Source of the DNA: Moraxellaceae bacterium
GTDB lineage: Bacteria > Pseudomonadota > Gammaproteobacteria > Pseudomonadales > Moraxellaceae
Direction of reading: 5' to 3'
Length of the DNA: 64,000 nt
Assembly (NCBI GenBank): GCA_029237815.1
Contig: JAQZBP010000003.1
Span: 1-64,000, forward strand
Below, one piece after another: positions 1-64,000 of this stretch (its first letter is position 1; each line of letters starts with the position of its first letter). A model generated the notes under the pieces. The model was not told where the DNA came from. It did not search any database and saw only the letters and a list, made by a program, of their open reading frames with translations. A program made the position numbers and the translations under genes.

Positions 1-717
1 CTGGCCGACTTCGACGATTTCGCTGGGGTGCTTGATGCGCTTCCAGGCCATGTCGGTGATGTGCAGCAGGCCGTCGATGCCGCCGAGGTCCACGAACGCG
101 CCGTAGTCGGTGAGGTTCTTGATGATGCCCTTGACGGTCTGGCCTTCCTGCAGGTTTTCCAGCAGGGCTTCGCGCTCGGCGGAGCTCTCGGCCTCCATCA
201 CGGCACGGCGGGACACGACCACGTTGTTGCGCTTGGCGTCCAGCTTGATGAGCTTGAATTCCAGCTCGCGGCCTTCGAGGTGAGTGGTGTCGCGGATCGG
301 ACGGATGTCGACCAGCGAACCGGGCAGGAAGGCGCGGATGGAACCAACGTCCACGGTGAAGCCGCCCTTGACCTTGCCGGAGATGATGCCCTTGACGATT
401 TCGCCACCTTCGAAAATCTTTTCGAGGCGGGTCCAGGTCTCGGCGCGCTTGGCGTCTTCGCGGGACAGGATGGTGCGGCCCTGGCCGTCATCCAGCTGCT
501 TGATTACCACGTCCACGGAGTCGCCGACGGCGACTTCGAGCTCGCGACGATCGTTCAGGAACTCTTCGCGGGCAATGACACCTTCCGACTTGAGACCGGT
601 GTCCACAGTGATCCAATCGTCATCGATGGCCACCACGGTACCGCTGATAACGGCTCCCCGTTCGACATCCAGGCTCTTCAGGCTCTCTTCAAAGAGGGCG
701 GCAAATGATTCACTCAT
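1..717 (-). CDS. rpsA: 30S ribosomal protein S1, N-terminal part (cut by window edge)
   Basis: The minus strand reads from an ATG at 717 as [16 protein letters not shown], followed by a typical first S1 (OB-fold) domain. About 239 codons are present; the rest lies beyond base 1. S1 binds mRNA upstream of start codons on the 30S subunit and helps initiate translation of structured messages. The sequence seen covers roughly the first two S1 domains and part of a third; the full protein is normally about 555-560 residues. It is the last visible gene of the gyrA-to-rpsA series. A terminator-like hairpin lies between cmk and this gene, so rpsA probably also has its own promoter. Identification is secure from the N-terminus and the cmk neighbour. 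Confidence 0.96.
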
Positions 718-734
718 GTGTAAAAACCTTTTTT

Positions 735-748
735 GATGCTTGCGCATC
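735..748 (-). promoter_or_regulatory. Small stem-loop in the rpsA leader
   Basis: On the minus strand the leader contains GATGC-GCAA-GCATC, a perfect 5-bp stem closed by a GNRA-type tetraloop. It lies 17 nt upstream of the rpsA ATG. A second, weaker CATGA/TCATG hairpin lies further upstream. No strong Shine-Dalgarno is present; only AAGG occurs near the start. In E. coli the rpsA leader folds into hairpins and S1 represses its own translation there. Function here is inferred from that analogy. Confidence 0.4.
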
Positions 749-845
749 GATTGCTGACCGCACATGACCAGCTCATGCGGGGTTGTTAATTAAGACCCTG
801 ACTCCACCCTTGCTGGTTGGCGTGAAGAAAGTGTCGTTCCAAATA

Positions 846-881
846 CAAAAAGCCTTGGCCCCGATCCCGGGGAAGGCTTTT
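846..881 (-). terminator. Terminator-like hairpin between cmk and rpsA
   Basis: The inverted repeat AAAAGCCTT...AAGGCTTTT has inner CCCC/GGGG pairing and a two-base bulge. It is followed on the minus strand by a run of T. It lies about 40 bases after the cmk stop and would end or attenuate transcription coming from gyrA through cmk before rpsA. Confidence 0.7.
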
Positions 882-918
882 CGTCCTGAATTCTCTGTCG
901 GCCCTGAGGGTGGCGGAG

Positions 919-1647
919 CTATTTCAATCGCCGCTTCAACTCGGGTATCTGCTCGATTTCGCGCAGGACACGGGCCATTACTTCGTCGATACCAAGCCGC
1001 GTGGAGTCCAGCACGATGGCATCGTCTGCGGGCTTGAGCGGAGCGATCGGACGATTGATGTCACGCTCGTCGCGGGCCCGTATGTCGTCAACAAGGGCCG
1101 GGAGACTAGCACTGAAGCCCTTTTCCAGCAACTGCCGGTACCGCCGCTCGGCTCGCGCCTCGGCTGTCGCCGTCAGGAAAATCTTCAGGCTGGCATCGGG
1201 GAAAACCACCGTCCCCATATCTCGGCCATCAGCCACCAGCCCCGGCTCCTCCCGGAACTCATGCTGGCGCTGCAGCAGGGCGGCACGGACCGCCGGCAAG
1301 GCTGCGACCAGGGAAGCGGCCTTTCCCATTTCTTCGCTACGGATCTCCGTGGCCACATCCTCGCCCTCGAGGATGATGACGGCGTCGCCGTCGGGACCCT
1401 GCCGGAACTGCACATCCAGATGACCGGCCAGCACCTGCAAGGCTGCCTCGTTGTCCAGACCAACCCCATGATGCTGGGCGGCCAGCGCCAGGAGACGATA
1501 AAGCGAACCGGAGTCCAGCACATGAAACCCGAGGAGCGACGCCAGACGATGGGCAATGGTGCCCTTGCCCGAACCGCTTGGACCATCGATTGCCACCACG
1601 GGAGCCGGGCTAGGCGGCATCACCATTCGTTCAAATTCGGCGCTCAT
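919..1647 (-). CDS. cmk: Cytidylate kinase
   Basis: This 242-residue protein phosphorylates CMP and dCMP with ATP in the cytoplasm, feeding pyrimidine nucleotide synthesis. The P-loop GPSGSGKGT lies near residues 23-31, and the CMP-binding and lid regions ([20 protein letters not shown]) are present. Length is slightly above the usual 225-230 because of a short N-terminal extension. The chosen ATG has a strong Shine-Dalgarno (AGGAGG, 6 bases upstream). It sits 199 bases after tyrA-aroA and upstream of rpsA, the conserved order in Pseudomonas-like genomes. Confidence 0.96.
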
Positions 1648-1764
1648 TGAATTCCTCCTGCCGCGCCGGGTAGCCCATCCTGTCTCGAAGGCCGGCGACG
1701 GTCATGTCATCCCTGTCTTGCAAGCAAATGCCGCGCCCCCGCACAGGGGCGGAAAAGGCGCGTG

Positions 1765-1778
1765 CTTTCTATAGAAAG
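1765..1778. repeat. 14-bp perfect palindrome in the aroA-cmk gap
   Basis: CTTTCTATAGAAAG reads the same on both strands. It lies in the largest gap inside the supraoperon, about 120 bases upstream of cmk. On the minus strand it contains TATAGA, with TTGCTT 15 bases before it, so it could overlap an internal promoter for cmk-rpsA or be an operator. Neither is shown. Confidence 0.3.
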
Positions 1779-1846
1779 TTGCAGGGAAAAGCAATCTTGA
1801 CAGCCCCGAAGGGCGCCGCCGGAGGGCGGGCCACCGGGATTCGGAA

Positions 1847-4069
1847 TCAGTCCTTCTCTTGCACGGACACGAGGAGCCCGGCGCGTCGGGCAATACCGGT
1901 GAAGTCGGGGAAGCTTGTCGCCACATTGGCGCAATCCTCGATTTCGATCGGACCGCTGGCACGCAGCGCCGCCATGGCAAAGGACATGGCGATGCGATGG
2001 TCGCCATGGCTGACCACCCTGCCCGCCCCGAGTTGCCCACCCTGGATGACGATGCCATCCGGCGTAGGTCGGGCATCGATACCCAAGATTGCCAGGCCGT
2101 CAGCCATGACCTGGATGCGGTCGGATTCCTTGACGCGAAGCTCCTCCGCGCCCGTCAGGACCGTTTCGCCTTCGGCGCACGCGGCGGCAATGAACAGCGC
2201 AGGGAACTCGTCGATGGCCAGCGGCACCTGGTCTTCAGGGATCCGGATACCCTTGAGCCGTGCACTACGGATACGGATATCCGCCACTGGCTCTCCCCCC
2301 ACCTCCCGCTCATTGAGCAGCGTCAGATCGCCGCCCATCGCCCGCAGGATGTTGATGACGCCGATTCGGGTCGGATTAATGCCGACGTGCTGCAGGGTAA
2401 TGTCGGAGCCCGGGGCAATACTGGCACCAACCATGAAGAAGGCCGCCGATGAAATGTCCGCCGGAACATCGATACGAGTGGCGCGAAGGCGGCCACCGCC
2501 CCGGACGGCGACAGTGGGCCCCGCCACGCTCACCTCATAACCGAAACCCCGAAGCATGCGCTCCGTATGATCGCGCGTCGGCGCCGGCTCGGTCACGACG
2601 GTCTCACCCTCGGCCCAGAGGCCCGCCAGCAGCACGCCCGACTTCACCTGGGCCGATGCCACCGGCATATCGTAGTGGATTCCCTTCAGCTGCCGGCCGC
2701 CCTTGATGGTGACCGGAGGCGTACCGCGCTCGCCGGTGGTCTGGATCTCCGCACCCATCTGGCGCAGCGGTTTGGCCACGCGCTCCATCGGCCGCTTGCT
2801 GAGGGAAGGATCACCCGTCATCACCGAGTCGAAGGACTGGGCCGACAGAATGCCCGACAGCAACCGCATGCTGGTACCCGAGTTGCCACAATAGATGGGT
2901 CCGGGAGGGGGCTTGAGACCCGTCACGCCGACGCCGTGAATCCTGACCTCTCCATCATGGGGACCTTCAATCACGACCCCCATGTCGCGGAAGGCCTGCA
3001 GCGTGGCCAGCGCATCCTCGCCTTCAAGGAAGCCGGTGACCTCGGTCACGCCGTCAGCCAGGGAGCCCAGCATGATGGAACGGTGCGAGATGGACTTGTC
3101 GCCGGGAACGCGCACGGCACCGGCCAGCTTGCCCCCGGGTTGTACACGGTATTCGATATCTTTCTGCTTCATGGTCTTCGCATAGGCCGTACCGGCCAAC
3201 ATATGGGTGAAATGGTCGCGAGCGGCCTTGGCCCGGGTGAAAACACCCAGCAGCCCCTCGGAATCGTCTTGCTCGATGGCGCGGCGCAACATGGCCAGGT
3301 CATCGGTGAAATGGTCGAGCGCCGACAGCAACGCAGTCTTGTTGCCGCGGAAGATGTCCCGCCACATGACAGGATCGCTGGCGGCGATGCGCGTGAAGTC
3401 GCGGAAGCCTCCCGCCGCATAGCGAAAGATATCGAGGTTCTCGGACTCGCGCGCGAGGGTGTCCACCAGGGAAAAGGCCAGCAGATGCGGCAGGTGACTG
3501 GTACGGGCCAACACGGCGTCGTGTCGCTCGACCGGCATCTCAAGAACTTCGGCGCCCATCGCCTGCCAGATCGCCCGGACCTTAGCCACCGCCTCGGGAG
3601 CGGACTCCGGCACCGGGGTCAGGATCACCTTGTGTCGGGCGAAAAGGTCCGGACGCCCCGCCAGCACACCGCTCTGCTCCGAGCCTGCTATCGGGTGGCC
3701 CGGAACGAACCCGCGGGGCAGCGCGCCAAACACGCGGCGGGCCGCCGCCACCACATTGCCCTTGGTGCTGCCGCCATCCGTGATGATCGCATCCGGAGCC
3801 AGGTCATCCTTTATGGCGCGTAGCACGGCCTCGGTGGATTCCACCGGCATGGCCAGAAAGACAAGGTCGGCGCCGCGCACAGCATCGGCCGGATTGCGGA
3901 AGCTTTGGCTGACCACGCCGATTTCCTCCGCCAGTGCGCAGGTCTTCTGGCTTCGCGCAGATCCGGTGATTTCCGCGGCGAGGTCCAGGTCACGCAAGGC
4001 ACGCGCGAAGCTGGAGCCGATCAGCCCCAAGCCGATGATGGCAACCTTGCGAAAACGCCCGCCACTCAT
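1847..4069 (-). CDS. tyrA-aroA: Fused prephenate dehydrogenase / EPSP synthase (TyrA-AroA)
   Basis: One reading frame of about 740 residues carries two enzymes. Residues about 1-290 form an NAD(P)-dependent prephenate/arogenate dehydrogenase with a Rossmann motif (GLGLIGSSFARAL), a step of tyrosine synthesis. From about residue 300 (MKQKDIEYRVQPGG) it is 3-phosphoshikimate 1-carboxyvinyltransferase, with signatures PGDKSISHRSIMLG, GNSGTSMRLLSG and KESDRIQ. AroA makes EPSP, the chorismate precursor. I chose the ATG at 4069, whose A overlaps the hisC TGA stop (TGATG); a GTG at 4072 is also in frame. This fusion is known in Pseudomonas and relatives. No stop or frameshift interrupts the junction. 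Confidence 0.95.
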   Translation of the reverse strand: MSGGRFRKVAIIGLGLIGSSFARALRDLDLAAEITGSARSQKTCALAEEIGVVSQSFRNPADAVRGADLVFLAMPVESTEAVLRAIKDDLAPDAIITDGGSTKGNVVAAARRVFGALPRGFVPGHPIAGSEQSGVLAGRPDLFARHKVILTPVPESAPEAVAKVRAIWQAMGAEVLEMPVERHDAVLARTSHLPHLLAFSLVDTLARESENLDIFRYAAGGFRDFTRIAASDPVMWRDIFRGNKTALLSALDHFTDDLAMLRRAIEQDDSEGLLGVFTRAKAARDHFTHMLAGTAYAKTMKQKDIEYRVQPGGKLAGAVRVPGDKSISHRSIMLGSLADGVTEVTGFLEGEDALATLQAFRDMGVVIEGPHDGEVRIHGVGVTGLKPPPGPIYCGNSGTSMRLLSGILSAQSFDSVMTGDPSLSKRPMERVAKPLRQMGAEIQTTGERGTPPVTIKGGRQLKGIHYDMPVASAQVKSGVLLAGLWAEGETVVTEPAPTRDHTERMLRGFGYEVSVAGPTVAVRGGGRLRATRIDVPADISSAAFFMVGASIAPGSDITLQHVGINPTRIGVINILRAMGGDLTLLNEREVGGEPVADIRIRSARLKGIRIPEDQVPLAIDEFPALFIAAACAEGETVLTGAEELRVKESDRIQVMADGLAILGIDARPTPDGIVIQGGQLGAGRVVSHGDHRIAMSFAMAALRASGPIEIEDCANVATSFPDFTGIARRAGLLVSVQEKD

Positions 4070-5166
4070 CACAGCACAGCCCGTAGCGACGCCAGGAAGC
4101 GCTCGTTCTCGGCGGGCGCGCCGATAGTGACCCGCAGGAAATTCGGCATGCCGTAATTGGCGACCGGCCGCACGATCACGCCTTTTCGTAACAATGCCTC
4201 ATAGACCGGCATGCCTTCACGGCGCAGGTCTATGCTGACGAAATTGCCGCGCGAGGGAATGAAGGCAAGCCCCATGTCCCGGATACCCTCCGTGATGTGC
4301 TTCATCCCCAGGGCATTCTGCACGCGCGAGCGGGACACGAACTCCTGGTCGCCCAGCGCCGCGACCGCGGCACGCAGGGCCAGCGAATTCACATTGAATG
4401 GCTGACGGACGCGGTTCAGCACGTTGGTGATGTCCGGATGCGCGAAGGCGTAACCGATCCGCAGCGCTGCCAGACCATATGCCTTGGAGAACGTGCGGGT
4501 GACAATCACGTTGGGATAGCGGTCCAGGTACTGCAGCCCATCCGGAAGATAGCCCTCCTCCACATACTCGCCATAAGCCTCGTCAAGCACGACAAGGACA
4601 TTCTCCGGAATGGCCATGAGGAAAGCTTCGAGCTCACGCTCCTCCACCCAGGTCCCGGTGGGATTGTTCGGGTTGGCGATGAAGACAACGCGGGTTCTGT
4701 CGGTGACCGCGCCGGCCATGGCCGGAAGGTCATGCCCCCAACGCTGCGCAGGAACCGTGACACCCGTGGCCCCTACGGCCTGCACCACCAGCGGGTACAC
4801 GGCGAAGGAATGCTGTGAAAATATCGCTTCGTCACCAGGCTTTAGGAAGGCCCGGCCGATGAGTTCCAGGATGTCGTTGGAGCCATTGCCCAGCGTTATT
4901 TCACCCAGCGGACGCCGGTAGAAGTCGGCCAGCGCCTTCTTCAGCACGAAGCCGTTGCCGTCCGGATAGAGCGACAGCTCCGACAGGCCGGACTCGACCG
5001 CGGTCAGCACGCGGGGCGAACACCCGAGCGGATTTTCGTTGCTGGCGAGCTTGATAATGTCGTTAAGCCCCAGCTCGCGCTCGAGTTCCTCGATCGGCTT
5101 GCCGGGCTGGTAGGGCGACAGCTTCTGGACACCCGGCGCCGCCAGGGAAATAAAGTCACATGCCAT
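4069..5166 (-). CDS. hisC: Histidinol-phosphate / aromatic aminotransferase
   Basis: This 365-residue fold-type I PLP aminotransferase has the lysine motif TRTFSKAYGLAALRIGYA and the NPNNPTGT segment of HisC. Its place between pheA and tyrA-aroA suggests it transaminates phenylpyruvate, hydroxyphenylpyruvate or prephenate as well as, or instead of, imidazole acetol phosphate. In Pseudomonas the gene at this position (hisC2/hisHb) is a broad aromatic aminotransferase. The ATG at 5166 is preceded by GGAG at 6 bases. Its stop overlaps the next start, implying translational coupling. The family is certain; the main substrate is inferred. Confidence 0.93.
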   Translation of the reverse strand: MACDFISLAAPGVQKLSPYQPGKPIEELERELGLNDIIKLASNENPLGCSPRVLTAVESGLSELSLYPDGNGFVLKKALADFYRRPLGEITLGNGSNDILELIGRAFLKPGDEAIFSQHSFAVYPLVVQAVGATGVTVPAQRWGHDLPAMAGAVTDRTRVVFIANPNNPTGTWVEERELEAFLMAIPENVLVVLDEAYGEYVEEGYLPDGLQYLDRYPNVIVTRTFSKAYGLAALRIGYAFAHPDITNVLNRVRQPFNVNSLALRAAVAALGDQEFVSRSRVQNALGMKHITEGIRDMGLAFIPSRGNFVSIDLRREGMPVYEALLRKGVIVRPVANYGMPNFLRVTIGAPAENERFLASLRAVL

Positions 5167-5199
5167 GATGGGCTCCAGGAATTCCGGAAAATTCAGGGC

Positions 5200-6294
5200 T
5201 CAGAGTACCGCTTTCGGATAAGAGCCGAGCAACTTGAGATCGCGCACCCGCGATTCCAGTTCTGCAATGGCCGCCTGCACTGGCGCATCGTCCACGTGCC
5301 CTTCGAAATCGATGAAGAAGACATAGGACCAGGCGTCGGTCTGCGATGGCCGGCTTTCGATGCGCGTGAGGTTAATGCTGCGGTTCTTGAAGGGCTCCAG
5401 GATGCCATAGAGCGCACCCGCCTGGTTACGGTGCATCGACACGATCAGCGAGGTCTTGTCGTCCCCGGACCGCGGTACCGATTCATTGCCGATGATCAGG
5501 AAGCGTGTCGTGTTCTTCGGATTGTCCTCGATGCACTCGTTCAGCTTGGTCAGGCCATAGAGCTCGGCAGCAGTCTCGCCGGCAATCGCTGCCGAGTGCC
5601 ATTCGCCCTTGATGCGCCGTGCGGCTTCCGCATTGCTAGACACCGCGACGCGCTCCGCCTTGGGGAAGTGCGCATCCAGCCACTTGCGACACTGCGCCAG
5701 GGACTGCTGATGGGAGTAGATGCGGGAGATGGCATCGGGCCGCGTACCCTCGGCCACCAGCAGGTGGTGATGAATACGGAGCTGAACCTCGCCGATGATC
5801 CTGACCGTGGACGTAATGAAGGAATCGGCTGTATGCGTCACCACGCCTTCCGTGCTGTTCTCGACGGGGACCACGCCGTAATTCACGGCGCCCGCCTCCA
5901 CTTCGCGGAACACCTCGTCGATGGTGGCGAGCGGGACGGTCTGTACGGAATGCCCGAAGTGCTTCAGGGCAGCTGCCTGCGTGAAGGTACCGGCGGGCCC
6001 GAAAAAGGCGATCCTCATCGGATGCTCCAGCGCCAGACACGCCGACATGATTTCGCGGAACAGCCGCGCCATTTCCTCGGGATCCAGCGGGCCCTGGTTG
6101 CGCGCCATCACCTTCTGCAGCACCTGGGCTTCGCGCTCGGGGCGATAGAAGACCGTGGCGTTCGGGTCCTCCGCCTTCTTGATCTCCGCTACCTGCTGAG
6201 CACACTGCGCACGCTGGTTGATCAGGATCTGGATCTGCTCGTCGAGGGTGTCGATTTTCTGGCGCACCTGGTCGAGCGTGGTTTTTTCGCTCAT
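5200..6294 (-). CDS. pheA: Chorismate mutase / prephenate dehydratase (P-protein)
   Basis: A bifunctional enzyme of 364 residues converts chorismate to prephenate and then phenylpyruvate for phenylalanine synthesis. An AroQ-type mutase helical domain (residues about 5-90, LDQVRQKIDTLDEQIQ) is followed by a dehydratase domain (GPAGTFTQAAALKHFG; VPVENSTEGVVTHT). A C-terminal ACT domain carries the ESRP motif of the phenylalanine feedback site. The start is set at the ATG at 6294 (MSEKTTL), which overlaps the end of serC by about 5 codon positions of spacing. An upstream in-frame ATG would extend 8 residues into serC and is less likely. Confidence 0.95.
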   Translation of the reverse strand: MSEKTTLDQVRQKIDTLDEQIQILINQRAQCAQQVAEIKKAEDPNATVFYRPEREAQVLQKVMARNQGPLDPEEMARLFREIMSACLALEHPMRIAFFGPAGTFTQAAALKHFGHSVQTVPLATIDEVFREVEAGAVNYGVVPVENSTEGVVTHTADSFITSTVRIIGEVQLRIHHHLLVAEGTRPDAISRIYSHQQSLAQCRKWLDAHFPKAERVAVSSNAEAARRIKGEWHSAAIAGETAAELYGLTKLNECIEDNPKNTTRFLIIGNESVPRSGDDKTSLIVSMHRNQAGALYGILEPFKNRSINLTRIESRPSQTDAWSYVFFIDFEGHVDDAPVQAAIAELESRVRDLKLLGSYPKAVL

Positions 6295-6298
6295 GGCC

Positions 6299-7381
6299 TC
6301 AGCCCATCTTCTTCGCAAAGTCCTTCATGAAGTCGATCAGCGCATCCACGCCCTCTTCCGGAACGGCGTTGTAGAGGCTGGCGCGCATGCCGCCGACCGA
6401 GCGGTGACCGGCAAGGTTCAGCAGGCCACGGGCTTCGGCATCGCGCAGGAAGGTTTTTTCCAGCGCGGGATCGATCAGGGTGAAAGGCACGTTCATGATG
6501 GAGCGGTACGGCAGCATCACAGGGTTGTGATAGAAGCCGTTGCTCTCATCAATGGCTGCATACAGCTTGGTGGCTTTGCGGTGGTTGATCTCCGCCATCT
6601 TCTCCAAGCCACCGATATGCTTGAGCCACTTGAAGACGAGGCCGGCCAGGTACCAGCTGAAGGTCGGCGGCGTGTTGTACATGGAGCCGTTTTCGGCGGC
6701 GACCTTGTAGTCGAGCATCGTCGGCGTACCGGGCAGGACTTCACCGATCAGGTCCTCGCGCACGATGACCACGACGATGCCGGCCGGGCCGATATTCTTC
6801 TGCGCGCCGGCGTAAATCAGGCCGAACTTCGAGACATCCAGCGGCTCGGAAAGGATGCTTGACGAAAAGTCAGCCACCAGTGGCACGTCGGCGTCGGGGA
6901 TGTAGTTGTACTGCACGCCGTGGATGGTCTCGTTGGGCGTGTAGTGCAGATAGGCCGCCTTGGAATTCAGGTTCCAGGTGTCCAGCGCGGGCACCCCACG
7001 GAACTTGTTGTGCTCGTCCGAAGCCACGACATTGACGTCGCAATACTTCCTCGCCTCGGCGATGGCCTTGCCCGACCACATGCCGGTATTGACGTAGTCA
7101 GCCGTGCTGTGGCCGCGCAGCAAGTTCATCGGGATCTGCGCGAACTGCAGCGAGGCGCCGCCCTGAAGGAACAGCACCTTGTAGTTGGCTGGAATCTTCA
7201 ACAGGTCACGAAGGTCCTGCTCCGCCTCCTCGGCAATCGCGATGTAGTCTGCCGAGCGATGGCTCATCTCCATCACGGACATGCCCTTGCCCTTGTAGTT
7301 GAGCAGGTCCTTCTGGGCTTCGCTCAGCACGGCTTGCGGGAGGGCGGCAGGGCCGGCGCAGAAATTGTAGGCACGAGTCAT
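6299..7381 (-). CDS. serC: Phosphoserine aminotransferase
   Basis: This 360-residue PLP enzyme transaminates 3-phosphohydroxypyruvate with glutamate in serine synthesis and also acts in pyridoxal phosphate synthesis. It starts MTRAYNFCAGPAALP, as usual for the family, and the PLP lysine lies in GAQKNIGPAG. An in-frame ATG 15 codons upstream would overlap the gyrA stop. I prefer 7381 because AAGGA precedes it and because family members begin at MxRxYNF. It is the second gene of the gyrA-to-rpsA series, 41 bases after gyrA. Confidence 0.96.
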   Translation of the reverse strand: MTRAYNFCAGPAALPQAVLSEAQKDLLNYKGKGMSVMEMSHRSADYIAIAEEAEQDLRDLLKIPANYKVLFLQGGASLQFAQIPMNLLRGHSTADYVNTGMWSGKAIAEARKYCDVNVVASDEHNKFRGVPALDTWNLNSKAAYLHYTPNETIHGVQYNYIPDADVPLVADFSSSILSEPLDVSKFGLIYAGAQKNIGPAGIVVVIVREDLIGEVLPGTPTMLDYKVAAENGSMYNTPPTFSWYLAGLVFKWLKHIGGLEKMAEINHRKATKLYAAIDESNGFYHNPVMLPYRSIMNVPFTLIDPALEKTFLRDAEARGLLNLAGHRSVGGMRASLYNAVPEEGVDALIDFMKDFAKKMG

Positions 7382-7422
7382 TTCAGATTCCTTCTCGTCG
7401 GCGACGAGCGCTTCAATCAATG

Positions 7423-10176
7423 TCATTCACTTTCGCTGTCGCCAGCGGCACCCGGGGCATCAGACACATCGGGACCGGTTTCGCCTCCCTCCTCGACTGT
7501 TTCCCCGACGTAATCATCGTCACCGCCGACGTCGACCAGGCGAACCAGGCCGACCAGGTGCTCGTCCTCGGCCAACTTGATCAGTGTCACGCCCTGCGTA
7601 TTGCGACCCGACATCGAAACTTCGGCAACGCGGGTACGCACCAGGGTTCCCTGGTCGGAGATCAGCATCAGCTCGTCCTCGTCGGAGACCAGTACCGCTC
7701 CCACCAGTGCGCCATTGCGCTCGGAAGTCTGGATGGCAATCACGCCCTGGCCGCCGCGACCGCGACGCGGGAAGCCCGCCAGCTCAGTGCGCTTGCCGAA
7801 GCCGTTCTCGGACGCCGTCAGGATTTGCGCGCCTGCCTCCGGAATGATCATGGAAATCAGGTGCTGGCCGGCCGGCAGGCGCATGCCGCGCACGCCGCGG
7901 GCATTGCGGCCCATGATGCGTACGTGCTTTTCCTTGAAACGGATGACCTTGCCGCCGTCGGAGAAGAGCATCACCTCGCAGGCACCATTGGTGACGGCTG
8001 CCGCGATAAGCGTGTCGCCCTCCTCCAGGCGCAGTGCGATCAGACCGTTGCTGCGCGGCCGGCTGAACTGCACCAGCGGCGTCTTCTTGACCGTGCCCGA
8101 GGCAGTAGCCATGAAGATATAGGCGCCGGTGGGCTCGTCCTGGGTATCGTCGGCGTCTTCGCTGTCGACACCTTCCTCTTCGACCTCGGGCAGCACGTCG
8201 ACGGCGCTGTCTTCAAGATCTTCGTCTTCCTCCGGCGCCTGCGCGGCCAGGGCGTCGAGATCCACCGGCAACAGCGCTGTGATGCGCTCGCCAGCGGCCA
8301 GCGGCAGGATGTTCACGATGGGCTTGCCCTTGGAACCGCGGCCACCAGAGGGCAGCTCGTAGACTTTGAGCCAGTAGACCTTGCCTGCGCTGGTAAAGCA
8401 CAGCACCGTGTCGTGCGTGCTGGCGACCAGCAACTGCTCGATGTAGTCCTCGTCCTTTACCGCCGTCGCCGACTTGCCGCGACCGCCGCGCCGCTGCGCG
8501 CGGTAATCCGCGAGCGGCTGCGTCTTGGCGTAGCCGGCGTGGGAAATGGTCAGCACCACCTGTTCTTCGGTAATGAGGTCTTCCAGCGTGAGATCCAGTC
8601 GCGACGCAATGATTTCCGTACGGCGGGCATCGCCGTACTGGTCGCGCACCTGCGTCAGTTCCTCACGGATCACCTGCAGCAGCCGCTCCGGATTCGCCAG
8701 AATGAGGCCGAGCTCACGGATGCGTTCCAGGATTTCCTGGTATTCCGCGACGAGCTTGTCCTGCTCGAGGCCGGTAAGACGGTTGAGCCGCAGATCGAGG
8801 ATGGCCTGGGCCTGTTCGGCAGAAAGACGATAGCGCCCCTCCACAAGACCGAACTGCGACGGCAGGCCATCAGGACGACAGGCGTTGGCGTCACCGGCAC
8901 GCTCCAGCATGCCCTGCACGGCGCCCGGCTCCCAGGTGGCGAGCAGCAGGCGATCCTTGGCATCGGACGGGCTCGGCGACGTCTTGATGAGGTCGATGAC
9001 CGGATCGATGTTCGCCAGCGCCACGGCGAGACCTTCCAGGATATGGCCGCGTTCGCGCGCCTTGCGCAACTCGAACACCGTACGCCGCGTCACCACTTCC
9101 CGGCGGTGCCGCACGAAGGCCTCGATCATGTCCTTCAGGTTGAGCAGCTTTGGCTGCCCGTCCACGAGGGCGACCATGTTGATGCCGAACACGCTCTGCA
9201 ACTGCGTCTGTGCAAAGAGGTTGTTGACCACCACTTCGGCAACTTCGCCGCGCTTGATCTCGATGACGATGCGCATGCCATCCTTGTCGGACTCGTCGCG
9301 CAGCTCGGAAATGCCTTCCAGCTTCTTCTCTTTCACCAGCTCGGCGATCTTCTCGATCACGCGTGCCTTGTTCAGCTGGTAGGGAATTTCCGTGAAGATG
9401 ATGGACTGCCGGCCTGTCTTGGCGTCGGTCTCGATATTGTGGCGAGCACGCATGTAGATGCGGCCGCGGCCGGTGCGGTACGCCTCGATGATGCCGGCGC
9501 GGCCATTGATGATGGCGGCGGTCGGGAAATCCGGACCATGGATGTGCTCCATGAGGCCATCGATGGTGATGGTGTCGTCTTCGAGGTAGGCCAGGCAGCC
9601 GTTCACCACTTCCGTGAGATTGTGCGGGGGAATGTTGGTCGCCATGCCAACGGCGATGCCGGCCGAGCCATTGATCAGCAGGTTGGGTACCTTGGTGGGC
9701 ATCACCGCGGGAATCTGCTCGGTGCCATCGTAGTTCGGCACCCAGTCGACGGTTTCCTTGTCGAGGTCCGCGAGCAGCTCGTGGGCCAGGCGCGTCATGC
9801 GCACTTCGGTGTAACGCATGGCCGCAGCGTTGTCGCCATCGACCGAACCGAAGTTGCCTTGCCCGTCCACCAGCATGTAGCGCAGCGAAAAAGGCTGCGC
9901 CATGCGTACGATGGTGTCGTAGACGGCACTGTCGCCGTGTGGGTGGTATTTACCGATAACGTCACCGACCACGCGGGCCGATTTCTTGTAGGCCTTGTTC
10001 CAGTCGTTGCCCAGTTCGTGCATGGCAAAAAGCACGCGCCGGTGCACGGGCTTCAGGCCATCGCGCACGTCCGGGAGGGCGCGGCCCACGATGACGCTCA
10101 TGGCGTAATCGAGGTAAGACTGCTTCAGCTCGTCTTCGATATTGACCGGCAGGATTTCTTTGGCGAATTCGGTCAT
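7423..10176 (-). CDS. gyrA: DNA gyrase subunit A
   Basis: This 917-residue type II topoisomerase subunit breaks and rejoins DNA during negative supercoiling. The catalytic tyrosine is Tyr122 in AMRYTEVR. The quinolone-determining region [10 protein letters not shown] keeps Ser83 and Asp87, the susceptible form. A GyrA box (QRRGGRG) near residue 560 begins the C-terminal pinwheel that wraps DNA. The protein is about 40 residues longer than the E. coli form because of a strongly acidic insert near residues 637-680 ([23 protein letters not shown]) within the pinwheel, and it ends in a second acidic tail. GAGGAT lies a few bases before the ATG. It heads the seven-gene minus-strand series. Confidence 0.97.
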
Positions 10177-10308
10177 CCAGATCCTCGTTTGCTAGGGCTG
10201 CCGCACCGGTCTTCAAGCCGGCTCGCGGAGGGTTCTCCAAAGCGCGGAACATTACCATAAATCAGTGGCTTAGCGCACCCAGAACAAGGCTCCGGAACGC
10301 TTTTTTCA

Positions 10309-10338
10309 TGGCACTGGCCGGGCCTGAATCGCTATACT
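10309..10338 (+). promoter_or_regulatory. Possible sigma-70 promoter for ubiG
   Basis: TATACT at 10333-10338 is a good -10 hexamer located 38 bases before the ubiG start. The best -35 partner is only TGGCAC at 18-bp spacing, so the call rests mainly on the -10 and its position in the gyrA/ubiG divergent gap. Confidence 0.35.
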
Positions 10339-10375
10339 TCCGGGCCCCTTCCGGGACAGCCAAGGAATTCCCGTC

Positions 10376-11113
10376 ATGACCCTGCCCTCGCCCTCTGCGG
10401 GCCCGAATGTCGACCCTGCCGAAATCGCCAAATTCGAGGCCCTGGCGGCCCGCTGGTGGGACCCGCATTCCGAATTCAAGCCGCTGCACGACATCAATCC
10501 ACTGCGCCTGAACTGGATCGACGAACGCGTCGGCCTGGCCGGCAAGACGGTACTGGACGTCGGCTGTGGCGGCGGCATCCTCTCCGAGAGCATGGCGCGC
10601 CGGGGTGCCGCCGTGACCGGTATCGACATGGGCGAAGCCCCGCTTTCAGTGGCACGGCTGCACCTGCTCGAAAGCAAGCTGTCGGTGGACTACCGCCGTA
10701 TTCCGGCCGAGGAACTGGCGCTGGAAAGGCCGGTGTCCTTTGACGCCGTGACCTGCCTGGAGATGCTGGAGCACGTCCCGGAGCCGGCATCCGTGGTGAA
10801 GGCCTGCTTCGACCTCGTGAAGCCCGGGGGATGGGTGTTCTTTTCCACCCTCAACCGCAACCCCAAGTCCTATGCCTTCGCCATACTGGGCGCCGAATAC
10901 ATCCTTAAGCTGCTGCCACGTGGCACCCACGACTACGCCAAGTTCATCAAGCCCTCGGAACTCGCCGGCTGGGTGCGGACGGCCGGCCTCGACATGAAGG
11001 ACATGACAGGCCTGCACTACAACCCGTTCAGTCGCCGCTACTGGCTGGCACCGAACGTGGACGTGAATTACATGATCGCCACCCGCCGTCCCGGCCCGGC
11101 GGAGACGACCTGA
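10376..11113 (+). CDS. ubiG: Ubiquinone biosynthesis O-methyltransferase
   Basis: This 245-residue SAM-dependent class I methyltransferase carries out the two O-methylation steps of ubiquinone synthesis. SAM motif I is [13 protein letters not shown] (about residues 58-70). The family N-terminus ([19 protein letters not shown]) and the [12 protein letters not shown] segment identify UbiG specifically. AAGGAA lies 8 bases before the ATG. Its stop overlaps the next start (TGATG), so ubiG and mupP are translationally coupled. Confidence 0.96.
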
Positions 11114-11781
11114 TGCTGCGTTATGACGCCGTGCTGTTCGACCTGGACGGCACCCTGATCGATACGGCACCTGACTTTGTAGCCGTGCTGAACCGCCAGC
11201 GCCTTGCCCATGGCCGCGAGCCGCTGCCTGCGCCCAGGATCCGCGCCGTCGTTTCCCAAGGCGCCCGGGCCGTGGTCGCCCTGGGCTTCGGCGACCGCTT
11301 CGATGTCGACTCCGATGAATTCGAGGCGCTGCGCCAGGAGTTCCTGCAGACCTACCTCAGGCACATCGCTGACGAGAGCCGCCTGTTTCCGGGCATGGAC
11401 GATCTTCTGCGCGCGCTCGAGGCGCGCAACGTGCCCTGGGGCATCGTCACCAACAAGCAGAGCATGTTCACCCTGCCCCTCCTTAAAGCGCTCCAGCTGT
11501 CCTCGCGCTGCGCGGTCGCGATCTGCCCCGACATGGTCAACCACGGCAAACCCCATCCCGAGCCGATGCTCAAGGCGGCGGATGCGGTCCGGGCCAGGCC
11601 CGAAGCGTGCGTCTATGTTGGCGACCACCGTCGTGACATCGAGGCCGGGCGCAATGCCGGCATGTATACCGTCGCCGTGCGCTACGGCTATGTGCTGGAA
11701 GGCGAGACCGCTGATGAGTGGGGCGCGGACAGCACCGTGGACTCCGTCACCGAACTTTCACGCCTGCTGGGCGTGAGCTGA
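11113..11781 (+). CDS. mupP: HAD phosphatase, likely N-acetylmuramic acid 6-phosphate phosphatase
   Basis: This 222-residue haloacid dehalogenase-type phosphatase has the nucleophile motif DLDGTLID, the motif II threonine in GIVTNKQ and the motif III/IV region GKPHPEP...YVGDHRRDIEAG. Automated annotation often calls such proteins phosphoglycolate phosphatase. In Pseudomonas the HAD protein encoded directly after ubiG and before a YciK-like dehydrogenase is MupP. MupP dephosphorylates MurNAc-6-phosphate in cell-wall recycling that bypasses de novo UDP-MurNAc synthesis. Sequence pattern and gene order match, so I favour MupP; the HAD family itself is certain. Confidence 0.82.
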   Translation: MLRYDAVLFDLDGTLIDTAPDFVAVLNRQRLAHGREPLPAPRIRAVVSQGARAVVALGFGDRFDVDSDEFEALRQEFLQTYLRHIADESRLFPGMDDLLRALEARNVPWGIVTNKQSMFTLPLLKALQLSSRCAVAICPDMVNHGKPHPEPMLKAADAVRARPEACVYVGDHRRDIEAGRNAGMYTVAVRYGYVLEGETADEWGADSTVDSVTELSRLLGVS

Positions 11782-11792
11782 AGGAAACGAGC

Positions 11793-12539
11793 ATGAACAA
11801 CTATCAAGCCCCTGCCGGCCTGCTGCAAGAACGCGTCATCCTTGTCACGGGTGCCGGTGACGGCATCGGACGCGTTGCCGCCCGGGCATACGCCGCGCAT
11901 GGCGCCACGGTGATACTCCTTGGCCGTACGCTGGCCAAGCTGGAATCCGCCTACGACGAAATCGAGGCCGCAGGGGCCGCGCAGCCGGCGATCGTGACGC
12001 TCGAGCTCTCCACCGCCACCATTGCCGACTACCAGCAGCTGGCCGAAACCATCGAGCGCGAATTCGGCCGTCTGGACGGCATCCTGCACAATGCCGCCGT
12101 GCTGGGCGACATAACCCCCCTTGAAATGTACGACCCCGATACCTGGGATTTCGTCATGAACACCAACCTCCGCTCGCCCTTCCTGATGACGCAGGCCCTG
12201 CTGCCCCTGCTCAAGCAGTCGCCCGACGCGTCCGTGGTGTTCACGACAAGCTCGGTGGGACGCCGGGCGCGCGCCTTCTGGGGCGCCTATGCCGTTTCAA
12301 AGGCCGGCATCGAGAACCTGTCGCAAATGCTCGCGGACGAGTTGCGCAACATTTCTGCCATCCGCGTCAATTGCATCAATCCCGGCGCCACGCGCACGCG
12401 GATGCGGGCATCGGCGTATCCCGGCGAAAACCCGCAGTCCCTGAAGACACCGGAAGACCTCATGCCCCTGTATCTTTACCTGATGGGCCCGGACAGCCGT
12501 GGGACCTCTGGCGAGTCGCTGGATGCGCAACCTAAGTGA
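11793..12539 (+). CDS. yciK: Short-chain dehydrogenase, YciK type
   Basis: This 248-residue SDR oxidoreductase has the cofactor motif TGAGDGIG near the N-terminus, the NAA motif (HNAAVLGD) and the catalytic Ser/Tyr/Lys pattern SSVGRRARAFWGAYAVSK. The ATG at 11793 is chosen because AAGGAAA precedes it and MNNYQAPAGLLQERVILVTG fits the family; an upstream ATG lies inside mupP. The physiological substrate of YciK is not established. It closes the ubiG-mupP-yciK unit and is followed at once by a strong terminator. Confidence 0.88.
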   Translation: MNNYQAPAGLLQERVILVTGAGDGIGRVAARAYAAHGATVILLGRTLAKLESAYDEIEAAGAAQPAIVTLELSTATIADYQQLAETIEREFGRLDGILHNAAVLGDITPLEMYDPDTWDFVMNTNLRSPFLMTQALLPLLKQSPDASVVFTTSSVGRRARAFWGAYAVSKAGIENLSQMLADELRNISAIRVNCINPGATRTRMRASAYPGENPQSLKTPEDLMPLYLYLMGPDSRGTSGESLDAQPK

Positions 12540-12550
12540 TCCTTGCAGGG

Positions 12551-12588
12551 GAAATGAAAAAGCCGGCAGTTGCCGGCTTTTTCATTTC
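12551..12588. terminator. Bidirectional terminator between yciK and rluB
   Basis: A perfect 18-bp inverted repeat (GAAATGAAAAAGCCGGCA and its complement, 2-base loop) has A-runs on one flank and T-runs on the other. It can act for both convergent genes. Confidence 0.9.
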
Positions 12589-12628
12589 CTTCACCACTTG
12601 GCCTTCAGGCCACGTGCCGACTCTCCAC

Positions 12629-13519
12629 TCACTCTTCCGGAGAGCCATCCTGACGGGGACGGCCGCCATGCCCGTCGCGACGCTGCTGGCGCAGGAAACC
12701 GCCACGACGCGCCGGCAAGGGATTCTCCTGCATCTTTTCCGTGCGGCGCTTGGCCAGGCCATAGAGGCCAGTGCCGCGGCGAGGCCGCAGCTGCACGATC
12801 TCGATAAGCTGATCGATGTCCGGCTTGTCGAGCTCGATCCAGCGCCCCGTCTTCAGGGTGCGCGGCAGTGACACCGTCCCATAGCGGGTGCGTAGCAGGC
12901 GGCTGACCTTCAGGTTCTGTGACTCGAAGAGACGACGCACCTCCCGATTCCGGCCCTCCTTCACCACTACCTGCCACCAACGGTTGAAGCCTTCGCCACC
13001 CAGTTCGGACATCTTCTCGAATTTGGCGGGGCCATCCTCCAGCGTCACGCCCTCAAGCAGTGCGCTACGTATGGCAGGCGTCACGTCGCCCATCACACGC
13101 ACAGCATATTCGCGCTCGATCTCGTTGGACGGATGCATGAGGCGATTGGCCAGCTCGCCGTCTGTGGTGAACAGCAGCAGGCCGGAGCTGTTCACGTCGA
13201 GGCGGCCCACCATGACCCAACGCTCGCCACGCATGACGGGAAGCCGGTCGAATACGGTGGGGCGGCCCTCCGGGTCATTGCGTGAGCAGATTTCGCCCTC
13301 GGGCTTGTAATACACGAGTACGCGACGCCGCATCTCCTCCTCGACAGTGAACTGCACGCGACGACCGTCGACACGGAGCTCGTCCGTCGCCTCGACCCTG
13401 TCGCCCAGCGTGGCGAGCTTGCCGTTGACGCTGACACGGCCGTCAGCAATCGCCTGCTCCATATGGCGTCGCGAACCAAGGCCGCAACGGGCCAGAACTT
13501 TTTGCAACTTCTCACTCAT
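12629..13519 (-). CDS. rluB: 23S rRNA pseudouridine synthase B
   Basis: This 296-residue RsuA-family enzyme isomerises U2605 of 23S rRNA. An S4 RNA-binding domain (residues 1-60, LQKVLARCGLGSRR) precedes the catalytic domain with the aspartate motif GRLDVNSSGLLL and the ending GRNREVRRLFE. A basic, glycine- and arginine-rich tail of about 45 residues follows (LPARRGGFLRQQRRD), as is common in RluB. It lies downstream of scpAB, a frequent gammaproteobacterial arrangement. Confidence 0.95.
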   Translation of the reverse strand: MSEKLQKVLARCGLGSRRHMEQAIADGRVSVNGKLATLGDRVEATDELRVDGRRVQFTVEEEMRRRVLVYYKPEGEICSRNDPEGRPTVFDRLPVMRGERWVMVGRLDVNSSGLLLFTTDGELANRLMHPSNEIEREYAVRVMGDVTPAIRSALLEGVTLEDGPAKFEKMSELGGEGFNRWWQVVVKEGRNREVRRLFESQNLKVSRLLRTRYGTVSLPRTLKTGRWIELDKPDIDQLIEIVQLRPRRGTGLYGLAKRRTEKMQENPLPARRGGFLRQQRRDGHGGRPRQDGSPEE

Positions 13520-13581
13520 GGGCAGACTGCTCTTTGGCGTTCACAAGGGCCTTCTTCTCTATCGCAGAAGAAGTGCACGTC

Positions 13582-14274
13582 TCACTCGAAAATCTCGTCT
13601 TTGCGATTATCGTCCTTGTCCTCGCGCTCGATATCGGCGTCCAGGTCGGCCATGACCTCCGCCAGCTGATTCGCCTCGGGCTGAACCAGTTCCTGTGCCT
13701 CCAGGAACTCGAGCTCCTCGTTGATCTTCTCGAGGTCTCGTATTTCAGCGAGAGATGGCAGTTCGGCAAGCGTCTTCAGGTTGAAGCTGTCGAGGAACTC
13801 ACGCGTCGTGGCGAACAGCGCGGGACGACCCGGCACGTCGCGATGACCGGCTACACGGATCCATTCGCGCTCAATCAGCGTCTTGATGATGTGCGAGCTG
13901 ACCGACACGCCGCGAATCTCTTCGATCTCGGAGCGGGTGATGGGCTGGCGGTAAGCAATGAGTGCCAGGGTTTCCAGCAGCGCTCGCGAATAGCGCGAAG
14001 GCTTTTCCTCCCAGAGGCGACTAACCCAGGGACCGGTTTCCTGGCGCACCTGAAAGCGGAAACCCGAGGCAACCTCATTGAGCTCGATACCGCGCCCGGC
14101 ATAGTCCTGCATGAGGGACTCCAGCGTCGCCCGCATCGTGGCGTTGTCGGGACGATCCGCTTCGTCGAAGAGGAAACCCAGCTGCTCGATATTGAGTGGC
14201 TGGCCAGAGGCGAACAATGCGCCTTCTATAATCTTTTTAAGGAGTTCGGCATCCATCTCAGGGAATGGCTCCAT
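13582..14274 (-). CDS. scpB: Segregation and condensation protein B
   Basis: This 230-residue kleisin-associated protein is built of tandem winged helices and binds ScpA to regulate SMC-dependent chromosome condensation. Recognisable segments are IIEGALFASGQPLNIEQL, ETLALIAYRQPITRSEIEEIRGV and GRPALFATTREFLDSF. The ATG at 14274 overlaps the scpA stop (TGATG), supporting coupled translation; MDAELLKK six residues later is the alternative. A C-terminal acidic stretch (ADLDADIEREDKDDN) extends past the core domain. Confidence 0.95.
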   Translation of the reverse strand: MEPFPEMDAELLKKIIEGALFASGQPLNIEQLGFLFDEADRPDNATMRATLESLMQDYAGRGIELNEVASGFRFQVRQETGPWVSRLWEEKPSRYSRALLETLALIAYRQPITRSEIEEIRGVSVSSHIIKTLIEREWIRVAGHRDVPGRPALFATTREFLDSFNLKTLAELPSLAEIRDLEKINEELEFLEAQELVQPEANQLAEVMADLDADIEREDKDDNRKDEIFE

Positions 14275-15317
14275 CAGTTCTCGTCCCGGCCGGCGTCGTC
14301 CGCCGGATCGGGAATGTCATCAAGGCCCGGAATGTCGGCCTGCGTGTCGGTAGCTTCATCAGCCCCGGGCTCGTATGCGTCCTCAAGGCCGTCCTCCTCG
14401 AGCTCGACGAGGTCGTAACCCTGCCCCTCGACGTCCTGCGCGCGTGCCTTTACATGGATGGCGCCGAAGGATTCCGTCTGCACCAGGTTGATGATGCCTT
14501 CCTTCACCATCTCGAGGATGGCCATGAACGTCACCACCACGCCCAGGCGCCCCTCTTCTATCGTGAAAAGCGAAACGAACGGGATAAAGTCCTTGCCCTG
14601 CAAGCGCTCGAGTACCTGGCCCATCTTCTCGCGCAGCGTCAGCGTCTCCTTGGACACCTGATGGCTTTCGAAAAGATCGGCGCGACGGATGACGTCCTGC
14701 AGCGCCAGCAGAAGTTCGCGCAGCTCCACCTGGGGCAGCGGTTTTTCCCGCGAGTAGTCAGGACCTGCGGCCTTGCCCAGCCAGAAGTCGCGGCCTTCCT
14801 GCGGCATGCTGTCGAGATCCGCAGCCGCTTTCTTGAATCGCTCGTACTCCTGCAGACGGCGGATCAGCTCGGCGCGCGGATCCTCTTCCTCTTGTCCGTC
14901 TTCGCTTTTCGGACGCGGCAGCAGGTAGCGCGACTTGATTTCGCCGAGCATGGCGGCCATCACGAGATATTCCGCAGCCAGCTCCATGTTGAGCGAGCGC
15001 ATCATCTCGACGTAGGTCATGTACTGCTTGGTGATCTCGGCAACGGGAATGTCGAGAATGTCGAGGTTCTGGCGGCGGATCAGGTAGAGCAGGAGGTCGA
15101 GTGGACCTTCGAAAGCCTCAAGGAAGACCTCGAGCGCATCGGGAGGAATATAAAGATCGTCGGGGAGCTTGGTGAAAGCCTTGCCGTAGACGAGGGCAAA
15201 CGGCATTTCCGCCTGCTGCGGGGAAACCTCGGCAGGCGCCTGGGCGGCGGTATCGGCCTGGACATCGGCAATTGCCGCCAGTACCAGATCGTCGTCCTGT
15301 TGCGTTCCACCGGTCAT
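14274..15317 (-). CDS. scpA: Segregation and condensation protein A (kleisin)
   Basis: This 347-residue kleisin bridges the SMC heads. The core begins after a variable N-terminal extension of about 60 residues, at VFLEAFEGPLDLLLYLIRRQ, and includes AEYLVMAAMLGEIKSRYLLP. A winged-helix end (FTIEEGRLGVVVTFMAILEMVKEG) is followed by a long acidic tail rich in D and E. In this window the partner smc lies 10 kb away, in the smc-zipA-ligA group. The start is the ATG following the trpS gap. Confidence 0.95.
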   Translation of the reverse strand: MTGGTQQDDDLVLAAIADVQADTAAQAPAEVSPQQAEMPFALVYGKAFTKLPDDLYIPPDALEVFLEAFEGPLDLLLYLIRRQNLDILDIPVAEITKQYMTYVEMMRSLNMELAAEYLVMAAMLGEIKSRYLLPRPKSEDGQEEEDPRAELIRRLQEYERFKKAAADLDSMPQEGRDFWLGKAAGPDYSREKPLPQVELRELLLALQDVIRRADLFESHQVSKETLTLREKMGQVLERLQGKDFIPFVSLFTIEEGRLGVVVTFMAILEMVKEGIINLVQTESFGAIHVKARAQDVEGQGYDLVELEEDGLEDAYEPGADEATDTQADIPGLDDIPDPADDAGRDEN

Positions 15318-15413
15318 GTTGAACCTCGTTGCCGCTTCACAGCGGTTACCTTGCTTCGATCAATAGTAGCACCCCGCTCCTGCTTTCGGCTCAGGCGCGG
15401 GTGAAAATCCCGA

Positions 15414-16628
15414 TCAGCGATACGCCAGGCCCATGGCTGCCCGGACATCGCGCAGGGTGTCCTCCGCCACGGCGGAGGCCTGCTCGCTGCCCTGGTTGAG
15501 TATGTTCCGGATGATCTCGGGGCTGGACTCGTACTCGCGGCCGCGCAGCCGGATAGGCTCCAGCTCGGCATTGATGGCGTCGATGACCGGCTTCTTGCAC
15601 TCCAGGCAACCGATCCCGGCCGAGCGGCAACCCTGCTGGACCCACTGCCGGGTGGACTCGTCTGAATAGACTTCGTGCAGCTGCCACACCGGGCACACAT
15701 CCGGATTGCCGGCATCGGTGCGCCGGACGCGAGCAGGATCTGTCGGCATCTTGCGTATCTTGGCATCGACGTCGTCCGGCAGCTCGCGCAGGGAGATGAA
15801 GTTGCCATAGGACTTGGACATCTTCTGCCCGTCGAGGCCGGGCATCTTGGAGGCTTCGGTAAGCAGGGCCTGGGGCTCCGGCAGGATGATCTTGCCCGAG
15901 CCCTCGAGTGAGCCCAGCAGGCGCTCCTTGTCCCCCAGGGTGATATTCTGCTGATCCTTCACCAGGGCCTGGGCGGTGGCAAGGGCTTCGTCATCGCCGG
16001 CCTCCTGGTAGCGCTTGCGCAGGTCTACGTAGAGCTTGGCAGCCTTCTTCCCCATCTTGGTGATGGCGGCATCCACAGCTTCCTCGAAGCCGGGCTCGCG
16101 GCCGTAGAGGTGGTTGAAGCGGCGCGCGACTTCGCGCGTGATCTCGACATGGGCCACTTGGTCCGCACCGACGGGAACCAGTCCCGCCCGGTAGATCAGG
16201 ATGTCCGCACTCTGCAGCAGCGGGTACCCCAGGAAGCCATAGGTGGCGAGGTCCTTGTCCTTGAGCTTCTCCTGCTGGTCCTTGTAGGTCGGCACGCGCT
16301 CCAGCCAGCTCAAGGGTGTCATCATCGAAAGCAGTAGGTGCAGCTCGGCATGCTCCGGTACCCGGGACTGGATGAACATGTTGCAGCTATTGGGGTTGAG
16401 GCCCGCCGCCAGCCAGTCGACCACCATCTCGAAGACGCTCTGCTCGATGCCCCGCGGATCCTCGTAGGAGGTCGTCAGCGCATGCCAGTCTGCCACGAAG
16501 AAGAAGCAGTCGTATTCGTACTGCAACCTGATCCAGTTCTTGAGCACGCCATGGTAATGGCCAAGATGCAGACGGCCGGTGGGGCGCATGCCGGACAGGA
16601 CACGCTGCTGGGAGGCGACGGAACTCAA
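15414..16628 (-). CDS. trpS: Tryptophanyl-tRNA synthetase, TTG start
   Basis: This class Ic aminoacyl-tRNA synthetase charges tRNA-Trp. It carries the HIGH-type motif GRLHLGHYHG and the KMSKS loop GQKMSKSYGN. The frame stays open upstream to an ATG at 16775, but that stretch does not look like coding sequence of the family. I place the start at TTG 16628 (LSSVASQQRVLSGMRPTG), giving 404 residues. AGGAG lies exactly 6 bases before it and a promoter with a TATAAT -10 lies just upstream, inside the longer version. The length fits the longer TrpS variant of Pseudomonas-like bacteria rather than the 334-residue E. coli enzyme. Confidence 0.93.
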   Translation of the reverse strand: MSSVASQQRVLSGMRPTGRLHLGHYHGVLKNWIRLQYEYDCFFFVADWHALTTSYEDPRGIEQSVFEMVVDWLAAGLNPNSCNMFIQSRVPEHAELHLLLSMMTPLSWLERVPTYKDQQEKLKDKDLATYGFLGYPLLQSADILIYRAGLVPVGADQVAHVEITREVARRFNHLYGREPGFEEAVDAAITKMGKKAAKLYVDLRKRYQEAGDDEALATAQALVKDQQNITLGDKERLLGSLEGSGKIILPEPQALLTEASKMPGLDGQKMSKSYGNFISLRELPDDVDAKIRKMPTDPARVRRTDAGNPDVCPVWQLHEVYSDESTRQWVQQGCRSAGIGCLECKKPVIDAINAELEPIRLRGREYESSPEIIRNILNQGSEQASAVAEDTLRDVRAAMGLAYR

Positions 16629-16634
16629 GCAGGA

Positions 16635-16639
16635 CTCCT
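16635..16639 (-). promoter_or_regulatory. Shine-Dalgarno that sets the trpS TTG start
   Basis: AGGAG on the minus strand lies 6 bases before TTG 16628. No comparable site precedes any in-frame ATG or GTG upstream. Confidence 0.75.
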
Positions 16640-16677
16640 CGATTCGCTGGAGGCGGTAAGCAGTTGGAAGGGCGGTG

Positions 16678-16707
16678 ATTATAGGGGCGGGAAGGAGCCG
16701 ATGCGAA
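16678..16707 (-). promoter_or_regulatory. Sigma-70 promoter for trpS
   Basis: On the minus strand TTCGCA (16707-16702) is followed after 18 bases by a perfect TATAAT (16683-16678). It sits downstream of the yciO terminator and about 50 bases before the TTG start. It would make the ATG-started version of trpS untranslatable from this transcript. Confidence 0.7.
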
Positions 16708-16745
16708 GCGGGCACGGCGCCCTGGACGCTGAATAGCGGCCCGAC

Positions 16746-16773
16746 AAAGAAAAAGGCAGGCGTCGTGCCTGCC
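16746..16773 (-). terminator. Terminator after yciO
   Basis: GGCAGGC-loop-GCCTGCC forms a 7-bp stem with a 5-base loop, followed on the minus strand by TTTTTCTTT. It separates the rnm-yciO transcript from trpS. Confidence 0.8.
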
Positions 16774-16887
16774 AAATCTGAGGAGAAACATCAACGGGAC
16801 AAGGCCGGCACGGGTCCACCCTCATCTGCCGCCTGAATGCTAGGCGCGGCCTGCACCGGGGTGCCAATAACCAATCGCCATAATGCA

Positions 16888-17508
16888 TCACCGGAACGGG
16901 GCGGGATCCCCCCTTCCCTCGCGCAGCACGACCGGCGTATCGCCGCTAAGGTCCACGACCGTCGTGGGCTCCAGGGCGCCAAAGCCGCCATCAATGATGA
17001 CCTCGAGGCGCGAGCCCAGCCTCTCCCGGATCTCCTCCGGATCGTTCAGTGGCTCGGCATCACCCGGCATCTGAAGTGTCGTGGTCAGCAGCGGCTCACC
17101 CAGCTCGGCCAGCAGGGCCTGACAAATGGCGTGATCGGGGACACGTATACCGATGGTCTTGCGCTTGGGATGCAGGATGCGCCGCGGCACCTCGCCGGTG
17201 GCCGCGAGGATGAAGGTGTAGGCGCCAGGGGTATAGGTCTTGAGCAGTCGATAGGTGGCGTTGTCCACCTTGGCATAGGCGGCGATCTCGGAGAGGTCGC
17301 GGCACAACAGCGTGAAGTTGTGACGCTCGTCGAGATCACGGATACGAATGATCCGCTCAAGCGCCGCCTTGTCGCCCAGATGACAACCGAGCGCGTAGGC
17401 CGAGTCCGTTGGATAGGCCATTACCGCGCCGTCGCGGACAAACATGACAGCCTGCTTGATCAGCCGCGCCTGCGGGTTGTCCGGGTGGATATAGAAGTAC
17501 TGCGTCAT
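16888..17508 (-). CDS. yciO: Sua5/YciO/YrdC family protein, YciO type
   Basis: This 206-residue protein belongs to the dsRNA-binding-fold YrdC/Sua5 family. Its start [13 protein letters not shown] and the segments [24 protein letters not shown] and [17 protein letters not shown] match YciO rather than the tRNA threonylcarbamoyl enzymes TsaC or Sua5. The role of YciO is not settled. The frame extends upstream to 17868, but the ATG at 17508 is where homology starts and the extension overlaps rnm. It is encoded after rnm with a gap of about 130 bases, an order also seen in E. coli (yciV-yciO). Confidence 0.92.
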
Positions 17509-17641
17509 GCGTCGCCCTGCGTGTGGGTTCTGGTGGCTGCCGGGCCCAGGACTGCCCTGCAGCCAACAGTGTATGCCCGCGCTCGGGGCGGCGCCGGTGT
17601 TTCGGTCTGGCGAATCGGCGTCGGCACCGCGGGGAGGCGCC

Positions 17642-18511
17642 TCAGGACTCCAGCAACGAGAGCTGCCCCTCCTCACCGACCCAGCGCCGCCAGACCGGCT
17701 GGCAGCCTGCCGGCAAGGCCGGGAAGCGGCCGAGGTGGATCCAGGGCATGTGCGGCCCATGGAAGTCGCTGCCCTGCGATGCCTCCAGCCCACCCTGGAC
17801 GGCGAGTTGCGCCAGGTAGCGCACCATGTCGGGCTTTTCCGTGGCAGTCGCCACTTCCATTGCCTCACCGCCCGCCTCGGTGAAGAGGCCGATCAGCGTG
17901 CGCAGCTTGGTGCGTGTGAGGGGGTACCGGCCGGGATGGGCCAGCACTGCGGTGCCGCCAGCACTCCGGATCAAGGCCACTGCATCCGGCAGTGCCAGCC
18001 AGGGCATGGGAACATCTGCCGGCTTGCCATTGCCGAGATACTTGTCGAAAGCGCCCTGCATGCTGCTGACGCGCCCGTTGCCGAGCAGCCACTGGGCAAA
18101 GTGGGTGCGACTGATGCGATCAGGATCTCCCCCTGCCAGCGCCAGGGCACCGGCATAGGCGCCCGACAGCCGCAGCCCCTCGAGGCGGTCGGCAATCTGC
18201 CGCGCGCGCTGGCCGCGTGCAGACGCCTGGGAGGCCAAACCCTCGACAAAGCCGGCATGCGCCACATCCACGCCCAGCCCGACGATGTGGATGGAGATGC
18301 CCTTCCAGCTCGTGGAGAGTTCGAGCCCGGGGATCAGCCGGATACCGACCGCGTCGGCCTCACGCTGCGCCTCCTCCACGCCGTCGACCGTATCGTGGTC
18401 GGTCAGCGCAAGGACATGAACCCCCGCCGCCGCCGCCTGGCGCACCAGCTGTGCGGGCGCCAGCGCGCCATCGGAGCAGGTACTGTGCGTGTGCAGATCA
18501 ACGAGAGGCAT
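17642..18511 (-). CDS. rnm: PHP-domain 5'-3' exoribonuclease / nucleotide phosphatase (RNase AM, YciV)
   Basis: This 289-residue polymerase-and-histidinol-phosphatase-domain protein has the metal-binding motifs [11 protein letters not shown] (His7, His9), [13 protein letters not shown] and SDFHGP. The E. coli homologue YciV (RNase AM) hydrolyses 3',5'-nucleoside bisphosphates and trims the 5' ends of rRNAs. Domain motifs are complete and the length is usual. It is transcribed away from yciB across a 58-base gap and leads into yciO. Family assignment is firm; the exact substrate is by homology. Confidence 0.9.
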
Positions 18512-18569
18512 GGTCGTGGCTGTATCGGTGCATTAAGATGCCGCACTTTATCATTCCAGGCGCATCCCC

Positions 18570-19133
18570 ATGAAACAGTGGCTGGATTTCATTCCTCTCG
18601 TTGCCTTCCTGTTTGCCAACGAGAAGTACGGGATCTTCGCAGCGACCGCCGTCTTGGTCGTCTGCTCTGTCGTGCTCTACGGCTACCTGTGGCTCCGCGA
18701 GGGCAAGCTCGAGAATTCGCAGCGCATCACGCTGGTGGCCACCCTGCTGTTCGGCGGCATCACGCTGGCGCTGCACGACGAGGCTTATATCAAGTGGAAG
18801 GCCCCGGTCATCTACTTCCTCTTCGCCATCGCCTTCCTGGTCACGCAGTTCCTGACGCGGGAGCCGCTGATCCGCCGCTTCATGGGCACCATCCTCGACA
18901 TGCCGGACGCGCTGTGGAAGCGGCTCAACCTCGTCTGGGCCGTGTTCTTCGCCATCATGGGCGGCCTCAACCTCTATATCGCCTTCCACTTCGACTGGTG
19001 GGCCCGCTTCAAGGTGCTCGGTTCCATGGGCCTGATGATGGCCTTCATGGTGGTCCAGCTGCTGCTGCTGCAGGCCTATCTGCGCGAGGAGCCCGAGGGC
19101 ACCACCACACCGCAGGACAAGGAGACCCCCTGA
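18570..19133 (+). CDS. yciB: Inner-membrane septation protein YciB (IspZ family)
   Basis: This 187-residue integral membrane protein has about five or six hydrophobic segments, beginning [19 protein letters not shown]. The charged motifs between helices ([27 protein letters not shown]) are characteristic of YciB/IspZ. In enterobacteria YciB interacts with the elongasome and divisome and affects envelope integrity. The stop overlaps the yciI start (TGATG), indicating coupled expression. Confidence 0.94.
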
Positions 19134-19432
19134 TGTGGTATGCGATCATTGCCGAAGACCTGCCCGGCACCCTGCAGAAGCGGCTTGAAGTCCGACCGCG
19201 CCACCTGGCGCGCCTGGAGCAGCTCGCAGCCGACGGCCGTCTGCTCGTGGCCGGTCCGCACCCCGCCATTGACAGCGAGAATCCAGGCGAAGCCGGTTTC
19301 ACCGGCAGCCTTGTGGTGGCAGAGTTCGAGAGCCTGGCAGAGGCGGAGTCGTGGGCTGCCAAAGATCCCTATCGCGAAAGTGGCGTGTACGGCCGCGTGA
19401 TCGTCAAACCCTTCAAGAAGGTACTGCCCTGA
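19133..19432 (+). CDS. yciI: YciI family protein
   Basis: This 99-residue ferredoxin-like-fold protein starts [14 protein letters not shown] and has the conserved His/Asp region ([25 protein letters not shown]), the [10 protein letters not shown] turn and a [21 protein letters not shown] end. Family members have a His-Asp pair and resemble muconolactone isomerase, but no reaction is established for bacterial YciI. It is translationally coupled to yciB. A larger frame in which it is embedded starts far upstream on the other side of rnm and is not real. Confidence 0.9.
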
Positions 19433-19433
19433 G

Positions 19434-19961
19434 ATGAGGCCGATGAAAAAGTCGATATTCCTTTCCTGCCTCCTGGCCATCGGCGCCGCGCACGCGCAGA
19501 CGGCGCCCACTCCGGCACAGCCCGCTCCGCAGAAGCCGGCACCCACGGCGCCGAAGCCTGCCCCAAAGCCTGGCGCGCCCGCCGCTCCGTCCACGCAGGT
19601 CCCCGCCGCAGCGCCGAGGCAGGCGCCTGTCGCCACGCCTGTCGTGCCTCAGACGACCAGCCAGGTGCCTGCCCCGACAATGGTGCCTGCCCAGCCGGCG
19701 GTGCCGCCCCCGCTGACCCCGGAACAGCGCCGCCAGATCGAGCTGCTCGCGAACGCTGAGCGCATCGACAAGGCCAACCGTGAGCTGCTGGCCAAGAATC
19801 AGGAGCTCCAGCTGCAGAATGAAACGCTCAGCATGCAGGTCAGCGTGATCCGGCATGACAAGAGCTCCGAGGGCATCTGGAAAGGTGCGCTGGCCGTGAT
19901 TGCGGGCTTCCTGATGGGCTGGTTCTTCGCCGGCAGCGGCCGCCGCAAGAGCAGCTGGTAA
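19434..19961 (+). CDS. Exported Pro/Ala-rich protein with coiled coil and C-terminal membrane anchor
   Basis: I do not recognise a named family. The 175-residue sequence has an N-terminal signal peptide (MKKSIFLSCLLAIGAAHA; the ATG at 19443 is an alternative start). Then comes about 70 residues of low-complexity Pro/Ala/Thr sequence, then a predicted coiled coil (about residues 95-140, RRQIELLANAERIDKANREL). Last is one hydrophobic segment (GALAVIAGFLMGWFFAG) and a basic end. This suggests a periplasmic spacer held at the inner membrane by its C-terminus. It follows yciI with no gap and precedes mnmC. Similar proteins occur after yciI in pseudomonads under misleading names. Confidence 0.8.
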   Translation: MRPMKKSIFLSCLLAIGAAHAQTAPTPAQPAPQKPAPTAPKPAPKPGAPAAPSTQVPAAAPRQAPVATPVVPQTTSQVPAPTMVPAQPAVPPPLTPEQRRQIELLANAERIDKANRELLAKNQELQLQNETLSMQVSVIRHDKSSEGIWKGALAVIAGFLMGWFFAGSGRRKSSW

Positions 19962-19975
19962 GCGGCGGCAGCTTC

Positions 19976-21952
19976 GTGTCACCGTCACTGCGCCACGCCA
20001 GCATCGACTGGTCGCAGGACACGCCCTTCGCAAGGGATTTTGACGACATCTACTTTTCCCGGGATGGCGGAGCGGACGAAGCGATTCACGTCTTCCTGCG
20101 GCAGAACCGGCTTCCGGAGCGGTTTTCGACGCTACAGGCCGGCAACGGCTTCACCGTCGTCGAGACCGGATTCGGCACCGGGCTCAACTGGCTGGCCACA
20201 ATGGACCTCTGGCAACGGCAGGCGTCCCCCGGCTGGCTGCACTATGTCAGCGTCGAAAAGCTTCCGCTGGCGCCCGCCGACCTCCTCCGGGCGCATGCCT
20301 GCTGGCCTGCTTTTACCGCCTTCGCCAACGCACTGCAGCATCGCTATCCACCGCTCGTGGCCGGATTCCACCGACTGGTCTTTCCGGAGTGGCGCAGCAC
20401 GCTCACGCTGTTCTTCGGCGACATCGCGGATTTCCTGCCACGGCTGGAAGCACGCGCCGACGCCTGGTTCCTTGATGGCTTCGCGCCAGACCGCAATCCG
20501 GAGATGTGGACGCCGGCCCTCTTCACCGGCATGGCATCCCTCAGCAAGCCGGGCGCCACGTTCGCCACCTTCACCGCTGCCGGCAGCGTCCGCCGCGGTC
20601 TAGCCGGGGCCGGATTCGCGGTCTCCAAGGTGCCGGGCCATGGGCGCAAGCGCGAAATGCTCAGTGGTTCACTTGCCCTGCGGCAGGCTGCGCTGGAAAT
20701 CCGTCCCGATCGAGGCGTTGCCGCGAAGCCATGGCTGCAACGACTGCAGCCGGAGCTCGCAGAGCGCCACGCCTGCGTCATCGGTGCCGGCATCGCCGGT
20801 GCGCAGACGGCGCACCGCCTGGCGCTGCGCGGCTGGAAAGTCACCGTGCTCGAGCGCGGCCTGCCGGCACAAGGCGCCTCGGGAAACCCGGGCGCCGTCC
20901 TCTACCCTCGACTTGCCCCCCCTGCGCAGGCGCTGGATAACTTCCGCCAGGCGGCCTGGCTGCTCGCCATTCGGGAGCTGGAGCTGCTGCCTCCTGAAGA
21001 CAGTCCCTGGCACCGCTGCGGGCTACTGCAGCTGCTGACCGGCAACCATGCGGAAGATGCGGAAAAACTCCCTCACGCCAACCTGCCCGCCGCGTTGGTC
21101 GAACGGCTCTGCCCTGAAGAGGCCAGCCGGCGCGCAGGGCTGCCCCTGCAAGTCGATGCCCTCTGGTACCCACTTGCCGGCTGGCTGGCACCGGAGGCCC
21201 ATATCCAGCAACTGCTGCGAGCACCCGGGATCACCCTGCGCACGCAATGCGCGGCAGACAGGCTCGAGCGGTCGGGTGCGCTATGGCATGTCCTGGGGCG
21301 CGAAGGAGAGGTGCTGGCCGTCTGCCCGGTGGTCATCGTAGCCAGCGCCCATGAGGCCATGAACCTGAAAGCCTTCGCGCACCTGCCGCTGCAGGCAGTG
21401 CGTGGCCAGGTGTCTTCGCCGCGCGCAACGCCCGGCTCCCTCCCGCTCGCCACCCTGCTCTGTCATGACGGCTACATGACCCCGGCGCTTCCGGACGGCC
21501 GCCATTGCCTGGGCGCCACCTTCCAGCCGGGGCGGCACGACACCATCGTGCTGACGGCGGACCACGAGGAGAACCGGGCGCAGTTGCGTGAAGCGAGCCC
21601 TGCCCTGGCCGACTCGCTGGAACCGGTGGCGGCGTGGACAGGCCGGGCCGCCGTGCGCTGCCAGTCGCCGGACTACCTGCCGGTGCTGGGACCGATTCCC
21701 GACCGCGACGCCTTCCTGCAGGCCTATGCGGGCCTCAGCGACGGAAAAGTCATGGCCTATCCGGGCCTGCCCGTGCTGCCCGGCCTCTACGCCAACCTCG
21801 CGCATGGCTCGCAGGGCTTCAGCCAAGCGGCGCTGGCGGCGGAAATCCTCGCCGCGGAACTCGATGGCGAACCGTTTCCGGTATCGCGCAAGGTGCTGGA
21901 CAGCCTGCATCCGTCACGCTTCTGGATCCGGGAAATCCGGCGCCGCAAATGA
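19976..21952 (+). CDS. mnmC: Bifunctional tRNA mnm5s2U methyltransferase / FAD oxidoreductase
   Basis: A 658-residue fusion completes the mnm5s2U modification at tRNA wobble position 34. The N-terminal half (about 1-240) is the SAM-dependent MnmC2 methyltransferase (VVETGFGTGLNWLAT; DAWFLDGFAPDRNPEMW). The second half is the FAD-dependent MnmC1 oxidase that removes the carboxymethyl group, with the dinucleotide fold VIGAGIAGAQTAHRLALRGW and a C-terminal GSQGFSQAALAAE. The start is GTG at 19976 with no strong Shine-Dalgarno. Length equals the E. coli protein. A short palindrome follows the stop. Confidence 0.95.
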   Translation: MSPSLRHASIDWSQDTPFARDFDDIYFSRDGGADEAIHVFLRQNRLPERFSTLQAGNGFTVVETGFGTGLNWLATMDLWQRQASPGWLHYVSVEKLPLAPADLLRAHACWPAFTAFANALQHRYPPLVAGFHRLVFPEWRSTLTLFFGDIADFLPRLEARADAWFLDGFAPDRNPEMWTPALFTGMASLSKPGATFATFTAAGSVRRGLAGAGFAVSKVPGHGRKREMLSGSLALRQAALEIRPDRGVAAKPWLQRLQPELAERHACVIGAGIAGAQTAHRLALRGWKVTVLERGLPAQGASGNPGAVLYPRLAPPAQALDNFRQAAWLLAIRELELLPPEDSPWHRCGLLQLLTGNHAEDAEKLPHANLPAALVERLCPEEASRRAGLPLQVDALWYPLAGWLAPEAHIQQLLRAPGITLRTQCAADRLERSGALWHVLGREGEVLAVCPVVIVASAHEAMNLKAFAHLPLQAVRGQVSSPRATPGSLPLATLLCHDGYMTPALPDGRHCLGATFQPGRHDTIVLTADHEENRAQLREASPALADSLEPVAAWTGRAAVRCQSPDYLPVLGPIPDRDAFLQAYAGLSDGKVMAYPGLPVLPGLYANLAHGSQGFSQAALAAEILAAELDGEPFPVSRKVLDSLHPSRFWIREIRRRK

Positions 21953-21953
21953 A

Positions 21954-21973
21954 AGGCCGGCAAAAGCCGGCCT
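21954..21973. terminator. Short palindromic hairpin between mnmC and the ligA operon
   Basis: AGGCCGGC-AAAA-GCCGGCCT forms an 8-bp stem between convergent genes. It lacks a clear T-run on either strand, so it is a weak terminator candidate or a transcript-stabilising end. Confidence 0.5.
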
Positions 21974-21996
21974 GAGCAGAGCAGCACACGGAGGCG

Positions 21997-22434
21997 TCAA
22001 CGTCGCCTGAACGTCAGGCCGCCTTCCCGCTCCCATTCGCAGCGCACCTGCAAATGGTCACCGGGCAGGTGGGAATCGCCGATGGCCTCCCAGATGAAGG
22101 TATGCATTCCGGAGAGCTCCGTCTCGAGGTGCACCTTGGCGCTGACCCAGTACATCTGCATCAGCAGCGCCTCGAACTTTTTCATCCACAGCTCCCACTC
22201 GTATTCGATGGCGCGGTAGCTGGCCCCGAAGTGGATGATCTGCGTCTGGTAGGTGCCGGCCATTTCATCGAAGCCGGAGATGCCGAACATTTCGCGGCAG
22301 ATGAAGGGCCAGCCATCGGCGTCGGGCAGCGTCTCGATCACGCCCCGGTTGTGCGCGCGGCGCACGCGGCGCTCCATCTGCGTGCCATAGGCCACATCAC
22401 GCACCACGCCGTAGACAATCGATTCCTGATCCAT
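21997..22434 (-). CDS. Conserved-looking protein of unknown function downstream of ligA
   Basis: This 145-residue soluble protein has no signal peptide or membrane segment. It is rich in aromatic residues and acid/base pairs (SYRAIEYEWELWMKKFEALL; HTFIWEAIGDSH). I recognise no domain. The ATG at 22434 is 7 bases after the ligA stop, so the gene is the last member of the smc-zipA-ligA unit. Pseudomonas genomes also carry a hypothetical gene at this place, which suggests a conserved partner. Normal codon use and tight linkage argue that it is a real gene. Confidence 0.85.
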   Translation of the reverse strand: MDQESIVYGVVRDVAYGTQMERRVRRAHNRGVIETLPDADGWPFICREMFGISGFDEMAGTYQTQIIHFGASYRAIEYEWELWMKKFEALLMQMYWVSAKVHLETELSGMHTFIWEAIGDSHLPGDHLQVRCEWEREGGLTFRRR

Positions 22435-22441
22435 AAGCCCG

Positions 22442-24505
<2,064 letters not shown>

Positions 24506-25486
24506 TCAGTGAGCCGGCCGCTGCATGAGGCGGCGACGCTCGAATTCCTGCACCCGCTCGCGGTAATGCTCGACGAGCTGACGCGTCAGGGGTTGCTGCT
24601 GCTCATCGAGGATCTCGCCCTGCAGCTCGGTGGCCAGGCGTTTGGCCGTGTCCACCATGATGTCGAAGGCATGGATGCTGTTCACGCCGGGCAGGCTGAG
24701 GAAGAAGCTGACACCGGGCACTTCCTCCCCTGTCATCGCCTCGAGGTCGAAAATGCCGGGCTCCACCGCCTTGGCCATGCTGAACAGGATGCGCCCCTGC
24801 CCCGTCGGTCGTTCATGCCGATGGAAGATGGACATCTCGCCGAAGCGCAGGCCATAGCTCAGGATGCAGCGCAGCAGGTCCTCGCCATTGAAGGGATCGC
24901 AACGGCACACCACGTGCACGGCGATCACGTCCTGCACGTCCACATGCGGCTTGACCTCGGGCTCCGCCCGCACCGGTCGCACCGGCTCGACCGGCTTGTC
25001 GTAGAGCACTTGTGCCGGCGTCGGCGGCTGCGGTTCCTTGCGCGGGAACGGCCGTGGCGGAATCGGCTCATGCGCAAACATGTCCTGCTGCACCTCATGC
25101 ACGGATTCCGCGACCGGCGTCAGCAGCACAGGCACAGACTCCTCGGTGGCAGGCGCCTCCACCTCCGCCTCCGGCATCGTGGATGCCGCGGGCACAGGCG
25201 CCTCAGCCCGGGCGGGGCGCGGCGGCGGATCGGCCGCCACGATACGCGGCGCCGGCGCGAGCCTCGGCGCCGGCTCGTCCTGCTCGCTCACGCCATCTGC
25301 CGTGATGCGTGGGCGCACTTTCACCTTGCCGAGCTCGGGAAAGCTCGTGACATCGTCGCCACCCGGTCCGGGCGGGACCGGTTCCAGCCTGATGCGCAGC
25401 TTGCGCCGATACTCACGGAACCACTGCACGGCGCGCCACAACAGCACCGCCACGATCAGTAATCCCGCGCCGTAGAGTAGTTCCAT
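24506..25486 (-). CDS. zipA: Cell division protein ZipA
   Basis: This 326-residue protein anchors FtsZ to the inner membrane. An N-terminal transmembrane helix (LLYGAGLLIVAVLLWRAVQW) is followed by a long proline- and acid-rich linker (about residues 40-180). The C-terminal FtsZ-binding domain contains HVVCRCDPFNGEDLLRCIL, FGEMSIFHRHE and PGVSFFLSLPG. The hydrophobic N-terminus and beta-rich C-domain are diagnostic. It lies 12 bases after smc, an order found in many gammaproteobacteria. Confidence 0.95.
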   Translation of the reverse strand: MELLYGAGLLIVAVLLWRAVQWFREYRRKLRIRLEPVPPGPGGDDVTSFPELGKVKVRPRITADGVSEQDEPAPRLAPAPRIVAADPPPRPARAEAPVPAASTMPEAEVEAPATEESVPVLLTPVAESVHEVQQDMFAHEPIPPRPFPRKEPQPPTPAQVLYDKPVEPVRPVRAEPEVKPHVDVQDVIAVHVVCRCDPFNGEDLLRCILSYGLRFGEMSIFHRHERPTGQGRILFSMAKAVEPGIFDLEAMTGEEVPGVSFFLSLPGVNSIHAFDIMVDTAKRLATELQGEILDEQQQPLTRQLVEHYRERVQEFERRRLMQRPAH

Positions 25487-25498
25487 GAGAATGCCCGC

Positions 25499-28400
25499 TT
25501 ACACGGCCGCCATGGCGGCGGCTTCCTCCACGTTGACCGACACCAGACGCGAGCATCCGGGCTCGTGCATGGTCACGCCCATCAGCTGATGCGCCATCTC
25601 CATGGCGATCTTGTTATGGGTGATATAGATGAACTGCACCTTCTCGGACATCTCTTCCACGAGGCGCGCATAGCGGCCGACGTTGGCGTCGTCCAGCGGC
25701 GCATCCACTTCGTCGAGCATGCAGAACGGTGCCGGGTTGAGCGCGAAGATGGAAAAGACCAGCGCCAGCGCGGTCAGCGCCTTCTCGCCACCCGAGAGCA
25801 GATGGATGGTGGAATTACGCTTGCCCGGCGGACGCGCCATGATGGCAACACCGGCCTCTAGCAGATCCTCGCCGGTCAGCTCCAGGTAGGCATGGCCGCC
25901 CCCGAAGACCTTGGGGAAGAGTTCCTGCAGGCCCTTGTTGACGCGATCGAAGGTGTCCTTGAACAGCGTGCGGGTCTCGCGGTCGATCTTGCGGATGGCG
26001 TTTTCCAGCGTCTCCAGCGCCTCGCGCAGGTCGGCGTCCTGGGCGTCGAGGTAGGTCTTGCGCTCGGACTGGGCCTGGTATTCGTCGATCGCCGCCAGGT
26101 TGATGGGACCAAGTCGCGCGATACGCGCAGAAACCTTTTCCAGGTCTTCCTGCCACTGCTGCTCGCTGGCGTCTTCCGGCAGCGCCTCCAGCACCGTCTG
26201 CAGGTCGAACTGGCCCTCGGCCACCTGCTCCTGCAGGGACTCACGCCGGGACATGGCATTCTGCCACTCCATGCGCTGCGTCTGCAGCATGTCACGGACC
26301 TGCTGGGCCTGCTGCTCCGCCTGCTGGCGCTTGCGCTCATGCTCGCGGAATTCGTGCTGCACGGCTTCGAGGTCGCGCCTGACGTCGGCCAGCTCTTTTT
26401 CCACCGCAACCCGCTGCTCCAGATGCGCCTCTAGCTGAAGCTGGTGCTCCCCGCCGGGGTTCTCCAGCTCGAGCAGGCTTTCCTGCAACATCTCGCGCCG
26501 CTCGCTCAGGCTCGCCAGCTGCTCCTGCAAGCGGCTGATGCTCTGGGACAGCGCCGCCTCACGCGTGCGCAGCGCCTGCATGGTCAGGGCGACCTGGTGC
26601 GCGGCGTCGCGGTCAGCGCGGGACTTCTGGCGGGCATTGTCCAGCGCCTCACGGGCCAGGTCACGTTCCCGCAGCAGCTCGTCGCGACGCGACGCGTCCT
26701 TGCCCATGGCCTCCAGGGCCTCCTCAAGCACGAGACGGGTTTCGGCCAGCTGCTCCTGATCCAGGCGCTGCTGCGCCTGGACATCTTCCATTTCCTTCTC
26801 GATGCGGCTGGACCGGGCATTGAACTGCTCAAGCCGGACCTGCTTGGCACCCAGCTGCGCCTGCACATCGCCGCGTCGGCGGTTGAGCTGGGACAGCTCC
26901 CGCTGAGCCTCCTCGCGCAGCAGTTCAAGGGCGCGCAAGGCCTCACGGCCTCTGTCCAGGTCCGCCTGACGTTCCTCCAGCCCGGCCTCGACCTCGGCCA
27001 GCTCCGCCACGACTCGCGCCAGCTCCTGCTTGCGGGCCAGCACACCCGACTCGGCATCGTCTTCTCGGATGACACGCAGCCAGTTGGGGCCCAGCCAGAT
27101 GCCGTCCTGTGTGATCACGGACTCGTGGGCGGCCAGGCGGCCGCGCTGGACCATGGCTTCGCCCAGGTCACCACAGGCATAGATGCCGGCCAGCAGCCCC
27201 GCGACTTCCGGACTCCGCACAAACGCCATTAGCGGCGTACCGGAAGAAGCGGTCACACCACTTACCGCATGCGACTCCAGAAGGGTCAGCACGCCTTTTC
27301 CGAGTTCCGCCAGCTTAGAGGTCAGACCACCGAGGGAATCCACGCAAACTGCTTGCAGATGCCGGCCCAGAACCGTTTCGACGGCCCGCTCCCAGCCCGC
27401 CTCGACCTGAAGTCGATCAGCAAGACGGGGACGATCCGCCAGACCCTCCGCCTGCAGCCAGCTGGTCACACCACTTGCCTGGCCGAGGGCCGCCTGCTGC
27501 AACGCATCCAGCGAGGCCTCACGCCCCTTCAGGGCCTGCTGCCGCGCCTTCAGCGAATCGCATTCGTTATGGAGCCGGTTGTTGCGATCGCGCTGCTCAG
27601 CAATATCGGACGACGCCTTGTCGTTCTTCTCCTGCCCCGCCTCGAGCTCGAGCTCGACTTCGGACAGCTGCTCGTTGAGCACCGCGACCTCATCCGCGAG
27701 AGGGCCAGCGCTGAGGCTCTTGCGCTCCGTTTCCAGGCGTTCGATACGCTCCCGCGATCGCTGGATGGACTGGTCCAGGTGCTGGATCTTGGACTGCCCC
27801 ACTTCGGCCTGCTGGCGCGCCGTGGCAGCACCCTGGTTGAACTGCTCCCATTCCTGCTGCCAACGCTGCATCCGCTCCTCGGCAGAGGTCAGACCACCAG
27901 CCAGTTCATCCGCCTGCGCCTGCAGCAAGGCCTGTTCCGGCTCCAGCGTCAGCAACTGGGCGCGCACATCTTCCAGCTGGGCTTCGTCGAGCTGGAGGTG
28001 CTCGCTGGTCTGTTGCTGGCTGCGCTCGGCCTGCAGCAGGTCGTTACGAATCTGGGAAAGACGCTCACGCTGGTGCGTCATGCTCTGTTCGATACGGGAG
28101 ATTTCGTTGCCGATGCGGTAGAAGCGGCTCTGCACCTCGGAGAACTTGTCGGAAAGCTCGATCTGGCCCTCACGCTGCTTTTCCAGGGCAGTGTCGGCGG
28201 CACGCTGCTCCGCGACCACGGCCTCGAGGCGTATCTCCAGCTCCCGGATCAGGGTTTCGCGCTGACTGACCTGCGTGTTCAGCGCCTGCCAGCGGATTGC
28301 CTGAAGCTGTGCTTTAAGAAGACGCTCTTCCTCTTTGAATTCCTTGTACTTTTCAGCAGATTGCGCCTGGCGCTGCAGGTGCTGCAGCTGCTTTTCCAGC

Positions 28401-28999
28401 TCCTCGCGGATATCGCTCAGACGCTCGAGGTTCTCCCGCGTATGGCGCATGCGGGTTTCGGTTTCGCGACGGCGCTCCTTGTACTTGGAGATGCCTGCGG
28501 CTTCCTCGATATAGACACGGAGCTCCTCGGGCTTGGCCTCGATCAGGCGGGAAATCATGCCCTGCTCGATGATGGCGTAGGAGCGCGGCCCCAGGCCGGT
28601 GCCCAGAAAGATGTCGGTGATGTCCTTGCGACGGCAGCGCACGCCGTTCAGGAAGTAGTCGGACTTGGCATCGCGCGTTACCAGACGCTTGATGGAGATT
28701 TCCGAATACTGGGCGTATTCGCCGGCCAGGGTGGCGTCAGAGTTGTCGAAGACCAGCTCGATGGAGGCCTGCCCCACCGGCTTGCGCGCCGTGGAACCAT
28801 TGAAGATGACGTCGGTCATGTTCTCGCCGCGCAGGTTTTTGGCGGACGACTCACCCATCACCCAGCGAACGGCATCAATCACATTCGACTTGCCACAGCC
28901 GTTTGGGCCGACCACGGCAGAGAGATTGGTGGGAAAATGAGCTACGGTGGGATCCACAAAGGATTTGAAGCCCACCAGCTTGATGCTTTTCAGTCGCAT
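25499..28999 (-). CDS. smc: Chromosome partition protein SMC
   Basis: An ATPase of 1166 residues forms the SMC-ScpAB condensin. The Walker A motif is GPNGCGKSN near the N-terminus. Two long coiled coils flank a hinge (about residues 510-650, GVTSWLQAEGLADRP). The C-terminal head carries the signature LLSGGEKALTALALV and Walker B MLDEVDAPLDDANV. I set the start at MRLKSIKLVGFKSF (28999), the invariant family N-terminus, rather than an ATG 14 codons upstream in the AT-rich leader. It opens the smc-zipA-ligA-orphan operon. Confidence 0.97.
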   Translation of the reverse strand: MRLKSIKLVGFKSFVDPTVAHFPTNLSAVVGPNGCGKSNVIDAVRWVMGESSAKNLRGENMTDVIFNGSTARKPVGQASIELVFDNSDATLAGEYAQYSEISIKRLVTRDAKSDYFLNGVRCRRKDITDIFLGTGLGPRSYAIIEQGMISRLIEAKPEELRVYIEEAAGISKYKERRRETETRMRHTRENLERLSDIREELEKQLQHLQRQAQSAEKYKEFKEEERLLKAQLQAIRWQALNTQVSQRETLIRELEIRLEAVVAEQRAADTALEKQREGQIELSDKFSEVQSRFYRIGNEISRIEQSMTHQRERLSQIRNDLLQAERSQQQTSEHLQLDEAQLEDVRAQLLTLEPEQALLQAQADELAGGLTSAEERMQRWQQEWEQFNQGAATARQQAEVGQSKIQHLDQSIQRSRERIERLETERKSLSAGPLADEVAVLNEQLSEVELELEAGQEKNDKASSDIAEQRDRNNRLHNECDSLKARQQALKGREASLDALQQAALGQASGVTSWLQAEGLADRPRLADRLQVEAGWERAVETVLGRHLQAVCVDSLGGLTSKLAELGKGVLTLLESHAVSGVTASSGTPLMAFVRSPEVAGLLAGIYACGDLGEAMVQRGRLAAHESVITQDGIWLGPNWLRVIREDDAESGVLARKQELARVVAELAEVEAGLEERQADLDRGREALRALELLREEAQRELSQLNRRRGDVQAQLGAKQVRLEQFNARSSRIEKEMEDVQAQQRLDQEQLAETRLVLEEALEAMGKDASRRDELLRERDLAREALDNARQKSRADRDAAHQVALTMQALRTREAALSQSISRLQEQLASLSERREMLQESLLELENPGGEHQLQLEAHLEQRVAVEKELADVRRDLEAVQHEFREHERKRQQAEQQAQQVRDMLQTQRMEWQNAMSRRESLQEQVAEGQFDLQTVLEALPEDASEQQWQEDLEKVSARIARLGPINLAAIDEYQAQSERKTYLDAQDADLREALETLENAIRKIDRETRTLFKDTFDRVNKGLQELFPKVFGGGHAYLELTGEDLLEAGVAIMARPPGKRNSTIHLLSGGEKALTALALVFSIFALNPAPFCMLDEVDAPLDDANVGRYARLVEEMSEKVQFIYITHNKIAMEMAHQLMGVTMHEPGCSRLVSVNVEEAAAMAAV

Positions 29000-29029
29000 G
29001 TCAGTCCCGCGGCCCCCACCTGAAAAAAG

Positions 29030-29095
29030 TGGTATGACCAACTTTAATAAGAATTAAAACAATAAGTTAATAAGCAAAATTAAAGCTTCTTCTGA
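29030..29095. promoter_or_regulatory. AT-rich leader upstream of smc
   Basis: Between smc and the adjacent gntR gene lies a stretch of about 60 bases made almost only of A and T (for example AATAAGAATTAAAACAATAA), in sharp contrast to its high-GC surroundings. It is the likely promoter region of the smc operon. I cannot assign unique -35 and -10 hexamers because several overlap. Confidence 0.45.
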
Positions 29096-29194
29096 TGCAG
29101 CCGCATCCTTCCTGCGAAGCCGGCCTGAGTGTAACGAAAAGCACCCGGTGCCTCCATGGAATGTATGCCCCCGAGCAGTACCCATCCGCACCGA

Positions 29195-29947
29195 CTAGAA
29201 CGCAAACAGATCGCCATTGTTCACGGCCTGGCGCTGCTGGTGGCTCGCGGCCAGCTTCTCGATCTGGTTGGCGGCCATCTGCACCAGATGGCGCGCATGC
29301 TTTGCCGACAGCTCGGCATCCTTGCGCTGGCAGGCCCGCACGATAGCCTGGTACTCGTTTACCGCACGCAGCTCATCGCTCAACAGGTGGCGCAGGTGGG
29401 CACCGTAACGATCCCAGCAAAGTGCCAGCGAGTTGAAGGCCATCACGTACACCTGGTTTCCGGCCGCCTGCACCAGCAGGCTCCAGAAGCGCTGGGCCTC
29501 GTATTGCTGGCGCTCAACGTCATTGGGGCGACGCACCATCTCGTCCACGACTCCCTGCAACGCGAGAATCTGCTCGGCGGATGCCCGCTGGGCCGCAAGG
29601 CGTGCCGCATCGACGCCGAGGCTGGCACGCATTTCCAGCAGCGCACGCAACATGCCGAAATCGGGCAGGCCGCCCTCGCCCACCAGCAGGTCCGGTAGCA
29701 ACTCGAGGCCGGCCACCTGGCGCCACTCCTCCACCCGGTTGCCGCCCCCGTGCACGGTGCGGATCAGCCGCATCTGCGCCAGGCGCTTCATGGCCTCGCG
29801 CACCGCCCCGCGGTTGAGGCCGCGGGCCTCGGCAAGCTTGCGCTCCGGCTGCAGGTTCGCACCCGGGGAAATGCGGCCGCGGATGATGTCCCGACTGAGT
29901 TCGTCGTACAGCGTTTCACCCAGCGACTTATTCTTCTTGTTCGTCAT
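29195..29947 (-). CDS. GntR-family transcriptional regulator, FCD (FadR) subgroup
   Basis: This 250-residue regulator has an N-terminal winged helix-turn-helix (residues about 8-75, GRISPGANLQPERKLAEARGLNRGAVREAMKRL) and a C-terminal all-helical FCD ligand domain (FGMLRALLEMRASLGVDAARLAAQ ... NEYQAIVRACQRKDAELSAKHARHLV). Such proteins bind small organic acids and repress nearby operons. The ligand is not predictable from sequence. It lies directly downstream of a second GntR gene, with a gap of 47 bases. The N-terminus is lysine-rich (MTNKKNKSLGE). Confidence 0.88.
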   Translation of the reverse strand: MTNKKNKSLGETLYDELSRDIIRGRISPGANLQPERKLAEARGLNRGAVREAMKRLAQMRLIRTVHGGGNRVEEWRQVAGLELLPDLLVGEGGLPDFGMLRALLEMRASLGVDAARLAAQRASAEQILALQGVVDEMVRRPNDVERQQYEAQRFWSLLVQAAGNQVYVMAFNSLALCWDRYGAHLRHLLSDELRAVNEYQAIVRACQRKDAELSAKHARHLVQMAANQIEKLAASHQQRQAVNNGDLFAF

Positions 29948-29994
29948 CAGCGTTCAGCCAGACAGATGAAAACCAGCCCTGCCTGCGCAAGCGG

Positions 29995-30690
29995 TCAGCG
30001 GCGATGCCGCTGGGCCCACGCGGCCTCGATTTGCTTCACGCGCATCAGGGAATCGAGCACCAGATGACACTGGTGCGTACAGAACTCGTCGACCAGCGAT
30101 GCCGCCTGGTCACCCTTGCGCATCAGTACCCCGTCTGTCATGCCCTTGAGGAAGGAGTAAGACTCTTCCAGCTCGCGCCGGCTGGTGTGCAGGGCGAGGT
30201 AATAGCTGCGGCGGATCGCCGGTTGCAGGTCGTCCAGTATCTCTTCGACATAGGGATTGCCGGCAAAGCGCTGGATCAGACGGAACAGCTCGAAGGTGGC
30301 CTCGTAGAAGGCCTCCAGGTCATGCGCGTCGACATTGGACTGCAGCCGGTGCAACTGGCTGACCATGCCCTCCATATCGGGCTGGCGCCAGTTGCTGGCC
30401 GCCTTGCGCACCACCAGCTGCAGGAACATGGACACGACCTCGTAGAGGCCGCGGACCTGGGCTACCGACATTTCCGCCACCACGGCGCCACGGCGCGGAT
30501 AGATCTCGATCAGGCGGCGTCGCGCCAGGATGAGCAGCGCCTCGCGCACCGACCCGCGGCTCACGTTGAGCTCGCTGGCGATACGCAACTCCTGGATACG
30601 CTCTCCCTCGACTAAGTCACCGGTAATGATCTGCTGCGCCAGGTGCTGGGCAATCTGCTCGGAGAGGCTTTCTGAGGCTCGAAAACTCAT
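29995..30690 (-). CDS. GntR-family transcriptional regulator, FCD subgroup
   Basis: This 231-residue regulator has a winged helix-turn-helix (GDLVEGERIQELRIASELNVSRGSVREALLIL) followed by an FCD-type helical domain (SVAQVRGLYEVVSMFLQLVVRKAA). It is divergent from cysI across about 280 bases that contain two GGACA-type partial palindromes, likely its own operators. A GntR gene occupies the position upstream of smc in Pseudomonas as well. The ligand is unknown. Sequence similarity to the adjacent regulator is limited to the fold, so this is not a recent duplication. Confidence 0.88.
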   Translation of the reverse strand: MSFRASESLSEQIAQHLAQQIITGDLVEGERIQELRIASELNVSRGSVREALLILARRRLIEIYPRRGAVVAEMSVAQVRGLYEVVSMFLQLVVRKAASNWRQPDMEGMVSQLHRLQSNVDAHDLEAFYEATFELFRLIQRFAGNPYVEEILDDLQPAIRRSYYLALHTSRRELEESYSFLKGMTDGVLMRKGDQAASLVDEFCTHQCHLVLDSLMRVKQIEAAWAQRHRR

Positions 30691-30707
30691 GGCCAGACTA
30701 CATTCCT

Positions 30708-30746
30708 TTGCCGGCTGTAAAAAAGAAAAAGCCGGGTCGCCGGCAA
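30708..30746 (-). promoter_or_regulatory. Terminator-like hairpin and alternative pairing in the gntR leader
   Basis: Reading the minus strand, GCCGG-GTCG-CCGGC type pairing (30744-30731) is followed by TTTTTCTTTTTT, an intrinsic-terminator shape. It lies 25-55 bases before the gntR ATG, with no upstream minus-strand gene to terminate. TTGCCGGC (30746-30739) can instead pair perfectly with GCCGGCAA (30715-30708), which lies after the T-run. The two structures exclude each other, as in attenuators. Confidence 0.4.
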
Positions 30747-30808
30747 TTGGTCGGACATGCTAGCAACAGCCCTTTTCCCCTGCCAGCACTTTGTCATTTG
30801 TTGGACAA
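30747..30808. promoter_or_regulatory. Two GntR/FCD operator-like sites upstream of gntR and cysI
   Basis: TTGGTCGGACA (30747-30757) and TTGTTGGACAA (30798-30808) share the pattern TTGnTnGGACA. The second is a TTGT/ACAA palindrome. FadR-type regulators bind short palindromes of the TGGTnnGACCA kind. Location between a gntR gene and cysI suggests autoregulation. The assignment is by pattern only. Confidence 0.35.
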
Positions 30809-30907
30809 TGCCATGCCTGCAGGCTGCGGGAGCGGGACATTCCGGAGTATCGCAGCCCACCCTCGCCTTATCAGGCTGTCTGAATAAAGCCATTTGAAAA
30901 AAGCGTT

Positions 30908-30936
30908 TTGGTTTATCAATCCCCGGTTGCTATCCT
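30908..30936 (+). promoter_or_regulatory. Sigma-70 promoter for cysI
   Basis: TTGGTT (30908-30913), a 17-base spacer and TATCCT (30931-30936) lie about 37 bases before the cysI ATG. It is a moderate match, with correct spacing and position. Confidence 0.5.
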
Positions 30937-30972
30937 CCGCGGCTACTAAAAAAGCCTCAGGATTTCCCCGCC

Positions 30973-32634
30973 ATGTACCGCTACGACGCCTACGACCAGC
31001 GTATTGTCGACGAGCGGGTCGCGCAGTTTCGCGACCAGACTCGCCGCTATCTTGCCGGTGAGCTGAGCGACGACGAATTCCGCCCCCTGCGCCTGCAGAA
31101 CGGCCTCTATATCCAGCGCTTCGCCCCCATGCTGCGCGTGGCCATCCCCTACGGCATGCTGGAGTCCCGTCAGCTGCGCATGCTGGCCGATATCGCCCGT
31201 CACTACGATCGCGGCTACGGCCATGTGTCCACACGCCAGAACATGCAGTACAACTGGCCCGAGCTGAAGGACGTGCCGGACATCCTGGCCGACCTCGCCG
31301 CCGTGCAGATGCACGCCATCCAGACCAGCGGCAACTGCATCCGCAACACGACCACCGACCAGTTTGCGGGCGTCGTGGCCGGCGAGATCGAGGACCCCCG
31401 GCCGACCTGCGAGCTGATCCGGCAATGGTCCACCTTTCACCCCGAGTTCGCCTTCCTGCCCCGCAAGTTCAAGATCGCCGTCAACGCGCACCCGGACGTG
31501 GACCGCGCCGCGACCGCCGTGCACGACATCGGCGTCTACATCGTCCGGAATGACAAGGGCGAAGTCGGCTACCGCATCCTGGTGGGCGGCGGCCTTGGCC
31601 GCACCCCGATGGTCGGCAGCGTGATCCGCGACTTCCTGCCGCGCGAACACCTGATCTCCTACCTCGAGGCGGTGCTGCGCGTGTACAACCTGCACGGCCG
31701 ACGCGACAACAAGTACAAGGCCCGTATCAAGATCCTGGTGAAGGCACTGACGCCGTCCGTGTTCGCCGAAAAGGTGGAGGCCGAATGGTCGCACCTCAAG
31801 GACGGTCCGCTCACGGTGCCCGCCGCGGAGTTCGAGAGACTGCGTGGCTTCTTCACGGAACCTGCCTATGAGGCCCTGCGGGACGATCCCGCCGAGCTCG
31901 TGCAGGCGAAGGCGGACAGCCCGGCTTTCGCCAACTGGCTGCAGCGCAACACTCATGCGCACAAGAAGCCAGGCTACCGCATCGTCACGCTGTCGCTGAA
32001 GAAGACCGGCATCGCGCCGGGCGATGTTACCGACGCGCAGATGGAGGCCATCGCCGACCTCGCCGACCACTACAGCTTCGGCGAGCTGCGCACCACCCAC
32101 GAGCAGAACATCGTGCTCGCCGATGTCAGACAGGCCGACCTCTTCGCGCTCTGGGGCGAGCTTCGTGAGCTGGGCTTCGACACTGCCAACATCGGCTTCC
32201 TGACCAATATCATTGCCTGCCCCGGTGGCGACTTCTGCTCGCTGGCGAACGCCAAGTCCATCCCGATCGCCGAGGCCATCCAGCGGCGCTTCGACGACCT
32301 CGACCGCGTCTACGAGATCGGCGAGCTCGACCTCAACATCTCCGGCTGCATGAACGCCTGTGGCCATCACCACGTGGGCCACATCGGCATCCTGGGCGTC
32401 GACAAGCGCGGTGAAGAGTTCTACCAGATTACCCTGGGCGGTGCCTCGGGCCACGATGCCGCCATCGGCGACATCCTGGGCCCCTCCTTTGCCGCCGAGG
32501 AAATGGCCGACGTGGTCGAAGAGATCATCAACACCTACCTCGACCTGCGCCTGGGCAAGGAAAGCTTCCTCGCCACCTACCGCCGTGTCGGCATCGAACC
32601 TTTCAAGGAGCGTGTATATGCCGAAGCTCATTAA
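30973..32634 (+). CDS. cysI: Sulfite reductase hemoprotein subunit
   Basis: This 553-residue sirohaem and 4Fe-4S protein reduces sulfite to sulfide in assimilatory sulphate reduction. Cluster and sirohaem-bridging cysteines are Cys416, Cys422 (CPGGDFC), Cys459 and Cys463 (CMNAC). The substrate-binding repeats (HVSTRQNMQYNW; ELRTTHEQNIVLADV) are intact. The next gene is a DUF934 protein, as in Pseudomonas, where no flavoprotein CysJ is encoded alongside; ferredoxin may therefore be the donor. The start has a promoter at the right distance. Confidence 0.93.
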   Translation: MYRYDAYDQRIVDERVAQFRDQTRRYLAGELSDDEFRPLRLQNGLYIQRFAPMLRVAIPYGMLESRQLRMLADIARHYDRGYGHVSTRQNMQYNWPELKDVPDILADLAAVQMHAIQTSGNCIRNTTTDQFAGVVAGEIEDPRPTCELIRQWSTFHPEFAFLPRKFKIAVNAHPDVDRAATAVHDIGVYIVRNDKGEVGYRILVGGGLGRTPMVGSVIRDFLPREHLISYLEAVLRVYNLHGRRDNKYKARIKILVKALTPSVFAEKVEAEWSHLKDGPLTVPAAEFERLRGFFTEPAYEALRDDPAELVQAKADSPAFANWLQRNTHAHKKPGYRIVTLSLKKTGIAPGDVTDAQMEAIADLADHYSFGELRTTHEQNIVLADVRQADLFALWGELRELGFDTANIGFLTNIIACPGGDFCSLANAKSIPIAEAIQRRFDDLDRVYEIGELDLNISGCMNACGHHHVGHIGILGVDKRGEEFYQITLGGASGHDAAIGDILGPSFAAEEMADVVEEIINTYLDLRLGKESFLATYRRVGIEPFKERVYAEAH

Positions 32635-33115
32635 GGACGGCGTCATCGTCGACGACACTTACACGCTGGTCGCCGAGAGCGACGACGGTTCACTTGTCCT
32701 GCCGTCGGGCCCGGTCCTGGTGAAGCTGCCGACCTGGCGGAAGCATCGCGAGAGCCTGTTGCAACATTCGCACGCCCGCGGCGTGCAGCTCGCTCCCGAC
32801 GAGTTTGCCGAGGCCGTGGCGCCCGATCTCGCCCACCTTGACCTGATCGCCATCGAGTTCCCCGCCTTCGCCGACGGCCGCGGCTACTCCACGGCGACGT
32901 TGCTGCGCAATCGCCACGGCTACACCGGGGAGCTGCGTGCGGTGGGGGATGTTTTCAAGGACACGCTGTTCTTCCAGCAGCGCTGTGGCTTCAACGCCTT
33001 CACCGTGCGCGCCGACAAGGACATCTCCGATGCGCTTGCCGGACTCTCCACCTTCAGCGTGCGCTACCAGGGTGCCGTGGACACCACGCCGCTATTCCGC
33101 CAGCGACTTGCCTGA
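32618..33115 (+). CDS. DUF934 protein linked to sulfite reductase
   Basis: This 165-residue cytoplasmic protein starts MPKLIKDGVIVDDTYTLV and contains the DUF934 hallmark segments (LDLIAIEFPAFADGRGYSTATLLRNRHGYTGELRAVGDV and FQQRCGFNAFTVR, each shorter than a full domain). The ATG at 32618 lies inside the end of cysI (17-base overlap) with AAGGAG ahead of it. The family is consistently found beside cysI and is thought to assist or supply electrons to the reductase, but its biochemical role is not established. Confidence 0.92.
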   Translation: MPKLIKDGVIVDDTYTLVAESDDGSLVLPSGPVLVKLPTWRKHRESLLQHSHARGVQLAPDEFAEAVAPDLAHLDLIAIEFPAFADGRGYSTATLLRNRHGYTGELRAVGDVFKDTLFFQQRCGFNAFTVRADKDISDALAGLSTFSVRYQGAVDTTPLFRQRLA

Positions 33116-33128
33116 CGGGAACACCAAT

Positions 33129-33157
33129 AAAAAAACGGCGCCGCGGCGCCGTTTTTT
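33129..33157. terminator. Bidirectional terminator between the cysI unit and the Fil-like locus
   Basis: AAAAAAACGGCGCC and GGCGCCGTTTTTT form a GC-rich stem flanked by A- and T-runs, placed between two convergent genes. Confidence 0.9.
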
Positions 33158-33168
33158 ATGCTTGCCGT

Positions 33169-35046
33169 TCAGGGGGCAGGAGGTGAAGCCACGCACTCGC
33201 CACCAGGCGTCGGAACGGAGGAGATATAGCCACCGAGATTGTCGAGGTCATCCTGCGTGCCGGCATCGCTGAAGGCTTTCATGGCCGTGAAACGGTTTCC
33301 CCATACGGCGATGTCGGGAGCAAATGCATTTGTTGTCAGGCACTGGTTGGCTGACTTGCGGTCCGCTGTGCACAGGCCATAACTGCGCAGATTGTTCGCA
33401 CCGCCCACCCGCAACAGCGAGTCTTCACCGAAGCCGCTACCGAACTGCACATAGGGCAGATAGGGAGATATCGCGCGGAAATGCGAGTGGTTGGGAATCA
33501 TGACCAGCAACGTCATCAACTCCATGGTCGCGCTATTTTCATCGCGCAGGTTATCGAGAATGTTCGCCACTACACCCAGCGGAATCTCGGTGCCGCCCGA
33601 CGGGTAGGTCAAGGACACGGGATCAATGTTTTCCCCGCATTTCTGGCTCATGTCGGAAATGATGTTGCCATCACTCAACACGACCATCCTGAACGTCCCG
33701 AGCTCGCAGCCGAATGAGGTACAGCTCGAATCCGAATTCCACAGCGTGACCTTTACGGCAAGCGGGAAATCGATGTTGGTCGTGGTCCACAACGCGGGAT
33801 TGAGGGCTGGCGCCACCGGAACGCTGCGTACCATGGTGATGGAACCGTTCGGGATCAAGGTGCCGGATCCATCCGTCAGGGCCCATTTGCCGAGATCCTC
33901 GGACTTGGGCGTCTCACCGAACAGGGACTCGTAACGGGGGGTCGAGCCGGCAATGGCCTCGCGCGACATCACACCGTTGGTGATGACAGCGCTCCGGCCG
34001 ATGGCAACACCGCTGTCGTTGACCAGCCGGTAAGTGAGGCCGTCCAGGTCGCCATCTATGGGCCATTCGGCAGTAGTAGCGTCGGCCGCCGTCTCGAGCG
34101 ACATTGCCTGGGGTGCGTCGAACAGCACGGTATCGGAAGGCAGCTCGTAAGAGTACACACCGGTCCCTATCATGCGGCCGCGCCGATCCACCAGATTCCA
34201 GAGTGCACCGACGAAGCTCCTACCCCCGCCAACGCCCAGCATGCCGCCGGATGCATTGTTGTCAGCGCGCGCAGTAACGTCATAGGCCTCATAGAGGCCG
34301 GCCTTGGTGCTGTAGACTCCACGGCGCAAGCGGCTCTCCGCCGTGTCATACGCCAATAACGAGAGATCAGGATCGAATGACTGCAGGAAATCCTGAACCG
34401 CCTTGTCGAAGGTGCCGTCGGCGGGTGCGGCCGGATTTGCCACCTCCTGCGGCAGTGTGAACTTGATTTCATCGACCATCTCGGCGGTGAGCTTTCGCTT
34501 TGCAACGTCGCTGATGATCACACGATAGGACGGAAGCTCTGGATCGACGTCATCCGTGCTCAATGTCTGAAGCAGACGCGCCATGTTCACAGCAGCAGCA
34601 CTGCTGGTATTGGCGACAAGCGTGCGCGGTGTCACATAAAAGTAGACCGGAGGCGGATCCTTCTGCGTGGGGCTCTCCGCATAGATCTTGGCAGGCTTGA
34701 CGACCTCGGTTTTGCCAAGCACCAGCTCGATCGACGTATTATCCGGATTGACCAGGGAGAAGGTGACCTCGCTGCCGTTGGGGCAGGAAAAGCCGCCATC
34801 GGAACCCGTTACGGAGCGGACCTTCCCGGCCCCGTCCAGGCCGCATTCGTAATTCACGTTGACGGCGGCATCATCGATGAAGCGGCCCTTCACGCAGGTC
34901 GCGCCCGGGATGCTGGCGCAGGACGTGACCGTGCCAACATCAGAACTGGAAAGGTTGTCGCTCTCGCCACAGGACGCCAGCAGGACGGCAGCCGGAACAA
35001 TGGCAAGGCGACGCAGGATGGCCGGGATTTTCATGTCTTTTTTCAT
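33169..35046 (-). CDS. Large outer-membrane-type lipoprotein of the Fil-like locus (FilF-like)
   Basis: This 625-residue exported protein has a lipobox (LLASC, Cys26) after a basic and hydrophobic N-terminus. The +2 residue is Gly, so sorting to the outer membrane is expected. The mature part is Ser/Asp/Gly-rich and mostly beta by composition, with about a dozen cysteines that could form disulphides (for example CTSFGCELG, YGLCTADRKSANQCL). I know no enzyme motif in it. It is the last gene of the seven-gene series and 4 bases after the preceding one. By order it corresponds to what I recall as FilF in Acinetobacter. Role: possibly a tip, adhesin or assembly lipoprotein (inference). Confidence 0.8.
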   Translation of the reverse strand: MKKDMKIPAILRRLAIVPAAVLLASCGESDNLSSSDVGTVTSCASIPGATCVKGRFIDDAAVNVNYECGLDGAGKVRSVTGSDGGFSCPNGSEVTFSLVNPDNTSIELVLGKTEVVKPAKIYAESPTQKDPPPVYFYVTPRTLVANTSSAAAVNMARLLQTLSTDDVDPELPSYRVIISDVAKRKLTAEMVDEIKFTLPQEVANPAAPADGTFDKAVQDFLQSFDPDLSLLAYDTAESRLRRGVYSTKAGLYEAYDVTARADNNASGGMLGVGGGRSFVGALWNLVDRRGRMIGTGVYSYELPSDTVLFDAPQAMSLETAADATTAEWPIDGDLDGLTYRLVNDSGVAIGRSAVITNGVMSREAIAGSTPRYESLFGETPKSEDLGKWALTDGSGTLIPNGSITMVRSVPVAPALNPALWTTTNIDFPLAVKVTLWNSDSSCTSFGCELGTFRMVVLSDGNIISDMSQKCGENIDPVSLTYPSGGTEIPLGVVANILDNLRDENSATMELMTLLVMIPNHSHFRAISPYLPYVQFGSGFGEDSLLRVGGANNLRSYGLCTADRKSANQCLTTNAFAPDIAVWGNRFTAMKAFSDAGTQDDLDNLGGYISSVPTPGGECVASPPAP

Positions 35047-35050
35047 GACC

Positions 35051-36031
35051 TTATTTCTTGAGGCTGAACATCAATTGGCCAAAGCGGCCCACGCGATAGG
35101 GTGTCGCCGCACTCGCTTCCGGTTGCCCCGAGAGCACCAGTAGAAAACGTTCTTCAACATGGACATCCACCATGCCTTCGAGCATGGGGTGCCGTGAGTT
35201 TGTCTCCGGGTAGGCGCGCTCCGGATACGCGGTCACGACACGCCGGAGACACCCGTCGCGGTCCAGCAGTGCAAGAGCCGGCAGCGGGAATGTCGGTGCG
35301 CGGTCAGAGCTCGAGTACGACTGAACCTGCAGCCGCCGCAGCCCCTGCCCTTCCAGGGAAAACGCATACAGCACTTCCGGCGCCTCGGGAAAGACATAGG
35401 TCTTTTGATCAATCACCAGATCACGCGGCAGGAAACCGATCGACGCAGCCTTCTCCAGGAGCTCCGGCTTCTGGCAACGCTCAAGGCGCGGCCAACGTTG
35501 CTGCGCCGCAGCGGAATCCAGCTCTACCCTGGCGGACACCAGCGGCGTCGACTTCTCTGCCGGCGGCATGGCACCTTCATTCATCAAGCCACCGGGTGTT
35601 GCGCTGCTACCGTCTTCCTCGATATTCCTGACGCCAAGGCCATCGCCTTCGATCACGTAGAAGCGCTTCCTGTCCTTGCCGTCTTTCTTCTGGACCGCGT
35701 CGTCCAGCGCCTCGACGTCGGCATACTCGTCTGAGTCGTAAGGCGCAAAAGCGGGCGAAGGCGTCATCGGCTGCTCATCCTTGGGGGACGGCTCCGCCTT
35801 TTGTGGCAATTTCGCTCCGGTTGGCGGCAGGGGAGCGGAAGAAGAAGCGTTCGACCCTGCGTCCTGCCGCGGAGTCTCGCGCTTGCTACGCTCGGCCTCC
35901 ACATCCCTCTCGCTACGGATGATCGTCACGTTCCCGTTAGGGTCGATGATCGGGTAGAAACTTTCTTCGGCCACCACCGGTGTTGCGGCGGCAAGCAGGA
36001 GGAAAAACAGGGCCCCTCTACGCAACACCAT
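35051..36031 (-). CDS. Exported protein of the Fil-like locus (FilE-like)
   Basis: This 326-residue protein has a signal peptide (MVLRRGALFFLLLAAATPVVA). Just after cleavage comes a short motif ESFYPIIDPNGNVTII, reminiscent of DUF4124-type openings. A charged, Pro/Ser-rich disordered stretch (about 45-110) precedes a C-terminal folded region containing FYVIEGDGLGVRNIEED and a beta-rich end (VHVEERFLLVLSGQPE). It has no lipobox or transmembrane barrel. It is probably periplasmic. It lies 5 bases after the FadL-like gene and 4 bases before the lipoprotein gene, so the three are co-translated. Function unknown. Confidence 0.78.
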   Translation of the reverse strand: MVLRRGALFFLLLAAATPVVAEESFYPIIDPNGNVTIIRSERDVEAERSKRETPRQDAGSNASSSAPLPPTGAKLPQKAEPSPKDEQPMTPSPAFAPYDSDEYADVEALDDAVQKKDGKDRKRFYVIEGDGLGVRNIEEDGSSATPGGLMNEGAMPPAEKSTPLVSARVELDSAAAQQRWPRLERCQKPELLEKAASIGFLPRDLVIDQKTYVFPEAPEVLYAFSLEGQGLRRLQVQSYSSSDRAPTFPLPALALLDRDGCLRRVVTAYPERAYPETNSRHPMLEGMVDVHVEERFLLVLSGQPEASAATPYRVGRFGQLMFSLKK

Positions 36032-36036
36032 CGCGA

Positions 36037-37725
36037 TTACCAGCGCGTGCGGTAGGCAATCCCCAGAATGCCGATGGATGCCTTGGTCTGCACATCGAGG
36101 CCTGCGTAGGGGTTATAGACAACGTTGGTCAAGCCCGTGCAGTTCACTGCGCAGCTGCTGTTCGCCGGAATGCGGTCGCGCGAATAGAGGTAGGCCGCCG
36201 TCAGGTCGATCTCAGTGTCGCGGTCAAACTGGTAACCGATACCCGAGCCGATCAGGATGGCCTCGTTGATCGGCACCAGTGTGGAACGACGATCTTCAGG
36301 GATCGCGCTGTTGCGGGGCTCGAAGCCCAGACGGAACTTCAGTCGCTCGTTCCAGCTGTACTCCATGCCGATCTTGATGCTCCATGGGCTCTGGAAGCCC
36401 AGCGGCATCATCAGCGAGGTGGGCGTCGTGCCAGGCGCCAGCAGGCGGGCAATCTTGAGGACGCTGAGGCTGCGGTCGAAATTGAAGCGGAAGGCATCCC
36501 ACTCCGCATAATCGGTCCAGCCGATGTCGAAGTTCACCTGCATGTCCGGGAGGATCATGTACTTGATGCCGGTCTGGAAGTGTGCCGGATAGGTCAGGTC
36601 CATGGAGATGAGGCCGGTTTCCTTCTCCGGCACATACGCGGGCAGGCCAAGGATGGCGAGGAGGATCTGGCCGGTGGGCGAGCCGCCGACGGAGTTGAAC
36701 ACGTCCTGCACGCCCTGGCTGTAGGACACCTCGAACTTGCCATGCAGGTGCATCTTGGCTTCGCTCTGGTAAACCGCGCCCCAGGCGAAGTCGTCATTGG
36801 GTTCCCAGAGGATGCCCAGGTTATAGGTCGGCGACAGCGTCTGCTGCATTGATACCTTGAGGCTGGCCAGATTGTCATACGGGCCTATGCCCTGCTTCGC
36901 ACCGCAGAAACCGAAAAGGAACAGGTCGACAACGATGTTCTGCTGCCCCTTGAACGGCGGGCAGATCTGTTCGTCGATCACGCGCAGCACGCCGATCAGG
37001 TCGTTGGGTGAGCGGAAATCGGTTTCCAATGCGATGGCCTGATAGGAGAGATTCACCCCAGCGCCAATGGAGAGCGTGTCATTGACCTGATAGGCGACCG
37101 TGGGCGACAGGTAGGTGATACGCTCGATTGCCGTGCGCTCGCCCAGGAAGTTGCCCGGATCATCCGGCTTGCGATAGAAGCCGGCGACCATCGGCGCATA
37201 GAAAGCGTTACCGAAGGTGAACTTGGAACCGGCGGGCTTGATAGAAAAGCCGATCAGAGGCGCCGCGACGGGCAGCCCGGCAGGCAGATCCACCATCTCG
37301 TCCAGAACCGGCAGGTAGAGGGACACACCCTCGACTGCGCTTTTACCGGTCTTGAAGTTGGCGCAGAGACTTTCGCCATCACGCGGCTTGTCTGAACAGA
37401 CCACAGGATCGTCGGAGAAGCCGAAGACCTCGAAACCAGGCGGCGCCGAGAACTGGGACTCGATGTTCATCATTGCCGAGAAGATCTGGAAATCGATATG
37501 GCGCCCTTCCAGCTTGGCAAGGCCAGCCGGATTGTAATGGATGGCGCTCACTCCCGGCGGATCGGCAGTGACGGCGTTACCCATCGAGAGCGCGCGCAAG
37601 TCGATTGACAGGTTCACCGCCAGGTCGGCATGCGCCAACGGCGTCAGCAGCGCGAGCCCCATGCAGACTGCGACAGCAAACCCGGGCAGTGCTTTTCTTC
37701 CTGCGTTATTCATGAGCGATATCAT
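36037..37725 (-). CDS. FadL/OmpP1-family outer-membrane barrel of the Fil-like locus (FilD-like)
   Basis: This 562-residue protein has a signal peptide ending ...LLTPLAHA and a FadL-type N-terminus (RALSMGNAVTADPPGVSAIHYNPAGLAKLEG). The NPAG motif (residues 65-68) is typical of the hydrophobic-substrate transporter family. Alternating amphipathic strands run to a terminal aromatic (YRTRW). At 562 residues it exceeds the usual 400-450, owing to inserts in extracellular loops. FadL proteins move hydrophobic molecules laterally, but in this locus it may serve secretion or anchoring. A start at ATG 37713 is also possible. Confidence 0.85.
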   Translation of the reverse strand: MISLMNNAGRKALPGFAVAVCMGLALLTPLAHADLAVNLSIDLRALSMGNAVTADPPGVSAIHYNPAGLAKLEGRHIDFQIFSAMMNIESQFSAPPGFEVFGFSDDPVVCSDKPRDGESLCANFKTGKSAVEGVSLYLPVLDEMVDLPAGLPVAAPLIGFSIKPAGSKFTFGNAFYAPMVAGFYRKPDDPGNFLGERTAIERITYLSPTVAYQVNDTLSIGAGVNLSYQAIALETDFRSPNDLIGVLRVIDEQICPPFKGQQNIVVDLFLFGFCGAKQGIGPYDNLASLKVSMQQTLSPTYNLGILWEPNDDFAWGAVYQSEAKMHLHGKFEVSYSQGVQDVFNSVGGSPTGQILLAILGLPAYVPEKETGLISMDLTYPAHFQTGIKYMILPDMQVNFDIGWTDYAEWDAFRFNFDRSLSVLKIARLLAPGTTPTSLMMPLGFQSPWSIKIGMEYSWNERLKFRLGFEPRNSAIPEDRRSTLVPINEAILIGSGIGYQFDRDTEIDLTAAYLYSRDRIPANSSCAVNCTGLTNVVYNPYAGLDVQTKASIGILGIAYRTRW

Positions 37726-37737
37726 GCCTGCGGGCGC

Positions 37738-38814
37738 TTATTCGTCAGAGGATCCGAGGAAGTCGATCGGCATGGAGAAGCCGACGACCACATCGGGCGT
37801 GTCTTCCGTCAGCCCGTAGCCGAGGCTCATGTTCACGATGCGCTTGGGATTTGTGCGAAGGCCGAGCGAAAAATTAAGAGAGGCGCTGGTGGACGGCGCC
37901 GTCTTGAAGTACTGGCCATTCTCGAAGTTGTAGGTGGTGGCGAAGGCGTAGGACTGCTGGAAGGACGCCGTGATGGAAACGTCGTAGTTCAGCGAATACG
38001 CAAATCCCATGGAGCCACCGATGCTGTCACCAGGCTCCACCGACTCCAGCAAACGACCGCCGCGATTCTGATCGAGGCCACTCGCCTGCGTCGACATCGT
38101 GTAGCTTCCCGAGGCGAAGAGCACGATCGGGTCGGCAATCTTGCTCACGCTGGCGCCTGCGGAAAGACTGTAATAGCCCTTCCCGGTCGCGATATCGTTG
38201 TTGACGTCGATTTCGTAAGGACTATCGCCGGTGGCAGTAGACAAAGAGGCAAACAGGGTCGACGTGGGCAAGCCGCGCTTGAGCGGCACCGGCTGCCAGC
38301 GCAAGCCAAGGGCAATGTCGCCAAGCCCCGTGGTCTTGAGGTCCTTCTGGGTATCAACCTTGGCCACGAGAGGAATGGATGTCGTAAAAGTCAGGTTGTT
38401 CTTTACGCCGTAAGCCAGTTCGAAATTATTGCCAAACGAATGCTGCGAATCCTGCTCGATACGGAAGCGCGTGATCTGCGAACTGTCGCTGGCCGTCGCC
38501 AAGTCGACACGATAATCGCCATAATAGCTGTAGTCGAAATCATACTGCAGAGAAATTTTTCCGGCCTTCAAAAGCGAGTACGTCTTTTCGCTGGCCTGGA
38601 AAACCTGCTGCAGATTCTTTTCGCTGGTGGCGTCTTCCGCCTGTTGCTTGAGCGCCTCGCGCGCCGAATCTGCTTCCGCAGGAGCAGCCGCCGGCTCCGC
38701 CGCCGGGGCGTCTGCAGCCGGAGTATCGCTGGCGGCGGCTTCTTCTGCCCGCGCCAGACCGGCCTCCATGCCTAGCAGTACAAGGAAAGCTGAAAACAGA
38801 ACCGCTTTTTTCAT
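37738..38814 (-). CDS. Predicted outer-membrane barrel protein of the Fil-like locus (FilC-like)
   Basis: This 358-residue protein begins MKKAVLFSAFLVLLGMEAGLARA. An Ala/Glu/Pro-rich stretch and a short coiled coil (SAREALKQQAEDATSEKNLQQVF) precede a C-terminal part of alternating strands (SLQYDFDYSYYGDY; NNFELAYGVKNNLTFTTSIPL) resembling transporter-type beta barrels. I chose the ATG at 38814, with GGA upstream and a normal signal peptide; the longer frame starts 13 codons earlier without one. The arrangement (periplasmic helix plus barrel) suits a channel or assembly platform. Function is inferred. Confidence 0.78.
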   Translation of the reverse strand: MKKAVLFSAFLVLLGMEAGLARAEEAAASDTPAADAPAAEPAAAPAEADSAREALKQQAEDATSEKNLQQVFQASEKTYSLLKAGKISLQYDFDYSYYGDYRVDLATASDSSQITRFRIEQDSQHSFGNNFELAYGVKNNLTFTTSIPLVAKVDTQKDLKTTGLGDIALGLRWQPVPLKRGLPTSTLFASLSTATGDSPYEIDVNNDIATGKGYYSLSAGASVSKIADPIVLFASGSYTMSTQASGLDQNRGGRLLESVEPGDSIGGSMGFAYSLNYDVSITASFQQSYAFATTYNFENGQYFKTAPSTSASLNFSLGLRTNPKRIVNMSLGYGLTEDTPDVVVGFSMPIDFLGSSDE

Positions 38815-38853
38815 TTTTTGTTTTCCTGTCCACATTCCGGATGGCCGCCACAA

Positions 38854-39687
38854 TCACTTGCGGCGGAAATATCCACGCAGGGGAACGCTAATCGTTTGGT
38901 TGTAGGTATCACTTTCTGCATCGGCATCAATGACCTTGCGCATGGTGCTGGCACGGTCTGCCCTCGCCTCTGCCGAGCGGAGGAATTCGGGAGCCTGGTC
39001 GAACATGGCAAGGTTGACGGTCTGGTCCTCCACGAAACGCATGTCTCCCTCCGTCAGCTCGAGCTGGGAGTGAGGCTTGAAGCCGTTCGGGAAGATGATG
39101 AACATCACGTTGTTTTCCCAGATCTCCTTGAATCGCTCCTCCGGGAAACTGATGTTGCCAAGCGCGGGGTCCGCCACGAAGACTCGACCCTCGCGGTACT
39201 TCTTCAGAACTACGAAATGCTTGAAGCCACCGTAGTGAATGGGAACGATGGCAGGGTGGTCGAGCTTCTTGAGGTCATCGAACGATCCCTTGTAGCCACC
39301 GCTGGGATGGCCGAGCGCTGTCACGAGGCGCTTCATGTCGAGAAGGGAAAAGCCGCGGCGCTGCACGATCTTGTCGTACTCACCGTACTTCAGCAGGCCT
39401 TCCATGATCTGCTTTTCCTGGAACTGGCGGCCCAGGTATCCGTTGAGAAGCGTGGTCAGGGCGGCGGAGCCGCAGCTGTAGTCGTAGGCCTGGTGGACGA
39501 TATTCCTGAACTGCTGCTCGACATGCGGTTTGACCGCAATAGGCCGCTCGCTCACATGCATGCGCGAGTACTGTCGACCATCGACAGGCGTGGAATAATA
39601 AACGGTAGATGGCCCTACTTCCGCTGACTCAAAAGCCGTATCGGCGAAAAAGTAGATCAGGGCTGCTCCAAGAGCGACTGTGAGCAT
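38854..39687 (-). CDS. Exported C39-family cysteine peptidase of the Fil-like locus (FilB-like)
   Basis: This 277-residue protein has an N-terminal hydrophobic anchor (residues 2-17). A papain-like C39 domain follows: oxyanion Gln66, nucleophile Cys72 (DYSCGSAAL), His157 (GGFKHFVVLKK) and Asp173 (VADPALGN). C39 peptidases classically cut double-glycine leader peptides from bacteriocins inside ABC transporters. Here the domain stands alone, with no ATP-binding cassette or transporter domain, and would face the periplasm. About 100 residues follow the domain. Neighbours are two secreted proteins that share a leader-like N-terminal motif, making them plausible substrates. Confidence 0.85.
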   Translation of the reverse strand: MLTVALGAALIYFFADTAFESAEVGPSTVYYSTPVDGRQYSRMHVSERPIAVKPHVEQQFRNIVHQAYDYSCGSAALTTLLNGYLGRQFQEKQIMEGLLKYGEYDKIVQRRGFSLLDMKRLVTALGHPSGGYKGSFDDLKKLDHPAIVPIHYGGFKHFVVLKKYREGRVFVADPALGNISFPEERFKEIWENNVMFIIFPNGFKPHSQLELTEGDMRFVEDQTVNLAMFDQAPEFLRSAEARADRASTMRKVIDADAESDTYNQTISVPLRGYFRRK

Positions 39688-39889
39688 GGCTATCTTTCTT
39701 TTGTTTTGGCCGCGTTATGGTTGTACTTGTACGGCGCTAATTTTTGTAACGACGCAGAACATACACTGAAAATGCGACGCAAGCATCTGTTTTTACGCAA
39801 TTCAAACAAGACAACGCGACAGGCCAAGCCCCTTGGGAATACCCCGCCCGGCTGCCGGAAATGACGACGAAAACGCAGGAATTGCAGGC

Positions 39890-39922
39890 AAAAAAAAGCC
39901 CCCCTTCCGGGGGGCTTTTCTT
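39890..39922 (-). terminator. Terminator between the second FilA-like gene and the peptidase gene
   Basis: GCCCCCC-TTCC-GGGGGGC with a UUCC-type loop is followed on the minus strand by eight T. It lies 13 bases after the FilA-like stop and should limit transcription into the downstream export genes. Confidence 0.88.
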
Positions 39923-39934
39923 CAGAGCGTTAAA

Positions 39935-40774
39935 TCAGTGGCCAGCGATACGGATGGTCGTACCGACCAGGTTCAGGCCCTTGATCTGGACGTCACCCAT
40001 GGACGTGGTGGAACCCAGGCCCACGTCAACCATCGTGACGTCGATACCGGTGGCGGAGCCGAGCGTACCGATAGTGGCAAGCAGACCCGTGCTGGTGGCA
40101 TCGATGTTGATCGCGGTGGTCAGGTTGGTGCCAGCACCGTTGTCGTCAACCGCGATGCTCACGGCATTGAGGGAGCCGCTGCTGTTGGCGTCGTTCAACG
40201 CGAAGTTGGCAATGTTCAGACCGCTGGTCAGCGAGGTGTTGACCATGATCATCGCGCCGCTCAGGGGCTCGGAGCCGAGGTTGATGCTCGCCAGGCTGCC
40301 GGAACCGAACGTGATGGTCATGCTGTTCAGGATGTCGGCGGACTGGTTAGTAAGGGTGTAAGCAGGCGTACCCGAGGTTGCGGCAACCGAGATGTCACCA
40401 GTGGTCAGCACCATGCCGGTCGGCAGGCTCACACCCACCTTCAGGCCGGGCGCGCCGTTCACGCTACCGGAGGCGTCGATATCCAGCACGATGCCGCCGG
40501 TGGCGACGATCCTGAAGGAATCATGGGTACCGGTGGTTGCGGAGTTGTTCGGATCGCCGATCACGACGGCACCGCTGGTGGCCGCGCCGGTGTAGCCGCC
40601 GATGTCATGCCAGATGATATCGGCAGAGATACCGGCACCTGGGGGGGTAATGGTAACCGTCAGACCGTCCTGACCGGTGGTGCTGGCCAGGGCCTCTTCA
40701 TCCATGGCTTCCATGGCGTAAGAGGAAACGGACAGCGCGGCAATGGCGGTCGCGAGGAGGGCTTTCTTCATCAT
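39935..40774 (-). CDS. Secreted FilA-like protein, copy 1
   Basis: This 279-residue protein has a signal peptide (cleavage expected after SSYA, residue 20). The mature N-terminus MEAMDEEALASTTGQDG is followed by a low-complexity, Gly/Ser/Thr/Asn-rich, cysteine-free beta-type sequence. The end is SMGDVQIKGLN...TIRIAGH. It matches the pattern of proteins annotated FilA or DUF6160 in other gammaproteobacteria, as I recall them. A strong GGAGA lies 8 bases before the ATG and a strong terminator follows, as expected for an abundant structural protein. Likely role: surface fibre or coat subunit (inference). Confidence 0.82.
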   Translation of the reverse strand: MMKKALLATAIAALSVSSYAMEAMDEEALASTTGQDGLTVTITPPGAGISADIIWHDIGGYTGAATSGAVVIGDPNNSATTGTHDSFRIVATGGIVLDIDASGSVNGAPGLKVGVSLPTGMVLTTGDISVAATSGTPAYTLTNQSADILNSMTITFGSGSLASINLGSEPLSGAMIMVNTSLTSGLNIANFALNDANSSGSLNAVSIAVDDNGAGTNLTTAINIDATSTGLLATIGTLGSATGIDVTMVDVGLGSTTSMGDVQIKGLNLVGTTIRIAGH

Positions 40775-40938
40775 TTTTGTTCTCCGTTATTTTCCAAGGG
40801 CGCAGCGCCTTGATTTTTTATCTTGGCAACTTACGCACTGTAACAATCGAAACCGCAAAAAGCCAACAGACAAAAGACTGGTCCTTCAGGATTCCGACGA
40901 AGTGGAAGCAACTATCCCTAAGTGGTAGGCCATCAAGC

Positions 40939-40972
40939 AATCGGGCCCTGCCTTGACGGCAGAGCCCGATTC
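40939..40972 (-). terminator. Long hairpin after FilA-like copy 2
   Basis: AATCGGGC...GCCCGATT with inner CTGCC/GGCAG pairing and one mismatch gives a stem of about 13 bp. No T-run follows, so it is more likely a partial terminator or an RNA-stabilising end between the two filA-like genes. Confidence 0.5.
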
Positions 40973-41011
40973 CACTCCAGATGACGGGATGTCGACTGGA
41001 GTGAGTTCGCT

Positions 41012-41839
41012 TTAGGGATGCGCGGCGATGGTGATGGTGTTGTTGGCAACGTTGAGGCCCATCAGGTAGACGTCACCCATCGAGCCGGTGCCACCCAGGG
41101 TCACAGTCTCCATGCCAACGTTCACATTGGTCAGGCCCGAGCCGGTGTTGATCACCAGACCACCCGCCGCCACGTTCACAGAGGCATTGGTCAGGGTCAG
41201 GTTTTCCAGCGTCAGGGTGCCAATGCCAATCGCGTCTCCAGCAGTAGCATCGACGATCTGCATGCCCGTCAGGGACACGGTGCCGAGGCTGCCGTTCAGG
41301 GTCATGAAGTTGTCGTCTTCGCTACCAAGGTCGATGTCCAGCAGGCGGCCAGAGGCGCCCGCGATGACCATCTGGGAGCCAGTGGCAAAGCGGATCACAT
41401 CGCGAGCAGTGCCGGTCGTGGAGCGCGCGGCCAGCGTTGCGCCAGAAGCGGTGTTCTGTGCGTCAGCCACTTGAATGGAGCTGCCAGACAGATTGATCGT
41501 AATGCCATTGGGGTTGGTAACACCGATGTTCAGCATACCTCGGGTACCAGCGCCGGTACCGGCATTGCCGCCAGCATCGATATCGATGATCAGTCCGTTG
41601 GAGGCGATGCCCACGTTGTTGATCAGTACGCCACCGGCATTGCCATAGCCAGACGCGCCAGTACCAGTACGGTCAATCCACTTGATGCTGGTGGTGACGT
41701 TGGTGTTGAGGGTAACGGTCAGACCATCCTGACCGGTGGTGGCAGACAGACTTTCGTCATCCATGGCCTGCATGGCCATTGCGCTGGAAGAGGCGGCGAG
41801 GATGGCGGAAGTGAGAATGAGCTTCTTGAACCCGTTCAT
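41012..41839 (-). CDS. Secreted FilA-like protein, copy 2
   Basis: This 275-residue paralogue has a signal peptide (cleavage expected after SAMA, residue 22). The mature start MQAMDDESLSATTGQDG is almost identical to copy 1, while the central part has diverged. The end is SMGDVYLMGLN...TITIAAHP, again matching copy 1. Composition is Gly/Thr/Asn-rich and cysteine-free, typical of extracellular beta-solenoid or fibre proteins. AGGAGA precedes the ATG. It is the first gene of the locus, opposite pabB. Confidence 0.82.
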   Translation of the reverse strand: MNGFKKLILTSAILAASSSAMAMQAMDDESLSATTGQDGLTVTLNTNVTTSIKWIDRTGTGASGYGNAGGVLINNVGIASNGLIIDIDAGGNAGTGAGTRGMLNIGVTNPNGITINLSGSSIQVADAQNTASGATLAARSTTGTARDVIRFATGSQMVIAGASGRLLDIDLGSEDDNFMTLNGSLGTVSLTGMQIVDATAGDAIGIGTLTLENLTLTNASVNVAAGGLVINTGSGLTNVNVGMETVTLGGTGSMGDVYLMGLNVANNTITIAAHP

Positions 41840-41879
41840 CTTTTATTTCTCCTGGTTTTTCTTGGTTGTATAACCCTGG

Positions 41880-41900
41880 GGGCATATTGGAGTTATGCCC
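41880..41900. promoter_or_regulatory. Inverted repeat upstream of the Fil-like locus
   Basis: GGGCATA, seven bases, TATGCCC: a perfect 7-bp inverted repeat 41-61 bases before the first FilA-like start. Half-site centres are 14 bases apart. It is a plausible operator for a dimeric regulator, or a hairpin of the leader if transcription starts further upstream. Confidence 0.4.
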
Positions 41901-42033
41901 GCGCAAACTACCATGTGCAAAAGTCGACCGGCAATAACCCCAATTTCCGCAAATCAACACCCCGATAAACGGTTATCCACAAAACCCGGTAGACTTGGCT
42001 ACCCCGTCTCCCCTAGTCCGCCAGACCGCCTGA

Positions 42034-43377
42034 ATGCGCCACGACCTGCCTTATTCACCCGACCTGGGCTCGCAACTGAGGCAGTATTTCCGGCCTGCCG
42101 ACAGGTCCGTCTGGCTGCGCCTCGACTCAGGGCGGCAAGAGGTCTTCTGCGCCTATCCCGTCGATACCCTAGTGCTTTCAAATCAAGCTATTAATAAGGA
42201 AAGCAGAGGCGGTTCGTTAACAAAAAGTTACACCGAAGCAGCCTGGCAAACTGCCCGTGAATTGCTCGCAAAACTACCCTTGGCAACTGCCCTGGCAGAC
42301 CTGCCCTTCCGGGGTGGGCTGGCGGGCTTCCTGGGCTACGATGCCTCCCCCGATACAGCCGGAACGGGCTTTCCGGTTGCCTTCCTGGGGCTCTTTCCGC
42401 ACTTCATCCATGTCAACCATACCCGTCAAACGGCTGAATTCGTCTGCCTGCCGGGGTTCAAGGAGGAGGCAGCGCACTGGAATCCGGTGTTCGATTTTGT
42501 GGCCGGGGTCACAAAATCAGTAATCCCTTCCTGCGGCTTCCACCTTACGGAAGCGTTCAAGCCCCTAACGTCTCCGGCGCGTTACCGGGAAGACTTCCAC
42601 CGCATCCAGCACTACCTGCGTAATGGCGATTGCTACCAGGTCAATTATGCCCAGGCCTTCCGCGCGAGATGCGCAGGCAGCAGCGCGACGGCAATGGACC
42701 GCTTGCTGGCCGAGACCAACCCGGCCTATGCCGCATGGGTGAGCCTGCCGGAGGGCGACATTCTGAGCCTGTCCCCGGAGCTGTTTCTCCGGGTGGAGGG
42801 TGGCCGCGTTACTACCCGGCCCATCAAGGGCACGGCGCCCCGCTCCAGCGATCCGCTGGAGGATCAACGGCTACGGAAACATCTTGCCAGCAGCGCCAAG
42901 AACCGCGCGGAGAACCTGATGATCGTAGACCTGCTGCGTCATGACATCGGCCAGCATGCGGAAACGGGGACCGTGAGGGTGGAAAAGCTGTTCGAGGTGG
43001 AAAGCCTGCCGCAGGTACATCATCTCGTCAGCACCGTGACTTGCGATCTCAAGAAAGATTCACATGTTATTGATTTGATTAGAGACAGCTTTCCAGGCGG
43101 CTCCATTACGGGCGCGCCCAAGAAGCGCGCCATGGAGATCATCGAGGAGCTGGAGCCCACGCGGCGCTCCATCTACTGCGGCAGTATCGGCTTCATTAAC
43201 ACCGACGGCGACGCCCAGCTCAACATTGCCATCCGTTCGCTGCTGCGCCTGGGTGACGACATCTATGCCTGGGCCGGCGGCGGGATAGTCGCGGATTCGG
43301 AGTGCCAGTCTGAATACGAGGAATGCTTCCACAAGATGGGGGCCGTCATGCGTGCACTTGAAAGCATGGAGGGCTGA
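42034..43377 (+). CDS. pabB: Aminodeoxychorismate synthase component I
   Basis: This 447-residue chorismate-using enzyme makes 4-amino-4-deoxychorismate for folate. The C-terminal chorismate-binding domain has RYREDFHRIQHYLRNGDCYQVNYAQ (in two adjoining parts), the PIKGT segment, DLLRHDIGQ and SFPGGSITGAPKKRAMEII. The N-terminal half is shorter and diverged, as usual. The PIKGT lysine distinguishes PabB from anthranilate synthase TrpE. The start ATG lacks a Shine-Dalgarno. In Pseudomonas pabB is also next to thrH and cysH, as here. Confidence 0.93.
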   Translation: MRHDLPYSPDLGSQLRQYFRPADRSVWLRLDSGRQEVFCAYPVDTLVLSNQAINKESRGGSLTKSYTEAAWQTARELLAKLPLATALADLPFRGGLAGFLGYDASPDTAGTGFPVAFLGLFPHFIHVNHTRQTAEFVCLPGFKEEAAHWNPVFDFVAGVTKSVIPSCGFHLTEAFKPLTSPARYREDFHRIQHYLRNGDCYQVNYAQAFRARCAGSSATAMDRLLAETNPAYAAWVSLPEGDILSLSPELFLRVEGGRVTTRPIKGTAPRSSDPLEDQRLRKHLASSAKNRAENLMIVDLLRHDIGQHAETGTVRVEKLFEVESLPQVHHLVSTVTCDLKKDSHVIDLIRDSFPGGSITGAPKKRAMEIIEELEPTRRSIYCGSIGFINTDGDAQLNIAIRSLLRLGDDIYAWAGGGIVADSECQSEYEECFHKMGAVMRALESMEG

Positions 43378-43380
43378 TTT

Positions 43381-43428
43381 CTGTCCAAACAAAAAGCCCG
43401 CCATCCGGCGGGCATTTTGTTTGGACAG
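43381..43428. terminator. Very long bidirectional terminator between pabB and thrH
   Basis: CTGTCCAAACAAAAAGCCCGCC and its complement form a 22-bp stem with one mismatch and an ATCC loop. It carries A/T runs for both convergent genes. (The left arm is given here as two parts: CTGTCCAAACAAAAA then GCCCGCC.). Confidence 0.92.
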
Positions 43429-43453
43429 CCAGGCGAGAGCCCGGCCTTCTGGA

Positions 43454-44068
43454 TCAGGGGATACGGCGCAGCGAGCCCTTGCGGATTTCGGCCTTGAGCT
43501 CTTCGTAACTCCGTGTCACCGGAAACTGCGGAAACTCGCGAATGACGTTCTCCGGCGCATCGAACAGGATGCCGCGATCCGCCTCGGACAGCATGTTGGT
43601 GTCGTTATAGGAGTCGCCGGCCGCAATGACACGGTAGTTCAGGCCATGCAGCGCCTTGACCGCCTCGCGTTTCTGGTCGGGCTGGCGCAGCACATAACTG
43701 GTAATCCTGCCGTCGTCGGCGGACTCGAGGCGGTGGCACATGATGGTGGGCCAACCGAGCTGGCGCATCAGCGGATGGGCGAACTCATAAAAGGTGTCGG
43801 AAAGGATGATGAGCTGGAAATGCTCACGCACCCATTCGACGAATTCCGCGGCGCCCGGCAGCGGCCCCATGTCGGCGATGACCGCCTGAATATCCTTCAG
43901 GCCGAGCTTGTGCTCGTCGAGGATGCGCAGACGCTGGCGCATGAGTACGTCGTAGTCAGGGATGTCACGGGTGGTGGCCTCCAGTTCACGAATGCCGGTA
44001 CGCTTGGCAAAGTTGATCCAGATTTCCGGCACCAGCACGCCTTCAAGGTCCAGACAGACAATCTCCAC
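43454..44068 (-). CDS. thrH: Phosphoserine phosphatase / homoserine phosphotransferase ThrH
   Basis: This 204-residue HAD-family enzyme opens EIVCLDLEGVLVPEIWINFA, with the nucleophile DLEG variant that marks ThrH, and has SDTFYEF, KREAVKAL and GDSYNDTNML motifs. In Pseudomonas aeruginosa ThrH dephosphorylates phosphoserine and can transfer the phosphate to homoserine. I place the start at GTG 44068, immediately before EIVCLD, as in homologues of about 205 residues. The 44 additional upstream codons are Arg-rich and not family-like. It is divergent from cysH. Confidence 0.93.
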   Translation of the reverse strand: MEIVCLDLEGVLVPEIWINFAKRTGIRELEATTRDIPDYDVLMRQRLRILDEHKLGLKDIQAVIADMGPLPGAAEFVEWVREHFQLIILSDTFYEFAHPLMRQLGWPTIMCHRLESADDGRITSYVLRQPDQKREAVKALHGLNYRVIAAGDSYNDTNMLSEADRGILFDAPENVIREFPQFPVTRSYEELKAEIRKGSLRRIP

Positions 44069-44178
44069 CGCACACCCCCGCCATCGCTGAAAAATGCGGC
44101 GAACTGTAAAGGTTAGCCCCGGGGTCTGCAATCCGGGCGAATGTGGCCTCAGGCGGATATGGGCGGCGGCGCGCCATC

Positions 44179-44187
44179 TGCTAGAAT
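44179..44187 (+). promoter_or_regulatory. Extended -10 promoter for cysH
   Basis: TGCTAGAAT is an extended -10 (TGn-TAGAAT) 36 bases before the cysH ATG, without a clear -35. The following CCGCCCTC is also found after the same hexamer upstream of metH. Confidence 0.55.
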
Positions 44188-44222
44188 CCGCCCTCCGCAC
44201 AGGTCATCTCCAGGATTTCCCC

Positions 44223-44948
44223 ATGAGCGTTTCCGAAGCAGCCCTGCAGGGCTGGGCCAGCGAATATGCCACCAAGTCGCCGCAGCAGATCATCAAGCTG
44301 GCTTTGGAAAACTTCAGCAATATCGCCATCTCCTTCAGCGGCGCCGAAGATGTCGTACTGATCGACATGGCCATGAAGGCCGGCAAGCCCTTCCGGGTCT
44401 TCACGCTCGACACCGGCCGCCTGCACCCGGAGACCTACCGCTTCCTCGAGAAGGTACGCAGCCACTACAAGATCACCCTCGAGGTCTGCACGCCAGAGGC
44501 CGAGGCGCTGCAGCAAATGGTGAATGCCAAGGGACTCTTCAGCTTTTACCAGGATGGTCATGAGGAATGCTGCGGCATTCGCAAGGTCGCTCCGTTGCGC
44601 AGGAAACTGTCGACACTGAACGCCTGGATTACCGGCCAACGCCGTGACCAGAGCCCGAATACCCGTAATGCCGTGCCAGTGATCCAATCCGATACGACCT
44701 TCAATCGGCCGGGCGAGTTACTGGCCAAATTCAATCCGCTGGCCAACTGGAGTTCAGAGGACGTCTGGGCCTATATTCGTGCCTTCGAAGTGCCTTACAA
44801 CGAACTGCATGAAAAGGGTTTCGTCAGTATCGGCTGCGAGCCCTGCACGCGCGCCGTGCTGCCGAACCAGCACGAGCGCGAAGGCCGCTGGTGGTGGGAG
44901 GAAGCCACCAAAAAGGAGTGCGGGCTGCACATTGTCAATATCGAATGA
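44223..44948 (+). CDS. cysH: Adenylylsulfate (APS) reductase, assimilatory
   Basis: This 241-residue thiol-dependent reductase produces sulfite. It has the PP-loop-like [11 protein letters not shown] and [11 protein letters not shown] segments. Two cysteine pairs, Cys116-Cys117 (ECCGIRK) and Cys205-Cys208 (GCEPC), are the 4Fe-4S ligands that indicate an APS rather than PAPS reductase. The catalytic cysteine is Cys233 in ECGLH. This fits the Pseudomonas-type pathway. The frame runs further upstream, but [15 protein letters not shown] is the natural start, downstream of its promoter. Confidence 0.95.
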
Positions 44949-44977
44949 CCGCCCTGCTTTCACAGGACCTGACAATT

Positions 44978-45003
44978 AAAAAGCCGGCAAATGCCGGCTT
45001 TTT
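44978..45003. terminator. Bidirectional terminator between cysH and cysB
   Basis: AAAAAGCCGGC-AAAT-GCCGGCTTTTT, a perfect 11-bp repeat including the A/T flanks, lies between convergent genes. Confidence 0.92.
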
Positions 45004-45040
45004 ACTTACTCTCAAGTCCACTTCGCGTTAGCCGCCACGC

Positions 45041-46085
<1,045 letters not shown>

Positions 46086-46164
46086 TAAGCGAAATAGTCT
46101 TTTGGAGCATAGTTCACAGGGCTTATGCTCGCCAGCTTTTTAGGGCCAGGCCTTGGGGTGCTGT

Positions 46165-46956
46165 GTGATCGACGGAATCGCTTTCATTGTGGCCGGTGCA
46201 GCCGTCGGATTTTGCGTCGGCGTGACCGGCGTCGGCGGCGGCTCGCTGATGACACCCCTGCTCACCATGATGGGCGTGCCCCTGCATACCGCCATCGGAA
46301 CCGACCTCCTCTACGCCTCCATGACCAAGTCAGGGGGCGCCGTGGTCCACTCCATGAAGCGCAACATCAACTGGCGGATCACAGGCATGCTGGCCGCCGG
46401 CAGCATCCCGGCGGCGCTGCTGACGCTCTGGATGCTGGAGAGCTACTTCGGCAACGCCAACGCCTACAAGCACGTATTGACCCGCAGCCTCGGCTTCATG
46501 CTGCTGCTGACCGGTGCCTCCCTGGTCTTCCGTCGCCAGCTGCAGCGCCTGCACGACGCCAGTCCCCTGCAAAGCCATCTGCGCCAGGCCCTGGACAACA
46601 ACGCGACCGCCTTCACGCTTGCCATGGGGGTGATGCTCGGGGTGCTGGTGACCCTGTCTTCGGTAGGGGCCGGTGCCTTCGGGGTGATGATCCTGTTCAG
46701 CCTGTTTCCCCGCCTGCCCACCATCCAGATCATCGGCACCGACGTGACCCATGCCGTGCTGCTGACGCTGGTCGCGGGTCTCGGCCACATGAAGATGGGC
46801 AATGTGGATTTTACCCTGCTGACCTGGCTGCTCATGGGCTCGCTGCCTGCCATCGTCGCCGGCACCCTGCTCTCCTCCCGACTTCATGAAGACGTGATCC
46901 GGCCCCTGTTGGGTGGCACCCTGATGCTGCTCAGCATCAAGTTCATGTTCTTCTAG
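46165..46956 (+). CDS. TauE/SafE-family membrane permease
   Basis: This 263-residue protein has about seven or eight transmembrane segments and the family motif GVTGVGGGSLMTPLL in the first helix hairpin, echoed by TLSSVGAGAFGVMIL in the second half. Such proteins export or import sulfite, sulfonates or related organosulphur anions. Divergence from cysB and proximity to cysH suggest a sulphur substrate. GTG at 46165 is preferred over an in-frame TTG at 46153, which has no better ribosome site. Substrate unknown. Confidence 0.88.
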   Translation: MIDGIAFIVAGAAVGFCVGVTGVGGGSLMTPLLTMMGVPLHTAIGTDLLYASMTKSGGAVVHSMKRNINWRITGMLAAGSIPAALLTLWMLESYFGNANAYKHVLTRSLGFMLLLTGASLVFRRQLQRLHDASPLQSHLRQALDNNATAFTLAMGVMLGVLVTLSSVGAGAFGVMILFSLFPRLPTIQIIGTDVTHAVLLTLVAGLGHMKMGNVDFTLLTWLLMGSLPAIVAGTLLSSRLHEDVIRPLLGGTLMLLSIKFMFF

Positions 46957-47141
46957 CCACAGAGTCGAGCCACCGCCTCGAGGTAATGAAAGTGGGCCGC
47001 ACTTTTCGTTAGAATTCCGGCGAACCCTTCGGACTGGTGAGCGTGAGCTCGCCCGGAGCAGCCGCGGTCGCTTCACCGAGGCATGCAGTAGCAAGGCGCC
47101 CACACATACCCTCAAAACGACAACGACTGGCCCCGCACCTG

Positions 47142-48677
47142 ATGACGCCGCCCGACCATTCTTCGCGCCAACCCGGCCTGCAGCAGGCGATGCTGCAGCT
47201 GGCCCAGGGCAAAGCCCTGCTGAAAGCAGGCAATGGCGCTGCTGCCGTCGTCGCCTTCCAGCAAGTCATCCGCCTGGCACCACTGAGTCCTGCCGGATAC
47301 CGGGCGCTGCTTGAAATGCTGGTACCTGCGGGGGACATCGTAAATGGCCGCAAAGTGATACAGATTCTGCCTGTCGAGGTGTACGAGGCCGCGCCGCCCC
47401 TCCGCTATCTGCACGCGCGGCTCCTGCTCCAGGAGGGCCAGCCGACGCAAGCCCTGCCACTGCTTGAGGCCCTGGCAGGAAATCCAGAGGTCGATGCCGG
47501 CGGTCAGGCGTTCAACCTCGGCCAATGCCTGGCGCAGCTCGGGCGCCATCAGGAAGCAGTGGAATCGTTCCGACGCGCGTCAGAACTCGGCCTGCGGGCT
47601 GACTGGCTCTCACTGGAATGGGCGCGCTCCGCCCAGTTCACCGGGGATATGGAAACCGCCGGCCGCCTCTACCGCGAACTCACCCGTTCACGTCCCGACA
47701 CCCCCCAACTGAAGTACGAGCAAGCTATCCTGCTGCTCAAGACGGGCCAGTTCAAAACTGGATTCCAGCTCTATCAATACCGCTGGCAGTCTGGCCTGCC
47801 CCACTTCCAGCATTGCTCCGCCCGCTCCGTCGGGCTGCCCGCGTGGGATGGCCGCAAGGCGCCGCCGTCGCTCCTGGTGATGCGCGAACAGGGAGTGGGG
47901 GAGCAGATCGTCTTCAGTGCCCTGCTGCCCGCGCTGGCGCAAAAGGTCGGGCACCTGGCGGTGGCCTTCGAGCCTCGCCTCGTCCCCTTGCTGAAGCGCA
48001 CCTGGCCCGGCATCGAGAGTGTTTCTCCCGAGGAGCCGGCAGAGTCGCTGCGGACTCGCTTTGATACCTGCATCTCTGCAGCCGACATGGGCGCCCTCGT
48101 GCCAGAAGCCATCGGCTGGACGGGGGGCCGACTCTTGCCCGACAGGGAGCGCGCAGCTCGCCTGCGCGAGAAATACCGTCAGCTGTTCCCCGGCAAGAAG
48201 CTGGTAGGGCTGTCCTGGATGAGTCGCCAGTCGGCGCTGAGCACGGCAAAGAGCGTGGACCTGGCAGCCTGGCAGGGCGTGTTGCAGAGCAAGGACTGCC
48301 AGTTCATCAACCTGCAGTACGGTGCGATGGAGGCCGAGCAGGGCCAGGCGCGGACGCAGTGGGGGGTGGACATATTTCGGGACCCGGAAATCGACGTATA
48401 CCAGGATCTGGACGGCCTGGCGGCGCAAATGGCGGCGCTGGATGTGGTGGTGAGCACCAGCAGCACCACGGCGCACCTGGCAGCGGCCACCGGCGCCCCG
48501 ACGTGGGTTGTCCTGCCCTCGGGCTGGGGACTGCTCTGGTATTGGGGCCACGAGGGCGACCGCTGCGCCTGGTATCCGGAGGCACGCCTCTTCAGGGCAA
48601 CTGTCGGCGGCGACTGGGCGCCGGCCCTGGCCGGGGTTGAGGCAGCCCTCGCGGAGCTGCCGCTGCGAGAGGACTGA
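47142..48677 (+). CDS. TPR protein with glycosyltransferase-like C-terminal domain, copy 1
   Basis: This 511-residue protein has several tetratricopeptide repeats in the first half (ALLKAGNGAAAVVAFQQVI; GQCLAQLGRHQEAVESF). The C-terminal domain of about 250 residues resembles GT9/GT41-type glycosyltransferases attached to TPRs (LVMREQGVGEQIVFSALLPAL; STSSTTAHLAAATGAPTWVVLP; YWGHEGDRCAWYP). No signal peptide is visible, so it is cytoplasmic. The ATG at 47142 gives almost the same length as the second copy; a GTG-initiated extension to 47037 is possible. Acceptor and donor are unknown; protein or surface-sugar glycosylation is an inference. Confidence 0.83.
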   Translation: MTPPDHSSRQPGLQQAMLQLAQGKALLKAGNGAAAVVAFQQVIRLAPLSPAGYRALLEMLVPAGDIVNGRKVIQILPVEVYEAAPPLRYLHARLLLQEGQPTQALPLLEALAGNPEVDAGGQAFNLGQCLAQLGRHQEAVESFRRASELGLRADWLSLEWARSAQFTGDMETAGRLYRELTRSRPDTPQLKYEQAILLLKTGQFKTGFQLYQYRWQSGLPHFQHCSARSVGLPAWDGRKAPPSLLVMREQGVGEQIVFSALLPALAQKVGHLAVAFEPRLVPLLKRTWPGIESVSPEEPAESLRTRFDTCISAADMGALVPEAIGWTGGRLLPDRERAARLREKYRQLFPGKKLVGLSWMSRQSALSTAKSVDLAAWQGVLQSKDCQFINLQYGAMEAEQGQARTQWGVDIFRDPEIDVYQDLDGLAAQMAALDVVVSTSSTTAHLAAATGAPTWVVLPSGWGLLWYWGHEGDRCAWYPEARLFRATVGGDWAPALAGVEAALAELPLRED

Positions 48678-48892
48678 ATCTGTCGCGCCCTCACGGCGCG
48701 TGCTGGATATCGGGCCGAACACCATTCCGGTGCGGGCTCCCGCTTCCCGATCCGACCAGAATCCCTTGGCGGGCCGGCCTCCCTTTATCAGCGACTTCAC
48801 AAGCCCGTGGCGGAACAATTGAAAAGGCCGGTGAAAGCAATCGGCATTTTCTCTAGAATCAAGCGCTTTCGCGCACACTCCCGGGAATGGTA

Positions 48893-49972
48893 ATGGCTGA
48901 AACCCGCATTGAAGACGTCAACGTACGTTCCACTGAACTCCTGATCACGCCGGCCGAGCTGAAGCGCGACATTCCGCTCAGCGACAAGGCCCGCAAGACC
49001 GTCCTGAGCGGCCGCGAGACGATCCGCAACATCCTCGACGGCAAGGACCATCGCCTGTTCCTGGTGATCGGCCCCTGCTCCATCCACGACCTGAAGGCCG
49101 CCCACGAGTATGCCGAGCGCCTGAAGGTGCTGGCCGACGCGGTACAGGACACCCTCTACCTGGTCATGCGCGTGTACTTCGAAAAGCCGCGTACGACCGT
49201 GGGCTGGAAGGGCCTGATCAACGACCCGTTCATGGACGACTCCTTCAAGATCCAGGACGGCCTGCACATCGGCCGCAAGCTGCTGCTGGAGCTGAACGAG
49301 ATGGGGCTGCCCTGCGCCACCGAAGCGCTGGACCCGATGTCACCGCAGTATCTGCACGACCTGATTTCCTGGAGCGCCATCGGTGCCCGCACCACCGAAT
49401 CGCAAACCCATCGCGAGATGAGTTCGGGCCTGTCCTCGCCGGTCGGCTTCAAGAACGGCACCGACGGCGGCCTCAAGGTGGCCATCAACGCCCTGCTTTC
49501 GGTGGCCAATCCGCACAGCTTCCTGGGCATCGACTCCAACGGCCGCAGCGCCATCATCAATACCACGGGCAACCGCTATGGCCACGTCGTGCTGCGCGGT
49601 GGCGACGGCAAGCCCAACTACGACTCCGTGTCGGTGGCGCTGGCGGAACGCGAGCTGGAAAAGGCAAAGGTCAGCAAAAACATCATGATCGACGCCTCGC
49701 ATGCCAACTCCAACAAGGACCCGGCATTGCAGCCGCTGGTGATGGACAACGTCAGCAACCAGATCCTGGAGGGCAACAGCTCCATCGTCGGCATGATGAT
49801 CGAGTCTCACCTCAAGTTCGGCCGTCAGGACATTCCCAAGGACCTGACACAGCTCGAGTACGGCAAGTCCGTCACCGACGGCTGCATCGACTGGGAAACC
49901 ACGGAGAATGCTGTCCGCCAGATGCATGACAAGCTGAAGGGCGTGTTGCCGACGCGCCAGCGCCCGGCCTGA
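48893..49972 (+). CDS. aroF: 3-deoxy-7-phosphoheptulonate (DAHP) synthase, class I
   Basis: This 359-residue enzyme condenses phosphoenolpyruvate with erythrose 4-phosphate, the first step of the shikimate pathway. Motifs are VIGPCSIHD, RVYFEKPRTTVGWKG, GARTTESQTHRE, FKNGTDGG and IDASHANSNKD, all typical of the AroF/G/H type. Which feedback isozyme it is cannot be read from sequence alone. The ATG at 48893 is chosen over 48887 because GGGA lies 6 bases ahead. TAGAAT at 48854-48859 is a likely -10. It sits alone between two TPR-glycosyltransferase-like paralogues. Confidence 0.94.
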   Translation: MAETRIEDVNVRSTELLITPAELKRDIPLSDKARKTVLSGRETIRNILDGKDHRLFLVIGPCSIHDLKAAHEYAERLKVLADAVQDTLYLVMRVYFEKPRTTVGWKGLINDPFMDDSFKIQDGLHIGRKLLLELNEMGLPCATEALDPMSPQYLHDLISWSAIGARTTESQTHREMSSGLSSPVGFKNGTDGGLKVAINALLSVANPHSFLGIDSNGRSAIINTTGNRYGHVVLRGGDGKPNYDSVSVALAERELEKAKVSKNIMIDASHANSNKDPALQPLVMDNVSNQILEGNSSIVGMMIESHLKFGRQDIPKDLTQLEYGKSVTDGCIDWETTENAVRQMHDKLKGVLPTRQRPA

Positions 49973-50113
49973 ACGCAGCTGCTGCTCGCTCGCCCTCATA
50001 CCGGGTTCGCCGGGGCCACCGACGTAAGGTACGGCTTCGGATTGATGTATGCAGGGCGAAGTCGGGAGCGCCCCGACATCGCATGAAAACAAGAAAATGA
50101 GAAAGAGCTGCCG

Positions 50114-51643
50114 ATGAGTATGCCTTCCACCCCGACGCCACCCGCCAACTTGCAAAAATCCGTATTGGTGCTGGCCCAGGCCCGGGCCCTCGAGAAGGCC
50201 GGGCAGCTGCAGCAGGCGACCGACGCTTACCTCCAGGCCATCCGCCTCTATCCGGGCAACCCCGCCAGCTACGCCGCACTCATGGGCCTGCTGCTCACCA
50301 TCGGTGACACAGCCAACGCCGAGAAGGTGCTGCTTGCGGTGCCGCCCGAGGTCTATCGGCAGTCCACGCAAATCCGCTCCCGGCATGTCCGCCTGCTGGT
50401 CCGTCAAGGGCAGTACGAGAAGACGCTGGAAGTCATCGACAGCCTGACCAGCGCGAAGGATATCGACTGGGCCCTGCTGTACTTCAACCAGGCGGTCTGC
50501 CACAACCACCTGGGTCGCCTTGACGTCGCACTCCCCTTGTACGAGAAGGCACACGCGGCCGGCATGCGCGAATCGGCGCTCTATGAGAATTGGGCCCGCG
50601 TGCATCAGTTGCTGGGAAACGTCGACGAGGCCGACAGGCTCTATCAGGAAGTGATCGAGAAATTCCCGTACATCTCCAGCATCCAGTACGAATATGCGTT
50701 GCTGATGCTGAAAAGCGGAAACTACGCCAAGGGATTCGGTCTTTACTGGAACCGCTGGAAGACTGGCCTGCCGGAGTTCCGGCCCTGCGAAGCGGCCGAG
50801 CTCGGCATTCCGCTGTGGGACGGCAAATCGCCCGTCCGCTCACTTCTCGTTGGCCGGGAACAGGGGATAGGCGACCAGCTGGTGCTCAGTGCCCTGCTAC
50901 CGGCCATGGCCGCGAAAGCCGAGAATATGACGGTCGCCATGGATCCTCGCCTGGCCCCGATGATCGCCCGCTCCTTCCCTGGCCTCACCGTGCTCGACCA
51001 TGTCCTCACCGCCGAAGAGGCCAGGCAATTCGATGCACACATTCCTGCCGCCGACCTCGGCCTTTACGCCCTGGACGGCATCGGCTGGACGCACGGCTAC
51101 CTGAAAGCGGATACCGGGCGCGTTCAGGCCCTGCGCGAGAAATACCAGCGACTGTTCCCGGGCAAGAAGCTGATCGGCATTTCCTGGAAGAGCAAGCGGG
51201 CGGCGTTGGGAGAGGAAAAGAGCGTGGACATCCAGGACTGGCGCGCCCTGCTCGCTCATCCGGAGTGTCAGTTCATCAGCCTGCAGTACGGCGACGTGGC
51301 TGACGACCTGCGCACGGCTCGCGAAGCCCTCGGGGTCGAGATTTACCTGGACCCCGAAATCGACAGCTTCAATGACATAGACGGGCTCGCCGCGCAGGTC
51401 AGCGCGCTGGACCTCGTGATCAGCACCAGCAACTCGACCGCCCACGTCGCCGCCGCCACGGACACGCCTACGTGGGTCCTGCTGCCCATGGGGTCGGGAC
51501 TGCTGTGGTACTGGGGTTATCGCGAAAATGAATGCACCTGGTATCCGCATGTCCGGCTGTTCCGGGCGCGCAAGCCGGGCGAATGGAATCCCGTGCTGGC
51601 GGCCGCCGACCAGGCACTGGGCGAAATGCTGGGTGCCGGCTGA
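50114..51643 (+). CDS. TPR protein with glycosyltransferase-like C-terminal domain, copy 2
   Basis: This 509-residue paralogue of the 47142-48677 protein is aligned over its whole length. TPR units cover about residues 15-230 (ALEKAGQLQQATDAYLQAI). The C-terminal domain has LVGREQGIGDQLVLSALLPAM, REKYQRLFPGKKLIGISWKS, STSNSTAHVAAATDTPTWVLLP and WYPHVRLFRA. The two copies differ mainly in the TPR region. No signal peptide. The TPR part is expected to bind a protein acceptor. It ends at a strong bidirectional terminator. Confidence 0.83.
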   Translation: MSMPSTPTPPANLQKSVLVLAQARALEKAGQLQQATDAYLQAIRLYPGNPASYAALMGLLLTIGDTANAEKVLLAVPPEVYRQSTQIRSRHVRLLVRQGQYEKTLEVIDSLTSAKDIDWALLYFNQAVCHNHLGRLDVALPLYEKAHAAGMRESALYENWARVHQLLGNVDEADRLYQEVIEKFPYISSIQYEYALLMLKSGNYAKGFGLYWNRWKTGLPEFRPCEAAELGIPLWDGKSPVRSLLVGREQGIGDQLVLSALLPAMAAKAENMTVAMDPRLAPMIARSFPGLTVLDHVLTAEEARQFDAHIPAADLGLYALDGIGWTHGYLKADTGRVQALREKYQRLFPGKKLIGISWKSKRAALGEEKSVDIQDWRALLAHPECQFISLQYGDVADDLRTAREALGVEIYLDPEIDSFNDIDGLAAQVSALDLVISTSNSTAHVAAATDTPTWVLLPMGSGLLWYWGYRENECTWYPHVRLFRARKPGEWNPVLAAADQALGEMLGAG

Positions 51644-51663
51644 GCCGCGCAATCCCCCCTGTT

Positions 51664-51703
51664 GCCCATGAAAAAGCCCGCTGTCGCGGGCTTTTTCATG
51701 GGC
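51664..51703. terminator. Bidirectional terminator between the TPR gene and nfuA
   Basis: GCCCATGAAAAAGCCCGC and its exact complement form a perfect 18-bp stem with a TGTC loop and A/T runs, between convergent genes. Confidence 0.93.
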
Positions 51704-51733
51704 GTGATGGCGGCATTGATGCCATTGCAGGTC

Positions 51734-52348
51734 CTACTTGTAGTAAGCGTTGTCCCGCACAGTATGGTCGGTGGAGTCGGTCACGCGCTGCAGCTCCGGA
51801 ATCTGCGCCTTCAGCGTGGTTTCCACGCCCTGCTTCAGGGTCATGTCCACCGCCGAGCAGCCCTGACAGCCACCCCCGAACTTCAGCACGGCGGTCGTGC
51901 CATGCTCGTCGTCGGTATAGACCTCAAGCAGGCTGACATTGCCGTTGTGGGCGGCCAGGCCAGGATTGATCTCGTTGTAGAGCACATAATTGATGCGCTC
52001 TTCGATGCTGGCTTCGGAGCCCAGGCTGGGAACCTTGGAGCGCGGCGCCTTGAAGGTCAGCTGGCCGCCAAAGCGGTCCTTGTTGTAGTCGATGACGGCG
52101 TCTTCCAGATAAGAGACGCTTTTGCCCTCGATATAGGCCGGGAAGCCCTCATAGTCGATACGGACGTCATCGGGCTGCTCTTCACCCTTGGTGCTGTAGG
52201 CCATGCAACACTCGGCACGGGGCGTGCCCGGGTGCTCCACGAAGATGCGCACGCCGATGCCCTCGGAGTTCTGCCGTGCCAGCAGGTCGCGCAGGTAGGC
52301 CTGGGCGCCCTCGGTAATGGTGATCTTGACGAGTTCACTGTCTGCCAT
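51734..52348 (-). CDS. nfuA: Fe/S biogenesis protein NfuA
   Basis: This 204-residue carrier delivers 4Fe-4S clusters to apoproteins. The N-terminal degenerate A-type domain (ITITEGAQAYLRDLLARQN) lacks the usual three cysteines. The C-terminal Nfu domain has the ligand motif GGGCQGCSAVDMTL. The start MADSELVKITITEG at 52348 fits the family; the longer frame begins 36 codons upstream and overlaps the metH promoter. It is divergent from metH across 99 bases. Confidence 0.95.
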   Translation of the reverse strand: MADSELVKITITEGAQAYLRDLLARQNSEGIGVRIFVEHPGTPRAECCMAYSTKGEEQPDDVRIDYEGFPAYIEGKSVSYLEDAVIDYNKDRFGGQLTFKAPRSKVPSLGSEASIEERINYVLYNEINPGLAAHNGNVSLLEVYTDDEHGTTAVLKFGGGCQGCSAVDMTLKQGVETTLKAQIPELQRVTDSTDHTVRDNAYYK

Positions 52349-52401
52349 GGTAATTCCTAGCAAAATACTGGGTCTTTCGCCGGGCATTGTACCCAAAGGC
52401 T

Positions 52402-52410
52402 TGCTAGAAT
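52402..52410 (+). promoter_or_regulatory. Extended -10 promoter for metH
   Basis: TGCTAGAAT, 38 bases before the metH ATG, followed by GCCGCCCTC. Nearly the same string is found upstream of cysH. No good -35 is visible. No cobalamin riboswitch fits in the 99-base gap. Confidence 0.5.
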
Positions 52411-52447
52411 GCCGCCCTCTTTTTTGCCCGTGATAGTCGATTTTTTC

Positions 52448-56148
<3,701 letters not shown>

Positions 56149-56152
<4 letters not shown>

Positions 56153-56454
56153 GCGAGGCAGTAGACACCATGAGCGAACAGGAATCGAAAACCGGCGCTG
56201 ACGGCGCGCTGGAGAAAGGCACCACGCCGGCGCCCGCACAGCAGGAAAAGACCAGCCAGGAGGTTAATGCCTTCACCGTGGTGGGTAGCGTGTTCCGCGC
56301 CTGGTTCGGCGTGCAGACGGAAGAAAACCGCCAGCGCGACTTCAATGCCAACAAGCCGGGGGCCTTCATCGCCGCCGGCATCATCTTCACGGTGCTGATG
56401 ATCATTGGCGTCATCATCGCGGTGAACATCGCGCTGTCCGGCACCGGCCAGTAG
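56149..56454 (+). CDS. Small DUF2970 membrane protein
   Basis: This 101-residue protein has a charged, disordered N-terminus followed by the DUF2970 core: [17 protein letters not shown], a basic stretch with RDF, and one transmembrane helix ([20 protein letters not shown]). The ATG overlaps the metH stop (ATGA), so translation is coupled; MSEQES at 56170 is an alternative start. A small gene at this position after metH is common in Pseudomonas-type genomes. Function unknown; inner-membrane location is predicted. Confidence 0.87.
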
Positions 56455-56462
56455 AAAGCAAA

Positions 56463-56494
56463 ACGCCCGGCGGGCACGAAGCCTCGCCGGGCGT
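56463..56494 (-). terminator. Terminator after sohB
   Basis: ACGCCCGGCG and CGCCGGGCGT form a 10-bp stem. The T-run (TTTT) lies on the minus strand, so it serves sohB mainly; the convergent DUF2970 gene may use the stem as well. Confidence 0.75.
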
Positions 56495-56516
56495 CAGTCC
56501 GCCGGAGCGGACCGCC

Positions 56517-57560
56517 TCACCACCAGGGACGCTGCTGCAGCCTGTCCCACCAGCGCAGCAGGATGCGATCCAGCGCCGTCTCGGCGGAGAGGCCCAGGCG
56601 GGTCAGCAGACGGTGCCTGGGCACATAGCGCACCGTAAAGACCTCCGCCTTCGCTGCTCGCTCAGCCAGGTATTCGTCACTCGTCTTCAACTCGTCCACC
56701 AGCTTGTGCTCGAGCGCACGCTGGCCATACCAGTGTTCGCCCGTCGCCACGCGCGCAATATCCAGTTGCGGCCGGTTCTGTTGCACGAATTCCTTGAACA
56801 GCTCATGCGTGTCCTCTAGCTCCTCCTGGAACTTCTGGCGGCCGGCCTCCGTGTTCTCGCCGAACACGGTCAGGGTCCGTTTGTACTCGCCGGCCGTCAG
56901 CACTTCGAAATCGATGTCGTGCTTGCGCAGCAGCTTGTTGAAATTGGGGATCTGCGCCACGACGCCGATGGAGCCGACCACGGCAAAAGGCGCCGCCAGC
57001 ACCTTGCTGCCGAGACAGGCCATCATGTAACCGCCGCTGGCGGCCACCTTGTCCACACAAATCGTGAGCGGCAGGTTTTTCTGGCGGATGCGGGCGAGCT
57101 GGGAGGCGGCAAGGCCGTAGCCGTGCACCAGGCCTCCAGGGCTTTCCAGGCACAGGACGACTTCGTCGTGCGCGGGATCGGCCAGCGTCAGCACCGCGGT
57201 GATCTCTCGGCGCAGCATCTCGACCGCCGAGGCGCGGATGTCACCATGGAAGGTGAGCACATAGACGCGTGACTCCTCGCTTTCCGCGCGGGCCTTCTTC
57301 TCCTTCTGCTCTTTTTTCGACGTCTGCTTTTCCGACTTGAGCCAGGCCTTCAGCGCCTGCTTGTCGAGCACGGCCCCGCGCAGTGCATCCGCGTAATCGC
57401 GCAGACGCTCGTTTACATGCGTGACCTCGATATCACCTTCATCCTGGCTGCGGCGACGCCCGCCCATGTTGCCGATGGCCACGATGATGATCAGCAGGGC
57501 GATCACCACGGTCACCGTCTTGGCCAGGAAGAGCCCGTACTGGAGCAGAAGGTCTAGCAC
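56517..57560 (-). CDS. sohB: Inner-membrane peptidase SohB (S49 family)
   Basis: This 347-residue serine protease of the SppA/S49 family has an N-terminal transmembrane helix (LLLQYGLFLAKTVTVVIALL) and a charged Lys/Glu linker (SEKQTSKKEQKEKK). The catalytic Ser lies in VDKVAASGGYMMACLGSK, and the general-base lysine region is in TAGEYKRTLTVFGE. I place the start at GTG 57560 (VLDLLLQYGLF), which has CGAGG 5 bases ahead and aligns with the E. coli start (349 residues). The longer ATG frame adds 18 unlikely residues. Confidence 0.93.
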   Translation of the reverse strand: MLDLLLQYGLFLAKTVTVVIALLIIIVAIGNMGGRRRSQDEGDIEVTHVNERLRDYADALRGAVLDKQALKAWLKSEKQTSKKEQKEKKARAESEESRVYVLTFHGDIRASAVEMLRREITAVLTLADPAHDEVVLCLESPGGLVHGYGLAASQLARIRQKNLPLTICVDKVAASGGYMMACLGSKVLAAPFAVVGSIGVVAQIPNFNKLLRKHDIDFEVLTAGEYKRTLTVFGENTEAGRQKFQEELEDTHELFKEFVQQNRPQLDIARVATGEHWYGQRALEHKLVDELKTSDEYLAERAAKAEVFTVRYVPRHRLLTRLGLSAETALDRILLRWWDRLQQRPWW

Positions 57561-57642
57561 ATGAACCTCGGTACAGTGATCGAAGGGAAAGGCATGATAA
57601 TGCGCCGGCGCCATCCGCGCATTTGGACAATGACGAGCAGGA

Positions 57643-58470
57643 TCAGCTGCCGGCCCTGCAGCGCACTACGAAATCCTGTATCAGGGCATGGGCAATGCTG
57701 CCCGCCGGTGGTATCGGCGGTAGCGCGTCGTAGCGGAAGAAGGCCGCCTCGGCAATCTCGTCCTCCTGCAGCAGCAACTCACCCGACTCGTATTCGGCAT
57801 GGAAGCCGAGCATCAGGTTGTTGGGGAAGGGCCAGGACTGGCTGCCGAAATAGCGCAGATCCCGGACCGTGACCCCGACTTCCTCCAGCACTTCGCGATG
57901 CAGGGTTTCCTCGGCGCTCTCGCCGGCTTCCACGAAGCCGGCCAGGGTACTGAACATCGGCCGGGTGAAACGCTGGGCCCGCGCAAGGAGGATTTCCTCG
58001 CCACGAGTCACCGCCACGATCACGCAGGGATTGATGCGGGGATAACTGGAGAATCCACAGGCCGGGCAGACCCTGGAACGCTCGCCCTGTGCATGCGAAA
58101 CCGTCGGAGTCCCGCAGCGACCGCAAAATCGGTGGTTGCGCTCCCACTCCAGCACCTGGAAGGCGCGTCCCGCGAGCGCGAACTGAATATCGTCAGCCTG
58201 TCCCAGGAGACGCCGGAGGTCATCGAAGCGATAGCCCTGGGGCGGAGACGCCGCCTCGTGTACTGCAATCGCGAAGACCGGCTGATCTCCCAGGCGTCCC
58301 AGGTATTGCCGCACCTGCTCCTCGAGGCCGAGCCAGCCGACATTCGCCAGGACAGGGAACAACGGGAGCGTCGGGTCCTCACTGACGAGGATGCGCCCGC
58401 CCTGGAATACCAGCCAGAGGGCATCACCGTGCAGGCGCTCGGGCGCCGCAGAGGCGCCAATGAAATGCAT
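57643..58470 (-). CDS. nudC: NAD pyrophosphatase / RNA NAD-decapping hydrolase
   Basis: This 275-residue Nudix enzyme cleaves NADH and NAD-capped RNA 5' ends. A zinc ribbon is present (CGRCGTP...CPACGFSSYPR, Cys-X2-Cys twice). The Nudix box is GFVEAGESAEETLHREVLEEVGV with one 23-residue span (named here only in part: GFVEAGESAEE and REVLEEVGV). The NudC-specific SQSWPFPNNLMLGF follows. Its ATG overlaps the fimL stop (TGATG), so fimL and nudC are coupled, as in Pseudomonas. Confidence 0.94.
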   Translation of the reverse strand: MHFIGASAAPERLHGDALWLVFQGGRILVSEDPTLPLFPVLANVGWLGLEEQVRQYLGRLGDQPVFAIAVHEAASPPQGYRFDDLRRLLGQADDIQFALAGRAFQVLEWERNHRFCGRCGTPTVSHAQGERSRVCPACGFSSYPRINPCVIVAVTRGEEILLARAQRFTRPMFSTLAGFVEAGESAEETLHREVLEEVGVTVRDLRYFGSQSWPFPNNLMLGFHAEYESGELLLQEDEIAEAAFFRYDALPPIPPAGSIAHALIQDFVVRCRAGS

Positions 58471-60143
58471 CAGGCCGCCTGCGCCGCGCTGACGGGATAG
58501 CCGAGCTCGGCCATGCTGTCTTCGGCAATCTCGAGCATGCTGTCGCCCATGGGCTTGCCTGCCTCGAGGCTCTCGAGGAAATAGTCGACGCTGGAGATGG
58601 CATCCGCCAGGGTTTCCATCTCCGCCATCCCCGGCTGCTGCTCGCTGCTCAGCATGCGCTCCTCGATGTAGCGCGCCGCAACCCGCAGCACACCGGCGCC
58701 CCGTCCGATCCCGAGGAACGAGAGGCCGCCCACCACCGACTGCAGCGTGGCCGGAACATTGGTCAGATGCATGAGGTCGCGGTTCGATTCCAGATAGGAG
58801 CTGAGGGCGCGCTTGGCAAGCGAAAGTCCGGAGCGGGATTCCGCGACCAGCAAGGCGCGCGCCTCGTCGAGCTGATGGAGAGAGATGCGCGAGTTGTTGA
58901 CCTCGGTGTCAGCCCCGGGCGTCACGCGCCGCACCAGGCCGGCAACGGAGTTCTCGACGCTCATCAGGGCGTCCACCAGCCCGTCGAGCGCCTGCTGCGC
59001 TGGCGCGCCCTCCCAGGAGCGGACGGCGTCCGCCTGGCGTCGCACGGCCTTGCCGTCATCGACCAGTCCGAGCATGACCAGCGTCTGCGACATGCGGCCC
59101 AGGCTGTCGGCCATGGCGGTATAGCTTTCCCCATCGTTCTTGCTGCCGCGCGACATCACGTCCAGGGTTTCCTTGACCTGCGCCAGCTCGTCCCGCACCG
59201 CCTCGGCGACAGTCCTGATGACCGAGCCGCCTGGCCCGCACATCAGCTCGTACTCGGCATGCATCTGCGCTTGTGTCAGGCAGTGCTGGAGACCGAAGGC
59301 TGCCTTGACCTGCCCAACCTTGGTGCCGCTGTCGGCCAGGCTGGCCACGAAGAGGCAGTCACCCAGCAGGCGACGATCCTGCGCGCCGTTGCCATCGTTC
59401 TGCGCCAGCGCCTTGAGCTGACGGTCGAGCTGGCCCAGCAGCGCCTTGCGCGGCACATTGACCTCGACACCGTTCTGGAGTGCCTCGAGGGCGGCCGATG
59501 CCGCCCACCACAGCAACGCCTGCGGACGCTGGCCGCACACCTGCAGCGCTCTCTCGCAGGCCCGGCTCATCATGCGGAAATGGGGAATATCGCCCTGGTC
59601 GCGCAGCACGGCAATAAGGCCGGTCTGGTACATGAGGCGTGCACGGCGGACGAGGCCGTCAAGCTGGGCCGGCGTCAGTTCGAGCGTGTTGCCGGCAGGA
59701 GCCGCCGGGAGCTGGCCGAGCCCGAGGAAACTGCCCTCGGGCAGCGCAGGCAGGTGCAGTGCCGCCCGCACCTGGTTGATGGCGGGGCCAAGCAGCTGCG
59801 GCCATTGCGCCTGGCCGAGCTGGACATACTCGAGGTAGCGACCGAGCACCATGACGCCCTGCCCCAGCGCTGCGAAATCATCATCGACGGCATCGGCGCC
59901 CCTGGCCTGCACTTGCTGGAGCAACCGGGTCAGCGCATCCGCGAGTTCGATGGCGCCGGGCAACTCGGCGAGCTGGACGGCACCCAGGACCTGAGCCATG
60001 GCTTCCACCGACGAGGCCAGGATCGCCGGATTCTCGCGATCCTCGACATAGGAGCCGACCTGCGCCTCAACCTGCTCCAGGTTGACGTCCACCTCGGGCC
60101 TGATGAGGTTGAGGGAGGCGAGATTGGGAACAAGGGCCATCAT
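58470..60143 (-). CDS. fimL: FimL-like protein (type IV pilus / cAMP regulation)
   Basis: This 557-residue cytoplasmic protein is all-helical and resembles the N-terminal Hpt-like region of the ChpA chemosensory kinase, without kinase or receiver domains. In Pseudomonas aeruginosa FimL (about 556 residues, encoded beside nudC) links the Chp system to the polar protein FimV and raises cAMP, promoting twitching and virulence gene expression. Length, composition and nudC neighbour all fit. I see no phosphorylatable His motif of the HxxKG kind. No pilus genes are in the window. Confidence 0.85.
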   Translation of the reverse strand: MMALVPNLASLNLIRPEVDVNLEQVEAQVGSYVEDRENPAILASSVEAMAQVLGAVQLAELPGAIELADALTRLLQQVQARGADAVDDDFAALGQGVMVLGRYLEYVQLGQAQWPQLLGPAINQVRAALHLPALPEGSFLGLGQLPAAPAGNTLELTPAQLDGLVRRARLMYQTGLIAVLRDQGDIPHFRMMSRACERALQVCGQRPQALLWWAASAALEALQNGVEVNVPRKALLGQLDRQLKALAQNDGNGAQDRRLLGDCLFVASLADSGTKVGQVKAAFGLQHCLTQAQMHAEYELMCGPGGSVIRTVAEAVRDELAQVKETLDVMSRGSKNDGESYTAMADSLGRMSQTLVMLGLVDDGKAVRRQADAVRSWEGAPAQQALDGLVDALMSVENSVAGLVRRVTPGADTEVNNSRISLHQLDEARALLVAESRSGLSLAKRALSSYLESNRDLMHLTNVPATLQSVVGGLSFLGIGRGAGVLRVAARYIEERMLSSEQQPGMAEMETLADAISSVDYFLESLEAGKPMGDSMLEIAEDSMAELGYPVSAAQAA

Positions 60144-60347
60144 TGCTGTCCTGAGCTGTTTTTCTTGATCCGGGCGGTTGGCATCAGGGCCATGCCGCGC
60201 GGGCCCGCAATGCCAAGGGCATCAGGGGCGAATCTTATTGGTCGGGTGACTCTGGCACGGCATGGAAATCAGGTCAATTTTGTCGTGCAAGTCTTTGACG
60301 CGTTTCAAAAAACGCCGGGAATTCCGCACGGGTCCGGGTAGCCGCAA

Positions 60348-61070
60348 TCAGCCCAGGTCCAGTTGCCGCCATAGGCACTGGCCACCGGCGGACTTGTCCA
60401 GCGCCAGCAGCCGGGTTTCATGACGCTCCAGTTCATGCGCATCCGCACGGATCACCGGAAGCGGCATGCGTCCCGCCGCCAGGCGCCGGATCCCTTCGGC
60501 ACGCTGGCTGCCCTCCCCCTGCGAATCGTCGCTGCCCAGGGCAAGGCCGACCTGGCCCCCGGTCATGGCGAGGTACACCTCGGCCAGGATCTCCGCATCG
60601 AGCAAGGCGCCGTGATAGGTGCGATCGCGCTGGTCCGCGCCATAGCGCCGCGCCAGCGCGTCGAGGTTGTTCTTCTGCCCCGGGTGCTTGCCGCGCGCCA
60701 TCACCAAAGTATCGAGAACGCTGCAAACCTCGGTCATGGGGGGCCAGCCGCGACCGAGCAGCCTGATCTCGTTATTCAGGAAACCGATGTCGAAGGGAGC
60801 GTTATGGATGACGAGTTCGGCGCCACGAACGAAGTCCATGAACTCGTCCGCGATGGCGGAGAACACGGGCTTGTCCACCAGAGACTCATTGGTAATGCCA
60901 TGGACGGCAATGGCCTCCGCCTCGATCTCGCGCTGCGGATTCACGTAGTGATGGAATACCCGCCCGGTCAGGCGCCGGTTCACGAGCTCCAGGCAACCGA
61001 CTTCGATGAGCCGGTGCCCCTGTCCGGGATCGAGGCCCGTCGTTTCCGTATCGAGCACTACCTGACGCAT
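60348..61070 (-). CDS. dnaQ: DNA polymerase III epsilon subunit
   Basis: This 240-residue proofreading 3'-5' exonuclease has Exo I LDTETTGLDPG, Exo II in IHNAPFDIGFLN and Exo III YHGALLDAEILAEVYL (the DEDDh type). The C-terminal tail, about 60 residues, binds polymerase subunit alpha. The start codon overlaps the rnhA stop (TGATG), the common rnhA-dnaQ pair, here in the same orientation. Length is usual. Confidence 0.96.
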   Translation of the reverse strand: MRQVVLDTETTGLDPGQGHRLIEVGCLELVNRRLTGRVFHHYVNPQREIEAEAIAVHGITNESLVDKPVFSAIADEFMDFVRGAELVIHNAPFDIGFLNNEIRLLGRGWPPMTEVCSVLDTLVMARGKHPGQKNNLDALARRYGADQRDRTYHGALLDAEILAEVYLAMTGGQVGLALGSDDSQGEGSQRAEGIRRLAAGRMPLPVIRADAHELERHETRLLALDKSAGGQCLWRQLDLG

Positions 61071-61525
61071 CAGCTCACCGCCTTGGGATGTCCCAGCATT
61101 TCATCGATGGCCTGGTTGGCCAACTGATCCGCAATCTCGTTGCCTTCATGACCACTGTGTCCTTTCACCCAGCGCCACTCCACGGTGTGACGCGCCGCCT
61201 CCGCCTCGAGCCGCTGCCAGAGATCCACGTTCTTGACGGGCTGCCGTGCCGAATTCTTCCAGCCCTTGGCCTTCCATCCGGCCAACCATTCCGTCATGCC
61301 CTTCTTGACGTACTCGGAATCCGTCCAGACGGTCACGCGGCAAGGGCGACGCAGGGTCGCCAGCGCCTCGATGGCGCCGGTCAGTTCCATGCGGTTGTTG
61401 GTGGTCTGTTCCGCAGCCCCGAAAAGACGGCGCTCGTGATCGCCACTGCGCAGCAAGGCGCCCCATCCGCCCGGGCCCGGATTGCCGCGGCAGGCGCCAT
61501 CACAATAAATATCGACATCACTCAT
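61070..61525 (-). CDS. rnhA: Ribonuclease HI
   Basis: This 151-residue endonuclease degrades the RNA of RNA:DNA hybrids. Catalytic acids sit in [31 protein letters not shown] and [11 protein letters not shown], and the basic handle [12 protein letters not shown] is present. It overlaps the upstream methyltransferase gene by 8 bases and dnaQ by 1. Confidence 0.97.
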
Positions 61526-62330
61526 TTTTGTCCGCGTCCATCATCCAGCGCCTCACCCGGGCCTCGGTCGCCAGGACAGGCGCCGGCGCCGGGTAGCGCG
61601 TTCCCGGCCTCCACTCGATCCGGGTCATGCACGACACATGTTTTCGTGCCAGCAATACATAAGAGGCGCCGCCCTGACTCCAGTAACGACGCCCCAGTAC
61701 CTCAAGCCAGCTGAAGCGGCGGCGTATGCTGTCATGGTTGATGGGCGGAATGAAGCACGCACTTTCAAGTCCCACCACCTCAAGCCCAAGCAGCGCCAGC
61801 CAGTCCGCGAGTCGTTGCGGACTGAGCGGCCGGCGCAGCCAGGGCAGCTCGGCCCAGGGCAGCCGGAACATGCGGGTGAGCCCCCACAGGCTCCAGGGAT
61901 TGAAGCCGACGATGAGAAGGTGCCCTTCGGGAATCAACACTCTTGCAGCCTCGCGCAACAGCGCGTGCGGGCTGCGCGCACCATCCAGGCCGTGATGAAT
62001 GAATACGAGATCAAGACTGTCCTTGGCGAAAGGCAGCTGTTCGGGCTCCGCGCGAAGGCCGCTCATACCCGCCACCTCGGGCGTGGTGACATCGACAACA
62101 CAGCGGTGCCGGATGGGGCAGCCGGCGAGCAACTCCCCCGGCACCACCTGCCCGATCTGGAGCGCGTGGTAACCGAAGAGTTCTGGCACGATGCGGGAAA
62201 TCAGCTGCTGCTCGCGACCGAGCAGGTATTGCCCGAGCCCACCCGCGAACCATTGTCGGAAATCGGGCTGGAGGTCGTGCTGCACATCACTGCGGAAAAT
62301 CCTGGGCAATTCCATCGGTGACACCTGCAA
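61518..62330 (-). CDS. yafS: SAM-dependent methyltransferase, YafS type
   Basis: This 270-residue class I methyltransferase-like protein has a weak motif I region ([15 protein letters not shown]), [11 protein letters not shown] (motif II-III) and a YafS-like [14 protein letters not shown] segment. Position between gloB and rnhA equals E. coli yafS. The substrate is not known. The ATG at 62330 or MELPRIF at 62315 may be used. The glycine-rich SAM loop is degenerate, so activity is not assured. Confidence 0.85.
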
Positions 62331-62405
62331 TGCGAGTGGGCATGGCCTTCGACGGACTACACTCGATATCCTGTCGAAGCCACTCTTGCCGCGAATCCTG
62401 CCATC

Positions 62406-63173
62406 ATGCCTTGCCAGTTATTGCCACTTCCAGCCCTGCAGGACAACTACATATGGTGCCTTTCCCGTGACGGCGAGGCGCTGGTGGTCGATCCCGGTGA
62501 TGCCGATGTGGTCGAGCACTGGCTTGCCGCCGAGGGCCTTACACTGACCGCGATCCTGATCACGCACCATCACTACGATCATGTGGGCGGTCTCCAGCTC
62601 CTCAAGGATAGACACCAGCCCGTCGTCTACGGTCCGGAGGAAGACATCCAGGGGATCGACCGGCTCCTCCATGGCGGAGAAAGCCTGGGCGTGAGGCCGG
62701 CCGGAGAGATCCGGGTACTTGCCGTACCGGGACATACCCGCGCCCACATTGCCTATTGGCTGCCCGGGCATGACATCCTGTTCTGCGGGGACACCCTTTT
62801 CAGTGCCGGCTGCGGTCGCCTCTTCGAAGGCTCGGCCGAACAACTCCATGCCTCGCTGCAGACGATCGCCAGGCTTCCCGACAGCACCCGAATCTGCTGC
62901 ACCCACGAATACACGCTGGCCAACCTCCGCTTCGCCGCCGAAATAGAACCCGGCAACGCCAGTCGCATCGAGCGGGAAGCCGAGGTGCGGCAATTGCGGA
63001 GCACGAACCTGCCCAGCCTTCCCGTAAGCCTTGGCCGCGAAAAAACCTACAACCCCTTCCTGCGCTGTCATGAACCATCGGTGGTAAGCCGCGTAATCCG
63101 GGAAATCGGCCATCCTCTCGCTCCCGGACTCCCGGTATTCGCCGCGCTACGCTCCTGGAAGGACCACTTCTGA
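62406..63173 (+). CDS. gloB: Hydroxyacylglutathione hydrolase (glyoxalase II)
   Basis: This 255-residue metallo-beta-lactamase-fold enzyme hydrolyses S-lactoylglutathione in methylglyoxal detoxification. The metal motif is THHHYDHVGG. Further ligands sit in PGHTRAHIAYW, FCGDTLFSAGCGR and CTHEYTLANLRFA. A C-terminal glutathione-binding helix ends the protein. Divergent from yafS. Confidence 0.96.
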   Translation: MPCQLLPLPALQDNYIWCLSRDGEALVVDPGDADVVEHWLAAEGLTLTAILITHHHYDHVGGLQLLKDRHQPVVYGPEEDIQGIDRLLHGGESLGVRPAGEIRVLAVPGHTRAHIAYWLPGHDILFCGDTLFSAGCGRLFEGSAEQLHASLQTIARLPDSTRICCTHEYTLANLRFAAEIEPGNASRIEREAEVRQLRSTNLPSLPVSLGREKTYNPFLRCHEPSVVSRVIREIGHPLAPGLPVFAALRSWKDHF

Positions 63174-63251
63174 CCCCGCAAAGCATTCGAAAGACCTAAG
63201 AAAATTATGTGATTTGGTTACTAAATCGCCAAATTGCGGCCGGGTTTTTGC

Positions 63252-63280
63252 TTGCTGCCCCCGGGGGTGGCCCATAGAAT
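63252..63280 (+). promoter_or_regulatory. Sigma-70 promoter for mltD
   Basis: TTGCTG (63252-63257), exactly 17 bases, then TAGAAT (63275-63280), 37 bases before the mltD ATG. The spacer contains CCCCCGGGGG. The -10 is good and the -35 is partial. Confidence 0.55.
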
Positions 63281-63317
63281 CCCCGCAAATTCGCCATTTC
63301 CGTGAGTACCCCCCAGG

Positions 63318-64000
63318 ATGCGTTCCGGCTTTTATCTCCCCGGGCATTGCCTGCATGGCGTCGCCATTCGCTCGATAGCGGCAGCCATTTGCCTCGTCCT
63401 GACTACCCCGGTTCAGGCGGGCTGGCTGAGCCGAAGCGCCTCCCCCGCCCCCACGTCTTCGACTGCTCCCGTTGTAACGACTGCCACCTCGACCCCCATC
63501 AGTGCCTTGGCCGTGGTCAATGCGGCGCCGGATGCCGGCGTTCCACCACGCCCGGAAGATCTGACTGAAGCACCCGGCAACTCCGAAGAGGAGCTTGTCA
63601 CCGCCGATGATCCGGGCCTTGCGCCCGATGCCGTACCGGATTCCGGGGAGGAAGACGAGGCCGCAGATGTCGCCGATCTCGTCGCTGAAGAAGAAGATGC
63701 GGCAGAAGCCGATGGCAGTGTGGTCCTGCTGCCCGATGTCGAGGAATCCGACCTTGGCCTCGTCGACACCCTCGACCAGCTGAGCGCCGAACAGCTGGCG
63801 GCGCAGGGCGACCTGTGGGAGCGCCTGCGCAAGGGCTTCCAGATGGATACCTCTGTCGACAACGAGCGCATCTCCATCCAGCGCAACTGGTACCTGCGCA
63901 ACAACGACTACCTCGAGCGCGTCGCGCGCCGTGCCACCCGCTATCTGCATTACACGGTCAGCGTGGCCGAACAGCGCAACCTGCCAACCGAGCTCGCCCT
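63318..64000 (+). CDS. mltD: Membrane-bound lytic murein transglycosylase D, N-terminal part (cut by window edge)
   Basis: The frame from ATG 63318 is open to the end of the window (227 codons plus two bases). After an exported N-terminus (IRSIAAAICLVLTTPVQA) comes about 110 residues of Pro/Ala/Glu/Asp-rich linker. MltD sequence then follows (DLWERLRKGFQMD; RNNDYLERVARRATRYL; EQRNLPTELAL). MltD cleaves peptidoglycan glycan strands and normally carries C-terminal LysM repeats, which lie outside. No classical lipobox is visible, unlike E. coli MltD. It lies beside gloB, as in E. coli and Pseudomonas. Confidence 0.92.
   Translation, partial: MRSGFYLPGHCLHGVAIRSIAAAICLVLTTPVQAGWLSRSASPAPTSSTAPVVTTATSTPISALAVVNAAPDAGVPPRPEDLTEAPGNSEEELVTADDPGLAPDAVPDSGEEDEAADVADLVAEEEDAAEADGSVVLLPDVEESDLGLVDTLDQLSAEQLAAQGDLWERLRKGFQMDTSVDNERISIQRNWYLRNNDYLERVARRATRYLHYTVSVAEQRNLPTELA

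Follow-up and report, generated by a model that had tools for sequence, protein, structure and literature searches.

The window analysed here is a stretch of 64,000 nucleotides of contig JAQZBP010000003.1 (assembly GCA_029237815.1) from a Moraxellaceae bacterium. Seven open reading frames, all on the minus strand, lie exactly within positions 33169-41839, and the NCBIfam models assign them, in order, as filA-filA-filB-filC-filD-filE-filF. The first two encode exported, putative fibre subunit precursors of the DUF6160 type: FilA1 (275 aa, 41012-41839; Pfam DUF6160 6.9e-14, NCBIfam FilA 3e-34) and FilA2 (279 aa, 39935-40774; 4.6e-9 and 9e-55, respectively). They are followed by FilB, an exported C39 cysteine peptidase related to FapD (277 aa, 38854-39687; Peptidase_C39 3e-19, FilB 2e-116, FapD 9e-35), and by FilC, a FapF relative and predicted outer-membrane export channel of at most 371 aa (37738-38853; FilC 3e-121, FapF 5e-17). 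The listed start of filC is TTG, but translation more likely begins at an ATG 13 codons further on. FilD is a barrel of the FadL/OmpP1 type (562 aa, 36037-37725; Pfam Toluene_X (FadL/TodX) 4e-65, NCBIfam FilD 3e-259). FilE is an exported protein with a FilE C-terminal domain (326 aa, 35051-36031; Pfam FilE_C 7e-10, NCBIfam FilE 5e-19), and FilF is a lipoprotein, probably exposed on the surface (625 aa, 33169-35046; NCBIfam FilF 1e-14), with the lipobox LLASC at Cys26. All seven NCBIfam scores fall below the strict curated (exception-level) cut-offs of NCBI; thus, the locus is a relative of these narrowly set families rather than a member of them.

The intergenic gaps from filA1 to filF are 237, 247, 0 (39 with the ATG start of filC), 12, 5 and 4 bases. 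A first-pass annotation made from the sequence alone had described seven genes on one strand in the fil layout, with 0-40 bases between the last five, and each part of this description was borne out. Pattern matching revealed a terminator-like hairpin with a T run between filA2 and filB (39900-39914, minus strand). A scan of 42 filA-filB gaps showed such a site in 22, among them the gap in this locus, where it could allow the mRNA of the subunits to exceed that of the machinery. A strong terminator-like hairpin with a 12-pair stem and a T run lies directly 3' of filF, at the end of the locus (33130-33157, minus strand).

The same genes in the same order on one strand make up the Acinetobacter fil locus, which encodes the "Fil fimbriae" (filA-filF), and the locus under study belongs to this named system, whose mechanism is unexplained. 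A. baylyi is among the species with the locus. It is only in Acinetobacter that curved fibres on the cells were assigned to FilA, by electron microscopy, Edman sequencing and mass spectrometry (PMC3498257; PMC10980823). The locus in the window differs in having two filA copies and strongly diverged FilE and FilF. The gene order is kept in the other Moraxellaceae examined, and filA-filD are kept in Alcanivorax and Pseudomonas, which shows that the arrangement is not due to chance. Homology searches and gene-order comparison, which the first-pass annotation had suggested as a check, led to fil families that are co-located in other genomes. DUF6160 (FilA-type) proteins were found in 6 of 369 Gammaproteobacteria genomes, exactly those that have FilB and FilC of the Fil type. 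In 61 Moraxellaceae genomes, FilA-type proteins and the Fil-type FilB/FilC co-occur almost completely.

No chaperone, usher, prepilin peptidase, assembly ATPase or type IV pilin was found among the seven proteins with Pfam and NCBIfam. Chaperone-usher pili and type IV pili were rejected, as the parts they require are missing among these proteins. The absence of a chaperone and usher, of type IV prepilin machinery and of an ATPase had been noted correctly, as had the presence of outer-membrane barrels belonging to the locus itself (FilC of the FapF type and FilD of the FadL type). The statement that there is no pilin was wrong, because the FilA proteins are pilin-like subunits. The annotation had left open a surface fibre or a coat; in view of the Acinetobacter FilA fibres it is very probably a fibre, and the coat found no support.

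By sequence, FilB and FilC are homologous to two proteins of functional-amyloid export in Pseudomonas, namely the periplasmic C39 peptidase FapD and the outer-membrane channel FapF, respectively. Therefore, the idea that the machinery has no known relatives did not hold. An alignment of related peptidases places the catalytic residues of FilB at Cys72 (39472-39474), His157 (39217-39219) and Asp173 (39169-39171, all on the minus strand), and this triad is kept in all 81 aligned peptidases of its kind. FilC matches the FapF structures in the PDB (5o65, 5o67 and 5o68) with E about 5e-9; from this homology we infer that FilC has a role in transport. FilB also belongs to the same peptidase family as the C39-containing ABC transporters (PDB 6mpz, E 1.9e-6). 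In contrast to them, it is a stand-alone exported protein, and the locus has no ABC transporter. Thus, any cutting by FilB would be periplasmic and would take place after Sec.

Just past the signal peptide, FilA1 carries the segment MDDESLSATTGQ (residues 26-37, 41729-41764, minus strand), and FilA2 carries MDEEALASTTGQ (residues 24-35, 40670-40705, minus strand). The TGQ at its end is invariant in 36 of 36 FilA proteins from Moraxellaceae, Alcanivorax and Pseudomonas. Counted back from the end of the segment, its conserved positions hold a hydrophobic residue (-12), Asp (-11), Leu (-7), Thr, Val or Ser (-4), Gly (-2) and Gln (-1). Its spacing (-12, -7, -4, -2) is that of the leaders in C39 double-glycine systems; positions -12, -7 and -2 agree in all FilA proteins with the double-glycine rule, which asks for hydrophobic residues at -12, -7 and -4, whereas -1 is Gln and not Gly, Ala or Ser. 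Conservation runs on beyond TGQ into DG[IL]x[IV], and we propose D38 of FilA1, directly after TGQ, as the mature N-terminus. FilA leader peptides matched none of the bacteriocin-leader models in an NCBIfam search. When the TGQ segment was sought at the DNA level, the pattern used was too strict and returned only unrelated sites. The same register appears in most FapE proteins as [LIV]xxxx[LM]xx[LMI]RG[RK], and in a third group of FapD/FapF-like genes the neighbouring proteins carry it with a true GG.

Evidence on the shape of the assembled product comes from PDB 9XFV, a "Pilus-like-alpha" cryo-EM filament from a Guilin karst cave released on 2026-02-18. A literature search for 9XFV or karst-cave filaments found no paper. 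A profile of Pseudomonas and Alcanivorax FilA matched 9XFV end to end with E 1.4e-8, the C-termini being aligned to the last residue. In this alignment position 39, the first after TGQ, pairs with residue 1 of the 9XFV chain. The homology thus extends from the residue after TGQ through the C-terminus, although the 9XFV subunit has 173 aa compared with about 240 for FilA in the window. The chain is numbered 38-210, and D38 of FilA1 is exactly the residue that follows TGQ. It is possible that the first 37 residues are absent from 9XFV through being unresolved in the map or omitted by the depositors. With phmmer FilA reached 9XFV at 6e-7; FilA2 of the window did not reach it alone, and the link runs via the shorter Pseudomonas-type FilA. 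A FilA family profile led by FilA2 gave E 0.0012. The C-terminal sequence of 9XFV had no match in the 369 Gammaproteobacteria, in a search made without a positive control.

The AlphaFold model of FilA2 is all-beta past the leader (pLDDT 74.5). In Foldseek, 9XFV was the top match of the FilA model, with a probability of 1.00 but E 0.087. The two superimpose at 2.3 A over 95 residues with 23% identity and Z 4.9 (VIA), and several unrelated barrels in the PDB score higher, at Z 6-7. The structural match is therefore weak by itself, and the claim is carried by the sequence profile. Judged on that profile, 9XFV appears to be a fibre of the Fil kind.

We consider that the locus encodes the Fil pilus, a non-amyloid surface fibre of folded subunits built by FapD/FapF-type export machinery, with a probability of roughly 70%. 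Sec would carry FilA1 and FilA2, which have evident signal peptides, across the inner membrane. In the periplasm, FilB would recognise the leader remaining after removal of the signal peptide and cut after TGQ, which would free the conserved DG[IL]x[IV] N-terminus. The subunit would then pass through FilC and, outside the cell, fold and polymerise into a long curved filament like 9XFV. Since the locus has no ATPase, polymerisation probably gives the process its direction. The bacterium's own genome was examined by family searches, and the DUF6160 proteins scattered through it probably also serve as substrates for this FilB/FilC pair.

The part of FilF may lie at the surface. Its Cys26 is invariant in 27 homologues. 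Identity beyond the nearest relative is mostly 16-26%. The release of A. baumannii FilF, also a lipoprotein, depends on the type II secretion system and GspN (PMC12802150), and a GspN-family gene is present in the same genome as our locus. Because of this dependence the fil system, which had been called self-contained, is probably not fully so. Perhaps FilF reaches the surface by the same route as in A. baumannii and, together with FilD and FilE, serves as an anchor, cap or tip of the fibre. The AlphaFold model of FilF (pLDDT 75.6, pTM 0.81) gave no convincing whole-chain match in structure comparison, and no PDB sequence matched FilF. Residues from about 245 to 410 of the model resemble small beta-barrels (avidin, HpuA, TbpB) at a middling Z of up to 8.3, which may be merely a common arrangement.

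The kinship with Fap raises the question of whether FilA might be secreted in an unfolded state and give rise to cell-surface fibrils of cross-beta amyloid. The logic of the gene set is comparable (exported subunits, a C39 peptidase and a channel, the latter two homologous to FapD and FapF). However, none of the genes of the locus matched the FapB, FapC or FapE models of Pfam and NCBIfam; membership in Fap was rejected, as the amyloid subunits FapB and FapC are absent and the subunits are DUF6160 proteins. The fil locus also has FilD, FilE and FilF in addition. Gln/Asn-rich repeats are not evident in FilA, and the deposited entry for its homologue 9XFV is a pilus-like assembly of 25 chains. 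The Acinetobacter FilA fibres were described as long curved pili. Moreover, one genome of the same genus has a true fap operon separate from its fil locus (L066, L067). An amyloid is thus very unlikely. The strong relationship of FilD to FadL would fit another function, namely an uptake or surface-lipid system around FilD, with FilA as an accessory matrix protein helping to hold hydrophobic substrates. The hosts include Alcanivorax and Acinetobacter, and the curved fibres of strain Tol 5 are abundant on triacylglycerol. However, the FilB-FilC pair has no adjoining FilD in one genome (G197) and stands at a contig end in another (G310), and each of the two encodes 13 DUF6160 proteins. The core therefore looks like the peptidase-channel pair and not FilD, and we regard a system centred on uptake as highly improbable.

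It is also conceivable, though unlikely, that FilB leaves FilA uncut and acts on another component, such as FilC or FilE, the TGQ segment being an uncleaved signal for recognition or secretion. Secretion of FapC requires FapD, including its catalytic Cys, and the target of FapD is likewise unproven, FapE and FapF having been discussed as candidates (PMC5557850). Conservation past TGQ into DGIxI is also greater than in many cleaved leaders. On the other hand, 9XFV lacks all residues up to TGQ, and DUF6160 proteins track FilB/FilC across genomes. A scan of the locus, with a regular expression drawn up after the sequences had been seen, found the leader motif only in FilA1 and FilA2. Cleavage of FilA by FilB remains the step we favour. 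In a broader form, about which we are evenly divided, Fil would be a separate class of pilus, to which 9XFV belongs. In this class a stand-alone periplasmic C39 peptidase would strip a double-glycine-type leader and thereby license the polymerisation of folded subunits exported via a FapF-type channel. The same leader motif would then indicate the missing substrates of FapD (FapE and perhaps FapA), as well as further scattered ones.

Our reading joins three loose ends: the Acinetobacter Fil pili, which had been seen but lacked an assembly route, the target of FapD (PMC5557850) and the orphan environmental filament 9XFV. If the model is true, the leader motif predicts which exported proteins take the FilB/FilC route. 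In A. baumannii, FilF has been studied as a vaccine antigen (PMC4751259), and therefore knowledge of the system to which it belongs is useful.

The seven genes at 33169-41839 on the minus strand were confirmed by translation. NCBIfam models name their products in order as FilA, FilA, FilB, FilC, FilD, FilE and FilF, which is the layout proposed by the first-pass annotation, and the Pfam matches are DUF6160 (twice), Peptidase_C39, FadL/TodX and FilE_C. By gene content and order, the locus is a fil system. The tight packing of the last five genes, put at 0-40 bases in that annotation, was also borne out: the gaps are 0-12 bases, or 39 between filB and filC if filC begins at an internal ATG. Pattern matching revealed a strong terminator-like hairpin at the end of the locus (33157-33130) and a second one between filA2 and filB. 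Such sites, as pattern matches only, were present in 22 of 42 scanned filA-filB gaps. They would fit high expression of the subunit and low expression of the machinery.

Using the NCBIfam models, we found that FilB matches FapD, the peptidase of the Pseudomonas functional-amyloid system (9e-35), and FilC matches its channel FapF (5e-17). In the PDB search, FilC matched the solved FapF structures 5o65/5o67/5o68 with an E of about 5e-9. Cys72, His157 and Asp173 are unchanged throughout 81 aligned FilB/FapD-type peptidases. These calculations establish FilB and FilC as homologues of FapD and FapF. The window locus is nevertheless not a Fap system, because it lacks the amyloid subunits that Fap has. 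In the Fap system, secretion of the amyloid subunit depends on the active-site cysteine of FapD, a periplasmic C39 peptidase; the target of the peptidase was left open (PMC5557850).

The FilB genome scan gave 41 loci. The closest FilB relatives belong to other Moraxellaceae MAGs (74-80% identity), followed by those of Alcanivorax, Acinetobacter and Pseudomonas (about 51-63%). Judging by these relatives, the window comes from a member of the Moraxellaceae. The order FilA-FilB-FilC-FilD is retained in nearly all loci uninterrupted by contig ends, and in Moraxellaceae FilE joins it. Comparison with the Acinetobacter loci, suggested by the first-pass annotation, found this order, then FilE, and after it FilF homologues; Alcanivorax has FilF homologues at the equivalent place. 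FilA of Pseudomonas is about 150 residues long, and BLAST overlooked the copies of some loci, which are present. By eye, the fil-type genes of Alcanivorax and Pseudomonas lie near a downstream GntR-type regulator and near methylisocitrate lyase-like and methylcitrate synthase-like genes (L008, L032, L033, L036), a location common to different families.

Behind an evident signal peptide, 36 FilA proteins carry the segment M/L-D/E-D/E-x-x-L/M-x-x-T/V/S-T-G-Q, which terminates 34-38 residues from the protein start. TGQ never varies, and the residues after it are D(T/A)-G-I/L. Relative to Q at -1, positions -12 and -7 are hydrophobic, -4 is Thr, Val or Ser, and -2 is Gly. The C39 domains of ABC transporters cut double-glycine leaders, LSxxELxxIxGG, which have the same spacing. 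FapE has the FilA leader register with an ending that is mostly RG[RK], and proteins adjoining a third group of FapD/FapF-like genes have a true GG ending (e.g., VDATELNSIRGG, LDDEMLDTLRGG). Searched with a regex, the Fil, Fap and other loci gave 52, 11 and 8 exported ORFs with the motif close to the peptidase, whereas shuffles gave about 1.1, 0.3 and 0.15, respectively. These counts are descriptive, since the regex was composed after the sequences had been seen and the loci are related.

The AlphaFold model of FilA2 (pLDDT 74.5) has a low-confidence helix across the signal and leader and is all beta thereafter. Its top Foldseek match is 9XFV, a cryo-EM "pilus-like" filament from a karst cave (probability 1.00, E 0.087). 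A Pseudomonas-type FilA sequence matches 9XFV at 6e-7, a Pseudomonas and Alcanivorax profile at 1.4e-8, and a broader profile led by the window's protein at 0.0012. We have thus shown by computation that FilA is homologous to 9XFV. Our literature search found no paper describing this structure. In the Pseudomonas/Alcanivorax profile alignment, the part of FilA that begins immediately behind TGQ and runs to the C-terminal residue pairs with the whole 173-residue 9XFV chain, first residue to last. The chain is numbered 38-210, so 37 residues are absent, and FilA1 of the window has exactly 37 residues through TGQ inclusive. The most economical explanation is cleavage of the fibre subunit behind TGQ. 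Alternatively, these 37 positions may not have been modelled or may have been omitted from the entry.

Of 61 Moraxellaceae genomes, 32 have a FilC match, 34 have FilB (2 weak) and 34 have DUF6160, the family of FilA-type proteins. The three are concordant in almost every complete genome, even where presence varies within one genus. The exceptions are G047 (82% complete), with FilB and FilC and without a DUF6160 match; G027 (86% complete, FilC at a contig end), with FilC and DUF6160 and without a FilB match; and G031 (which has FilB), G037 and G041, with DUF6160 and without a FilC match (88, 95 and 74% complete, each in about 300 contigs). Across 369 genomes sampled class-wide, DUF6160 turns up in 6, which represent four families and are exactly the 6 with Fil-type FilB (E at most 1.4e-62, next 1e-39) and FilC (at most 2e-58, next 9.5e-25). 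Both the invariant leader and this co-occurrence are computational observations. In G197 and G310, the FilB-FilC pair has no recognised FilA or FilD adjoining (in G310 it lies at a contig end), and each genome has 13 scattered DUF6160 proteins. The core of the system therefore seems to be the peptidase together with the channel, and the subunits seem able to relocate freely.

The window's own genome has two more clusters of exported proteins with the FilA leader-like segment (C9:430883-433080 and C2:119685-123202; e.g., LSETELASVTGQ, LTDESLGSVTGE); some members have about 700-740 residues. The clustered proteins are probably additional substrates for FilB and FilC, and comparable large members are found again in other fil-bearing Moraxellaceae genomes. 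G013, of the same genus, carries a complete fap operon (FapA-F; L066 7745-12838) about 100 kb from its fil locus; C39-leader-like segments occur in the FapE (VRDAELALLRGR) and the FapA (LSDSDFASVSSG) of this operon. The third FapD/FapF-like group (L085, L088, L092, L093, L095, L098, L099) has no recognised FapB/FapC. Its loci encode a short exported protein with a leader-like segment terminated by a true GG (or RGQ); several of them also have very long Ser/Asn/Asp-rich proteins nearby. This group is possibly an undescribed fibre system. In two Moraxellaceae genomes without fil, another exported C39 peptidase adjoins a 315-residue exported protein (L068 4851-6429 and 9022-9387; L069 5629-7269); L068 also encodes, nearby, a small exported protein that is rich in Gly/Ala/Trp and contains MTDKQMEETQGA.

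FilA fibres and the dependence of FilF on the T2SS were shown by others, in Acinetobacter (PMC3498257, PMC10980823, PMC12802150). Acinetobacter sp. Tol 5 bears long, curved fibres that are abundant on triacylglycerol; they were deduced to be "Fil fimbriae", and the FilA band was identified via Edman degradation (PMC3498257). On the basis of mass spectrometry, the curved filaments of A. genomospecies 16 were attributed to FilA (PMC10980823). FilC and FilF are increased in the A. baumannii biofilm (PMC8792954). FilF is a lipoprotein whose release is GspD- and GspN-dependent (PMC12802150), and a GspN-family gene is present in the window's own genome. In the mechanism we propose, FilB would cut FilA after TGQ, the subunit would pass through FilC with polymerisation as the driving force, and FilD, FilE and FilF may have anchoring or tip roles. 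Functionally, the window locus probably resembles a pilus that relies on a Fap-type exporter for its assembly.
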